DNA from: Tausonia pullulans | Taxonomy: Eukaryota > Basidiomycota > Tremellomycetes > Cystofilobasidiales > Mrakiaceae | DNA length: 64,000 bases | Direction: 5' to 3' | NCBI GenBank assembly: GCA_951802195.1 | Contig: OX637634.1 | Span: 372,001 to 436,000, forward strand | In this document: positions 1 through 64,000 of the stretch, one piece after another | Position numbering within the stretch: the stretch's first letter is position 1 | How the letters are laid out: every line of letters starts with the position of its first letter | Notes under the pieces: generated by a model | Database searches by the model: none | Told to the model about the DNA's origin: nothing | Seen by the model: only the letters and a program-made list of their open reading frames with translations | Position numbers and translations under genes: made by a program

Positions 1-144
1 CGTTAGCCTCAGCTTCTGATCCGCTGTGAATGAGTCGACGCTCGCCTCCGGTGGCTTCACCGCCAGAGGATTGCCCTATTCTTTATCTACCAACCCCTAT
101 CTTCTCCTGTTGTTTTCCCCTCCTTCCATTTCCCGCCCTCTACG

Positions 145-1489
145 ATGCTCGTTGCCACTTCCACTTTCACGCCGGCTATTCGCCCTCGCCGCCGTTCCAG
201 CACCTTTGAGGCCGACGCCGTCCTCTTTGATATGGTAAGTGACTTGGGTAGAGTTTATCCATACTAGAAAGATGTCTGACCTTGAATTTCATCTCTCACC
301 TAGGATGGTACTCTCACCGACTCGATTTCTGCCGTCGAGGGTGCGTCGAGCCTCGCCACTGCAAGGAAGCTGTATATCTATCACACGATGGTTGATGTCC
401 CCCCTTCTCTCCAATTGCATTTCTAGCCGCCTGGGGATCAGTCGCCCGTGAGATCGGCCTGCCCGAGGACGAGGTCATAGCTGCCACCTATGGCAAGCGG
501 GCCATCGACAACCTCAGAATATACAAGCCTCATCTAGAGGGCGACACCATGGAGCGCGCCGTCACGGAGGTTCGTTTTCCAACACGGGCATCAGTCTTAC
601 CGCCACCTGTTCGGACGCTGATCATCCCCTTAGAACAGTTCGAGCAGACCATCCTTGACCACGCCGATGCCTACAAGAAGAGGTGTGCTGCCTCATTCGC
701 CTCCTCGAGCTGGAGGTCGAGGCAGTCCAGGTCGATCGCCTCGTCCTCTTCCTTCTCCCCCCGCCGGTCCTCGATAGGCGAATTCAGCTTCATCACGTCG
801 AAGCTCTGGATGACCTCGAGTGATACTAGTACTACCCACCAGAATTTGACGCTCAAGATGGAAGGGGCCTCCTCTACCGACCGAGGGCAGGCCGTGGACG
901 ATTGGGAGGCCGAGGAGGATTTGGTCGACATGAGCGTCCGGATCCTCCCTGGAGTCCGGAACATGATCGACTCTCTCCCTGAGGGACAGTATGCTGTTGC
1001 TACTTCAGGAGCGAAGACCTATGGTGGGCACAACACTTCGGTCTTTACTCTGTAGGCTTTCATGCTGAAGTCTTTCTCTCCAGCCCTCAATGCCATGTCT
1101 CGCGTCGGCATTGTCCCTCCCGCTGTCACCATCACCGCCGACGACCCCCGTCTCAAGCGCGGCAAGGTGAGCCCAACCTTCTCCTCCTTTTCATCTCCCG
1201 CACCCACTGACTCTGGCTCTCCTCCTTCTCTCAGCCCTTCCCCGACCCCTTCCTCCTCGCGGCCAAGGAGCTCGGATACCCGTGCGAGAACACCGTCATC
1301 TTTGAGGACTCCCCCTCAGGCATCAAGGCTGCCGTCGCCTCGGGCGCTACTGTCATCGCTGTCCTCACGAGCCACCCCCGGGACAAGATCGACCGCTGCG
1401 GCGCTCATTTCGTCGTCGACACGATGGAGAGCGTCTCGATAGAGCGGCTGCCGGGAGGTCGGCTCTCGTTCTTGGTCGAACACGAGTGA
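145..1489 (+). CDS. HAD-superfamily sugar/glycerol phosphatase (GPP/DOG type)
   Basis: Multi-exon gene for a small cytosolic HAD phosphatase of the glycerol-1-phosphatase / 2-deoxyglucose-6-phosphatase group. The family removes phosphate from small sugar or polyol phosphates. All four HAD motifs are readable. Motif I DMDGTLTDS is split by the first intron (exon 1 ends at FDM, 234; the next exon opens with DGT after 303). Motif II is the ATSGAK stretch near 1000. The motif III lysine lies in RGKPFPDPF, across the intron after 1167. Motif IV is VIFEDSPSGIKAA near 1300. The start at 145 opens a short basic N-terminus just before motif I. The stop TGA at 1487-1489 follows SFLVEHE. The gene converges on the next gene. 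Substrate cannot be told from sequence; family assignment is firm. Confidence 0.88.
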
Positions 1490-2335
1490 TCTCTCGCCCA
1501 GTTCGATCTGCCTTCTTTCAGACTTCAGCTCCTTGGATCTTTTTTCCTCTTTTGGGGCCCTAGGCCTGTCGTGCCTTCTGGTACAGACTGATTTTCCCAA
1601 CCTCACGCTTTCACGCCCTGACTTCATGTGAACATAGAATTGCCTTTTTTCTTTTGTGGATGACCCGTATATCTTCTCATCTCGGCTGTCTCTTCGCGAG
1701 CTGCTTCATCGCTCAGAGGGCAAGTCAAGCTATTGAGGATAGCGGGATGGGATGGTGGCAGTGGGAAAGGATGTATGAGAGCGCGACAGTCCATTTGCAG
1801 GGTTGAGAGAACCTCAGGAGATAGATTGCACAGGTCTCCCGGGTAGAGATCATTGAACGAAGCTCATGAAGAGATGCAAAGGGAGAATGTAGATGTAAGG
1901 GCAAGATAGCATCTCAGGCAGGATCGACGCGAGCGTTTAGGGCGTCCCCGCCCGTCCTAGCCCTCGAGAGAGCCCGTCAAAGCGCGCGTGAAATATGGAG
2001 CGACGTGAAAAATCGATACTGCGGGTAACAGGGCTCTGTATAAGTCAAGTCGTCTGGGCTGCGCAAGCGCAAGAAGCACAACGACGGGCGTACACATGTG
2101 TAGGGCCGAGGACTTTGCCTCCCTCGATATTTCGTTTGAATGCCCGTAAAGGAGCAGCAGCAAGTTGCTTCCAAGGTGGCTGGCCGCCTCGGCTTCTCGT
2201 TCTAGACGAGCGTGGTCTTTAGCGCACGTGCGCGCGCTCCCTCTTTCGGCCACCTGGTCGCTCGTCAACACCTCTGCCTCCCCTCTCCTCCCAAACCCCC
2301 TCCGCCGAACAGCAGCAGGACCGAGCGCCTCTCTC
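1490..2335. other. Convergent intergenic region
   Basis: Region of 846 nt between two converging genes. It must hold both 3' UTRs. The short open frames on both strands overlap each other, lack splice-supported extensions and resemble no family I know. I see no RNA gene or repeat. Confidence 0.6.
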
Positions 2336-3651
2336 TCAGCCCATCGCAAGAGACCGCGTCCTCGCTAGCGCCGGCTTGAGGAGGCCATCCGCGCTCTTTG
2401 GGAGCGACGCCCGCCGCCGCAAACCCGCGGCCGCGGCTGCCCTCGACCGGGCTGGTCTCGACGAGTTGTGAGTGTGCGTCCCGGAGGAAGTGGAATGCAT
2501 CGATTTGGAAGGCCGCGAGAGGTGGAGGTTGAGCGCGGCTGTCGATGCGGCAAGGATCAGGTACGCCAGGAGGCGAAAGGTGAATGGAAGGTTGGTGAGG
2601 AATTGGTAGGGGACTGTGTGCCAGTCGAGAGGTTGTCAGTAAGGAAGCGAGCGGATCTTTCAAAGCGCAAGCCGATCAAGCACATTCTCCGTTGATTGCA
2701 GCACAACGCTCAATCCAGGCGGCGAAGGCCAGGCTGAAGAGACTGATAGGAAGCGGCGAGGGGACGAGAGGAATGAGGCGAGGGGAAAGGACCCGGTGGG
2801 AGAGGAGGAGAGCAACAGCAGGGATGCCGTGTACTGCGCCAATGTGAGTTGAATGAATCACATGGGATGGATAATGGAACGAAAAACCCAAGCAAGACCG
2901 TCAAGGGGAGAAAGAACGTCAGAGAGTAAAAGCCAGTCTCAGTCGTTCGTAGTAACATACGGAGGGCGTCGAGTCCAAGAGGGTAATGGTAGTCGTAAGG
3001 CAGTTCCCGAGTCGCCTTGGGCAGATTTGGCAGCTCTGGCGTCAACGGGTTCTTCTCATGCAGCGCCGAGGCCGTGGCGAGAGTAAGGAGGATAAGGAAC
3101 GTCTGCGGGGGCGGTGGTGGTCGTCAGAAGGGTGGGCCTCTCTTACAATCGCCCCCACCAGAGGGTGAATCAAGACGGGCGCACGTAGGCAACAGATACG
3201 ACGCATGCTAGTGGGAGTGCAACACTTCGAACTTGTCGATGGAGCCAGCCAAGAACTGGCGAGAGAAGAGATAAGGGGTCAGTCAACATCCCTGTGCGGC
3301 CTCATCATTCCGCGCGTTCAGGCAGCGAAACGCTCACGTTGGATGCCCGAGAAATCTGCGCCCGCTCCAATACCCAGACTCATCACAGCGAGAGCGAGCG
3401 AGTTCACCGTAAGGTACTGGAAATAGCCTGTCCTCAATGTGTGAGAGGTCAGTTCGGAGGGGGAAAATCAGACTACGACTGGACAAGCTGGACTCACCTC
3501 CGGCCTGTCCGGCGACAAAGGCCGTTTCGGGAAGCGCCATGAGCTGGTAGTAGGCCAAGACGAGAAGCAGGGCAGAGGAAGCCTGGAAGGCAGCCCGCAT
3601 AAGTGGCCAAGGTAGCTGCTGAAGCATGGTAGGAGACACAGAGAGAGCCAT
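2336..3651 (-). CDS. AIG1/FAR-17a (ADTRP)-like integral membrane protein
   Basis: Multi-exon membrane protein of the AIG1/FAR-17a family; animal members AIG1 and ADTRP are membrane hydrolases of fatty-acid esters of hydroxy fatty acids. Exon 1 (ending near 3498) encodes a first hydrophobic segment with LMRAAFQASSALLLVLAYY. Exon 2 gives GYFQYLTVNSLALAVMSLG, matching the family's [KR]YLT region. Later exons give YPLGLDALLHGIPAVALLL and, across an intron, CAAINGEFPYQFLTNLPF, the family's NG-x-x-PYPFLT signature. In human AIG1 the catalytic pair is Thr43 and His134; the Thr of YLTVN and the His of LLHGIPA are the likely equivalents. A basic, Ser/Arg-rich tail ends at TGA 2336-2338. The start is either 3651 or, nine codons on, 3627. 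The donor of the intron before PYQFLTN appears to be GTGCTT, which is off-consensus. Confidence 0.72.
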
Positions 3652-6548
3652 AAGGTCGAAGTCAAGGATAGACCGACGCACCTCCCCCCCCAGCTCTCTC
3701 TTGAGACGGGCACACGACCACTTCTCGGGCCGACTGAAGGACAGACGTCATCGCCGCCTTCTCGACCGCCACCGATTCACCGTGACCGATGAAAGACTTG
3801 GTTCGAATGCCGGCGTAACGCATCGATGCGTGGCTTCGTTATGTACCTGTTCTGAAGAGCAGTGAGAGCGATTAGCGCCACCCGTCCGCTTCATTGCAAG
3901 CCTTTGACCTTCAATAGCAAAATGTAGTTAGACCCTCGACTGTGATCAAAGAGATAAACGCAGGGAGCACGGTGAATCAACAATAATTAAAATAATAGAC
4001 TAGTAGCTAAAAGGTGCAGCGTTCCAGAAAATACAGGTTCGTGTGATGGGCGTAGGGCAGGCCGGCCGATGGGCAGGACGTCCACCCGGGATGACGATGA
4101 TATCAGGTTCATGTCGGTAGCAAATGAAAGTTACTGAGGCTGCGAAAAGATGAAAAAATGATCAACGATCGCAAAATTCGGCTCTTCACGCCTGCCCTTC
4201 CTGCACGCCGATTAAGGGCAATCACCGGCGAAGTTGAAGCAACCAGATTTTCCTAGAGTCTCTGCTTGACGAAACCTTCCAGATAAATGATTAGGAGTAC
4301 AAAAGTCTAGGCTATCTATCGGCTAGTGACTCGGGGAACCAGGCTCAGTGTGTCCTACTCGTGTTAACAGATGTAGCTGGACAGTGAAAGGAACAGAGCG
4401 TGCGTGTTTGACATCAGGATCTATCACCAGAAGAGCGAAGCTAGGGCTACCCCGAGCTAGTATTTCAACATTTGGAGAGCTTTGGGCTCTGAAGGCCCTG
4501 ATGCCTATCGGAGCTACGAGGTATAGCCGGTTGATTCGGTGGTGTCGGTGTGTGAGGAGAAGTCAGGGGAAACTCTGGAGCATAAAACCTCCCTGAGGGT
4601 GATTGGGAGAGAAGACAGCAACATGACGGACGCCCAGTTCTCAGCCGCTTTCACACTCGAACGGTGGGTCGGCGCGCTGGTCACCCTGCTTTGCTTCGCG
4701 ATGTGACCGTCTGACGCATCTGCATCCGTTCATCGAGAGTCTTGCTACACACAAGACATATTTCGTCCCCCTTTCCGGTCCCTGATCCCGCTCATCGGTC
4801 TCCTATCCTTTGGTATTATGCGCTTTCCCTTCTGATTTCCAGCCCCGCCAACCGAGAAGGACCCGCCCCATTCGACTGCAAGAGATGCGAACCTCGCTCG
4901 GACTTGGAGTGGGAGAGAGCATCGTGCCGGGGTCCATGGACCTGCTCGGGCTAGTTGTTGATTTCGACAAAAGAGGGAGAGAATGAGCTCTTTAATAGAA
5001 ACATTCAGGAGACAGAGAGAGAGGAGGCACGTAATCCTCAACAGTCCATCGGCCGGCACTTGGTCAGAGCCCTTGCGATCGACAGCGTACGAGTAACCAC
5101 GGAAGACAATAGGCAGCGTCAAAGAGGGAGATGGAAGAGGCCATCTTCCTCGTCCTGAACGGCGAGTGATCTAAAAGGGCTCGGAGGTAGAGGCGTAGTG
5201 GGCTAAGAAGGATCGGAAAGAATGCCAGGCTTTCAACTTCGCGCGAGAGAACGGACACTCATTACTACAGCCCTCGATGCTCTTATTCCGAGGCTGCCGT
5301 GGAGGAGCCGTCGAGAGGATCCGAAGTGGATACGTGCAGGTATCCAGATTGACGAGTGCACGGTTTGGCGCATGAGGAGCGTCGACAAGGACGTCGAGAC
5401 CAGCTGGTGGCTGCTGTGAAGGCGGCTCCCCACCTTGAGAGAAGAAAGAAGAGAAGGAGAAAAGAGTGCTGTCGGAGACTAAGGCGAAGGATTGTCGTAC
5501 CGGCCACTGCTCGCTCGATGTCAGCAAGGCGCTTCGGGATCCCGGATCTTATGCTCAACCTGACTACTCACGTCCGATGCAGCCTCGGCGCGGATACCAA
5601 TTCATCCTCGTCTACGGGCAAATATCATTGAGTCTCAAGCAATCCCACACCCATGTATCGGAGAGCAAAACCTGGTCTTGTCTCCACCCCTCGACCACGC
5701 TCCTCTGCTGGAGCGTCAAGCTTTTGAGCGGAGCTGCTGGCGAAAGCCGTAGATCGAGATGGTCATTTCTGGGGGGGTGGAGACGGTGTGGGCGCCTTCG
5801 TCTCAAAGGTGAGCGGTGTGAGCCCGTCGAAGGGTGGGCGAGATGGATCCATATTCATATTTGTGGGAGGCTGCTCCCAACCTCAACAGTCAATCATGAC
5901 GATGCAGTCGGACTCACCCAGCAGGCTGTCGGAAGATCCCCCTCGCCTGTCTCTCCACCTGCGTGCGCCCTCGTCTTCTGCTTCTCCCTCATCGTCTTGT
6001 GTAAAAACATCAACATCTCCTTATCCTCCTCTCCTCCTCCTTCCCTCCCGGTGTGATCTTCTCGGTGATAGCGTCCAGCAGCCGCGGACACCTCTCATGC
6101 CTCAAAAAGAGACAGAAAAAGGAACGACGGGGGTGTGAGAGGGCGATCGAAAGCGAGTCTTCGAAGTGTTGTATGGGCCGAGATGGTCGGGTGACGAACA
6201 TACTACGGGATTCTCGCCGAACTCGAAGATGTATCTGTCTGTAGGAGAATGTCCATGGAGAAAGAGCGCTAGAGAAAGAGAGGGCGAGAGAGCGTCGAGC
6301 GAGATGCAAATGAATAAAGGGGGAGAGGAGAAGGGGTTTGGTCGCACGTGCAAAGAGTTTGGGGGGGGGGATGGAGGGAGTGACGAGAAAGGGTAAGAGA
6401 GCGGGGTTTGAGAGGAAGGTCTAGATCCGGGTATCAATATTGGTTGTTCGAGAAAGAAAGAAAAAGAAAGGAGAGGAAGGGGAGATAGTAGAGGGAGAGA
6501 GAACGTCCGTCCCAGACCCAGCCTTACTCGTCCACTAAGCGCGCCCGC
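3652..6548. other. Gene-poor region downstream of FKS1
   Basis: About 2.9 kb with no gene I can defend. The part around 3900-4300 is clearly less GC-rich than the surroundings. Open frames of 60-196 codons occur on both strands (for example 5466-6056 on +, 5171-5527 on -). They have skewed Ser/Arg/Cys composition, overlap in several frames and show no family motif. The right end holds the FKS1 3' UTR, purine-rich on the + strand. A non-coding RNA or an unrecognised short multi-exon gene is not excluded. Confidence 0.5.
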
Positions 6549-9500
6549 TTAGATGAACGTGTAGGCAGACGAGTCGATCTTGAGGCCCATACCCTTGAGG
6601 ACGAGCGGGAGTGCGATGAGGGCGGCGAAGAAGCAAATGACGAGAACGTAAAGAATCGTGTACTTGGCGACAATCTTGCGACGCTGCGAGCGCTGCTTGA
6701 ACGAGTAGATGGGGGCCCGGATCTGCTTGTTCGGGGCAAGCCAGACTAAGGAGGAGGAACAACATGAGTCAGTGTCTGGATAAGAGAAGGCGAAAGAGAT
6801 GAGGGATATAGGGACGTACAGAGCATCATCGAGTGAACGCGGTCCGCGTACGGGATGAGGATCGGCGGAGTGAGGATGATGAGGAGGACGTGGCAAGCGA
6901 TGAAGTCTCCGGCGAAGAGGCCCATTTCAACGAGCTTGACGACAAACTCGCGCATCGGCTGGCTCATCGCTCCGTTGGCACCAAGCGACCGGTTGTACCA
7001 AACACCCGTCCACCAGGCGCGGTTCGTCTCATCGTGCTTGAACTCGCGCGAGAGGAAGACCGAAATGAGGATCTTGAAGAGCGCCCGCTGGATGGCAACG
7101 ACCGCGAGCATGCCGAGGAAGGCGTGCGAGGCCTGCCACGTCTCGAGGAACCACTGGAGGGGGGGAGAGGTGGGTCATCAGCAAGCGAGCGATGGAAGGG
7201 GGCAGCGAAGGAGGACCCACGAGAAGCTCAAAGAAGCCGATCATTCCAATGACAGCTCCTCCGTGGGCGATGGCAGCCATGACGGCTCCGAACTTGGCGC
7301 AGCAGTTGTTCAGCATAGATCCGAGGCAGAGCGAGATGAGGAAGAGAATGATGAGGAGCGCCATGTTCCAGACGACGGGTCCGAGGGCGATGACCGCAAG
7401 GCGGACGAGACCCGAGACCTGGGGTACGCCGGACTTAGTAAAGCTGTGGGAGAATAATTGTCAGCGAGATGGCCAGAGAGGAAAGAGGCGCACATCCAGT
7501 ACTCACGACTTGACGAAGAGGTACGGAAGCGTCAGGATGACGGCCATGAAGACCGGTCCAACAATCTCAGACTGGAGGACAGTCCTCCACCCAGCCCTAG
7601 GGACGTCCGACGCAAGTTTCTCCGACGGGTGACCGAGACGCTTGCGCTTGTAACCAGTGACGCGCGTCCTCGAGAGACGGCAGTAGCCGACCCACGAGTT
7701 GCCGTGCGAGCGCGAGTTGCCGCGCGACATCCAGCGAAGGAATTCGCGGTAGTCGATGATGAACTCGGCGAACGAGAATTGGTGCGGGTTAAAGAGGAAG
7801 GGCGAGATCGAAAGAGCGAGCGTCGTGACCCAGAAGTAGATAAACCAGTTCATCCACAGCGTCATCGTGACGTAGAGCATCATGAGGCCGAGGCGGAGGC
7901 CAAGGTAGACGGAGGGTCCTGCGAACCGCGAGTAGAGCGTCGAGAAGTTGATGCGCGTCGTCGCAAATCCACGGCCGGTGGCGATATACCGAGCGCCTCC
8001 GAACGTGAGGTTGGAAAGAATCGAGTGGGTGTAAATCTGGGTGGAGAAGACCTCGAAAACAGGCGAGAGCGAGAGGAAGTGCTTGCCAAGACGGTAGAGG
8101 GCGCGTCCGGTTCCGCGCTCGGTGAGCTCTGCAAGGGGAGAGGGCGAGTCAGCGCTGAAAATGAAAATCACATAGGAAGCGAGCGACCCACCCTGAAGGA
8201 AGAGCGGGAGGAAGGCAATCATAAAGACGAGGAAGATCGAGATAATGCACCGCTCGATCCACGAGAAGACCGGGTCAAGGTTGTAGCACGTCGCCTGTCC
8301 CGGGAGAAGGTCGCCAAGCTTGTTGTAGCGGCAGATGAGAAGCATCTGGTTGAGCGAGCCCATGTAGACAACTGACAAAGAGGGAAGAAGAGTCAGCAGG
8401 AAGCGAGCGAGAGATGAGGCGAGCAAGACCACGTACGGGTGACGATAAAGATTTGGACGGCAACGATAACAAGAATGTTATTGATGTGGAAACCCGGGTG
8501 ACCGTAGTAGAACGTGAGGAACCGGTCCATCGGGAGTTGGGTGCCCAGGTAGTAGTACTCGCGGGAGAGCATCTGTTCGCCCATGCCCGTGCCGATTTTG
8601 GTCTGGAAGTTGAGAATCGTGCCGAATCCAAGGTCACGACCCTTTCCACACTGTGAGGGAACCCCAAGCGTCAGCAACTGGTGGCGGAGAGGCAAGCAAG
8701 AGGACAAGCCGACCCACCTGATAGTACTCCGAGTGCTTGATGCGACCGCCACGACCAAAGGCCGTCATACCAGCGTAGATGTCCTCGTTAAGATGAAGTC
8801 CCTTCTGGGCCTTGGAAACGCCTCCGCGGGTGTTCATGAAGATGGCATTGAGGAAATCCGGGTGACCGTAGTGGAGCTTGCCGCCGATCCACGAGAGCGA
8901 GCGAGCGGCGAGGGTTCCGAACGTCTGCTCCTTGCCGGCTGCGACGTCTCCAAGGACTCCGATATCTGCGAGGAGTGAACGTCAGTGAAGAAGGACAAAA
9001 ACAAGGAAAAGGATACAAGCCACCCACTCTCCGAGAAAATGTACTCGCGCGCTCCAAGGATGGCGACAGGCGGCTTGCGGAACTCGGCATGACCCCACTG
9101 CGCGTACGGCGACTGGCCCGAGCCGTTGAACTCCTCAAACTCGCCGAGGACATTACGGATCTTGAGGCATTCCTCGAGGTAGTTGTCCTGGTTAGCGTCG
9201 ATGAGCTGGAGGTACTCTCCGCGGTAGAAGATCATGGCGTGGTTCTGGTTGTCCGACTTGCCATCTCCGAGAATTGGGTTACCGGGGAGCTCAATCCTGA
9301 ACTTGGGGCGACGCCGACCGTTGGGAAGGATCTCCGAGTGACCGTCAATGAGCGCCGAGAAGAGTCTCGTCTCGCCTCCCTCCTTGCGGGGGGGCTCCTC
9401 GTCGAGGTAGGCGATCTGGAGGTCGGGGTACGCCCGGAGGAGGAATTCGGCGTTCTCGTGCTCCTCCTTGTTGAACTTGGAGTACCGCTGCATCGAGATG

Positions 9501-12500
9501 ACAAACTTGAACTTGCGCCTCGCCATCCGCTCGAGCTCGCGCTCAAGCTTGTCCGTGTTGCCGCCGAAGAGCTGGACAACCTCCGGGTTCTCAACTCGGT
9601 AAAGAAGCTTGATCGCCTTGGAGTAGTTCATGAAGCCCGAGACCGTCCGGTAGAGCGTCTGCGCGCGGAGCGAAGCCCAGATCCGCGTGCGGAGCGTGTA
9701 CTCTGGAGCGGCCGACTTGAAACCAACGGTGTAGAATGGGATGTCGTCCGCGCGCTTCGACTCGGCCTTCTCGTCCGTCTCGGCGAAGGGATATCCGCCG
9801 GCGCCTCCGGGGAAGACGGATGACTCCTCGGCGAGGATCTTGGTGTCCTTGACAAAGTTGTCCCACTCGATCGAGTGCAGCTGCTTGAGGTACTCGAGGA
9901 GCGTGACGCGCGTGTTCTGGTCCTCCTCGCGAATGATTTCGCGGAGCGAAAGGAGGATCTTCTCCGAGTAGTGCGGGACGAGGACCGTGAACGTCGGCAT
10001 TGCGTCGACCGGAAGAGGCTCCGGGATGGCGGTCGTGAGAGACTGGGAAAAGAACGAGATCCGTCGCTCGGCCTCGGATCCACGGGGGAAGAACTCGGTC
10101 TTGAGGCCCTTGTCGCCCTGAGAGATGAAGAACGCCGGGGCGCGGAGCGTCCGCTTGCCCTCGGTCTCCGACTGGACCTGGTGGTAGAGAAGCGTTTGAA
10201 CATGGTCGATCGAGAGGAGGTGCTCGCGGTACATCGAGATGACGACAGCGTTCCAGACTTGCGAGACGAGGACCTTGGGCTTGTACTTGACTTCCATGTC
10301 GGCCGTCGCGAGGATCTTGGCGTAGATCCGCTTGGGGAGCCGGGTGTAGATGTCCTTCCAGGGCGTCCAGATCGACATACCGAGCGCGAACGAGCGGCCA
10401 ATCGAGAAAACGGTGTTCCAGATGACGTACCTGGAGGAGAGGTTGAGCATCTCCGTAGGGCAAGGAGAAAAAACGAAGGGTCGGGGCATGACTCACCAGA
10501 GGAACGTGTCGAGGAAAAAGAGGGCAAGGTCCATGATGAACATGATGGTGAGAGTGAATGCGGCCTGGTTGCGACAGAGGGCGTTGCCAAAGTACTTGTC
10601 CGAGCACTGCTGGACTTGCATGTGCGCCATGACCTTGATCGGGTCACGGAATGAGAGCGTGAGGAAGAAGTACGACTCGGTGAACTAGGGATAGGCGACG
10701 TCAGTAAGAAAGAGAGAGAAAAGAGGGCGAGCAACCAATGACAACCCACCTTGCAGCCAAAGACGAGAACCCAGAGGAGGATCGACGCCACGCGAGGACC
10801 CCCACCGAGCTTGGGGTACGAGGCGGTGAACGTCTGGTTGGCGAGATACTTACGGCTCTTGCCCGCGACGCGGTCTCCGAACATGCGGCCCGAGGGCATG
10901 ATGCCGAAAAGGAGGGTGGCGAAGACGGATATGAAGAACTGAACGATGCCAATAATGAGCGAGACCTGCGATGTGTCGTCGAAGCCTGCGATGTAGACGG
11001 TGGGACCTCCAGTAAGGGCAAGAATGACGACGAGGAAGACGAGACGGCGGGTGAGGTGAGAGGTGTTGTTCCAGGTTGTGGGGATGTAGGCGAATCTGAA
11101 ATAGGGAAGTGAGGGGTAGAGATCAAGTCAGAAACTGCTTCCCTCATCATCCCGACACCCACATCATCACTCACTCGCAGACGGTAGCTCCGATCATGAT
11201 GAGCGTCGCGACGGCTCCTCCAAGCGCCGTGACGGACCACGTCATAGCCCTCTGAGGGTTGAGCGAATTCGCGGGCGAGTAAATCGTCGGCGAGTTGTAG
11301 GCGGTGTAGAACCAGAACATGGAAATGTGGGAGACCCAGATCCGGTTGAAGTTGACGAGCAGGTGGAGGAAAGACCGCTTCTCATAGTATGTCTTGAAGA
11401 AGGCCCGGCCCCAGTCAATCTTGTCGAACTTCATAAACCGCTGAGCGGGGGGGACGTCGACAAGGCGGGTCTGAAGAAGCAAGGGGAGAGATAAGATGGT
11501 TCCTCGTCAGACCAGCGAGCAAGAGCAAAAGAAAGAAAGCGCTAGCGCCTGCCTCCGCGCACCTTGTCGGCGAGGACGATTCGAGCGATGCCCTCCGGGT
11601 ACCAGAAAAGTTGGTTGACGTCATCGTAGCCGATGACTTGCTCGTGGTCGCGCTCACGCTTGAGGAACTTGCCCTCGACAACCTCGTAGCCCTGGTCACG
11701 GATGAACCGGTAGAGTGGTTTGACGACCGCCCTCAGGTAGAGACCCTCCGGGACGGGCTCAAGTCGGTTCTGGCACTCCGGCGAGCGGTAGTAGTCATCC
11801 GCGCACTTGAAGATGAAGCAGAGACACTCCGGAACGAAGCGGACCTGAGCAGCCTCACCCCAGCAGAGGAGGAATAGCGCGATCTGCCGGAGTCGGTCGT
11901 ACTGCGACATGTTGTGCATCGCCGATCGCCACCGGTTGACGGCCGAGTCGAGTGATTTCTCTGAAGCCGTCGTGGGACCCTTCTTCTTCTTGCCTCCGAG
12001 TGACTTTACCCGCGAGAGACCCGAGTTCTGAGCCGAGCCAATGGCGTCGTCGAGGTCGAGCTGGGCGGCGAAGTACCACTTGCGGTAGTTCGCGTGCTCA
12101 CCACCGATGTAGTCGGCGTGGAGCGTGAGGAGAGCCTGATTGGGCGTCATCCGCGAAGCGCGCGAGTCAAGCTGGATCATCAGGAAGTCGAAGATGTTGC
12201 GCGAGGAGTCTGGAACAGAGTGAGAGGGGAGAGGTGGTGAGAATGAGCAGAAAAGGAGAGAAGAGAGATGACGATGGCGCACCCTTCTGGAAACCGAACT
12301 TGTTGGCCAAGTCGATAAGGACGTCTTCAATCTCCTCCTTCGAGAGGGGGATCTGGCTCTCGGCCGTCCAGGCGGGCTGTCGAAGGGCGCGGATGTGGAT
12401 GGGTCAGCGTGCGATCTCTCCTCTCTCTTCTCAGGCCCTCTTAGCTCGGCTCCCTCGGTGATTTGATGATGGTCACCGACCGCGCACTCCTCCCCGCGCG

Positions 12501-13679
12501 CGGCCCCGCCTCGCCTCGCCCTCCCGCCGCCGACCGTGTGACGACGGGACTCGCTCGGTGGCTCAACGCAGTATCAAACGAACGAACGACTCAAGACTCA
12601 CGTAAGGCTCATTGTGCTTCGGGTGACCCGTCTGCGACTCGGTGAACGTCGGCGTGCTCGACCTCGAAGGGATGTAGCCTCCGGGCCCACCCTGGGGAGC
12701 GCCACCTCCGCTGGCGTGTGAGCCGTCCTGGGAGCCGGCGTAGCCTGCTCCTCCGCCGACGGGAGGAGCGTTGTACTGGTAGTGCTCGGAGGAGGAGTGA
12801 GACGATGGGGCTGGACGACCTTGGAAGGAAATGGAGGGGGGAGACAAGGGAGGGATGGAGGGAGGAGGAGGTGAAGGAGAGGTGAAGAGGGAGAGGCGGA
12901 CGATCGAGGGAAGGGAGGGTGAGGAGAGGAGAGACAGAGTTGCGTCAGCGTTGGAGCTCAGGCGAGAGGAGCGAAAGAGCGTAGGCAGGCGAGCAGTATG
13001 AGAAAAGAGCGGAAAGAGAGCGAGCAAGAGCGCAGGGGGCGCGGGTGAATGGGCGAGAAGGCAGAGAGGGAGACGGAGGCAGGCCCCCGACAAGGGAGAG
13101 CGAGAAAGGAAGCGAGGAAACGGTCAACATGCCCATCGCTCGCCCGCACATCGCGCAGGGAGGCAAGGATGGCTGAGCACGCAAGCGAGGAGAAGCATTT
13201 CTGCCCATACTCGCTCATGCAGGCAGCCAGTCCTTACACAGAGGGCCGACGGCGAAGAGGACAACGCGAGAGAGGAAAGGAGGGGGGAGCCCCGCCAAAA
13301 CAGGGGGGCAGCGAGGACGGAGCGAAGAGGGCGAGAGCAAGGGGGCTGAGCAGGGGGCAGGATCGCGACTGGCTTCCCTCCTCAGCTCTCGAGCTCGCGC
13401 GGTCTCTCTGGCCTGTGCACAGCGGCAGCCGCCATGTGTTCTCGACGGGCGATGGGACGATGGAGGAGAAAGAAGGAAGAGGGAAGCGATGACGGCCCAA
13501 GGGAAAGGCAAGCAGGGCGCGTTACTGGGCCTCTTGTATGCCTGAGGCGCGACCGACAGCCACTCACCAGCGTAGCCCTCGAAGCCGTCCTCTTGGGAAC
13601 CTTGGACGTCGCCGTACGGGTTCGATGGATCGGCGTAGTTCTGGTACTGCACGTTCGACGGCGGTTGGAGGCCCGACAT
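6549..13679 (-). CDS. FKS1: 1,3-beta-glucan synthase catalytic subunit FKS1
   Basis: Large multi-exon gene for the plasma-membrane enzyme that polymerises UDP-glucose into the beta-1,3-glucan of the cell wall (GT48). The N-terminus [18 protein letters not shown] is Gly/Ser/Pro-rich and cytosolic. The FKS1 N-terminal domain is marked by [15 protein letters not shown] (about 11600). The long central GT48 domain includes [32 protein letters not shown] and [19 protein letters not shown]. Membrane segments flank the catalytic core on both sides. The C-terminus is membrane-embedded and ends [15 protein letters not shown], stop TAA at 6549-6551. The regions equivalent to echinocandin hot spots read [10 protein letters not shown] (10641-10670) and SWIERCII (within 8228-8275). 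Only the first intron is long. The start at 13679 gives the usual tyrosine/proline-rich FKS leader. Confidence 0.95.
12820..13567 (-). other. Long first intron of FKS1
   Basis: Intron 1 is 748 nt, several times longer than most introns in the window. The donor reads GTGAGTGG after the codon fragment of FEGYAG. The acceptor is AAG before [11 protein letters not shown], and the phase-1 join gives an uninterrupted reading. The transcribed strand is strongly pyrimidine-rich near the acceptor. A long first intron near the 5' end is a common place for regulatory elements, which is inference here. Confidence 0.7.
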
Positions 13680-15783
13680 GGGTGTGCGAGTAAAGGTTGT
13701 TGGGTATGGGTTGCGGGTGTGGGTGGGGGTGGGCGTTCGTTGCCGGGGGGGGAGCGGCGAGCCTCGACTAGGGCGGGCGGCGGGAGGACTGGCCCGTCAA
13801 GCGGAGGGGTAGGGGGGCGAGACGGCAAGCGGGGGGAGGAGGAGAGGAGAGGAGGAGAGAGAGCCTGAGGGAGAAAGGAGTGGCCCGAGAGGAGGGGTCG
13901 GCGGTGGTTGGGAAGAAGACGGCAGCGAGGGGCGTGTGCTGCTCGTTCACCCGCCTCACCTCGCCCAGCCAACGAGAGGGCGGCGGCGCGCGGGGAACAA
14001 CTCTGCGCGCAAGCGGAGAACGCGGCGCCCTGGCTGGCAGCCTTGCCTCTGCCTCTGCCTTTGCCCTGCTTAGCTATTACCTACGAGTTCGCGATCGTGC
14101 GTGGGACAGTCAGGCAGCACCTAGGGCTGGTGGTCTGGAGGGGAAGAGACGAGCGTGAAGGCAGGGCAAGATGCGCGCGCAAGTTCATCGAGAGAGATTT
14201 CACAACAACATCGCACTCGTGCCACAATTCCGAAGGGATCGCAAGAAAACGAGAAATCGAGGTGATAGGGGAGGAGGGGTCGGAGAGGCGCCTCAAACAG
14301 CGTCATGCCATCATCCTGCGGCCTTAAAAGTGAGGGAAAAAAAAGCCAAGCCAGGAGCAGACGGAAGTGGGGACCGGGAAGGACGAGAAAGAGGGCTGTA
14401 TGTTCAAGGGAGTCTGTCACCGACGGCGGTTCTCCCCCGCATTCCGCTTCGCGCGTCCGATCTCCCTAGGACTTGCTCCCGGCACGCGCACGCACAAAAC
14501 AGGTGTGAAGGAGAGCGAGCGGCTGGATGTGCTCGGGACGACCAGCGTGTATGCGTGCTGGTGCAACATCCTGCAGCCCAGAGCCCCCCTCCCAGCAACG
14601 AAAAATGAGATGCTATAGTAGAAAGAGGGGCCTCCGTCATCGACCGGAGATCTGTCCATATGCGAGCAAATAGTATCCTCGCTGAGATCGAATGCCGCGG
14701 GCCCGCGGTCCCAAGTTCAGGCGAGGACGTTGACGTAACAAGCTAGCGAGCAGGAAGTGGATTCTATCTTGATTTCTCTTTCGACAGCCGCCTGGCGCAC
14801 GTCGAGGACGCCGTGGGCTTTTCTTTCAACTCTACCTACCCAGCCCCACGCGTGCGTCAAGGACAAACACAATTGTGCAATGATTCTCTGCCCACTGCTG
14901 GTGCACCGCAGCCACTTCTGTTCCAAGCCGTGGCAGCGTGCCCGCCTAAGAGAACGGCTGTTGCATATAGCTGCTGTAGGCGGCGGCGGAGGCCGTGGTT
15001 GTTGAAGCCGGCTCTCGGTCAGATCACCTGTCCTCTGGCTGAAGGAGCACCTGGTACCTTGAAAGCGAGTACTCCAGCACCGCTTATCAGAGATGCGAAG
15101 ACGTGCATGAACCTTGCTCCGTCGGGAAGTGGAAAATAGCAGCGCGGACACCCATGTCGAGAGGGCGTGGCGAGGTAGCGCACATGTAAGCGCTACTTGG
15201 CTAACCTTCGGACAGCAGAATATACGATACACACTTTGACTGAGAGGAGGATTATGGATAGTATTGCGGCAAGTTTCCGAGGGCAAAACTGCAAACGATG
15301 GACTGAACGGGAAGAACGGGACTTTTTCTGTCGGCAGATGAGAACAACTGTCAGTAGTCGTACTCAGCGCCCCATGTGATGCAGACAGAGAAAACGCATC
15401 ACGCGACGACCAATCCGAGACCGGTTGCCGAGGGACATGGAGAGGATGAGGCTGAAGCGGGGGGGGGATGTGTCGAGCTGACTGTGAGCTGGAGAGCATA
15501 CGCGCGCGGGGAGAAGGGCAGGACATTGGCCTACCCATCTTGGGCTCGGCCGCGCCTAATCCAAAACTATGAAGTTATCAGAAAGGATGATGCATGGGTT
15601 TAACCTTCTCTGCGTGCATCTTGAGTGAGGCTGCTCCGGAGGAAGCCATAGAATCCGAGGAAACCGCCACCGTGTCAGGATCACGCCCATGTTTCGCCAT
15701 TGATTCACTTAGTCCCATGCATTCGGGTTTCATGACATCCTATTTAGTGCTTTTACCGGGCCACGTATCGAAAGGGCTAAAGC

Positions 15784-16047
15784 ATGAACTCCATTCCTCA
15801 AACGCCGGTTGACATTGACGCTGACATCGTTATATGCACGAAGGGCGAGCTCGCTCCAACGCCGACCGAGAGTACCTGGGACGACGAGCCATTCACCTCT
15901 CCTCCGGGTTCTGTAAGAAGAAACTCCCAGAGTGTTCGGTCATTCTGTGGATCGCTGCCCCCACCTATGGAGGATGAGAGGACTAAGCAGGCGGGGTCAT
16001 CTTTGTCGACGGCTCTTCTTGCTTTTCTCCTGCGTCGAAATCGATGA
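15784..16047 (+). CDS. Possible small hypothetical protein (87 codons)
   Basis: Open frame of 87 codons starting MNSIPQTPVDIDADIVI and ending LLAFLLRRNR. Its composition is more protein-like than the other frames in this gene-poor region: acidic and Ser/Pro-rich in the middle (STWDDEPFTSPPGSVRR), then a short hydrophobic stretch before a basic end. I recognise no domain. Upstream in-frame or spliced exons cannot be excluded. It may equally be a chance open frame. Confidence 0.2.
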   Translation: MNSIPQTPVDIDADIVICTKGELAPTPTESTWDDEPFTSPPGSVRRNSQSVRSFCGSLPPPMEDERTKQAGSSLSTALLAFLLRRNR

Positions 16048-17182
16048 TGCTGATCAGGAGGCCCGAAGACATCTCGCTGCCACCATGTATGCGCATTTAT
16101 GACCACAGCTGGCCGATACGGAAGATGCCAACGGCCCAAAGCGCGAGTGACTGAAGCAGTACAGCGCAGTGTCAATGCTTGGTAGTCCTCCAAACGTGTC
16201 GCTCAGCAGACTATCCGGGAGCTCATAACAAGGTATCGAGAAGGAATATGCATGATATCAAAAGGTACGAGGGCGAGGAGAAACGTCAAAAGAGCATAAA
16301 CTGCTCAGGGACGGACGACCTTCGTCATTCATGTGGCATTCGCGTCAGGGGCGGCGGAGACGCACCACGCGGGGGTTTTCGAATAGTGAGGGAGCCCAAG
16401 AGGGACGAGCGTGGAAGGCCGGCGAGGCGTCTGAAAGGGGGAGACATAGGTTGAATCGATCGAGTGTTCTCGTAGACTCACGTCATCTGTGCTCACCGAC
16501 AGGGTGACTAGGTCTCAAATTGGAGCATATCCGCCCTCACTCCCCCCTTCATGTAGGAAAACCCAATCCTCATATCCACTTGACGAAGGAGGGGAAGCCA
16601 GGCGGGCTCTCGTCCACAACGAGGCCGACCCTGGCAAGCCTTGCGGCCTTGTGGTGGTGACACAGGATGATATGACAGCATTTGGCAGACGAAGGAAGAA
16701 AAATGCGTCGGAATCATTATCAGTGCAGCTGAGGAAGAGAGATGGTGGCAGACACCGCGCGAGACGAGGAGGTGCAACGTGCTGGCGAGAGGAAAGAGCT
16801 CGGAGACGGGGATAGCATCATGCTTGTCAAATTTGAATGCAGGCGGAATGGTACACTCTATTATCTTGATGGGGAGGACAAGAGAGGTCATCATTGGCGG
16901 CGATAAAAACTACTATACGTGAAGGTTGAAGGAGAGAGGGCGCTCGCAGCAGCACGCATTTCTTGTGTATCTGCGCACTTATCAGCTTTGCGATCTTCTT
17001 CTTGCCCAGCTGCTTCACATCCATATCCAGGGAGATGGTTACAAGAAGTCTTATCCCATCTTATGAACCCCATTCGTAAGCCACGAGAAACATACCCCAA
17101 TGTCAAGCCAAAGCACGACGCCCTGCATGCATAACCGTCACGAAGAGACACTTGCAGTCTCTCGTGGTTCATGATGAGTGGT

Positions 17183-17186
17183 AAAA
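17183..17186 (-). terminator. Pol III terminator of the permuted tRNA-Thr
   Basis: A TTTT tract begins 2 nt after nucleotide 37 of the 5' half on the minus strand. Four Ts are a standard RNA polymerase III stop. Its position means the primary transcript would end almost exactly at the 5' half, leaving only a very short 3' trailer. Confidence 0.55.
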
Positions 17187-17187
17187 G

Positions 17188-17262
17188 TACGAGTGACGCG
17201 CTCTACCACTGAGCTATCAGGGCTTTAGCCCCAAGCCAGGTTTGAACTGGCGACCTCATCAT
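17188..17262 (-). tRNA. Circularly permuted tRNA-Thr (anticodon CGT)
   Basis: On the minus strand the 3' half of a tRNA comes first and its 5' half follows after 3 nt. 3' half, 17262-17227: A38; anticodon-stem strand TGATG (17261-17257); variable AGGTC; T stem GCCAG/CTGGC around loop TTCAAAC; acceptor strand TTGGGGC (17234-17228); discriminator T. Then AAA (17226-17224). 5' half, 17223-17188: acceptor GCCCTGA, TA, D arm GCTC-AGTGGTA-GAGC, G26, stem CGTCA, loop start CTCGTA (C32 to A37, anticodon CGT). Rejoined at 37/38, all four stems pair fully, with two G-U wobbles in the acceptor and one in the anticodon stem, giving a 72-nt cloverleaf without encoded CCA. Position 32 (C) can pair with G three nt before the 3' half, like the anticodon-intron pair of eukaryotic pre-tRNAs. 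A-box TAGCTCAGTGG and B-box GTTCAAACC are intact but in reversed order. No second copy of either half lies nearby. Confidence 0.8.
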
Positions 17263-17288
17263 ATCATCGAAGCTGAGAGACAGACGTC

Positions 17289-17314
17289 CCATCTGAGCCA
17301 GGCAGCCCAGATGG
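17289..17314. repeat. Hairpin upstream of the permuted tRNA-Thr
   Basis: Perfect 7-bp inverted repeat, CCATCTG ... CAGATGG, around a 12-nt loop. It sits 26 nt upstream (minus-strand sense) of the tRNA 3' half, in its would-be leader. The minus strand here also contains GGCTCAGATGG, which loosely resembles a D arm but has no matching stem. Confidence 0.45.
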
Positions 17315-17585
17315 ACATACATCCTTGTTCTGAGCACTGCTTTTGTGGTGCCTAATTCATGAATCAAGCTTAGAGGACGCATTTTGCAGCCCTCGACCCT
17401 GTCACAGACGAAGAGATCCGCAAGATCGCGTCTACGATCCGGCAGACACATTGGCAGTCGAGCACGAGGTGGATGGCTGGCAGTGGCCAGATGGATGGGA
17501 CTGCGGTCGGTGCCGTCATCGATCCCGGGTGAAAAGCAGGTCAGGGGTGGTAAAAATGTGGCTAGTCCATAGCCACTGCTTGATG

Positions 17586-17757
17586 TAGCTGGTCATCTTA
17601 ATATCTTACCTTTTCTAATGGGCCTATGTCCATACCCATCTTTTGCTTTCCTTCCACCTGTTCTTTCTTTTCGCTATCCCTCTATCTAGCTACGAATCGC
17701 TATCTCCCATAGGGTTACCTCGTCCTCTACGTATAACTCATGACTTAATACAAAAAA
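17586..17757 (+). repeat. Left terminal inverted repeat
   Basis: Left arm, from TAGCTGGTCATC to ACTCATGACTTAATAC plus an A tract. It matches the reverse complement of 18352-18530 with scattered substitutions and a few small indels (for example AATATC against GATATC, and GGGCCTATG against GGACCTATG). Confidence 0.8.
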
Positions 17758-18528
17758 CATATGTCTGTCATATGGTCATATCGTCTTCTTTGCTTCATCT
17801 ACGACATACTTACAACAGAGAAAGTAACATTTTTGGCGAAAAAGATTGATTGGTTGTGTCGCTGGCTCTCATTAAATTGTCGTCATTCATGTCGTATCCT
17901 TGACTTGGAAAAAATAAAGGTTGTAACAAACTGCAAAGCCTCGTCATGGTGCGAGGGTGCTCTCAATCACAGAAGGAGGTCACATTGAAGGGGGAGGGGG
18001 GAAGAGAGGAAAAGCTGTGCAGCAGATGAAATGATTGGCGCGCAGCGAGTGTCGCTCCGGCTTCCAATGTTGCCAGCCTCTGACGTCGACCCACCAGAGG
18101 GGCGAAGCATCTTCATGACTATCTGGGGGATACCAAGGGTTGCGTTCGTGATGACAATACGTGCGCGCGAAACGGCTGCCGGGATCAGACAGTTGCAGCA
18201 TCTTGTTTGTTTGCTTGTTTCGAATTATAACCATCGAGACATCCGTCAATGGTACAATACAAACGTGGTAGGTGTGAGGGAGCGGAGGAAGGGGAGCCTT
18301 CTTAGATGAGAAATCAACTGTCATTGAGCTAGCTCTTGAGATCCAAAGGGGTTTTTTTTGTTGTATTTTAGTCATGAGTTATACGTAGAGAAGAGGTAAC
18401 CCTATGAGAGATGGTGATTCGTAGCTAGATAGAGGGATAGCGAAAGTGAAAGTAGGGGTGGAAGGAAAGCAAAAGATGGGTTATGGACATAGGTCCATTA
18501 GAAAAGGTAAGATATCAAGATGACCAGC
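17588..18528. mobile_element. Non-autonomous TIR element (MITE-like) with TA flanks
   Basis: A 941-bp segment bounded by long terminal inverted repeats, each about 170 bp and roughly 90% identical by eye. The outermost bases are GCTGGTCATCTT at the left and the exact complement, apart from one base, at the right. A TA dinucleotide lies directly outside both ends (17586-17587 and 18529-18530), as expected for a TA target-site duplication. The interior of about 600 bp has no transposase-like open frame. Its left part is AT-rich and its right part near host composition. It reads as a non-autonomous DNA element or two opposed copies of a smaller one. The superfamily is not determinable; TA flanks would fit a Tc1/mariner-type or related transposase. 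Confidence 0.7.
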
Positions 18529-18530
18529 TA
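18352..18530 (-). repeat. Right terminal inverted repeat
   Basis: Right arm, beginning with a T tract of 8 and ending GATGACCAGCTA. It is the inverted partner of 17586-17757. The differences between arms are spread evenly, suggesting an insertion that is not brand new. Confidence 0.8.
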
Positions 18531-18603
18531 TTGTCGAGCGGGGTCAGGAAAACAAATGCAGTATATAGTGCCTTCCTCAAAACAGTAGCGTCAATCCACG
18601 TTC

Positions 18604-18687
18604 CACCGCTTAGGTCATCTGGTAGAGCGCGAGACTGTAAAGATCATAGAACTCTCGAGGTGTGCGGTTCGAGTCCGCAAGCGGTGA
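18604..18687 (+). tRNA. tRNA-Tyr (GTA), 11-nt intron, some atypical core bases
   Basis: Cloverleaf: acceptor CACCGCT (18604-18610) pairs with AGCGGTG (18680-18686), discriminator A at 18687. C1-G72 is the eukaryotic tRNA-Tyr identity pair. Anticodon stem CGAGA/TCTCG, loop CTGTAA then C, anticodon GTA. An 11-nt intron (18641-18651) sits at 37/38, and C32 pairs with the G at intron position -3. T arm TGCGG-TTCGAGT-CCGCA is perfect. Oddities: the D stem GGTC/GAGC has a G11-G24 clash where most eukaryotic tRNAs have C11-G24; position 15 is T and position 48 is G, so the usual 15-48 Levitt pair is lost; the A box is correspondingly off-consensus. It may be a functional but drifted gene or a decaying copy. 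Normal 5'-to-3' order, in contrast to the tRNA-Thr nearby. Confidence 0.75.
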
Positions 18688-18870
18688 TATGTTTTGCACT
18701 CTCTCCGAAGTGTCTTCTTTTCAAGACAACCATAAACCTCAAAGGCCATGGCGTGAGAACAGCGCCTCATGCTTCGCGTCTCCGCGGCGGCGCGCCTGTC
18801 TCTCTTCCGCCTCGACCGCTCCTCTCCTCCTTCGAACGAACACCACCCTACCCTCGGACTTCCGCCCACC

Positions 18871-19615
18871 ATGTCTTTTGCCCGCTCCCTTTCCCTCTTA
18901 TCCTCCCGGCTCCCCTCCTCGTTCGCATCCTCTTCTCGACGGGCGTATTCGACGCCGTCGCCGTCCGAGCCCCCCTCGCCGCAAAAGGCCGGACTGACGA
19001 CCGAGCGGTGGCAGCGTTAGTCTCTCGCTCGCCGGCTTCTCTCAAGCCTGACTGGTTGGTAGCTTGCTGACTTGATCTGATACCCTTCCCCTTTCCGCCT
19101 CACCCTTGGTCCATCCCTTCGCTCGCCTCGTCATGCCGTTGTCTGCGCCTTGTCCCTTCGTGTCGTCTGCGCCTCTTGATCTTCCAGACCCCCCCTCCTC
19201 AACGCCCGAGGGCACGCCGATTCCCTCGGTGGTCATCCTGAAGAACCAGCCTGTACCCGTCGCGATGGCGGACGACGCGTACCCGGGCTGGCTCTGGAAG
19301 CTCATCGGCGAGGGCAAGGAGCTCGTCGCTCAAGGCAAGGAGTCCGCTGAGCGCGGGGAGGAGTGGGATGCTCGAGCGGAGAGGAGGAAGATGCGGAGCA
19401 TGTGAGTGGTCTCTTTCTTGCTTCCATTGGTGTTCGCTCGATCCCAGCGAGCCTGGGGTTAGCGCTGTTTGACGGGTAGAGCAGGATCGAGACATTGAGG
19501 ACACAAGCACTGACATGCTCTTTTCCGGCTGGTGCGTTCGTTCTCTCTCGCTCGCTCAAATAGAAACCGGGAGAACATCAAGCTCCACAACCTCATGTCG
19601 AAGAAGAAGAAGTGA
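18871..19615 (+). CDS. Mitochondrial large-subunit ribosomal protein mL54 (MRPL37/L54 family)
   Basis: Three-exon gene for a small mitoribosome protein. The start at 18871 (CCCACC before ATG) opens a classic matrix-targeting leader, MSFARSLSLLSSRLPSSFAS, followed by SSRRAYST. After intron 1 the exon encodes VVILKNQPVPVAMADDAYPG then WLWKLIGEG, the L54-family pattern of a Y/D-x-P-x-WLW motif. After intron 2 (donor GTGAGTGG, acceptor AAATAG) comes NRENIKLHNLMSKKKK, the basic C-terminus that precedes TGA 19613-19615. Length is normal for the family. It converges on MAK5, 266 nt away, and lies 183 nt downstream of the tRNA-Tyr. The first intron's donor looks like GTTAGT. Confidence 0.82.
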
Positions 19616-19881
19616 TTCATGAATAAAGCTCCAACCATCCCTTGTTGACGGGCCACGCGCGAGAGCATTCGCAGGACGAGGCAGGATGGAGACGCGTCAA
19701 GCTCGCGCTCTCGCTCCAGGAGACTAACGGCTGCTTGAGCCGGTGCTAGCTTTGTGGCATCTTCCTCTCTATCCAGAGGACGGTGTTTATTGGCGAGACT
19801 CGCGTCTCTGTGGTCTCTGCGATACAGGAAGAGACGGACGTTTGAAAGCGAGAATACATCATTCGAAGCGAACCTCGCTCC

Positions 19882-21865
19882 TCAATGAGCGTAGAACTTC
19901 TTCTTCTTCTTCTTCTCCGGCAGACCCTCCTTCTTGCCCACCTCTTCAGCCTCCTTCTCCTCATTCTCCGCAGCCGCAAGGGTTGCGGTAGGCGCAGCCT
20001 TGCGCTTCCTCGTCTTGCCCTGGGCAGCATCGGCCGCGGCGGTGGACGTCTCCATACCCATCATCGTCGAGTGCTCTACAGCAAGGACAGGGCGAACAGT
20101 CAGCTCGTGCCGTGCCCTCAAGCTCAGACAGCGCGAGGTACTCACGTGTTCCAGCGAGCAGCGCATCGACAATCTTTCGGCTCCCACTCGTAATGTACCG
20201 CTGACTGATTCCCCTTGCGACGAGCGGCTCCGCCATAAGCGCCCTCAGCTCGGCCTTGAGGGCACCAACCTTGGCGGCGTGACCCTTCTTTGTCTGCGCA
20301 ACGGGTCGGTCCTTGTCGTCGTCGAGATCCGAGGGCCTTTTGGGCAGAGGGAGGGTATCAGCCTGTGGACAAAGGAAGGGCAAGAGGAAAGGCTGAACGC
20401 ACATGTCGTCCGAGTCAAGGTCGATCTCGAACGCCTCGGCGGCCTCCTTGATCCATGACTTTTCGTGGTTGTCCTTCTTGACCTTGTGGAGCGCCTGGTC
20501 AATCTGACGAGCCACAAAGATGCGCTGCTTGAGCTTGTCGAGCATGCCGTGTTCAATCGGTAGCTCGGGGAGCTCGTCGTCTACACAGAGGTGACCGCGT
20601 CTCCTATCAGCAAGCGAAAAAGGCCAGCAAGGCACCCGCAGTTGAACGGACCTCGACCAAGGCTCCTCATCAGCGCCCGCTGAACACGCTTCTCCTCCGG
20701 CGAGCACAACTGAAGGGAGAAACCGAGCGTGTTGGCACGCGCCGTTCGACCGGACCTGTGGACGAGGACGTCGGCCGAGCGTGGGAGCTGGTAGTGGATG
20801 ACGTGGTCCACGGAGGGAATGTCAAGTCCTCGGGCGGCGATGTCGGTCGCGAGGAGGATGCCGTGGGGGGCGGTCTTGAAGCTGAGGAGGTGAAGGGTAG
20901 GGAAGCAAATTCAGGCATGCTCATTGAGCCAGCAACAGAGGAGACCAGACTCACCGGTCGAGGTTCTTCAGACGCTGTTTCTGCTGAAGCTGTGAGTGCA
21001 GCGGGAAGACAGGGAATTTGAGGAGCTCCAGCAGCGGCACAGCGCGTCGAATGCCATCGATGGAGCCGAAGAAGATGAGGGACCGTCCTGGGTAACGGAG
21101 GAGGAAGTAGTAGAGGTATAGGTCCTTCTCATTCGCCATGCACTCAATCTTGGCCTCCTGGAGCGTAGAGACGACACCGTCGGCAGGAGAGAGGTCGATG
21201 ACTTCGGGCTCCTCGTCCCGGAAGTCGAGCTTGTCGAAGAGGTCCTCTAGAGGAGCCATGTTGTCAGCTTGGCCACCTTTAAGTGAGAGAGGACGTGCTC
21301 CTACTAACCGAGCGTGGTGTACTGCTTGAATTTCCCCTTGCCACCCTCCCTCGGCTTGCCACTAAACCGCTTGAGATTCCGCTGAAGGTCCTTACTGAGC
21401 GTCGCTGAAAAGACAAACGTCTGCATCGCCTCCCTCGCTGTCTCCGAATCGCGCTCCTCCTCGCGAGAGAGGTCCTCGAACGCCGGCTTGCCGCCGGAGG
21501 TGGCGGGCTCGGAGGCGTCCTCGTCGGGGCGATGGGTGAGGTTGACGATGGACTCGAGCTCCTTGAAATGGCCGGTCTCAATCATGCGGTCGGCCTCGTC
21601 GATGATGAGGAAGGAGATGTTGCGGATGGAGCGGGCGATGGACTCATTCTATGGAGTACGAGATCAGCTGTCCGTTCTTGAAAGAGATAGAGATGGCACA
21701 CACATACTTCGCCAATGAGGTCCCAGAGACGTCCAGGAGTGGCGACGAGAATGTCGACACCCCTCTCAAGCACACGCTTTTGCTTCTGCGCAGACATTCC
21801 ACCAACGATCGTGCCGACGCTGACCCTCGGCGGGCCAGCCGGCTTGGCTGCAGGGGCAGAGTCGT

Positions 21866-21896
<31 letters not shown>

Positions 21897-23001
21897 GTCC
21901 TCGCCCACGATCTTGGGGATGACAAGCGCGGCGTCGACGGCCTTCTGGAGGTGCTGGGTGACCTGGAGGGCGAGCTCACGCGTCGGGGCGAGAATAAGCG
22001 CTTGGAGGGACCGCTTGGTCTTGACGCCGGGCTTGGGCGCCGCCGGGGGAGGGAGCGAGAAGCAGTGCGAGAGGAGGGGGAGACCGTACGCGAGCGTCTT
22101 TCCGGAACCCTGGAGAAGATAACCAGCAGTCAGTTCGAGAAGAGGAACGAGCGAGCTTCGGAAGAACTGACAGTTTCAGCGACACCGACAACGTCGCGGC
22201 CGTTGAGACCCAGCGGGAGCGCGGCGGCCTGGATCGGGGAGGGCTTGTGGAAGCCGAGGTTGAAAAGCGAACGTTTGACGAGCGAATGAATTTTGAGCTG
22301 GGACCAGTTGGGGAGGAGCGAGTCTATTGTTTGAGCGCGCAGGTCAGCAGCGGCCCACGACGCCGGCACACAGGAGACAGGTCGAAACGCGTACCGTCAA
22401 AGGAATCATCGACCGGCGGCGCGACCGCGATCTCAGCAGTCTCGGCCTTAGAAGGAGCCTTAGTGGCGGCCTTGGTGGCCGTCGCAGGCAGCCGAGAAGG
22501 ACCAGCGACAGGCTCCTCAGCAGCGGCAGACTCCTGCTGCACGGCTTCGTCCGCCGTCGACTCGTCGTCGACAATACCACCCCAAGGCTCGGCATCCTCC
22601 TCATCTCCTCCGTCCTCGCTCATTCCCTCGTCCTCCTCCTGATCCACCTCGAGGTTCTCGCCAGCGCGCCTAGCTTCTTCGAGCTCAGCCTCCCAGATCT
22701 CGCCGCTCAGAACAAAGTCGTCGGCGTCGATGCCGTCGTTCTCGCCGTCTTTCTCTTCGGGCGCCTTGACGTCGGCCGTCCGGAACATGACCTTGCGGCC
22801 CCCCCCAGGGATCTCCTCAAAGATGACCTCGACGCCGTCGACCTCCTCGAGGTCGAGGATGCCGCCTTCGTGGTCGAACGCGCCAAAGCCCGCGGTCGTC
22901 GGCCGGGCGACCTTCTTCCAGCGGAGCGAGTCGGCGTTAGCGATCTGGCCGGGGGGGTGCGCGAGGCGGGCGCGTTTGGACTTTGAGGCGCGGTTGGACA
23001 T
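19882..23001 (-). CDS. MAK5: DEAD-box RNA helicase MAK5 (DDX24 type), 60S biogenesis
   Basis: Multi-exon nucleolar helicase. The N-terminus [19 protein letters not shown] and [20 protein letters not shown] is the MAK5/DDX24 signature, followed by an acidic linker. Helicase motifs: Q motif GFHKPSPIQ; Walker A AETGSGKT, split by an intron near 22115-22170; PTREL; TPGR; DEAD in [14 protein letters not shown]; then motif [10 protein letters not shown] and motif [11 protein letters not shown] low-complexity (Gly-Glu)n run sits between PTREL and the GG motif. The C-terminal part ([20 protein letters not shown], then [10 protein letters not shown]-like and a Lys-rich tail [10 protein letters not shown]) fits the family. 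In yeast Mak5 is required for large-subunit pre-rRNA processing. Stop TGA at 19882-19884. The start is 594 nt from the divergent gene at 23595, so a shared promoter is likely. Confidence 0.92.
21865..21894. repeat. Hexanucleotide repeat in MAK5 coding sequence
   Basis: Five exact copies of TCACCC on the + strand, followed by degenerate units. On the sense strand this encodes alternating Gly and Glu in an acidic insert of the first RecA domain. It is an in-frame microsatellite, so length change would keep the frame. Confidence 0.9.
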
Positions 23002-23594
23002 GGAAGTACGCTTCGTGTATGGGGTGATGTGGTGGTTGCAGGGCGGCAAGAAGGGGAACGAGGAACGCGACAGGGCAGCAGATTTCGAGACGTCGACGCG
23101 CGGCCAATGCGGTTGGGAGTGGAGGCGAGATAGCAGGCGACCTCTGGATTTGATAGATCTCGCTGTGAACACCGTCCTATGGGCAGAAGAGCGATGAGTG
23201 CTAGATCGAATTAGAGTGTGGTAATTTATTGCCTTGAAAGGCGCAATTGTGGCGTGGGCATCCTGTTCCTGACACCGCGGAACATCGGCGCGCTTCCATT
23301 TTTGTGGCTTGCATCTCTATCTCGCTTTATCTCGAATTACGAGTCACAATGCAGAGTCTCACGTTCAGAGATACATGTCTGTCAGTTGGGGTTTCGACGC
23401 GAGGTCGAGACGCCGACGACAGGCAGAGCGCGGCTGGCCGGACGGATGGATGGCTGGGCGGGAGAGAACACAGGCGACTCTTAAGCCGACAACGACCACC
23501 CTCCTCTTGAGCCCTTGAACGCGCCCGTCCTCCGGCCCGAGCTCGCCTGCCCCTCTCCCCCTTCTTCTCTCCCGGACAGTCCAGTCCTCTCCGA

Positions 23595-25082
23595 ATGCGT
23601 ACCTCTCTCACCCGCTTCGCCTCGACGTCCGCGAACGCGGCGGCCAAGCAGCCCCAGCGGGTGGCCGGCCGCTTTCCCTCGCCTGTACGGATGGTGTACG
23701 AGGCTCTCATCCGGCAGCAGGGCTCTCGGCCGACGACCCAGGACCTCTTCGCCGGAGTCCACACGCTCTACCCATCGATGCCAAGGCAGCCGGGCCAAAA
23801 GACTGAGGGCCGTTGGGACGCGGGCATCTGGATCCCGGAGCTCAAGCCGGACGAGGAGCCTGATTTCCCCAACCACCCGGTCAAGGGCATGAAGTGAGTT
23901 CTCTAGGTTCTTCGCTGTATGCGACTATTCTCTCGGCCTGTGACCTGGGACGACTGTAGCTGCTAGACTGCTCGCGCACGGGAGGTCATGGAGTCGGGCG
24001 CGTCCAGGCGTCGTCTTTTTCGAGGCGGCCTGGCCTGTCCGAACTCCCGCTCGGACGGGGCGCGTCTCGGTCTCGCTATCTGCTGTCGAAGCGAGACTGA
24101 GGCGGTTTTTGGAGTCTATCTCTGGTGCCGCTGTACATTTAGTCTTCAATCAACGGTCTTAGTTTTGTTGGCTTGACTCTGAATGACGTGCTGCCAGCCG
24201 TCCCACGACCGCATCGCTGACTTCTACCTCCTTCCAACCACCAGCTGGTTTAAGCACGGCCTCCTCCCCGTCCTTGAGAAGGCCGGTGCCATCGAATACG
24301 TCCTTCACAAGCCCGACGCGAAGCCGACGAAGGACCAGACGGGGGATGATATGTTCCTCGCGCCCGCCCCGGCATCCACCTCTGCTCCCCCTCCGTTCGC
24401 GTCGCTCCCGAACGCGCCCAGGCCCAAGCCCAAAGCTCAGGTGGCCAAGCTCGCAGGCAAGAAGCTGATGAGGTCGCCCTTCTACTGGCGGTTTCCTTCG
24501 GAGATTGCGCCGACTGAGGTCCTCCCGATCGATGCTCCGGTTCCCGTCCCATCCTCTTCCACCTCTTCCACCTTCACTGCCACCTCCTCTTCCGACCTCC
24601 TCGCCTCCTCCCCCTCCTCGACGACCGCCCCGGAAGTTGATGCCGACGGTCTCCCTCCCATGCCCGAGCCCTGGCGGTCCATCTCCGCCGTTGGCGTCGG
24701 CCGGCGCGACGCCGAGATCCTCGCCGACAACATCAAAGTCTGGTCTTCCCAGCGAGACCGATGGGGGAAGCCTCTCCCTGTCCCCAAGCGTGAACTCAAG
24801 CCCGGAGCCGGTCTCCCCTTCCCGAACAAGAAGCCCGCCAAGTCGGACCGGGACCAGCTCGAGTTTGACCTGCGCACGGCGGGCAACATGAACAGGCGGA
24901 AGCAGAGGCGGACGGTGGACCTCATGATGGAGTTCCGGAGGTGGAAGGAGGAGACGGAGGAGCAGTTCCTCGAGCAGGGTGGGTGGGAGACCGCTCAGCG
25001 GAACTGGCTTGAGGTGCAGGCCAAGAACCAGGTCGCGGACGAGATGATCGCCGAACTGGAGGGTCGAGCGCTTGAGGGCTAG
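23595..25082 (+). CDS. Conserved-looking mitochondrial-type protein, unknown function
   Basis: Two-exon gene. Exon 1 (23595-23893) starts MRTSLTRFASTSANAAAKQP, an Arg/Ser/Ala-rich, acid-free leader typical of matrix import. It continues with VRMVYEALIRQQGSRPTTQ, which resembles small helical modules of mitoribosome-associated proteins. A 349-nt intron joins GMN to WFKHGLLPVLEKAGAIEYV after a standard CCAG acceptor (near 24243). The rest has a Ser/Thr/Pro-rich middle and a strongly charged helical C-terminus (MNRRKQRRTVDLMMEFRRW). Stop TAG at 25080-25082. A mitoribosomal or mitochondrial RNA-related role is inferred only from the leader, charge and architecture; I do not recognise the family. 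Diverges from MAK5. Confidence 0.68.
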
Positions 25083-25265
25083 ATGGAAAGGAAATGAACT
25101 GCACGCACGTATGGATCATAAGGCGAGAGTTGGATCAGGTGATGAGTTCTCAGACCAAGAGCTGGGTGACATCGGAGCGTTGTCCGTAAACACCAACACT
25201 AGTTGGCTTCAGTTCTCTGCCAAAAATGGCACTTTGTCTAGCTTTCTTCTCTCCCAGCGTATTGG

Positions 25266-26370
25266 TCACAACGTAACTTGATCTTGTCCATTTGTCACCT
25301 TCTTTGCCTTCCCAAGCCTCCCCTCGAGCTCCAAGAAAGCCCTCATTCCCGGATCCATCCCTTCTAGCACATCCACCATATCCTCCTTCACGCCCTCAAC
25401 TTTCCCGCCTTGGTCACTCCTGCCGCCTTGGAGGAGCGCACTAGGCCATTCAGCTCGTGGAACGCGTTTCGCCTCGAGCGCGGACCGGGCTGACGCGAGC
25501 GCGGTAGCGTACTCGGCCAGGGAGGTCGCGTAAAGGTCGTAAACGCAGTGGACGCAGCCGGACATGCAGCAGTCTGGTGCGAGAGAGGGAGGAGACATCA
25601 GTTCTGAGGACAAAGAGAGAACGCTGCTGATCGGGTCGAAACGCGTTGTGCGAGAGAAGCGCGTCTGTCTTGGCCCCTCCGCTCTGCAGTCAAGGCGCCA
25701 GATCACAGGTCATGAGGCGGACAATCGCACAGCTAGTACAACTGGTGCTTCGCATAGAAAGAGGAACAGGCAAGCAGGCAGGCCAGCTTCGAGATGCTGC
25801 CAAACAGCTCAAAGGGCGACCTTCAACCCTCCCTCCCCAGGCGCCTGGTCGATAAGCCCAGCATAAAACGAGTCTCCCAAACTTGCTCGCATATAGCTCA
25901 CCTTCCTCCCTAGGTTTCCAAGGCTTCTCCGGGACCTTGACGCCTTCGACCTCGAGGGCATCGTCATCCTTCGTCCTCGGTTCGCGCCCTCCAACACTGC
26001 TATTGCAGATTACCGCCGTGGCGTCCGTCGTGTCGAGCGGGACGTACGTTGGCCTCTGCTGCTGCTGCTCTGCTGCTGGCGAAGGCGGAAGTGGGGGAAC
26101 AGCCGCCTGCAACGTCGGTGAGACGGGTCCTTCCCCCGCTAGCGAGAGCACCGGTGGAGCGCGTGGAGCCGCTGATGAATTTGGTGCATAGCGAGCGAGG
26201 ACATTGGCGGGGCGAAGAAGGGAGGCTGAGAGGGGTCGTCGTTGATTAAATGGGGGGCGACATGCTGAGGTGAGGAAAGTGGGCAGTAGAAGGAGACGGC
26301 GGTTGGACATAACGTTGGGTGGTCGTCGATTCGGTCGGACTTCTCCTGTTGTCTGTGTCCTGGTCGCCAT
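25266..26370 (-). CDS. Oxidoreductase-like domain protein (OXLD1 type), mitochondrial
   Basis: Multi-exon gene with the short Oxidored-like domain. The signature DCCMSGCVHCVYDLYATSLA near 25500-25575 gives the CC-x3-GC-x2-CV-x-D pattern found in human OXLD1 and its fungal relatives; biochemical function is poorly defined. Upstream exons carry a Pro/Ala/Gln-rich linker and WKPREEG. Two starts are possible: 26370 (MATRTQTTGEV) or 26310 (MSNRRLLLLPTFLTSACR). The second gives the better mitochondrial presequence. The C-terminus has VLEGMDPGMRAFLELEGRLG and ends QDQVTL before TGA 25266-25268. It converges on the preceding gene with a 183-nt gap. Confidence 0.75.
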
Positions 26371-27615
26371 GGCTCCCAACTGTCTTTCCACGCAAGAGGA
26401 GCAAAGGCAATCACATGATATCACAGCAGAAAAGAACAAAGATATGTATCCCCTTCGCCCCAACCCACCGCTCGCGACTGAGCAAGTGGGCCGACGGGAT
26501 CGAATGTAAGGTCGAACGAAGGGGAAGTTTGCGGTCTGATCTAGCCGCTCTCTTCCCAGCTACAGCGTCTATTGAGTTTAAGATGTGCAACTTGGATATT
26601 GAAAGGGCAGGTTTGGAGCGACATGTCGTTCTCTCCCGAGAAGACACGAAGAGAGATGAGGGAGGGGAGATCCAGCTCGCCCCGGCGAACCGTCCGAGAT
26701 GACAGTGGGTGAGGGCCAGAATGGATCAGGACACGGAGCAAGGAAGAAGAGGAAGGAAAACAAAGGAGGGTGAGGTCGTGGTTGGAGACTAGGGGAGAGC
26801 ATGCAGGCGGGCCGAGTTTTTGAAGCTCGAACGAAGCCCAGCGAGCCCTTGCCTTGTTCGTTGGCAAGGCGACTCTGGGGTCAAGGCGCAGCTCATCTAA
26901 ATATTTTTTCCATATTTATTCTGCAGGTTGAGATGATCCCATGTACTTATCTGCATAAAGATTACGCAGAAGCACTCATGTCGGAAGAGACGAATAGGGA
27001 ACGAGAGGAGGGGGACATGTCTCGCACGGGCCATACGATGGCAGGTCCCTTCCCTTCCCTCTTCGCTCCATTCCTTCCTTCCGGCCCGGGAACCGTTGGG
27101 TGTCGAAATAATAGCAGGTTAGCAGGCAGTGAAGCATACACGTCAGGAAGAGGGCTCTGAGTCAAACGAGCTGCGCAGGAAGAGGGAGCAAGGGCAACCG
27201 GTTGTCGCTGGGCCGGCGGCTGTGTTCTCGAGCCCCTCTTCGCTCTGCTGCTCGTCCGCCTGCATCCCTCGTCAGCTGCAGATGGCGAGTTCTTCATCGC
27301 ATTTCGGCAGGAAGCGGGTAGGCGAGAGGGAATAGAAGATGACGATCATCGCCTGGCTTGCTCGAAGACATCGGCACCCGAACCGCGCCACAGACAAGAA
27401 CTGGTTGTCCGGATCGCTCCGCTCCGACGGTTTACCGGTTACGACGACTCCGAGACTGGCCGGGCTTTGAACGCTCTTCCCCGAACGATTGTCCCCCGAC
27501 CGACTTCACGTGTGCTTCATTTCTCTCCCTCTCATTTCCGAAGCCACCTCTCCCCCTCCCCTAAACTACCACCATTCCACCCCTCTTCTCTTATCTCGGA
27601 TACTCCCAGCGCGAC
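26371..27615. promoter_or_regulatory. Divergent promoter region
   Basis: About 1.25 kb between the OXLD1-type gene (-) and the carnitine carrier (+), so it must hold both promoters. Just before 27616 the + strand is very CT-rich (about 27520-27600), the usual look of a fungal core promoter/5' UTR. No gene or repeat recognised. Confidence 0.5.
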
Positions 27616-29069
27616 ATGGACCGAGACGCAAAGAACCAGCTGCAGGCCAAGGCCGCCAAGATTAAGGAAGTCGTCGTCGAAGGCGCGAAGGAGTTCAAGG
27701 AGGAGGAGAAGGCCGCCTCGGGGGGAGCTAAGGCATTCATTGCTGGAGGCGTTGGAGGCACCTGCACTGTTCTCGTTGGTGAGTGAAGCTGTCGAGGGTG
27801 CAGGGGACGCGAGCGAGGAACACAGCTGATCGTTGGACTCCTTGGTCGCACGACGACGTTGCCCTCGCGCTCTGCCTCTCCATTCCTAGGCCACCCGTTC
27901 GATCTCACTAAGACGCGACTGCAGACGGCGGCCCCGGGGGCTTACACGGGTGCGATGGATGTTGTGAAGAAGACGCTCGCTCGGGACGGTGTCAAGGGGT
28001 GAGCCGCTGGCACACGCCCTTTTCTCTTCGCGTTCGCTCGCTGACCCGACGTCCCCGGCCCTCAGGCTCTACCGTGGTATGGGCCCGCCGATAGTCGGGG
28101 TTTCCCCAATCTTTGCTCTTTCCTTCTGGTCCTACGATCTTGGCAAGAAGCTGGCGCTCTCATTCGGCGGCGCCGCTCACAGCGGTCGCAAGGAGCTCTC
28201 TCTCACCGAGCTCGCGTTCGCCGGTTTTTTCTCGGCTGTCCCCACGACACTTGTTGCCGGCCCGGCTGAGCGCGTCAAAGTTCTGCTTCAGGTGAGTTTA
28301 AGGTGTGCCGAGCGAGCAACATCAAGAGAGGCGGTGTAGCGGCGCGTGTGCTCTGAGCGCGAGCGCGTCGTGATTGCCCTATGACGACGCGCCCAGAGCA
28401 ACACGCGCCTGGACCAAGACATTATCTGCAGCAACAGTCGAACTAACCCAATTGCTCCTCCAGGTCGCCGGCCAGGGTGGATCCGGACCCCATTACTCTG
28501 GTCCTGTCGACGTCGTCCGCCAGCTCTACAAGGAGGGAGGCCTCAAGTCCATCTTCCGCGGCACGTCCGCTACCCTCGCTCGCGACGGACCCGGTTCGGC
28601 GGCTTACTTCGTCGCCTACGAGGTCACCAAGAAGGCGCTCACCCCGGCCGGCTCGGACCCCAAGGACCTCAACTTTGGCGCTGTTCTGCTCGCTGGTGGA
28701 ACCGCTGGTGTTGCGATGTGGTCGATTGCTATCCCTCCCGACGTGCGTAATACCACACGGTCTCTCTGATCTAAGTACCCCGCTGACACTCTCTTCGACA
28801 CCCACAGACCATCAAGTCGCGCCTCCAGTCGGCTCCGCATGGCACCTACTCTGGCTTTGTGGACTGCTTCCGTAAGACGGTAGCCGCCGACGGAGTCAAG
28901 GCCCTCTGGAAGGGCTTTGGACCGGCCATGTCCAGGGCGTTCCCTGCCAGTGCGTCTGAAAGCGTGCTTCTTCTCTTGAACATGACTGACATGATTGCCT
29001 CTACTAGACGCGGCGACGTTTGTCGGATATGAGATCGCCATCAAGGCGATGGAGTCGTTCGGCATGTAG
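27616..29069 (+). CDS. CRC1: Mitochondrial carnitine/acylcarnitine carrier (CRC1 type)
   Basis: Six-exon SLC25 carrier of the inner mitochondrial membrane, exchanging acylcarnitine for carnitine. Three tandem carrier repeats are visible, each with its P-x-[DE]-x-x-[KR] signature: GHPFDLTKTRLQT, then AGPAERVKVLLQ, then IPPDTIKSRLQS. Glycine-rich and YRGMGPPIVGVSPIFALSFW elements agree with the carnitine carrier branch. The N-terminus is extended by about 40 mostly charged residues (MDRDAKNQLQAKAAKIKEVV) before AFIAGGVGGTCTVLVG. Introns interrupt the protein after TCTVLV, VKG, LLQ, PPD and AFP. The stop TAG at 29067-29069 follows KAMESFGM. Assignment to CRC1 over the closely related ornithine carrier is likely but not certain. 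Confidence 0.88.
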
Positions 29070-31046
29070 AGAGAGCCTCCGTCCGGGACGCAAGAGACAC
29101 TGAGAGAGGGAGCTCGGGTTGGTCTGCAGAGCGCGAGGCCGAGTTTCGAGGGCACTATATTAAACTTGCATTTCCATCTCCCATTGCTGTGCTGACCTTC
29201 CGAGAGAGACACTGGGACGCTTGATGTCAGCCAAAAAGAGAGACTCGTGCGACAGGCAGGGCTGCTAAGCTCACTCAGTCCGCCTGGCTGCTCAGAATGA
29301 GCCTTCAGGGCTTGAGTAATGCTCAGCTGGCTCCTCGTCCTCCCCTAGGATCCCACCTGCTGTGAGGAAACGCTCATAAGCTGCAGCTGTCTCTTCTGTT
29401 CCCCTAAAGCAGCTGATCGCCGCTTCCAACCGAGCGCCACAGATCTTGCGACTCTCAAGCCAAGACCGTCTCCCGCCCCCATTTCCAGTCTTCTCCTGCC
29501 TGATTGCGGAACTCAATGACAACGCCTCCGGAGTAAAAGGCCTCCGGCTGATGATGTGAGCATTCCGATTCATCCCGAGGCCCTCGGGCAAAGGATAATG
29601 CTCCCTGCACTCCCCGGCACCCCCCCCCCCCGGCGTCTCCCGATCTGAGGGCTTCTCTCCAGAATGATTTTACTTCCTTGCTTTGCCCCCTGACTACATC
29701 GACGAGACGAACGACGAACATATGCACGGACGAGCCAGAGACGCAGCTCAAACGACAACCAATCCACCCTCCCCTTCAGCGCGCAGGCAGCCCGGCACAG
29801 TCCTTATCAACCTCCTCTCCTCCCTTCCCCTGACCGAGCGCTGGTCCCTGAGGAGTGTGTGAGGCTGGCAAGAGTCTCAACAGGACCCTGCCCAGGCTCA
29901 CACACTCCTTGGTCGTGCCCTCGCCTGGCAAGTCTATCTTGCGCTTCACAAACGCCTTTGGCACACTCCTCTTTCCCCGCCGAACTCTTTGGGGCACGAC
30001 CCCGTATCGACGCCGCCATCTCCGGGATCTGATTCTCCTCAAAAGTCCAGAAAGCAGCATTGGGTATCGACGCACAGGAGACGTATCACTGGTCGAGAGC
30101 CGCTGCTATCATCGACATCTTCCTCTCCCTTATACGGTGTGGAGTCGAAGAGCCAGAGGGTAGCGGCGGGCGCGAGGCGCACGGCACACGATGCCCAAGG
30201 GGCGAGATCTCGGGTGCTCATCTCCCCCGTCTCACTGCAACCGGCGCGCGCGCGCGCTCAATGAGGCAGGGGCAGGGAGAGCTTGAGGCTTGAGGTCGAG
30301 TACCATCCCACTGCCTTCGTCTCGTTGGGCTGGTTGGCGCGGCAGGGAGATCGTGTACATTCTTTTCATGGTTCTCTGGTGAGTGAGTCCCCCATTGGGG
30401 AGAGGCTTGGGCTGGGGAAGGAGCGGGGCGAGGGGACGGAGGAGGCACGAGCTCAACGGTGAGAATGAGCGAGGGTTGTGCGACGGGTGGGACGACATTT
30501 GCTGTTGGACAGGCGCGCGCTTGGTGGGGATCACGCGCCGAGGGCTGAGCGCCGGTACGTGAGACGGGCTCCGGGCCATCTTGTGCGTGCTGAGGGGCGG
30601 TGGGCGAGGCGAGCCCGGGAGGAAGAGATGGGGAGAGAAGACCGAGGAGGAACTCCATGGTGTGCCCTGCAATGCCCATGAGCCTCACCCTGGAAGAACC
30701 CACGACGACTTCGGCCGAGCGAGACCCATTCACGCATTCGTCCACTCACCCGCGAGCGCAACACGCTGCGCGGCTGGAATGTGCCAGCCGCCCGCGAGAA
30801 GGCCTCGCTCCTCCCCACGCCCCAAAGAAAGCGCGAGGCGCGAATGAAGGGGCAAAGGCGCCGGCGGCGATGGGCCCACACCTGCCGCTGCTCGACCCTC
30901 GCCCGACCAACCGACTTTGTAGTTTGCCCCACCCTTAACCACCATCTCTCCTCCCCCCGCCCGCTCTTCCTCTCTCTCTTTTCCCTTCCTTGCCCTCTTC
31001 TCTCCTCCTTTCCGCCTCTACTTTCCTCCCTCTTCCCGCCCACACC
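29070..31046. other. Intergenic region before ATP-citrate lyase
   Basis: Nearly 2 kb. The right 120 nt is CT-rich (30930-31045) and is the likely ACL1 core promoter/5' UTR. Several minus-strand frames look weakly protein-like and are listed separately as one uncertain unit. A C tract of 10 lies near 29623-29632. No tRNA or repeat family seen. Confidence 0.45.
29292..30683 (-). CDS. Possible multi-exon hypothetical gene
   Basis: Weak candidate. Minus-strand frames here have more balanced composition than usual shadow frames: EAFYSGGVVIEFRNQAGEDW (around 29460-29530), then, in another frame, LEAAISCFRGTEETAAAYER ending before 29292. Upstream, IPNAAFWTFEENQIPEMAAS occurs near 30030 and SLPRQPAQRDEGSGMVLDLK near 30300. 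Plausible GTGAG/CAG junctions lie between some of them, but I could not assemble one clean reading, and no domain is recognised. It would be divergent from ATP-citrate lyase. Boundaries are only indicative. Confidence 0.2.
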
Positions 31047-34000
31047 ATGTCGTCCAAGGCCATCCGCGAGGTGCTTTCCGTCAAACCGCCGCGGCCCTCC
31101 CCTGCGCCTGTGCTCACACGAATCTCTGCCCACCATCTTGCCAGTACGACGCGAAGCAGCTTCTTTCGTTCTGGCTCCCGAAGGTGAAGACCCCCGTCCC
31201 CACGTCGGGTCCTTCTACGGCCACTCCCGTTCGCGTGGCGCAGGTCCAGTGGTGAGTAGTGAAGTTCGACTCCCCTCGACCTGTCTCCTGCCCCTTCCTT
31301 TCGAGATCGGGCTTCTCGCTGGCCCTGGCTCCCTCTCTTACACGCTGCTTTGTGCCTGCTGCTTCTCTCCTCTCCAGGGACCCCGCTACCGACTCCCTCG
31401 TTCCCCCCATCGAGCCCGGAGCCGGCCTCCCCGACTGGGTCTTCACCGAGAAGCTCGTCGCGAAGCCCGACCAGCTCATCAAGCGCCGTGGAAAGGCCGG
31501 CCTCCTGTGCCTCAACAAGGACTACAAGGTCGTCGCTGAGTGGATCAAGGAGCGTGCGGGAAAGCCTGTCAAGGTGCGTTCGTTCTCGTTCCCCAACGTT
31601 TCGCCTCCTGTTTCCCTATGTTCTGCGCTCGCATCGGCCGGTCGCCGCCGATCGCGAGTGAAGGAGAGCGCCTCCTCCCTAGATACAATAGCTACTTGAA
31701 TAACGAGACTGCGAAGGGGAGCTAGGGAGTGCATATGAGTGAGCGAGCAAGAGAGCTGACCGTGTCCGTCGCTTTGTTCCGATCTCCCCCAACAGGTCGA
31801 GAAGACCACCGGAACTCTCAACACCTTCATCATTGAGCCCTTCCTCCCCCACCCCTCCAGCACTGAGTACTACGTCTGCATCAACTCGGGCCGTGCCGGT
31901 GACGAGATTCTCTTCACCCACGAGGGTGGTGTCGACGTTGGTGATGTTGACGAGAAGGCGCTCAAGCTTCGTGCGTTTTCCGTTCGCTCGGCTCTCCCTT
32001 TCAGGCGCGGATTCAGTGCTAATCGTCGTTCGACGCTATCTATCTCTTTCTTCCCCACAGTCATCCCCGTCGGTGGCCCCTTCCCCTCGCGCGAGACTGT
32101 CGCCTCGACGCTCCTCACGCATGTCCCCGCCGAGAAGAAGGACGTCCTTACCGACTTCCTCATCCGCCTGTACGCTGTCTACGAGGACCTTCACTGTGCG
32201 TTGCCCCTGTTTCTGTCAATCGCAGCGCCTCTGCGCGCGTGTGCGACCTTGCGCTGACTCGCGCGCGTGACCAATCTCTTTCATCTTCAGACGCCTACCT
32301 CGAGATCAACCCCCTGATCTGCCTTGACGGTGTCGACGGCAAGCCCCCCACCATCGAGTACCTCGACATGGCCGCCAAGCTTGACCAGGTGTGTCTCTTG
32401 CCATTTCTGCGCATACGAAGATTCTGTGCCTGATTCGCTGTGCCTTCTCCTTCAGACCGCCGACTTCCTCTGCGGACCCAAGTGGGCTCTCGCCCGTGAC
32501 ACCTCGACCCCCGTCGCCTCGGCTGGTGTCGCCAGCGCTGTCAAGGCCGACCGCGGACCCCCCATGGTCTGGCCCGCCCCCTTCGGACGTGACCTCACCA
32601 AGGAGGAGGCCTACATCCAGCGCCTCGACGCCTCGACCGGTGCCTCGCTCAAGCTCACCGTCCTCAACGCCGAGGGTCGCGTCTGGACCATGGTTGCCGG
32701 AGGAGGAGCCTCGGTCGTCTACTCGTGAGTGCTTTACTCGTCGGCGATTGGTTGGCCGAGCATTTCGCTGACAGCATGGCCTTCCTCTTCCCTCCTCAGC
32801 GACGCCATCGCCGCCGCCGGATTCGCCCACGAGCTCGCCAACTACGGAGAGTACTCCGGTGCCCCTACTGAGGGCCAGACTTACGAGTACGCTAAGACCA
32901 TCCGTGAGTCGCTGGATTTCTATTTTTTTTCTTTTTCTTCTTTCCTCCTGTACCTGTTTAATCTGTCTCTAACCCCCTCGCCTCCTCCCACCAGTCGGCC
33001 TCATCTGCCGTGGCAACGTCAACCCCGAGGGCAAGGTCCTCATCATTGGAGGTGGAATCGCCAACTTCACCAATGTCGCCGCCACCTTCAAGGGCATCAT
33101 CAAGGCGCTCAAGGAGTTCCAGCAGCCGCTCATCGACCACAAGGTCAAGATCTTCGTCCGTCGTGGTGGACCGAACTACCAGGAGGGTCTCAAGGCCTTC
33201 CGCCTCCTCGGAGAGTCCCTTGGCGTCGAGATCCAGGTCTACGGCCCGGAGACCCACATTACCGAGATCGTCCCTCTCGCCCTCGGCGTCGCCCGCAAGG
33301 AGCCCGTCGCTGTTTCCCTCCCGACGTCGGCCACCGCCGGCGCTTCTGGAGCCGCTACTCCCTCGGCCACCATTGCTGAGGCCCCCAACGCTTCCCACAT
33401 CGGCGACATCTCGGCCAACGGCTCCCGCGACCAGCCTCAGGACCACATCGTCCACTTCGACGCCAAGGTCTCCTCCGGCCGTCCGTCCTACCGCCCCTTC
33501 GACGAGACCACCCGATCGTTCGTCTTCGGACTTCAGCCTCGCGCCATCCAGGGCATGCTCGACTTCGACTTCTCGTGCGGACGTGCCACCCCTTCGGTTG
33601 CGGCCATGATCTACCCCTTCGGCGGACACCACATCCAGAAGTTCTACTGGGGCACGAAGGAGACCCTCCTCCCGGTCTACACCTCGCTCGCCGAGGCTGT
33701 CAAGAAGCACCCGGAGGCCGACGTCCTCGTCAACTTCTCGTCGTCTCGCTCGGTCTACTCGTCGACCCTTGACACCTTCAACTACCCCCAGGTTTGTCCT
33801 CGTCCTCTGTCTCTCCTCGAGTCTCTCTGTTGAAGCCGCCGCCCTCTCCTCCCTCCGTCTTTCCCTTCCTTACTCCAGATCAAGGCCATCGCTCTCATCG
33901 CCGAGGGTGTCCCTGAGCGCCACGCCCGCGAGATTCTTCACCTCGCCGAGGAGAAGAAGGTTCTCATCATCGGTCCCGCCACCGTTGGTGGCATCAAGCC

Positions 34001-35648
34001 CGGATGCTTCCGTATCGGAAACTCCGGAGGGTGCGTCAACGTCTATCGCTCCCTATCTGTTCATCTTCGCTAATCCTCCCATCCCCTTTCCTCCAGAATG
34101 ATGGACAACATCCTCGCCTCCAAGCTCTACCGCGCCGGTTCCGTCGGATACGTCTCCAAGTCTGGAGGCATGTCCAACGAGCTCAACAACATTCTTTCGC
34201 TCGTCACCAACGGTACCTACGAGGGAATCGCCATTGGTGGTGACCGCTACCCGGGAACCTCCTTCATCGACCACCTCCTCCGCTACGAGGCCGACCCTGA
34301 GTGCAAGATGCTCGTCCTCCTCGGAGAGGTTGGTGGCACCGAGGAGTACCGCGTCATTGAGGCCGTCAACAAGGGTATCATCAAGAAGCCCATCGTTGCC
34401 TGGGCCATTGGAACGTGCGCGAAGATGTTCACCACCGAGGTTCAGTTCGGTCACGCCGGTTCGATGGCCAACTCTCAGCTCGAGACGGCCGACGAGAAGA
34501 ACAAGGCGATGAAGGCCGCCGGGTTCATCGTCCCGGACACCTTCGAGGACCTCCCCCACGTCCTCAAGTCGACCTACGACGCCCTCGTCAGCAACGGCAC
34601 CATCGTCGTCAAGTCGGAGAAGGAGCCCCCTCTCATTCCCATGGACTACAAGTGGGCCCAGGTGCGTTGTCTCTCTTTTTCTGTCTAGTCTGCCGTGCTT
34701 CAATCGACTGACCCTTGCTTCGTTCCCCTTTTATAGGAGCTCGGTATGATCCGCAAGCCCGCTGCCTTCATCTCGACCATCTCGGACGAGCGTGGCCAGG
34801 AGCTTCTCTACGCCGGCATGCGCATCTCGGACGTCTTCAAGGAGGAGATCGGCATCGGAGGAGTTCTCTCCCTCCTCTGGTTCAAGCGCCGCCTCCCCCC
34901 TTACGCCTGCAAGTTCATTGAGATGGTCCTGCAGCTCACTGCCGACCACGGACCTGCTGTCTCGGGAGCGATGAACACCATCATCACCGCTCGTGCCGGC
35001 AAGGACCTCGTCTCCTCGCTTGTCGCCGGTCTCCTCACGATCGGAGACCGCTTCGGTGGAGCCCTCGACGGTGCCGCCGCCAACTTCACTGGCGCCCTCA
35101 ACTCCGGACAGACCCCCCGCGAGTTCGTCGACTCCATGCGCAAGGCCAACAAGCTCATCCCGGGTATCGGCCACAAGATCAAGTCCAAGACCAACCCCGA
35201 CCTTCGTGTCGAGCTCCTCAAGGACTTCGTCAAGTCGACCTTCCCGGCGACCGCCACCCTCGACTACGCCCTCGGTGTCGAGGCTGTTACCTCGGCGAAG
35301 AAGGACTCCCTCATCCTCAACGTCGACGGATGCATCGCCGCCGCCTTCTGCGATCTCCTCAACTGCACTGGCGCCTTCTCGGCTGAGGAGGCCTCGGAGT
35401 ACCTCAAGGCCGGCTCGCTCAACGGTCTCTTCGTCCTCGGTCGCTCGATCGGCTTCATCGGTCACTTCCTCGACCAGAAGCTCCTCAAGCAGCCTCTCTA
35501 CCGCCACCCCTCGGACGACTTCTTCAGTGAGTGGTGTTCTCTCTACCGATAGGATCCGACCCCTTTAATTGACCTTCCTCCTTCCTTTCCCACCTCCCCT
35601 CCAGTCTCGTTCGCCGACAACTCGCGCGTCGTCGTCAAGCCCAAGTGA
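31047..35648 (+). CDS. ACL1: ATP-citrate synthase (lyase), single fused polypeptide
   Basis: Multi-exon gene for the cytosolic enzyme that turns citrate, CoA and ATP into acetyl-CoA and oxaloacetate, the main acetyl-CoA source for lipid and sterol synthesis. Order: ATP-grasp/SucC-like part ([20 protein letters not shown], later [19 protein letters not shown]); CoA-binding/SucD-like part ([34 protein letters not shown]); the phosphohistidine motif GHAGSMANS with its His codon at 34452-34454; then the citrate-synthase-like C-terminal domain ([50 protein letters not shown]). A Thr/Ser/Ala-rich linker (about 33310-33480) lies where animal enzymes carry regulatory phosphosites. Stop TGA at 35646-35648 after VVVKPK. 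The fused form argues for a basidiomycete. Codon use is strongly biased to C-ending codons, suggesting high expression. Confidence 0.96.
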
Positions 35649-36085
35649 TCGCGCTCCGTTCGCTTGGTCATGTGTCTTCTATCTCCCTCTCTCTCCCTCT
35701 CTCTCGCGCGCGTCTCTTTCTCTGCTAGATTTTCACTCCCTTATTTCCTTACTTTCATTCTGGGGTCTTTCTTTCTCTTTTCTTTGAATGGAAGCAATGA
35801 GCCTTTCAGTTACTCCCCTCTTGCTTTGTACTGCGAGCGAGCACCCCCGACGTCAGGCCACTGGTCTACCTCCGGAACTCGAAAACTCGAACACTGGCGA
35901 TTCAGGCCCGTAGAAGGCACCTTTCGCTCTATTCCGGCCCCGACGGGTGGTGGGTTGAGTCCCCCCTGCGTCGCCATCCATCCATCTTGCAGCAGGCGGG
36001 CGGCTCTTGAGCCAGCTAATCAACCGTGGGGGACGGACGTGTGCTCTCCAGGGTTCCTTCCCCCTTCCCCCGACCTGTACCTGCC

Positions 36086-36121
36086 GCCTCCTCCACCTCC
36101 TCCACCTCCTCCTCCTCCTCT
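36086..36121. repeat. CCT/CCA trinucleotide microsatellite
   Basis: Run of CTC-CAC-CTC units passing into pure (CCT)n in the intergenic stretch between ATP-citrate lyase and the NIPA-type transporter. Non-coding as far as I can tell. Confidence 0.85.
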
Positions 36122-36333
36122 CGTACGATCACCGATGCACACCTGGCCTTTGTTTTTGTGGCCGTGTGAGAGTATAGGAAACAGAGGATCGAGAAAAAAG
36201 AAGAATGCCCCTCCCCTCGCTCATCGTCGCTCGCACGTCCAGTCTAAAACGAAAAAAAAGAAACACAAATCACCGCTCCCTCCCCATCTTTCCCTCCGAG
36301 CTTTGCCGAATTTTTCGCCGTCGAAACTTCCAT

Positions 36334-38847
36334 CTACCGGTTCCCCCCCAGCCCATTGGACCGCGCCGGCGACGCTCCCGGACCTCCGCCTCCGTGGCTG
36401 ATGATCCCCCCGCCCTTGGACGACGCCGCAGGGTGGGACGACCTCGGGGCCTCCCTCTCCACGTCGTCCTCCTCGCGGACCTCGGTGAGACCGACGGCTT
36501 CTTCGTTGAAGGAGTCGAACTGTCGAATTCACGTGGGTCAGTCAAGGAGAAGGGAAGGGAGTCGTTGGAGGGAAGAAGAGAAGGGGAGGTAAAGGGGGAG
36601 GGAGGGGGGGGAGGGGGGGGGGGAAAGGGACATCACGAACGAGCGAATCCGACTGCTGTCGGAAGAGCGAGCTCCTCCGGCCATGACCAGCCGAGTGGAG
36701 CGGGAGGTGCGAGTCGTGCGAGTCGTCGATGGAGTACCGGCCTGCGAGGCTTACGCGGGGGTCTGACGGCCCGGTACGGGGCGGGTCAGAGAGGAGAAAC
36801 GGAGGGAGAGAAGAAGGGTGATGGGCCACTCACTCATCAGCCCCGACTCGAGGTTCCCATGCCGGTGAGGTGGCTCCGGGTCCCTAGATAGGTTAAGCAA
36901 GTAGACCCCCATGAAGATGACGAGGAACCCGCAGAGCAACGAGAACGAGTCCTTCGCTCCCGAAGTCCCAAGCCCCTGAAAGAGGACGAGCGAGGCTATG
37001 ATTGTGGCCGTCGAAAAGAAGACGTAGTACATTGGGTTGACAACGTTGGTCGAGAAGGCGTCGAGGGCCTTGTTGAAGTAGTTCATCTGGACCATGATGC
37101 ATGAGACCACGGCGAGGCCGAAGAAGTATGTCGTCGGGTGCGTAAACTGATTGTTGCCAGCGAAGGTAAGCTTGACGGCGACGCCGAGGCCCTTGGATGG
37201 GTGATGAAGCGAGCTTCAGTCATGGAACAAAAGACGCGCGTCGAAAAAGAGGGGGGGGGGGGGGGGTGGAACTAAACCGACCTTGATCGCCATGACGCTG
37301 ATTGAGCCGACGACGGAGCAGATCGACGTATAGACGACCGGGTTCTTCTTCCCGTGCGTCGGGGCAACGCGGTAGATCATGACGACCGCAAAGACGGTAA
37401 CGACGAAGAGGTAGAAGAGGAAGCCTGCGATTACTCGGATCTTAGCGAGGGAGGCAGGCCGGTAGGAGCGAGATTCGCGCACCAGGCTGCATGGCGTAAT
37501 CCCAGATCTCATCGACGGTTTCGACTTCCTTGTCCGCCGGGGCGTCTGTGGTGGTTGGTGGATGGGACATGAGCGAAACGACCCTCATCACGACAAGTTA
37601 GGGTGCGACTCACGAAGGACGATGATAAGGGATCCAACGAGACAGAGTGCACAACCGCAGATGCCTAGTCGGCCAAGCTTTTCGTTAAGCAGGAACGACG
37701 CGAGGATGGCCCTGGAGATGGAGAGTCAGCGCCAGCCGCCAAGCAAGCCTCTATTCTGGGACTCACCCAATGATGACACTGAGCGCGCCCAGCGGCGTGA
37801 CGAGAATCGCGGGGGCGAACTAAGTGGCCCGGGGGAGGGGAAAGATGGGAGGGAACCACGGGCGGCACACGTCGTGATCAGCACCATTAGCACTGAGTTA
37901 GTGCAAAGAAAGGTAGGCGTGCCGGCGGCCATTGAAGCGAGGTGCCGGCCACAAATTCAAACTCACAGTGTACGCGGAAAAGTTGCAAACTGGGATGAAA
38001 ATGTCAGCACCTGATTCAACTCTAGCTCTGGGTCGCTGCTCTGCAGACACGTACTTTCGCCGATGATCACTTCGAAGGCCGAGCGACGAGATATTAGCGC
38101 GCGCGCCGGTCAGTTCCAGGCACGCGGATAGGCGGCGGCTGAAGGAGGACGCAGGAAAGCGGCCGACTGACGTGTCGTGATTCCAGCCCACCAAATCGGG
38201 TTCTTGAGGTATGCCAGGTTATCCGCTGGTCGGTGAGGAGGACTGTCTGTCAGCTCCTCATCTCCCTCCCAAGCGAACGAGAGAGGCGGCGCCTTTCCTC
38301 CCTCTCGTACGAGTCCGCGTCGAGGAGGGGACGTAGACCGCGGAGTCTCGATCGGCCAGAGAGAGAGACTCACACGCTGAGGCGGTTCCGTTGAGAGAGT
38401 TTGATCGTCCGGCGTCGTTGAGACCCTAAGGAGAGAGGAAGGTTGGGCTCAGAGATCCGTCGCGTGCATGCATCTACGGCGGAGGGAAGCGGGGGAGGGG
38501 ATCGCGTCGAGACAGTGACGGAGGGGGGGCCGACGACGCGCACCTTCTTCGTAATGATGTAGCTCATGCTGGAAGAAGGCCATGGACCAACAAGACAAGA
38601 CAACCGTCAGGATTATGACGCATTCAGCTTTGGCCAGGAAAGCCAGGTGCTAGCGGGGCGGAGCGGCACGAAGCGCGGTTTGTGTGACCCCGTCGCATCC
38701 GTGCCGCCATTCATCTTGGTCGTTGTCGCGCGCACGAGCACGCCGAACAAGCGAGTGCTCCTCCGCCCAACGCATTTGCCACACGCACCCAATGGCAGCC
38801 GAGCTGCTAACGGCCAGTGCGAGGCCGATGTACTTGTCCTCGACCAT
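36334..38847 (-). CDS. NIPA-type magnesium transporter (DUF803)
   Basis: Multi-exon polytopic membrane protein of the NIPA family, whose animal members carry Mg2+ across plasma or endosomal membranes. Readable segments: VEDKYIGLALAVSSSAAIG, a family start; SYIITKKG; LKNPIWWAGI; GEICNFSAYTFAPAILVTPL; GALSVIIGAILASFLLNEKL; FLFYLFVVTVFAVVMIYRV; and MNYFNKALDAFSTNVVNPMY with VVNPxYYVFFST, a strongly conserved NIPA stretch. About nine membrane segments. The C-terminal tail is hydrophilic and Ser/His-rich, with VSLAGRYSIDDSHDSHLPLH, and ends SNGLGGNR at TAG 36334-36336. The start at 38847 gives the conserved N-terminus. One intron holds a 16-G tract. Confidence 0.9.
37251..37266. repeat. G16 homopolymer in NIPA-type gene intron
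   Basis: Uninterrupted run of 16 G on the + strand (C on the transcript). On the transcript strand it sits at the 3' end of the intron, serving as polypyrimidine tract. Length is prone to polymerase slippage and sequencing error. Confidence 0.85.
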
Positions 38848-39339
38848 TTCGAAGCCAACGGAGAAGGAGGACCGCGGGGGAGGGGGGAGGGCGAGAAGGA
38901 GTAGTCGCGCGGCGGCTACCGAGAAGGAAGGGAAGAGAAAGAGAGGATGCGACTGCACAAGGAGAGCGGCAGGGGTGCTAGACAGAAGCCCGAGGGACGG
39001 GCTGCGGGGAGCGGCTGCTGTGTTTGTTGATGGTGGTTGAGGTTGGCGTGTCGGGGGGAGCACGCCCAGGGCGCATGCGACGGCGAGCGCCTCCGCTGGT
39101 TCATGCAGGGTGTGCGCCCGCGTCGTCCGGACTGTCCCAGCAGTGAAAGCCCACAAGGCGTACGATGATCTTCAGAGCCGAAAATACTGCATAATGGGCT
39201 GGAGAGATTGAGCGATACGACGAGAAACCAAGTGGTGGTGGGTGCGCGGCAGTCGCTCCATCAAGGGTCGAGAAACACCGACGACTTGATTTCTCCATCC
39301 TCCACCTGTCTCGCTTTTCTTCGCCTGGCTTCTCCCAGC
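38848..39339. promoter_or_regulatory. Divergent promoter
   Basis: A 492-nt gap separates the start of the NIPA-type gene (-) from the start of the next gene (+). It must contain both promoters. The NIPA side is pyrimidine-rich on its sense strand. No clear TATA box or known operator is seen. Confidence 0.5.
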
Positions 39340-40324
39340 ATGTCCCGCCTGGCTTCTCTCCGAGGCCCCTCGACGCCCTCGCCGGCGTCCTCCCGCTCGC
39401 CCCCGCTCTCGCCGACCTCGCCGGCGTCGAAGCTGTCTGCATTCGACCCGACGCCCTTCCACCGCAAGACGCGGTCCATCATGACCGAGGTCGAAAAGGC
39501 CCTCAAGGACTGGGAGGACGTCGTCCTCGTCGATGGCATCCGCGCAGGACAGGGCTGCATCGATGCCCGGACGGAACTCGAGTGAGCCCACTCCAGGTTC
39601 CCTCCGTTGCGTTGCGCGCGCAACGCGTCCGGGACAGCCAGCCGACTCGCGACACCTGTCTGACTGACTGTCTTCCTTCGTCTCAGCAACATCTCCAAGG
39701 ACATCCCCCAGGGCTGGCCGCCTTCGCCGCTCGCCTCGTCGCTTCTCGCCAAGCTGTCTGCTTCCGACGCGGAGCTCACACTCGTTCTTCAGAAGCTGGT
39801 TCATAGGTCTTATACGTCGCCCCTCCCCGCTCCACGCTGACGTTCTTTCTGCTTCCCTCGTTCAGGAGAAGCGCTTCTCCAAGTTTGCCTTTCTCGCCGA
39901 GTCGGCCGACCAGCTCGAGCTTGAGGGCGTGCTCACCAAGGGACCGGCGTATACCACGACGAGTCCACTCTGGACGACCTGGCCGCTCGCGCGCTTCGGT
40001 GAGCCCCACGAACCCACAAAATCCACGTCGTATCAAAGGCAACACTATCTCACCTGTTTATCACATCCAGTTGAAGCTCTCCCGCGAATTCTGTCAATCC
40101 TGAACCATTCATACGCGCGTCTCGTGCTCCTCGCTGCGCGAATTCAGGACCCCGCCACCTCGTTCGACGTTGCCAAGGATGCCCTCGAAGCCTGGCAGCG
40201 TGAGGGCTACTGGGAGGCGAGCAGCGACGGCGAGGGACGTAAGGAGTTCACCGACTTGATGGTCGTCGAAGTCAAGGGCTGGGAGCTCGGCTTCCAGGGA
40301 AAGGGTCTTCCGAGGACCGATTGA
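39340..40324 (+). CDS. Hypothetical protein, helical, family not recognised
   Basis: Multi-exon gene. The N-terminus is Ser/Pro-rich and probably disordered (MSRLASLRGPSTPSPASSRS), followed by FHRKTRSIMTEVEKALKDWE. Then come long amphipathic helices: EKRFSKFAFLAESADQLELE and, after an intron, VEALPRILSILNHSYARLVL. The C-terminal stretch has DVAKDALEAWQREGYWE and ends KGLPRTD at TGA 40322-40324. There is no membrane segment or signal peptide. The helical pattern suggests a scaffold or regulatory protein, but I can name no family. The splice joins (GTGAGCCC/CAG types) restore frame throughout, and composition is that of a real gene. Confidence 0.7.
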
Positions 40325-41859
40325 TCGGAGTTCGACAATGGGTGAGAGCCTCCCTTCATCTCCCTCCATTCAGCATCATCTGACCTCAGTCGCTTGTTCT
40401 CACTCCGCATGCACCACCTCAGCACCATCGCCTCGCCGACGGTTGATCGCTCCTTCCGCATTCTGCACCCTGCACCTGGACGCGACTTCTGTTCTCTGTC
40501 GCCAGTCCCACTCGCTCCCGCTCGCTCTCTCTTTACCCGCCCGCCCTCCTTTGCTGTGGGCTTCTACGTCTCTCTTTACTCTAGCAACGTCAGCAGCGCT
40601 CCTTTCGGATGCGTGGGATGTCGGTTCAGTGCTTCATAACTCACTCGCACGCACACCTCCTCGTAGGCAGCGCTAGCCTCGCCACCACCTACCCCTAAAA
40701 ATTTCTCCAATACCATCACTATCAACAATGGGTCTTCCTCACACCACCGCCTCGCCTCCTGCATTCATCCCCGCCGTTCTGCTCGACTGTCTTCCACTTC
40801 TCCTCCCTATCATTATCAACGCCCTCTACTTTACACTTTGAGCCCGCCGCCGCTGGGCCACGCATGTCCAGCAAACTACTGTCCGCAGCCCGTCTCGATC
40901 GTGACTGGTGGCAAGCCTCCCATCATCTTGTCCAGCAGCCCGTCTCCCGGCGTCGAAAAGGTGCGTGTTTCGCATCTCTCCCTTTGTCAAACAAGCTCGA
41001 TGTTTACCGGCATGTGTGTGTATTCAGATCGACGCGGACCTGAGCCTGGCTTTCGGTCATAAGCCGCCCAATTTCGTCTCCCACCCGGCGGCCGAGCTCC
41101 TGTTCCATTCTTCTGCGGCGACCTCTTCCCTCTGCAGATCTTCCGCTATAGGTCTTGGGATCTCGCCCGTTCGTCTCCTTATGTCTGTGTCTGTTTTTTT
41201 TCCTCGGCTGATCCTCTTTTCAGAACCAGCCTTCTCCTCCTTCCCATTGCACCTTTCGTCCCGTCCCCTCGTCTCAAACTTGCGCTCGCCGATGTACAAG
41301 CCTTACGGCCTGCACCCATGCGCCCTTCAGACATGCGGACCAGCACTGTCGTCGTCGGCCAACTCAAGCGAGGCAGGAGGAGGATCTCTATGCGTCTTTT
41401 CCCTCGGTGGCGAGTCGAGATTACCGCTGATGTTAGGGGGCGATGATGATGAGGGAGAGATCCTTTGGATGACGCTTTTGACGGTCTATGACTGTCCGTT
41501 GTTTAGGGAGTCGATCATCCGGTTAGACGAGGAGGCAGGCATCGCGGGTGGCGACCGCTCATTAGTAATTTGCAATTCAACCCTCTGCTCTAATATTGTC
41601 TACCCGTCCTCTCTTCCCCCTTGCGTATTCGTTCGTTGGTTCGTTCATCGTTGCTCTTGCATTATTCATGCCGCCTTCTCCTCATAGCATGAACCTGTCG
41701 TGGAATAAACAGCTCGACGCGCCTGAACCCTCAGCTCGATCCATGCGCAAAGGAACTCTCACAAGGCTTTTCCGAGCCTGCCTTCGACATGGACGTGTCT
41801 CCCAACCTCCACCCTTCCGCCTCCACATCCAACCCACTCGCATTCGTCAGCCAGTGATC
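40325..41859. other. Intergenic region with weak open frames
   Basis: About 1.5 kb between two + strand genes. The + strand is pyrimidine-rich (about 40440-40720 and 41180-41260), typical of promoter/5' leader. A 259-codon frame at 40908-41687 has no family resemblance and is Ser/Leu/Pro/Cys-rich. A second frame near 41120-41437 contains GDLFPLQIFRYRSWDLARSS and an Arg-rich end. These could be exons of an unrecognised gene, but I could not join them convincingly. Confidence 0.4.
40729..40842 (+). CDS. Possible 37-codon hydrophobic micropeptide or first exon
   Basis: Short open frame with good start context (TCAACA before ATG). It encodes MGLPHTTASPPAFIPAVLLD then CLPLLLPIIINALYFTL, a single strong membrane segment ending right at a TGA. 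Conservation is unknown. It may be a tail-anchored micropeptide, the first exon of a longer unrecognised gene, or chance. Confidence 0.22.
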
Positions 41860-42998
41860 ATGGCCAAGGTGAAGGCTTCTTCCTCCTCCAAGGCCGCTGC
41901 CGCGTCGGCCTCTTCTGCGGCGCCCAAGAACAAGGCCCCCCTCCAAATCGCCTCGTTCACCGTCTTCCCAATTACCTACGCGCCCGTTGTTTCGAGCCAA
42001 AAGAAGGCCGCCGTCCACTACCTCTATATCCGGCCGGACGCCGCTGCCTCGACCAGCATCACGCAGGAGGGAGGCGATGAGGAGGAGGGCGGGAAGCGGA
42101 CGTTGTTTGTCGCGAACCTGCCGCCGGACTCGACCGAGGCGAAGCTGAGGGCGCTGTTCTCGAGTGTTGGGGCGATTGAGGAGGTCAGCTTTGGTGCCCG
42201 GGGGAAAGCTGCTGCGGAGGAGGAGCCGGAGGATGAGGAAGACGACGATGACAGCATGTACGACCACGGGACGGAGGACGAGGCTGAGGACGACGCCATG
42301 GACGCGCCGCGATCCTCCAAGAAGCCTCAGTCCGCCGCTCCAGCCATCGAGCCTCTCTTTGCCACCCCACTCACGCACCACCTCCTCGCCGGCTCGACCG
42401 CTCGGATCACGTACCTCTCCCATCTCTCCCTCACTCGATCGCTCCTCCTCCCGCAAGGCAAGCGGCCCACATGGCCCACCTCGGATGCGTCTTCGTCCAT
42501 CGGGCTCGCCCACTACCTCACCACCCACGCCACCCTCCGCCCTCCTCTCCCCCGCGTCAAGGCGCACGCCGACTCCTCCCTCGCGCACCACGAGTTCCTT
42601 CAGGAGCAGGAGAAACGGCGTGTTCTCGCTCGTGGCACGGACATCGTCGATGAGGATGGGTTCACGTTGGTTGTTCGGGGTGGCAAGTACGGCAAGAACC
42701 TGGCTGGAGGTGGGGTCGGGGTTACGAGTAAGAGGTGGGACGAGACAAAGGAGGAGGATGTTGGAAGGAAGAAGAAGAGCAAGGAGCTCAAGGACTTCTA
42801 CAGGTTGGTGGTCGCGCAGGATGCCTTTCTTCTGTCATGCGTCCGGAGACTGACGGACACTTGCTTCCATTCTTCCCCCCCAGGTGGCAGGTCCGCGAAG
42901 CCAAGCGCGAGGATCTTGCCCACCTCCGGCAAAAGTTCCAGGCCGACAAGGACAAGGTCGAGGCTCTCAAGAACTCGCGACGGTTCCGGCCCTATTAG
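41860..42998 (+). CDS. RRP7: Ribosomal RNA-processing protein 7 (RRP7)
   Basis: Two-exon gene for a nucleolar small-subunit processome factor. Exon 1 starts MAKVKASSSSKAAAASASSA; further upstream in-frame ATGs exist, but this one gives the expected length and basic start. An N-terminal region with IASFTVFPITYAP and VHYLYIRP precedes an RRM-like fold with RTLFVANLPPDSTEAKLRAL, followed by a long acidic insert, then LTHHLLAGSTARITYLSHLS. The Rrp7 C-terminal domain includes EDGFTLVVRGGKYGKN. A short intron splits YR|W. The C-terminal helix RWQVREAKREDLAHLRQKFQ ends SRRFRPY at TAG 42996-42998; this R-x-x-K-hydrophobic tail is characteristic of Rrp7. It converges on the coiled-coil gene, 148 nt away. 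Confidence 0.9.
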
Positions 42999-43146
42999 AT
43001 GGTCGTCGTTGCATGCCAATAACCAGAAAGACGGAAGGCGAACATAATTGATACAAACAGAGAGTGTGGAAACGGAAGTGAGCTAGGAAATTAGAGAGGG
43101 AAAACGAGAAGGCACTGTCTACCAGTCGAGTCGAAGAGTCCGTCCA

Positions 43147-46100
43147 TCACTGCTTGGTCCTCCGCATCGCCGCGAGTCGACCGAGAAGCTCATCCGAGTT
43201 GCCCCGGAGCTTGCTCACTCCACCGATCTCGCTGAGCTTACCCAGCGTCGACCCGGCCGTCGTGGCGGCGGCGGATGGCGCAGAAGCAACAGCAGCAGCA
43301 GCAGATGAAGGTATCCAGGGCTTCTCCCCAGCTGCTGTGGCAGCGGTCGTGACCGCCAATTGTTCGCCGTTCACGGGCGCGGGGCGGAGAGCGCTCCGCT
43401 GAGGCGTGAAGCCGCTGCCAGCGGGCGTCTTGCCTCGAGAGGAGAGGCGTTGCCGAGGAGTTCCGAGAGGGGGAGCGGCGCTGGCCAACGCTGGGACAGC
43501 TGAAGGCGAGGCGACGGCCGTGACGAGGGGCTGCAAGGGAGGCTCGAGATCCTGAGGACGGGATCGCTTGAGGGAGGCGGGAGGGGAGAGGATGCTGGGC
43601 GTTGTGGTTTGGGCCACGGGAGAGGTGACAGTCGCCATGGGGGCAATTGTGGGGCTAGGAGCACCGCCCGAGACTCGTCGCGACGAAGCGATAGGCCGAG
43701 CGGAGGATGAAGTCGATGCTGGAATCACCACAGGAGGAACCGTCGAGATCAAGGGAGCAGCCGCCTTCTCAACGACCGCAGCAGGGGCAGCCGGAGCCGC
43801 GGCTGTCGCGGATACTGCCGAGCGAGGAGCGGCATTGGCGGAGGCCTTCTCGAGCTTCTTAGTAAGGATCTCGATCTTGCGCTTGTAGACCTTCTGCTCC
43901 TTGAGCAGGCCGATGACCTTGTCATCGTTCTCCTCGATCTCGGCGTTCTTTGCCTCGAGCGAGGCGATCAGACCTAAAACCGGGGAAGCGAGGTCAGCGA
44001 CCAGTCGGAAACAAGAGAGAAGCAAGAGCAAAGCCACCCACGCTGGATGTGGTCCTCGAGATCCATAATCTTGGCCGCATCACCCTCACCAGCGATAGCT
44101 GCGGTCGCCTTCTCGAGAGCGTCGGCGGCGTCGGCGATCTCCTTGTCGTGGCGGGCTTTCTGCCGACCGAGGCGGTCCTCGGCGGCGTGGAACTTGTCCT
44201 CGACAAGGGTGACCTGATCGGTGAGACGCTGGACCTTTTGCGTAGTAGTGATAAGAGCGCTCTCCCTGGAGCGGAAGTAAAGGAGATGGGTGAGCCGACA
44301 GAGTGCGGGGAAAGGAAGGAAACTCGCGACTCACTTGTCCGAGATTTGAGTGTTTGCGGCCTCGAGAAGAGTCATCTGAGACGCAAGCTGGTCGGCCAGG
44401 CTGACACGCTCGCCCTCAAGCCGCTGAACATCCTCCGATAGAGCCGTTATCCGTTCGTCACGCTCTGAGAGCTCCGATTGGGAGTTCTCACTAGCAGCAC
44501 GAATGGAGGCGAGATCCGTTTCCTTAGTCTGCAACTCAGTGATGGTCGACTTGAGTTGAGCGGAAACATTCGCGAGAGAGCGCTCAAGCTCAGTCTTCTC
44601 AGTCGAACGGACGGCGAGATCCGTTGTGAGACCCGCGTTGGTCTGCTCCGCCTCCGCGAGTCGAGTCTGAATAGTGGCGAACTCGTCGCGAAGCGCCTGA
44701 ACCTCGGTGGTATGGAAAGCCTGAGCCTCGGCGAGGGCGGCCGCGGACTTGGAAGTCGCCGAGTTGGCGAGATCCCGAGCGAGCTGCTCCGCTTCGATAA
44801 GAGCGGCTTGCGCAGCCTGCAAAGTCGAGATCTCGGTCTCGCACGCCGCAATCTTCTCCTCGCTGGAGGAAGATTGAGAGCGAAGGCCCTCCTCGGCCTC
44901 ACGCGAGGTGGCGAGAGCAGCCTCAATCTCGTGATGCACGCTCTGAAGGGCCTCAAGCTGAGCCTTGGACTCGGCGAGATCCGTGAGTGCCTGCTCCCGC
45001 TCGAGCCGAAGAGCAGAGAGTTCGACCGCGGGGACCATCAACTCGACATTCTCGGCCTCGGAAAGCTTGGCCTCGAGTGTCGATATGGCCTTGGCCGACT
45101 CATCGGCGACCGCAGAAAGCTCATGGGCCTCTCGCTCGAGGCGCGCAACGTTCTCCTCCGCGATGGAGAGCTTAGCGTGAGCGCTCGAGAGAAGGACGAG
45201 CTCCTCCTGCGCCTGACGAAGGGCAGCTTCCTGGCGAGCGGTAGCTTCATTGAGCGAGGCGCACTGCGAGCGGAGCTCCTCGATCTGAGCATCTCGGGCG
45301 GTGATGTTGGCAGTGTGGGCCTCGAGGTCGGACTCCTGCGCGGCAGCCGACTTCGTATGAGACGTGAGCTCGTCCGAGATGAACTCCAACTCGGCCCGGA
45401 GTGAAGAAATATCGCTTTCCTTCTCGGCAATGATACTGCGGAGAGTGTCCTCGAGCTCCGAGCCGGTTGAGGCGAGGCCATCGAACTGCGCGCGGAGAAC
45501 CTCAATCTGGCTGTCTCGGTCAACAAGATTCGCGGTGAGTTCCTCGACGGTCTTGCCGAGGGTGTCGGACGCGTCCGAGCGACCGGCGAGATCCCGAGTG
45601 AGAGCGAGGACCTCGTCTCGGGCGACGGCAAGCTCTTTTTCCTTCTCGCCAAGATCCACGGTGCTGGTGCCCAGGAGTTCGTTGAGCTCGGCGGCCTGTA
45701 CCTCGAGATCAGCGATGGCGAACGTCCGCTGGGCGAGGTCGAGATCCAGGGTGTTGACCTTTTCATTGGCGATAACAAGGTCTGCCGCAACCCGCTCGAG
45801 GTCGGACGAGAGAGAGGAGATTCTCTCAGTGAGAGCGGTCTTCTCGTGAGACGCGACGTCGAGCTCGGCCCTGGCGCCGGAGAGCTGGTCAAGGGAGAGA
45901 GTGAGGTCTCGGACGCGCGCCTTCTCCGAAAAGACGACGCTGACGAGGGCGGTCATCTCCGACTGCGACGACTCCCTAACCCCAAGGAAGTCGGCCGTGA
46001 GAGATTCGTTGGTAGCAGTAGTCCGCTCGAGGGAGGACTTGAGAGTTCTGACCTCGGACTCAAGGATCTCATTCGCCTCATGGTGTTCTTTGAGAGCGGA

Positions 46101-49100
46101 GGCGAGGGAGAACTCGAGTTCTTGGAGTGAGGCTTTAGCGGTGGCAAGTTCCTGACGCAGAGACGCCTCCGCAGCGTCGTGGTCGACAGCTGAGGTAGCG
46201 AGGGAGTCCTCGAGCTCGCGGACCAAGGACTGGCTCGCTTGGAGACTAGTCTTAAGCGTCTCATCTGGAGAGGCCGCGGCGAGGGTTGCCTCCAAGGTCA
46301 CCGTGGAGGCAAGGGCGGCATCGAGCTGAGTTTGGAGGTTCTGCCTGGCAGACGTGTGTTCGTCACCCTGGGCGAGAAGAGCGTCGCGCTCCACTGTGAG
46401 CTCCTCCAGCTCGGTCGCAAGATCGTCAAGGTTCTCCTGGGTCATCTGTCGAAGTAAACCATGCATCAGTACCGGAGTTATCGCGAAGATCCCATCGACC
46501 GGGTGACTGACCCCGAGAACCGACTTGAGGCGAGTGATCTCGTGCTGCTGGGTAGTAACAGTGTCGGTCCTCCTCTTGACCCGGGCTTGGAGGGCGATCT
46601 CCTCCTCCTTCCAAGCCGTACGTTCCTTGTCAACCGAGGCAGCCTCGGCTTCCTTAACAGCAGCAGTCTTTTGGAGTTCCTTGAGCGCCTCACTCCTGGC
46701 TTGCAAGTCGGCCTGGGCGACCTCGAGAGCGACCCTGGTAGACTCTGCCTGCGCCTCAAGGGCGACTTTCTCCTCCTGGACCGCGGTGAGGCGGACGGTG
46801 CTCGATTCGACCTCTCCGGCGAGAGTAGCGCTCTTGGCGACGTGCTCTGCGATAGAAGCCTGAACAGAATCGAGTTGCTCCTGGAGCGACTGAGCAAGAG
46901 CGGTGGCCTCTCCGGAGACGATGCGCATCTGGTCGAGCTGCTCGCTCTCCGCCTTGGCTGCCTTGCGGGCGGATGAGAGCTCACGGTTGAGGACAGTCGT
47001 CTCAGAGGTCTGTCGGAGCAATAAGTCAGCGCTTCAGGCTGGCAGTACGATCCAAAGTCCGTTTGAAACTGACCGAGAAACTGAGGCTGAGCTGGAGCTC
47101 TTCCTTTTCGGCCGCGAGGTCGTCTCGCTGTCGGCGGAGCCGACCGAGCAAAACCTCCAGGTCGGACCTTTCCTCCTCGGAGAGCTTTTGAACGACCCCA
47201 GCGGCGAGCTTTCCCTTTAGCTCAGCGATCTCGGCCAGTTTGGCATCAAGCTCGTGAGACAGAGAGGCGATGCGAGCATCCTTCTCGGCGAGCTTGATTC
47301 CGACCTCCTCCCGAGCCGTTGCGGCGGCTGCCACCAGGCTGGAGATGGTCTGCTGGTGCTCGGTCTCGAGGAACTCTTGCTCCCTCCTGAGCTCGGCGAT
47401 CATCTCCTTGAGAGCTTCCGCGGCAGTACGCGATTCGATGAGCTGCTGATCCCGTTCGCGTAGGTTCTCCTCGAGTTGGGAAATCTGGGTCTCGGCCTCG
47501 ACGCAGGCGCTGAGAGTTGCCTGGTGTAGGTCGTTGAGCTCCTGGCACCGGCGGCTGGACGCACTCTCCGAGGCCTCGGACTGGGCAAGCTGGAAACGCA
47601 AGGCTTCGATCTCCTCATGAAGGGAAGCGAGAGTCGCCTTCATTTGACTGAGGCGAGCGAGAGGGCTAATCAGCTGCTGCAAACTCAAGACGATGTTCAG
47701 CCAACATAGGAAGCATACTCACGTTTCTTGCTCCTCGAAATCGGTCATCTGCTGACTCGATACCGTCATCTCTTGCTGCATCTGCTCCTCAAGCGTCTCC
47801 AGAGCAGCACGAAGCTTGTCGGCATCGGCAAGCGCGTCGTTGCGCTTCTGCTCAGCGCCGAACTGGAGCATCTCAAGCTCCTTCGCCCGCTCACGCTCCC
47901 ACTGGAGCTCCTCGGTGAGGGTCACTTTCTGTTGACGGATCTCCTCGACGGCACTGTCGTCGAACGATCGATGAGCTTGAAGCTCCAGGAGAGCCTCCTC
48001 AAGAGCGGCGACCTGGGAGCCCGCCTCTCTAGACTCGAGCTGGCCGACCTCGAGCGTCTTGACGCGAGCTTCGAGTGCCAACTTTTCCAAAGCGAGTTGG
48101 CCGAGAGTCTCTTCGCGCTGAGCCATGGCCGCGGTAGACTCGGACTGGACGGTCGAGAGGTCGGCCTGTAGGCGATCGACCTCACCAAGAAGCCGGGTGA
48201 CCTCCGTCTGGCTGGTGTCCCGACATTCTTGCGCGGTTTGCAGGTCCGCTTCAAACGCGTCGCGCTGGGAGGTGAAAGCCTCCATTTCACCTTGATAGAT
48301 CTGAGGTGAGGGAGACGAAGATCAGTCAGGGCGCATCGAGTCTCCACAGTCAACAGTACCCACTTGGTACTCGGCCTTGATCTTGCGAAGGTCGGAATTG
48401 GCCGTCTCCTCACGCTCGAGGCCGTCCTTGACCTCACGCTCGAGGCCAAGGATGGCCTCCTGCGCCTTGGCAAGCTCAGCACGAACAGCTTCGGAGGTCG
48501 CCTGGGCGTCCTCAAGCTGAGCCTCGAGCTCGGCGAGCCGGTCCGCCGAGTCGTCGACGTCCATGGGAGAAATCTCGCCTGACGCGGGTGACGGCGACGA
48601 TGGAAGAGGGATGTTGTTTTGAAGGGCTGGATAACGCACCAGATTGATGGGAATCAGCTGAGGACCTGCGACTAGCGCGCCTAGAGCGGGCGATCACTCA
48701 CTTCGAATCTCGCGGTCTTTCTCCGCAACCAGCTCGTCACTGGCGGCAAGATCGTCCTCGAGGTTCTTCTTATCGCGCTTGAGTCGATTGAGCTCCTTCT
48801 GGAGCTTGGCGAGCTCCACCTCGGCCTCCGTCTCGTGGGAGAGCGACCGATCCGAGGTGGATCGAGTCATGAACGAGCCGAGGTTATCGGAGGGGCCAGC
48901 GGCGGCGAGAGACGTAGACAGCTCTCCCTCAAGCTCAGTAATCCGGGCCTTGAAGCGAGCAGCGATTGCATGGTGCATGGCCTGGTCAGCGCTGGGATCC
49001 GCTACGGCCGACACATCAGGGTTGACAGTCACAGACGGCGGCGCCTTCGCCTCAGCCTTGAGTGCCTTGATCCGCTCCTCCGCCTCGCGCAGGTTATCAC

Positions 49101-50646
49101 GCTCACGCTCAATCTCCTCCTTCTGCTCTTCAACGCGCGCTTCGAGCCTCCGGACAGCCTCCGCGCGTTCCTTAAGATCCCCCTCGAGGCTCTCGCGCTC
49201 CCTCGCCGCCTCGCGCTTCGCCCGCTCTAGCTCATCACTTGCCCCCTCTCTAGCATGGATGACCTCTCTCAAGCCTTCCAGTTCGTCGCGCGCCTCGCAG
49301 AGATCGGCCTTGAGCTCCTCCGTCGCACGCGCCGTGCTCCTCTCGAGCGCCATCTTCTCGTTCTCCAGTCGGAGGACAGCCTTTTGCGCCGTCGAGAGCT
49401 TGGTACGAAGAGGCTCGAGCTGGGCCTCGTACTCAGTGAGGAGGGAGCGAAGGCCAACTAGCTCGGCCTCGAGGGAAGCGACGTTGGCTGAGGACGAGAG
49501 GGAGGTCGATCGTCGGCGGTGTCCGCTTCCGGACGTCAAGCGCTGCTGGTCGGGCGACCCGAACGCCGAGGAGGTGCCCAACGATGAGGACAGCGACTGC
49601 AGGTCGAAGAGCGGGAGTATCAGGATGGGATTGTTCGGTCCTTCAGGCATACAGGTCGTCGACGCACGCGAGCTTCTTCCTCCAGCTTGATGTTTTGTGC
49701 CTTGAGAACGAGGACCTCGTTCTCGAGGTCGAGCAGCTTGGTTTTGTCGCTTCCCGACTTGGAAGACTGACCGCGAAGGAACCAATAAGTCGCGGGCCTC
49801 AGGTGCGCGATGCGCGCGCGCTTGAGAGACTCACCTCTCCAAAGCCACCAAAGAATCCCCCTCCGTCGTCCCTCGGCCCGGCCCTATCGAGGTCAGCCTT
49901 CAGCCGGACGACGTCCTTCTCGAGCTCGCGGCACTTGACCTCGAGCTTGGCCTTCTCCTCGCGGACCTTGTCAAGACCGCCCTCGTTGTGGAGGCCCTCA
50001 AGCTCCCAGCGGAGATCGGCCTGCCGGGCGAGCTTGGAGCTCGTTGCGACTGACTCAGTCGCCTCGAGGAGGGCACGGTCAGCGTTGGCGACGCGAAGCT
50101 TGTACTGCTTGAGCTCCTGGGTGAATGAGAAGTGAAATCGGGTAAAGTTCAGACGGAGCGTCGCCTCGACCAGGGGAAGAAGTCGAGGGACGGTCGAAGA
50201 GGAGGGCCTGCACCCACAGCAGTAGTCTTAGTGAGACTCTCAGAGACCTTGTTGGCGTTCTCGGCCTCGAAGCCGAGCTGGGTACGGGGAAAGGAGGAAG
50301 AGAAGAAGGAGGCAGAAGGAGGGAGGGTGGTCAGCTTCAAGAACGAACAACAACACGGCCGGCGCCGCCCGCCTGCCCCGCGTCGTCGTTCGACCGACCC
50401 TATAGACGGCCTCCTCCTTGGCCCGCTTGAGCTCCTCGCAGGTCTCCTTGAGTTTATAAAGTTCGTTCTGGATGGACGAGACCTGAATGTCTGTTGGTCG
50501 GGCGTGGGGATGCGAGGCACGAGTCAGCACGACGCGTCTCTCTCGCGACAGGGAGAGGGCAAGGGAAGGCCCGACGGACCCTTCTCGTTGAGCTGCCGCT
50601 TGAGCGCCTTGGCCTCGCGTTCGAAGCCGTCGCTGCCAAAGTTCAT
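43147..50646 (-). CDS. Giant coiled-coil protein (over 2,000 residues), function unknown
   Basis: Multi-exon gene on the minus strand. Nearly the whole product is heptad-repeat coiled coil rich in Glu, Leu, Ala, Ser and Arg, for example RARVKTLEVGQLESREAGSQ-like and LTEELQWERERAKELEMLQF stretches. The N-terminus MNFGSDGFEREAKALKRQLN is followed by several small exons (IQNELYKLKETCEELKRAKE; ELKQYKLRVANADRALLEAT). The largest exon spans about 44331-46450. The C-terminal 270 residues are low-complexity Ala/Pro/Ser (about 43300-43850) and end with LSEIGGVSKLRGNSDELLGR then LAAMRRTKQ at the stop 43147-43149. No motor, CAP-Gly, GRIP or kinase domain was seen. Architecture resembles spindle-pole, nuclear-pore (Tpr/Mlp) or Golgi tether proteins, without proof of any. 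The start is 399 nt from the next gene's stop. Confidence 0.8.
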
Positions 50647-51044
50647 CTGCGCTTGTGCAGAGAGGGATGGGGCGGCGGCGGGCAGAGTTGGTGGGCGGTG
50701 GGTTGATCGGGTCGGTGGGTGTTGGTTGGATGACGGCGTTGAGAAGAGGAGAGGAGAAAGGCAGCTCGAGGAGGACGACGCGGCTGAGCTTTGATTTCTT
50801 TCATCATTGGGAGAGAGGAAAGGGAATAGAACATGCTTTTGCTGCCTTTGGACATGATCCAAAAAGGGTTGACAAGAAGGCATACATATTGACAAGAAAT
50901 ACTTTTGCTGAAATAAAAAATATTATCCCCTCCTCCCTCGCGCGCGTGCCGTCTCCTTCCTCGCTCTCCCCCTTTCTCTCCTCTCCTCAGAGCAGACCCT
51001 TCAAATACCTTAGAAAGCATCACCTCACGTCAGTCATAGCCAGA

Positions 51045-52777
51045 TCAAGAGTGGACGTGCGTGGTCACGCACACAGTCTTGAAGCTGTCACGCTCGATCC
51101 AGGCAGCCCAGAACGCCCGGATCTTAGGTCCAATTTTGTACCTGTTAGTCCGCAAAAAGCTGTCAGCATCTCTCACAATGTTATAAGCGACACAGACTTA
51201 CTTAAGGGCCGGCGCAGTCATGTCAAATGTTGCCAAATTTGCCGCCTTGCCTGTGACGTCCCCTCCGCCCTCGACCGTCTTCGAATCGCTCTTCGAATTC
51301 GCCGCAGGTGGAGACAACTTCGCTCCCGACCCGGAAATCTGTTTCTCGATCGCCTCGAGGCCCTCTGGCGTCGCACTGCCTTGGGAAAGGAAGACGATAC
51401 GTGTGAGCCATGCGATAAGGTGGAGGTCCGCAAGGGACTGCAGGTGGAGGGCTTTGCATCAGCCAGACTTCCTGATGAGCAGGGACGAAAGACTCAAACA
51501 ACGCACTAGCTGGTCTCCTAGAACGTAAGGCCCAATCATTGACTCCTCTAACGACTTGAGGACCTCGACGACGCCAACCTGCCAGGCTCGGGTCGAGGCG
51601 TGGAAGAACTCCTCCCGGTGGCGGTCTGTCTCAGAGCTGGATCGCGGGGCAGTGTAGATATCGTAGAGGACGGTGCTGGCGTCGAGTTCTGGTAGCGAGA
51701 CTATGGCATTGAGTGAAATTCTTCTTGAATGCACACCCCATACCCTACACTCACTGGCCTGCAGGAACTTTCTGCGCTCGCTGCCCTCGGGCTGCATGTC
51801 GCGGTACCGGATGAACGCCGCCTGTCTGCTCCGGACCCACTCTCCCGCGGCTCCTTTGTCCTTCAAGAGCAGCTCATGTGCCGTCCGGGCGGCGAGAAGA
51901 AGGAAGTTCGGGTCTGCAGTGCTCAGGTGGACGGAGAGCGTAATGCTGTCCGAGAGATGTTTGGCCTCAATCGTCGCGGGCGAGAGGGAAGGCGCTGGTC
52001 GTGTCTGTTGAATACCGTGCGAGCGGTTGGAGCTGGGGGTCCGAGAGGAATCCAGGAAGGCGAGGATAGACTGGTGTGAGGTGGATAGCGCGCGAGTCAG
52101 AAGTGTACATATCGTCCCATTTCGACCACATCTCGAGGGCTCACCATCGTGTCTGTCGAGAGATGATCACAAACCATATGTCGGCCATAGAAAAGAGTTG
52201 AAGCTCGCAGATAAGTGCGCACCCTTGAACGACCTGTATTGCGTCACCATCTCCGGGCCCGTCGTCTCGAGAAGCGGGACGACAAGCGTCGGGATCGTGC
52301 CGTTCTTGTTGAGTCGGAGATAGCTCTCAGAGAAATTCTCGCCCTTGCCTGTTGCGCATGGGGTATAGCAAAGTTCAGCGACTCGTTACCGTTGTTATTG
52401 TCCTCTCCCGCTCGCCCCCACTCGAGCAGTGGAACGAGAGAGACTGAGAGAACCGGAGTCGCGTGCGGAGGCGCGTGAAGGGGGGAAGGGAAGGAGCGGA
52501 CGAACGGATGTCAACCTCGCGAAGGATCACGTCGTCTTCGCCGTAGCCCTTCTCAGCGAGGGCGAGACGCGGGACGGTGGACCAGACGCTGAGAGTGGGC
52601 AAGGAAGAGTATTAGCAAGTAAGACGTCATACCACCGAATCCGAATGATGACAGTCGGGGGTGGACCGCACCTCGAAGGATTCCTGTCGATGAAGGGAGG
52701 CTGTCAGACGAGCGGATTCAGCAATAGCAGAGTGGGACTGACCAGTAGAGGATGGCCTTGTGGACATCAACGGTCAT
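51045..52777 (-). CDS. Glutathione S-transferase-like protein
   Basis: Multi-exon gene with a GST fold. Tiny first exons give MTVDVHKAILYWNPSR, then VWSTVPRLALAEKGYGEDDV and REVDIGKGENFSESYLRLNK then NGTIPTLVVPLL, the thioredoxin-like N-terminal domain with the cis-Pro of the TIPTL segment. The helical C-terminal domain holds DPNFLLLAARTAHELLL, IPELDASTVLYDIYTAPR and SLEESMIGPYVLGDQLSLAD then LHLIAWLTRI, a standard GST C-terminal motif. A Ser/Lys/Gly-rich insert follows, then KIGPKIRAFWAAWIERDSFK. The simplest end is TGA at 51045-51047. An alternative splice at GTGCGTGA would give a different, Arg/Gly-rich tail. Substrate unknown. Confidence 0.78.
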
Positions 52778-53153
52778 GATGAAGGGGGGAGGGAAGATGG
52801 AGGCTGGGGGTGTAGAGAGCAGGAAAGACCCGCGATAGGTCCGCATCCTTGGAACGGCTGATACAGCGGGAGGGTGGACCGTGCCGGCGGGTGGCGTTCG
52901 GCCAAGATGAAAGGAAAATCCCTCGATATTTATGGCAACTCGAGCTCAGAGTCATCTGCATAGAAAAAAGGGAGAATAAACTGAGGAAGAGGGCAAGTGA
53001 GAGGGGTAGACAGACAGAGAACACACAGACACGCCCAGACTGAGCGCTGCACAAGAGGAACGAAAGAAGGAAGCACAAATGTAAGAAGCGAGCGATAGAT
53101 CAGGCGAAGCGAGAGAAAGAGACAGACAAGAGAAGGCAAGATAATAGTTGGAC
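52778..53153. other. Intergenic region
   Basis: 376 nt between the start of the GST-like gene and the stop of BIR1, both on the minus strand. It holds the GST-like promoter and the BIR1 3' UTR. The plus strand is purine-rich (AGAGAG runs). Nothing else seen. Confidence 0.55.
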
Positions 53154-56036
53154 TTATTCCTCGTCCCACTCCTCCTCATCTTCGTCATTGACCTCAATCT
53201 CCCCCTCTAGTCGCCGACGCGCCTCCTGGGCAGCGCGAACGAACGCGCCGATCTTCTCGTCTTCGCCAACGCGAAGGAGCTCCTCATGCCGCGCCTGAAA
53301 TTCCATCCGGATCCAATCTTCGGTGTAGATCGCGCCTTGCTCGGCGGTGAGAAGGACAGGCTCCACAATGGTAGAGTCTTTCGGGGCAGTGGCGGGAGAC
53401 TGCAGGGTTGGAGTGCCCGTTGAGTCAGCTGCTGGGCGACGCCATCCTCTAGTCGAGTTCACTCACGTTCGTCGACAACTCGATCAACGGGCCCTTCTCG
53501 GGTTGCACAGACGACTCCTTTGCCTTGCTGCCGCTGGTCGGCGCCGTGCCAGCCGTCGATGAGGCGGCCGCAGGTGCCGGCGAAACGAAAGTCGCCCACT
53601 CCTGGACGACCTTGGACGCCGAGAGCGCACCGGCAAGGATTGCCTGCGACGTCGAATCTGCCAGTTCCGCGGGCGTGAGAGGCGTCGCCGGTGGGATATG
53701 CCGGGGAAGGTTGGGGTTCCGGCTAGGTGTCACTATCGTCGGCTTCGTTGAGCCTACGATGTCGCGCAGCTTGGCTGCCGGGGTCGATAAGACGGTCGAG
53801 GGAGCGGCGGCAGCGCCAACAGGGTTCCGCCTCGAGGCAGGCTTGACAGGCGAAGGAATCTTGGTTGGTGAGAGCTGAGGTGATGGCGGGAGAGCCTTGT
53901 TGCGTCGGTCATCGATCTAGGGACCCCCATTCGTCAGTCAAGCATTCAGGCGATGATAGGGGAGGCACTCACAGCTTCCGCCTGCACCATCTCCTCGTCC
54001 TCATTGGCCTCTACAACCACAGGTGCCGTCTTCTTCGTCGCCTTGCTCTTCCGCTTCGCAGCCGTAGTCGAAGCAGGGGCTGCCTTCTTCGTCGTCGCCG
54101 TTCGTCGCGTGGTCGCCTTGGTCGTCGCAGCCGTCTTGCGCTTCGGCTTGATCACAACCTCCTCCTCGGACTCCTCAGCGCCCGCGCCAGCAACCTCAAG
54201 GTCCTCTAGCGCCAGCTCGCGCTCCGCCATAGGCACGTCCTCTATTTCCTCCTCCCGCCCCTCCTTTTGAACGGCAATCGCAATTCGCCCAACGCCTTCC
54301 TGCACGTCCTCGGCAGCACCGTGGTCGTCTTCCTCCTCCTCCACCTCTTCCTCGGCGACCCGCTCCACCCTCCGCCTCGGCTCCTCCGCAGCCGCAGCCG
54401 GCTGCTTCCCCGTCCGCCCAACGGCGGCCGACAAGGGACGCTGCGACCTTGGGACGGTGGCTGCCGACGTGCCGCTCGCTGTGGAAGCTAGACTCGCCTT
54501 GGCACGCGTCGAGCGCGTTAGCGTTGCTGGTTCCGATGAGGTTGATCCCGTGGCGGTGGCGCGTGTGGGCCGGGAGGAGGTGGTGGAGGAGGCCAGGGAG
54601 GCGGCGGAGGGGGTTGGGGCTGTTCGAGTCGTTCTGTTTCGGAGGCGAGCCGATTCCGTCAGCGAGCCGAACAATTCGCGGGTAGGTCAGAGCCAGCTAT
54701 CTTGATCTCTCTGTCTCTTTCTCACCTGGATGATTTGGTGGTCGACGGTCCACTGGCAGCAGCCTTCGACCCAGCCTTGGTGGCTCGCACAGTCGGCGTC
54801 TTGGGCTGAGGAGGCGCCTCGATCATCTCAAAGTCGTCCGACGCGTCGTCGGCCTCGGCGGGAGCAGCTGCAATCGCGGCGCCCTTCTTGCCGGAGGAGG
54901 CGGGAGGCACGTAGAGCTCCGTCTCGAAGAACGGACATTCCTTCGTCCGCTTGTGGTGCTCGGCGCTAAAGTTGAAGGGAAGTTAGGATCGATCAGCGTG
55001 TGCTCTGGGGAAAGAGGAACAATAGGCAGCGACGATTCACAACGCGTCGTCGCTCTTCTCCCAACCGTCGAGGCCGAGCTCGCAGTAGAGGCACGACGCC
55101 ATGTCGGGCGAGTCGGCCTTGGGCGTGAAGATAAAGCCGGCTTTGGCGAGCTACACGGTGAAAGACAGAAGTCAGAACAAAGACAAGGCAAAAGCGACAA
55201 GCAAAGGAGTAAGGTGACGACGAACAGATTTCGAGGTCGGCAGCCAGCCCTTCTTCTTATCGTGCGGCCAACACTTGCCGAACGTCGAAAGGCGAGCGGC
55301 CTCAAGCGGCTTGGACTGGGGCAACTGAGAAGGATTGGTGAAGCGAGCTCTGAGACGAGAATGAAGCAAGAAGGCAGGGTGGTCAGCGGAGGGACAGAAT
55401 GGCAGGCGAGCGCGTTGCATGCAGGGACGAGAGCGCGTCTAGACGTTAAGGGCAGCGACCCTCGCAGTTGCATTAGGTGAGATTCGATGTTCCCTCGAGG
55501 CAGACATCCTCTCTTTGCTGTAGTTCTGAGCTATGCCATCGATTGGCCAGCAAAGGCCATCATGCGGCGAAGCAGAGGAGACTGGCGTGGACGCGTCTTC
55601 GCCCCGCACGCGGCTGAGTTCTCCCATCAACGGGCGCCCTCCCACGCTCAAGCTCGCTTCTTCCTACCAGCACCGGTCGTGCCAGGCCAAGGACTCACTT
55701 GTAAATCTCCCCACTCGCCTGCCCCCCATTTCTCTTCGCAATCTCCAGTTTGCACCTCGTGATCGCCCACCCGCATTCCTCTCCAGCATGCCCAACATGC
55801 TCCGTGAACGGGTCGTCCCCTTCATCCCATCCGCCCAACTCCTTCTTGCACAGGAAGCATGTCACAAGGTCCGGGTTGTCCTTTGAGGGTGTGAAGAACC
55901 ATCCGGCGGCTGCGAGCGCGTCGGGCGTGAGGTGAGGGTGGGAAGAGGAGGAGAGGGGCCAGCCAGCGGATGCGGCGACCCCCCGGCGTTTGGGGCGGGG
56001 GGCGAAGGAGGCGACACGGTTCGTGAGGATCTCCAT
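53154..56036 (-). CDS. BIR1: Chromosomal passenger protein with two BIR domains (BIR1/survivin)
   Basis: Multi-exon gene. BIR 1: GWPLSSSSHPHLTPDALAAA, then GWFFTPSKDNPDLVTCFLCK and EHVGHAGEECGWA, giving the zinc set C-x2-C-x16-H-x6-C. BIR 2: FGKCWPHDKKKGWLPTSKSLAK region, then GFIFTPKADSPDMASCLYCE and EHHKRTKECPFF with the same spacing. Between and after lie long disordered Ser/Thr/Lys/Glu-rich parts, including KPKRKTAATTKATTRRTATT and acidic runs. The C-terminus holds the helix YTEDWIRMEFQARHEELLRV, a likely INCENP/Sli15- or borealin-type contact region, then an acidic end at TAA 53154-53156. In yeasts Bir1 acts with the Aurora kinase at centromeres. Start at 56036 (MEILTNRVASFAPRPKRRG). Two tandem BIRs match yeast Bir1, not single-BIR human survivin. 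Confidence 0.9.
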
Positions 56037-57317
56037 CGTGAGGCGCGAAGGAGGTGGGCGGGGGGAAAGAAGGCGGGACGCGTGACTAGCGCGTGTTGGA
56101 CACGGCTGGCTGAAGGGGGGTTAGGTTGACTGAGGATCGATGGCCGAGCACCAGCAGAGAAGAACACGAGGCTTTCGCTCGCGAGCTGATGGGGAAGAAG
56201 GCGCGAACTCGTGTTAGGCGAAAGGGGCGCGTCCTTGTTGAGAGAATGAGTCGAGGTGGTGGTGGTTGGTATGCGTCCACAGGCTGAGAAAACAAAGGCG
56301 GAGAGAAAGGGAACACGAGGAAAGGGCAGAGCCGCGGACAGTCGCGTCGAGACTACGCGCGCCGCGGACTAAGCATTCTGCGCCAACAACCGCCATCCAT
56401 GACGAATGACCGTGGTGAAAGATAAAAGGCACCGTGGCGACTCGAGGGCATGGTGCTGTCGCTGCAAAGTTCGCTTCTTCAGTTGACAGACGGAACGGAG
56501 GGTGCCTAGAAACACTTTCTTTCGATAACGCAAATGATAATTCACAACAGCATACATTTGGAAAGGAAAAGAAATACACAAAGGCGCCCCAGCAAGTCTC
56601 AAAAAACTAAGCCAAGCAGACAATGAAGAAAGTCAGTAAAAGTCGCAATTAGGGGATGCAAGCGAGAACAAAGAGTGAGATGTAGGATCAGCGTGTTTTT
56701 TGGTATGGGGTAGAATCATGAATTGCTCATAAGCAGAACTGAATAAGTTATTTCTCATCAGAGAGAAGGCAAGCTCCTCGAGTCCTAGAGCTGGTCTTTT
56801 CAAGGGACCAGAATGGAACGCGAGGGAAGACATGCACCACAGGTTGGGAAACAAAACGTTTGAAAGCATTTAAGACTGACCTGCTGAGTAGGCCACGAAA
56901 AAAAAAATACTTGAATTGAGGATGGCTGCTGAGGGAGAAAGGGACTGAAGCGAGAATATAAATAAGCGCCTGCCACACGATGAGGGCGAAACGAGAAAAA
57001 GGAATCAAGTGCGATGAAAGCTAAGTTGGTAGTGCATTTTAGCCGCTCATAGAAGTCACGGTTGCTAGAAAATATTGGATATAGATATCATCATCGCTAG
57101 AATGAGGCTCTCATCGAGAGCCTCGCGAAGGATGCATTGGGAGATCAAGCAGCATAAACAGAAGACGAAAGCTCACCTGATGGGACCATCCTAGGCGAAT
57201 GCGAGGGAAACAGAATGTGTTGAGGAACCAGAACATCTACGGCGATCAGGCAGAGATGAACGTTAGAAACGAGATCTGCGACCACCAGCACACAAGAAGG
57301 ATAGAGCAAGTGAAGAA
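56037..57317. other. Intergenic, AT-richer region upstream of BIR1
   Basis: About 1.3 kb. The left part is the likely BIR1 promoter/5' UTR. From about 56500 to 57200 composition is markedly less GC-rich and no frame looks like a protein. An A tract (AAAAAAAAA) lies near 56898. No tRNA or terminal repeats found. Confidence 0.5.
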
Positions 57318-57826
57318 TCAGAAGCCGTCGTTGTAATCCTTCCGCCCACCCCACACCCGCACTCCCGTATCCCTCTCGCCCAGAGCTGATCCCGTGCGCG
57401 CGCCCCCGCTCGCAGTCTTCCTCCTCCCCGAGCGCGTTGCAAACAAGGCCCCTTCAGCTAGATCGGGATACACCCTGGTACATGAGGAGGAAAAAGGAGG
57501 CGATAGCCGAAGCCCACCTCCCCTCATCCTCTTCAAGACACAGGTGAGCACCCGGCGTTCGCGAGAAGGCCAAGGCGGATGGCTTGGGTTATCAGACTCG
57601 CGAGATGGTGCCGAGAACGCAACGACCGAGGCCGGGAGAGTGGGAGCACGCCACCAAACGCGACACATAACGCGCACGATTGGCCAATTACGATTATGGC
57701 GAGGGGAGAGAGGGGAAGATGGGCGGCGTCGCCCTCGAAAGAGCAACTCAGAGAATGGATTGACTGGGTTACATCCGGAGGATGGATGTGGATCTGAGGG
57801 GAACGTATATGCAAGTAGGGACTCAC
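57318..57826 (-). CDS. Possible small membrane protein gene
   Basis: Weak candidate. On the minus strand a frame encodes LSPLAIIVIGQSCALCVAFG and later SLITQAIRLGLLANAG. A short GT-AG interval could join this to WASAIASFFLLMYQG. A third segment gives a Gly/Arg-rich tail, RSGRRKTASGGARTGSALG then DTGVRVWGGRKDYNDGF, before TGA 57318-57320. Two hydrophobic segments and a basic C-terminus would fit a small ER or mitochondrial membrane protein. The required introns would be unusually short and the start codon is unclear. Family not recognised. Confidence 0.28.
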
Positions 57827-58563
57827 GAGTTGGTCTCCGAGAGCGAGTGGCTAAGCTCAGATGAAAATCAAAATGGGTACATGTCTGCGTGTTCCGGGAA
57901 ACCAACGTCAGCTCTGTCTTCTCAAGACGGACGGGATAAGACATCGCGAGACAAGCGAGGCAAAGATCAAAGGGGGAGACTGAAAGAGCCCTCAGTTGAA
58001 GAAATAAATGAATCGTCAGACCCGAAGGCAATCCGATATATGCTTGTCAAATTTATTAGTCATCACTGGGCGTCGTCTCCTGGCCTCGAATGGGACGGAG
58101 GGAAGACGAGGAAAGAAAGCAAGACGACTCGCTTTCTGCTCTCTATCGTTCCCCGCTCACTCGGGCGCATGTCCTCTTTGATCTTTGGCAGCTCGCTCTC
58201 TCTCCGTACATCCACAACAGACAGACGGACTAACCAGTGGCAAGGGAGGGAGGTGCCAAAGAGAAGATAGGAGGGCAGAGAAGAGGAAGGTGGTGTTGGT
58301 TGGAGGAGAGACTCTGCTTGGGAGCGTTTTTTGAGGGCCGATTTCTCCAGGCTCTTCCCGCTCGCCCTGACCACCTCTCTCTCGTTGCCTTGCTCGCTGC
58401 GGGCGCACGCGCCTCCTGTCTGTACTTGCCTGATGTCTATCTCTTGACGTCTATCTCTCTTCCCTGGGAGCGACCCCCTGGGCAGCGCGGGACCAGCGCA
58501 AGGCCGGCCGCCAACTGCGTTCCTCAGAAAGACGGGCACATCGAATTTTACTCTATCACAGTT

Positions 58564-59689
58564 CTACCCACTTCGCACCTTCGACACCGCTCCCTTCGCC
58601 CCCTTCCTCTTCTTCGGACTCTCGCCTAAAGCCGGCTCCACGCCCGTCGAGTGCGCTACTGAGCTCTTGTCGCTCGTAGCGGAGGCCGCTCTCTCAACCG
58701 AGTCAGCGCGCCCAGCCGCAGCCGCCGTCTTCGCCTTCTTCGTGCCATCGCGCGGGACCGCCCGCCTCACGACCGCCCACCACGCCTGCCCATAGAGGAG
58801 GAGGACCCTTCCGACGAGGAGGCCTCCCATCAGAAGTGTGCATGCCGTCCTCGCATGCAACGCAGTCATCGCCGCTCCTTCTCCATCGCCCAAGGTCTTT
58901 CCTCTTAGAGATCCCGCCGCATCCCTCAACGCGACCGCGAGGTTCGACGCCCTATACGGCCTCACCCCCTCCCAATTGACAAGCACCATGTACACCGCCG
59001 CGACGAGCGCCCCACTCCAGACGTCGAGCGTGCCGAGGATCCCGGCGCCAGGCTTGAGGATCCTCGGTGTCTGGACGCGCCACTCAGCCTCCCAGACGCC
59101 CAAAGCACTTGCGAGGATGCCCCCGAAGGAGACAGCGATCGCCGAGAGGACGCACGCCGCGTAGGCATTGTGGTGGAGCGCTGGGTCCGGGTGCGAGGCG
59201 AGCAAGGAGAGGACGGAGGTGACCGTGAGGGTCCGGTTAACGGCATCGAGGGAGGCGAGGGCGATGTCGAGGAGAAAGCTAGGGATCAGAGCAGAGATGA
59301 CCTGAGGGACTCGGGCGAGACTAAAGAGCGTATAGAGGGCTGCGTAGAAAGGGAGTAGCAAGGGGCTGGCGAGGAAGCCTGGGGTCGTCCGCATGAGGAC
59401 GGCGGAGGTGGTCGAACCGCCGACTGAGGAGCGGCCATCAGCGAACTCCCTCTCGGTCCAGACACCCCAGTACAAAGGACCCACAAGCCTGGATGAGGAA
59501 CCCCACGAGCCCCCGAATGCCCGAGTTGGCACGGACGGCAGCGGGCCCCTGGGCAGCCACGACCTGGTGCCATGCGAGTGCGACGCGGAGGGCGTGTAAC
59601 GGGATAAGCCGTTGAAAGGGCAGCAGGTCCGAGTGGAGCGGGGCAGACAGGCGTGTGAGCTGGGTGGCTATCTGGTCGAGGGACGACAT
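58564..59689 (-). CDS. TRIC-like polytopic membrane protein
   Basis: Two-exon gene with about seven hydrophobic segments. Start at 59689, MSSLDQIATQLTRLSAPLHS. A short intron (donor GTGGGTCC) joins GIRGLVGFLIQAF to GGSTTSAVLMRTTPGFLASP, giving a Gly-rich membrane element. Then come LLLPFYAALYTLFSLARVPQ, LSAIAVSFGGILASALGVWE, LDVWSGALVAAVYMVLVNWE and ARTACTLLMGGLLVGRVLLL. The order (Gly-rich helix, LLLPFxxxLYxLF, a second Gly-rich helix, then LxVWSGALVA) parallels TRIC (TMEM38) cation channels of ER membranes, which are two inverted 3-helix repeats. The C-terminal tail is Lys/Ala/Ser-rich with nuclear-localisation-like KKRKGAKGA, ending at TAG 58564-58566. TRIC membership is inferred from pattern, not certain. 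Confidence 0.6.
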
Positions 59690-60217
59690 GGCTTGATGTC
59701 ATTAGAGGAAGAGAAAGACAGATGGAGTAAGCCAGGAGAGCAAGCCAGAGGACGGAAGGCCAGTGCTTGTGCGGGGGCGGCTGGGGCGATCGTCGGTCCG
59801 TGGTTCCGTTGTTTCTCTTATCGACCACCATCACCACCTCCTCTCTGTCAGGGCTTACTACGTCGGGCACTATTCTCGCGCCAGTAGATCCACGACAGCT
59901 CCCACTCGCTTCACGAGATACAAGGACTCGGTGCAGCGCCCATCTTTTTCTTGATTAGTCGCGTTAAGCCGAATCCCCTCGACTGACCAGATACAGCCCC
60001 GACAGACTGCCTCCCCTCCACCATCGACCTCAACCGCTCTTTCTTTCCGCACTGCTGCACAATCGTCAGTGTGGAACTCTGTACTTCACTCCTCTCGTAT
60101 CATCCCCGCTCGTACCAACTCTGCCCTCTGACCTCATTCCTGCCTTCCCTCGGTAGCGTTTGAACCCCCTGCCGTTACCTAGATAGACAGACCCCTCGTT
60201 CCTTGTTTGCTCCTTCA
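59690..60217. promoter_or_regulatory. Divergent promoter
   Basis: 528 nt between the TRIC-like gene (-) and the alkaline phosphatase gene (+). No genes seen. No CACGTG or CACGTT core of a Pho4-type site was noticed by eye in this interval. Confidence 0.45.
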
Positions 60218-62978
60218 ATGTCCTCTCAACAGCCCCTGCTTTCTTCAAACCCTTGGACAGAACTCGACGGCGACGCCGACTCACAGGACGGCGAGGGTTT
60301 GCCAACGTCCCTCTCGCCTTCGGCCGGCGAGCCCACAACCGCCCTTGGCCGGCTCGCTTACCTCCGCAAGGGGGTGATTTCGGCGGCCGTCGTCGTGCTT
60401 GGCCTCACCATTTGGTGGACGGCCTTTGCTATCAAGCGGTGGAAGGAAGAGGTCCCCAGGACGAATGTCATTCTCATGGGTTCGTCGTCGCGCTCGTGTC
60501 TGGCGTCCGACAACACGCGTCTTTCGATAGGCTGATACGGCTCCTACCCGCTCGCAGTCTCAGACGGCTTTGGACCCGCTAGCGAAACGTTCGCTAGAGA
60601 CTTCTATAAGCACTTGAACGGTCTCTCGTGGAGGGACAACTACCGGCTTCCACTAGACGAAATCCTCGTCGGATCATCGAGGGTGATAACCCTCCTGTCT
60701 GTCCTCTTCCGCCGCCTGCGCGCTGACTAGTAGTTTTGAGAGCTCGTAGACTCGTAGCAGCAACTCGCACGTCACCGACTCGGCTGCCGGCGCGACAGCC
60801 TTCTCTTGGTAGACTCTCTTCCCCTCCGACCATGCTGGCTACTGACAAAGAGGGCTGACAACCCTCCTCGCTGCGTCTGCATCCAGCGCTCAGAAGAGCT
60901 ATAACGGGGCCATTTCTGTTGAAGCCGTCGACCGGGACATGTCTGGCAAAGACGATGTCATGTGGACCTTTGGCTCTACCGGCGAGGAGGCCGTTGTGCC
61001 ACCACCCGGAAAGCACCACCCCTGCGGAACGGTTATGGGTGTGTCGCTTTTCCCTTGGCTTTCGCATGACGAGGGGCTGACCTGTCATCGTCTCTCCTTC
61101 ACGATCATAGAGGCCGCCAAGGCAGACGGTTACCACACGGGTCTGGTCGTCACTTCGCGTCTCACCCACGCCACGCCAGCATGCTTTTACGCGCACGTCG
61201 TCGACCGCGACATGGAAAGCGAGATCGCCGAGTTCCTCGTCGGAGACGGTCCTTTGGGCCATGTTGTTGACCTCGCTCTTGGAGGAGGATCCTGCTGTGC
61301 GTCTTCCGATTGCTGGTCTTCCTCCTCTCCCCCGGCCTGACATCCAACCCCAGTCTTCCGTCCCAACAACACGGACTCGCTCTCGTGCCGTACCGACTCG
61401 AAGAACCTTATTGCCTCCGCAGAGAAGAAGGGCACCCGCGTTCTCCTCGGTCCACAAAGCCGGAACGGCTCCTCCGAATTCAGCGCCTATATCCGTGAAA
61501 ACGGAACGCTCCCTCTCCCAGTCATCGGCCTCTTCCATCGTTCGTCTCAAGATCTTTCCTTATCTTCCTCATCCTGCTGATTTCTCGCGCTGACACACCA
61601 CGGATGAGGAGAGCAGCCGATCACATGAACTACGAGATCGATCGCTTGAGATTGCCGGACGACAAGGCTGAACCGAGCCTCCAGGAGATGACTGCTATTG
61701 CGTTGCGGACGCTCGACGCGGCTGCAAAGGCCAAGGGCGGGAATAAGGGGTTTGTGCTCCTTGTCGAGGGCTCTAGAATTGGTCAGTTTGAGCTTGTCAA
61801 GGATCTTCTCGACTAGTGCTAATTGTCCTCCCTCATGCAGATATGGCAGCTCACTCGAATGGTTTGCACCATATACCCTGTACTGGCTCAGATCCTGGCG
61901 TCCCGAGCTGACTCGACTCGCACTTTGCCCAGACCCCGCGAACCATGCTCGCGACATTCTTCAGTATCAGGAGACTGTGGCATTAGTCAAGTCATGGATC
62001 GACGGCCAGTCGGCCTCCCAGCGGTCCAAGACTATCATGATCTCTGTCTCTGACGTCCGTCCATGTCGCCCTGCTCTGCCAGCTCATGCTCATAGCCCGC
62101 TGATGGACGCACTGCTTCACATACAGCACGAAACCGGCGGCCTCGCTCTCGCTCGGCAACTCGATCCTAAGATCTACCCGACTTACGAATGGCAAGCCCA
62201 GCCCCTGTGTGTGTGACTCCCCCTCACTGACGTCCATCTTTGCAAACCTCCCACCCCCCCCCCTTTTTCCTCTTCCTCCCCACCCTTCTCCGCCCGTTCC
62301 CCCACAGGTATCCCGCTGCTCTTGCCAACGCGACCCACTCCTCCATCTACCTCGGCCTCTCCATCACTCGTCGTGCCGCCGAGTCCGGCGACAATAAGAT
62401 CCCCGAGGAGTGGCTTCGCGAGGAGATCCTCGGTCAAGGTCTTGGAATTTGGGACGCGAGCGAGCATGAGGTCCAGAAAATCTGGAAGAAGAAGAAGGAC
62501 GCAGAGGGGTTGAATAGATTGCTGGCGGATATGAGCTCGAGAAGGGCGCAGGTTGGATGGTCGACTTCGGGGCACTCGGCGGTGGATGTTGTAAGTAGAG
62601 GTGATGTGCGTGTGGCTAGAGGAAATGGAGCTGACGTGTCTCCTGCTCGATCCTCGCAGAACCTCTACCTCCATCCGTCTTCAATGTACCCAGACTTCCG
62701 AGGCTCGAAGGAGAACACCGAGGTTCGCCTGATACTCGCCTCCTCGACCTTTCTCTCAAGCCTTCCCTTCCCATCTGACGCTCGTCCGCTCCCCTCAGGT
62801 CGGCGAGCTCATCGTTCAGCATCTCGGGATCAATCTAGAGACCGTGACGGTCCAGCTCAGCGAGAACGTTGACTCGTGGTTCCACTGGGAGACGACATCC
62901 CGCAAGGAGAAGGGCGGCCAGCAGAAGCGTGACTCGTGTGGAAGCCATGAGAGAGAGATCCAGCACTTCCACCATTGA
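60218..62978 (+). CDS. PHO8: Vacuolar alkaline phosphatase (PHO8 type)
   Basis: Multi-exon type II membrane phosphomonoesterase. The N-terminus MSSQQPLLSSNPWTELDGDA is cytosolic, followed by a signal-anchor GVISAAVVVLGLTIWW (about residues 54-73). Catalytic and metal residues can be seen: VILMVSDGFGPAS (metal Asp, after an intron at 60480); the phospho-serine motif DSAAGATAFS near 60780-60810; VEGSRID and AHSND (metal Asp/His); MISVSDHETGGLAL (Asp-His pair); and WSTSGHSAVDV (metal His). The C-terminus has GELIVQHLGINLETV and ends EIQHFHH at TGA 62976-62978. In yeast Pho8 hydrolyses phosphate esters in the vacuole lumen and is matured by proteolysis. It is 73 nt from the convergent E2-like gene. 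Confidence 0.92.
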
Positions 62979-63051
62979 GATTAGAAGAACGGTGAGGGCT
63001 TGTTCGTGATCCATACATGTCATTAGAGTTCGTACCTCTGCTCTTTATGTC

Positions 63052-64000
63052 TCACTCCGCCAGCGCGACTTCCTCGTCCATCGAGGCTCGGTCGAACCAG
63101 ATTCCGTACATGAGCGCACCCAGCATCGACCTCTGGACGATGGCCGCAAAGGTGGAGCCCCCAGGCTGTCTCTCCTCTGGCCCGCTGCTGCTGATATCGC
63201 CGGGAGACTCGAGGAGCAGCTTGGCGGCAACTAATGTTGAAGAATGGAAGATGGGGTCACTCAGAGTATAGGCTTCATGAGCCATCGCGCTGTACTAACT
63301 TTCGTTGAGGGCGTCGTCGGCATTCGGGTTGACGAAGAGGTCTTGGAGGCCGAACTGAAAGGGGTATCGGCGCAAATGTTGGTGGTAGGAACATCTGAGA
63401 CGAGACTGCCTGACGACGTACGACGACAGCGCTAAGCGTATTGACAGGACTCCAGTCCTCTTCCTGTGAACGAATCGGATGGTCAGGGTGATGTGACTTT
63501 GAGTTCTGACAAACGGCGCGGAGATGTGACTGCGAACCAGCTGCAGGGGCAGGAGCGATTCAGCCAATAAATGTGGAGACCGAAATGGGTCACTACAGGC
63601 TTACCAAACTCAAGCGGACGGCGCCAGTCTTCGGGTGGACGTTGGGGTGAAATATCTATCCCGAGTAAGAACGATCATGAATTTGGTCTTCATGAAATCG
63701 GTGTCCGAGGAAGATAACGAACGCTTTGCAAGCAACGGGCTTTCGGGGCTTCGAACGGGTAGTCAAGGGGCACATCCACGCCAAAGGCAAACTGGCCGCC
63801 TACATACAGACCTGATGAAAATGCATCAGCAAGGTTAGTCCATTGCTGAAGGTGGACGCCCATGGAAGGATTTGGCTGACCATCCTGTGGCTGGATGCGG
63901 AGGATGAGATGGAGAGGATCGTCGGAATGGATAGAAGTAAGGGTGAGGTGGGAGGGTAGATCCATCTCGGCCACATCTGAGAGACAGGAGTTTGCGCATC
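63052..64000 (-). CDS. E2-fold ubiquitin-conjugating-enzyme-like protein lacking the catalytic Cys (5' end outside window)
   Basis: Multi-exon E2 (UBC) fold, cut by the right edge; the leftmost visible coding exon boundary is an acceptor near 63975 before VAEMDLPSHLTLTSIHSD. Next come GLYVGGQFAFGVDVPLDYPF then EAPKA (standard E2 beta sheet and YP-x-x-PP-like element). A small exon (about 63605-63655) gives IFHPNVHPKTGAVRLSL: the HPN motif is intact, but where active E2s read (V/I)-C-L this reads V-R-L, Arg codon at 63614-63616. Then come EEDWSPVNTLSAVVFGLQDL and FVNPNADDALNE, both canonical. The C-terminal helix region AAKLLLESPGDISSSG leads to an extension with MYGIWFDRASMDEEVALAE, stop 63052-63054. 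Closest in style to UBC12/PEX4-like E2s; it may be a UEV-like non-catalytic partner. Confidence 0.78.

Follow-up and report, generated by a model that had tools for sequence, protein, structure and literature searches.

Circularly permuted tRNA-Thr genes in a basidiomycete fungus

The window (the whole 64,000-nucleotide stretch of DNA analysed, which lies within contig C15) carries on its minus strand, at 17188-17262, a type II (37/38) circularly permuted tRNA-Thr(CGT) gene. It is very likely one of ten functional permuted nuclear copies of this gene in a basidiomycete, with maturation by way of a circular intermediate. This is a known kind of gene in a new host group, a fungus with two permuted threonine isoacceptors at 13 places; until now, such genes had been found in unicellular algae, in a nucleomorph and in a single archaeon. 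The original prediction described a single locus, which is real, but nine further copies, a permuted tRNA-Thr(TGT) and A boxes upstream of the genes had been missed.

The permuted gene in the window

In the direction of the minus strand, the locus consists of the following parts:

17289..17300, minus strand: A-box-like TGGCTCAGATGG, which begins 38 nt upstream of the 3' half
17263..17287, minus strand: leader resembling the 3' end of a tRNA intron (...CGATGAT)
17227..17262, minus strand: 3' half, tRNA-Thr(CGT) nt 38-73 (ATGATGAGGTC...GGGGCT), transcribed first
17239..17247, minus strand: B box GTTCAAACC within the 3' half, as read in the sequence
17224..17226, minus strand: 3-nt intervening AAA, between nt 73 and nt 1 (TGG, TGC or CCT in other copies)
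17188..17223, minus strand: 5' half, tRNA-Thr(CGT) nt 1-37, ending in the loop CTCGTA with anticodon CGT
17206..17216, minus strand: A box TAGCTCAGTGG within the 5' half; at this locus it follows the B box
17183..17187, minus strand: trailer C and TTTT, a Pol III-type terminator straight after nt 37

That the 3' half precedes the 5' half with AAA between them, as originally predicted, is borne out by the minus-strand order from 17262 to 17188, and all the stems named in that prediction pair in the rejoined 72-mer, which ARAGORN calls tRNA-Thr(CGT). Across the join, the anticodon arm and variable loop (CGTCACTCGTA followed by ATGATGAGGTC) read exactly as the unbroken CGTCACTAGTAATGATGAGGTC of tRNA-Thr(AGT), save for nt 34, so that the 37/38 junction and the threonine identity are fixed independently. 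Among the copies described below, all 21 pairs of the cloverleaf form in each of the five distinct sequences, and the eukaryotic invariants T8, G18G19, T33 and TTC at 54-56 are present (by eye).

ARAGORN and Rfam (at gathering scores) each find one tRNA in the window, at 18604-18687, and miss the permuted gene; standard tRNA annotation can overlook entire isoacceptors in fungi. A covariance model (R1), derived from 13 non-threonine tRNAs of the same genome that we permuted in silico at 37/38, scored the locus at 65.8 bits (E = 7.9e-22) against 15.5 bits for the next match in the 64-kb window; chance is excluded. Across 55 of 80 loci (119 kb), R1 gave ten permuted tRNA-Thr(CGT) loci at 60.7-65.8 bits, followed at 30.8 bits by runners-up that are halves of ordinary tRNAs. 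The evidence bears out the original claim that a fungus carries a permuted gene for tRNA-Thr(CGT).

Ten permuted copies of tRNA-Thr(CGT)

A DNA search of the genome (23.9 Mb, 21 contigs) with the joined tRNA found ten places, at each of which the halves are swapped and 3 nt apart; it returned no normal-order copy:

C15:389188, C15:255761 and C11:310662: permuted tRNA-Thr(CGT)
C9:1028105, C9:1189767, C9:1204187 and C9:1222828: permuted tRNA-Thr(CGT)
C4:493034, C4:629993 and C4:640810: permuted tRNA-Thr(CGT)

An exact pattern running from the A box to the anticodon recovered the same ten loci and three other strings, none of which is a tRNA. The ten copies represent seven distinct immediate contexts, with segmental duplicates among the copies on C9 (three) and C4 (two), and in all 21 pairwise comparisons of these contexts the similarity of the flanks extends no further than 12 nt upstream of the 3' half and 10 nt downstream of the 5' half. 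The T-stem pair 49-65 is G-C in five copies and A-U in the other five, a compensatory change; the covariation over the five distinct sequences was matched by 53 of 500 shuffles. A search for the permuted gene in viral contig and genome contig collections, both of little use for fungi, returned no match.

Near-identical duplicated stretches, some of them inverted, hold both permuted and ordinary tRNA genes in this genome (C9:1189767, 1204187 and 1222828; C4:629993 and 640849; the C6 tRNA clusters, L021-L028). Separately, tRNA-Trp(CCA) accounts for ten of the 63 Rfam tRNA matches, and a dispersed repeat of about 87 bp (GTATTTAAGTCATGAGTTATACG...) occurs in the window at 17671-17756 (minus strand), where it adjoins a T-run.

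A second permuted family, tRNA-Thr(TGT)

The genome also holds a second permuted family: tRNA-Thr(TGT) is permuted at three places, with linkers of 45, 48 and 53 nt:

C9:854400-855000: permuted tRNA-Thr(TGT) locus L105
C11:569500-570100: permuted tRNA-Thr(TGT) locus L106
C2:1549050-1549500: permuted tRNA-Thr(TGT) locus L107

For the TGT strings at C9:854558 and C11:569653, the matching 3' half precedes the 5' half, starting 81 and 84 nt ahead of it, and none was found downstream in the stretches read. Both halves are identical between these two copies, and the surrounding 557 bp are 90% identical. In both, the D arm is damaged and the acceptor stem has a U4-U69 mismatch, and they may be decaying. 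The third copy, diverged and found by DNA search (C2:1549198-1549338), pairs completely in its acceptor, anticodon and T stems and has a single mismatch in the D stem, A13-C22 (by eye); a search with its joined sequence returned just the C2 gene itself, as two swapped pieces.

In the window and the 55 of 80 loci scored, R1 gave no permuted isotype beyond the ten tRNA-Thr(CGT) loci; it scores the long-linker tRNA-Thr(TGT) loci at only 15.4 and 14.4 bits, so that further permuted genes with long linkers would escape it.

Threonine tRNAs in normal order and the decoding of ACG

Pattern searches allowing at most one mismatch returned 64 strings with a D-loop of 8 nt and 23 with a D-loop of 7 nt. 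Of the 64, 21 are the 5' part of tRNA-Thr(AGT), and the three of these that were read are all complete in normal order. Neither the DNA search with the joined tRNA nor the A-box-to-anticodon patterns (D-loops of 7-9 nt) detected a normal-order tRNA-Thr(CGT) or tRNA-Thr(TGT); an intact standard tRNA-Thr(CGT), named in the original prediction as grounds for refutation, was thus not found by these searches. With D-loops of 7-9 nt covered by the patterns and 63 of 897 candidates scored in the Rfam census, tRNA-Thr(AGT) is the only one of the three threonine isoacceptors for which normal order was found.

Several candidates were discarded along the way. Six other strings have CGT in the anticodon position, and on reading, none proved to be a tRNA. 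Thirteen strings with an NGT triplet gave no ARAGORN call and reached at best 12.3 bits with a normal-order threonine model, on which tRNA-Thr(AGT) genes score 57-69 bits:

C1:93280, C1:1078826, C9:1235799, C2:186515, C20:172113, C15:218819 and C17:628374: rejected
C8:1320909 (one of four identical), C12:844079, C10:452029, C17:126881, C9:1122700 and C16:143439: rejected

The model R2 carries invented threonine anticodon loops and hence served as a screen only. Rfam matches to 'Plastid-ycf2', 'Flavo-1' and 'sR14' fell below gathering scores and were also discarded.

The inosine-34 of tRNA-Thr(AGT) decodes ACU, ACC and ACA, but not ACG. Since no normal-order tRNA-Thr(CGT) or tRNA-Thr(TGT) was detected, the permuted genes are, if the census holds, the only candidates found for reading ACG. 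The codon is in use: ACG makes up 17 of the 50 threonine codons in the Rrp7 and tRNA-ligase open reading frames, the Rrp7 frame being taken from stop to stop and possibly including non-coding ends. In Xanthophyllomyces dendrorhous, a relative, ACG is used at an RSCU of 0.78 according to the portion of PMC4404019 available to us. The available portions of PMC4404019, PMC11260810, PMC8905146 and PMC5100859 hold no list of threonine anticodons for Phaffia or Mrakia, and the last of these names a Table S5 of tRNA copy numbers.

Terminators, leaders and trailers

In all 13 permuted loci, TTTT begins 0-9 nt after nt 37, and no TTTT occurs in any of the 13 from the first nucleotide of the 3' half to nt 37; TTTT within 10 nt occurs at 1.7% of random window positions. 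Seven of the ten non-identical permuted leaders have G at -3, facing C32, and two more have G at -4, and the 3' end of the intron likewise has G at -3 in the four intron-bearing kinds examined (Lys, Tyr, Asp and Met). In the window leader this G faces C32, and the CG is complementary to C34-G35 of the anticodon. The ordinary intron-bearing Lys, Tyr, Asp and Met genes of the fungus share the 37/38 break and the intron G at -3 facing C32 (C32 by eye), but differ in having their halves in normal order. The 37/38 break is also the site where the fungal endonuclease cuts introns. tRNA-Ser(CGA) bears an intron too and lies outside the -3 comparison.

At the C2 tRNA-Thr(TGT) locus, the leader AGGCAC can pair with the trailer GTGCCT, while at C9 and C11 AGCAC can pair with GTGCT, a compensatory difference from C2. 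Compared with shuffled leaders, leader-trailer helices were longer at p<0.05 in none of ten loci (p 0.07-0.96; 0.82 at the window locus). Unconstrained folding kept the T arm and acceptor hairpin in four of ten precursors (L056, L057, L105, L106) and gave the full expected shape in none of the ten; the expected fold, when forced, lies 0.3-5.9 kcal/mol above the free fold.

Functional family or mobile repeat

Judged from its sequence, the permuted threonine family is very probably functional. The leading alternative, which we consider improbable, is a dispersed non-functional repeat, that is, a tRNA-derived mobile element or pseudogenes spread after one permutation, for example from a reverse-transcribed circular tRNA. 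The ten tRNA-Thr(CGT) copies are indeed dispersed and near-identical, two of the three tRNA-Thr(TGT) copies are partly degenerate, and dispersed repeats occur in the wider flanks: the 87-bp repeat precedes the 3' half by about 410-625 bp in four permuted loci (L051, L057, L058, L059) and is possibly a piece of a transposon targeting Pol III genes, and a repeat-rich block of about 0.5 kb (91% identity), the largest repeat shared in the wider flanks, lies 106-128 nt upstream in L057 and L059. However, the sequence shared between contexts is limited to the gene and the few flanking nucleotides given above, all ten tRNA-Thr(CGT) copies retain every pair, one of these pairs through a double change, all 13 loci have their terminator at the 3' end, and the flanks inspected by eye show no A-rich tail. 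A dead repeat would, moreover, leave ACG without a reader, as the searches described above detected no other gene for tRNA-Thr(CGT) or tRNA-Thr(TGT).

Promoter and origin

In the permuted genes the B box, the role of which is well established, comes before the A box. A TATA-like sequence in the 60 nt upstream was found in none of the ten permuted genes and in four of 47 ordinary tRNA stretches. Three of nine contexts have a strong A box 27-51 nt upstream of the 3' half, with p-values that are optimistic since the boxes were spotted by eye before testing:

TGGCTCAGATGG, window locus: score 13.6, p = 0.0004 (optimistic), against 20,000 random 80-nt windows
TGGCTTAGCGG, L057/L058: p = 0.0004 (optimistic)
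TAGTCCAGTGG, L059: p = 0.0024 (optimistic)

The box at L055 is borderline (p = 0.06), and an upstream A box is absent in five of the nine contexts (L052, L056, L060, L105/L106 and L107; p 0.21-0.89); control stretches from the same loci score at most 8.7. At L057/L058, nt 6-35 of the 5' half can be aligned through ACTCGT with the stretch upstream of the 3' half (p = 0.008; 23 matches, 7 mismatches and 4 gap letters), with the acceptor strand outside the alignment. The same comparison gave p = 0.060 for L106, 0.064 for L051, 0.086 for L059 and 0.16-0.82 for the others.

These observations suggest that the upstream A box is a promoter element rebuilt from a lost 5' half, of which TGGCTCAGATGG is perhaps a relic. 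The genes probably originated by tandem duplication of an intron-containing tRNA-Thr gene, after which the outer halves were lost, and the 5'-half-like upstream stretch with its retained A box fits the duplication-and-loss scenario published for permuted tRNA genes (section 10 of PMC3978253, as far as available to us). We put forward more tentatively, as a possibility somewhat on the doubtful side, a fuller picture in which all ACG-reading tRNA comes from the amplified permuted genes, driven by the relic upstream A box and the B box of the 3' half with no TATA element, the relic acting as both promoter and leader intron, and duplication and loss being caught midway.

The alignment at L057/L058 could also be taken to mean that ordinary split or intron-bearing tRNA genes contribute the two halves as their outer exons (an upstream gene the 3' half and a downstream one the 5' half) or that the halves are joined in trans, and L106 weakly fits the normal-order model (21.9 bits). 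This explanation is very unlikely: the T-run follows each 5' half within 0-9 nt, ahead of any 3' half, no 3'-half-like relic was found within 150 nt downstream in ten loci (p 0.05-0.90, the p of 0.05 at L052 being a 12-nt match), and the upstream relic is degenerate, with an alignment that stops short of the acceptor strand. Local mis-assembly or a chimeric contig, the other ground for refutation named at the outset and one favored by nothing but the oddity of a single locus viewed alone, is vanishingly improbable and in effect excluded by ten permuted loci on four contigs (C4, C9, C11, C15) with differing immediate flanks and linkers (AAA, TGG, TGC, CCT) and by three permuted tRNA-Thr(TGT) loci on C2, C9 and C11.

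Proposed maturation of the permuted tRNA

For the permuted tRNA-Thr(CGT), we infer transcription, circularization, cleavage and charging along the following lines. A Pol III precursor would comprise the leader, the 3' half, the 3-nt linker, the 5' half and a U-tail, and would fold into a cloverleaf in which the linker closes the acceptor stem and the open ends lie in the anticodon loop, as they do at an ordinary 37/38 intron. Cleavage at 37/38 by the tRNA splicing endonuclease would release the leader and trailer, and a Trl1-type ligase would seal nt 37 to nt 38 to give a circle, from which RNase P and tRNase Z would take out the linker before CCA is added. The mature product would decode ACG. 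In the algal pathway a circular intermediate is likewise formed, with RNase P and tRNase Z as the enzymes that probably open it (PMC3978253, in the portion available). Candidate enzymes are encoded in the genome: a Trl1-type ligase match (PF08302) lies at C6:344037 (E = 3.3e-16), a tRNA-intron endonuclease family match on C1 (E = 1.9e-8, with a TGA within the matched stretch) and a second one on C7 (E = 6.1e-5). Trl1-type ligases are found in fungi and plants, according to the part of PMC4090602 available.

Comparison with known permuted tRNA genes

The closest parallel is Cyanidioschyzon merolae, which has a permuted tRNA-Thr(CGT) with an intervening sequence of 31 nt (Soma, 2014, PMC3978253, Table 1; the comparisons that follow rest on the same available portion of that source). 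As in the fungus, the 3' half comes first, the break is type II (37/38), a T-run follows the 5' half and CCA is unencoded. C. merolae differs in its linkers (7-74 nt, compared with 3 nt in the fungal tRNA-Thr(CGT)), in having one permuted tRNA-Thr(CGT) gene as opposed to ten, and in the TATA-like sequence found within 50 bp upstream of most of its permuted genes, whereas the fungal genes have none in 60 nt. The permutation of tRNA-Thr(CGT) in both organisms is presumably convergent. In Ostreococcus, Micromonas and the Bigelowiella natans nucleomorph, 20 of 21 permuted genes are type II (37/38) like the fungal ones, but these green-algal lineages have permuted mainly Ser, Leu, Cys or iMet (19 of 21) and no Thr, with linkers of at least 5 nt compared with the fungal 3 nt. 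The archaeon Thermofilum pendens also has swapped halves, with one linker of 1 nt, but its junction is at 59/60 in the T loop, it depends on the archaeal endonuclease and its CCA is encoded. The fungal 3-nt linker is thus shorter than any eukaryotic one in the table of that source (5-74 nt) and longer than the archaeal 1 nt.

Among the open-access papers listed, judged by title and the start of the abstract, and in passages of PMC8450103, PMC4033280, PMC12636532 and PMC4090602, we found none that describes permuted nuclear tRNA genes from a fungus, in line with the original prediction, which knew of none; most subscription papers and all bioRxiv-only preprints lie outside this body of literature. 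A multi-copy permuted family, apparently with a decoding task that nothing else covers, would offer a test of transcription, circularization and maturation, and both the handling of permuted precursors by a fungal endonuclease and ligase and the origin of permuted genes would become testable in a yeast lineage.

Host relationships and neighboring genes

The best named relatives of Rrp7 come from Mrakia frigida, with 55% identity across 62% of the query, and from Phaffia rhodozyma, with 47% across 60%, both members of the Mrakiaceae, Cystofilobasidiales, Tremellomycetes, and on the protein similarities of FKS1 and Rrp7 the host would belong to the Tremellomycetes, Cystofilobasidiales. In the window, an exon of the 1,3-beta-glucan synthase FKS1 lies at 9631-11127 (minus strand). 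The ordinary tRNA of the window (18604-18687, plus strand), a Leu(TAA) in the default ARAGORN call, is called Tyr(GTA) once introns are allowed, with an intron that would be 11 nt long.
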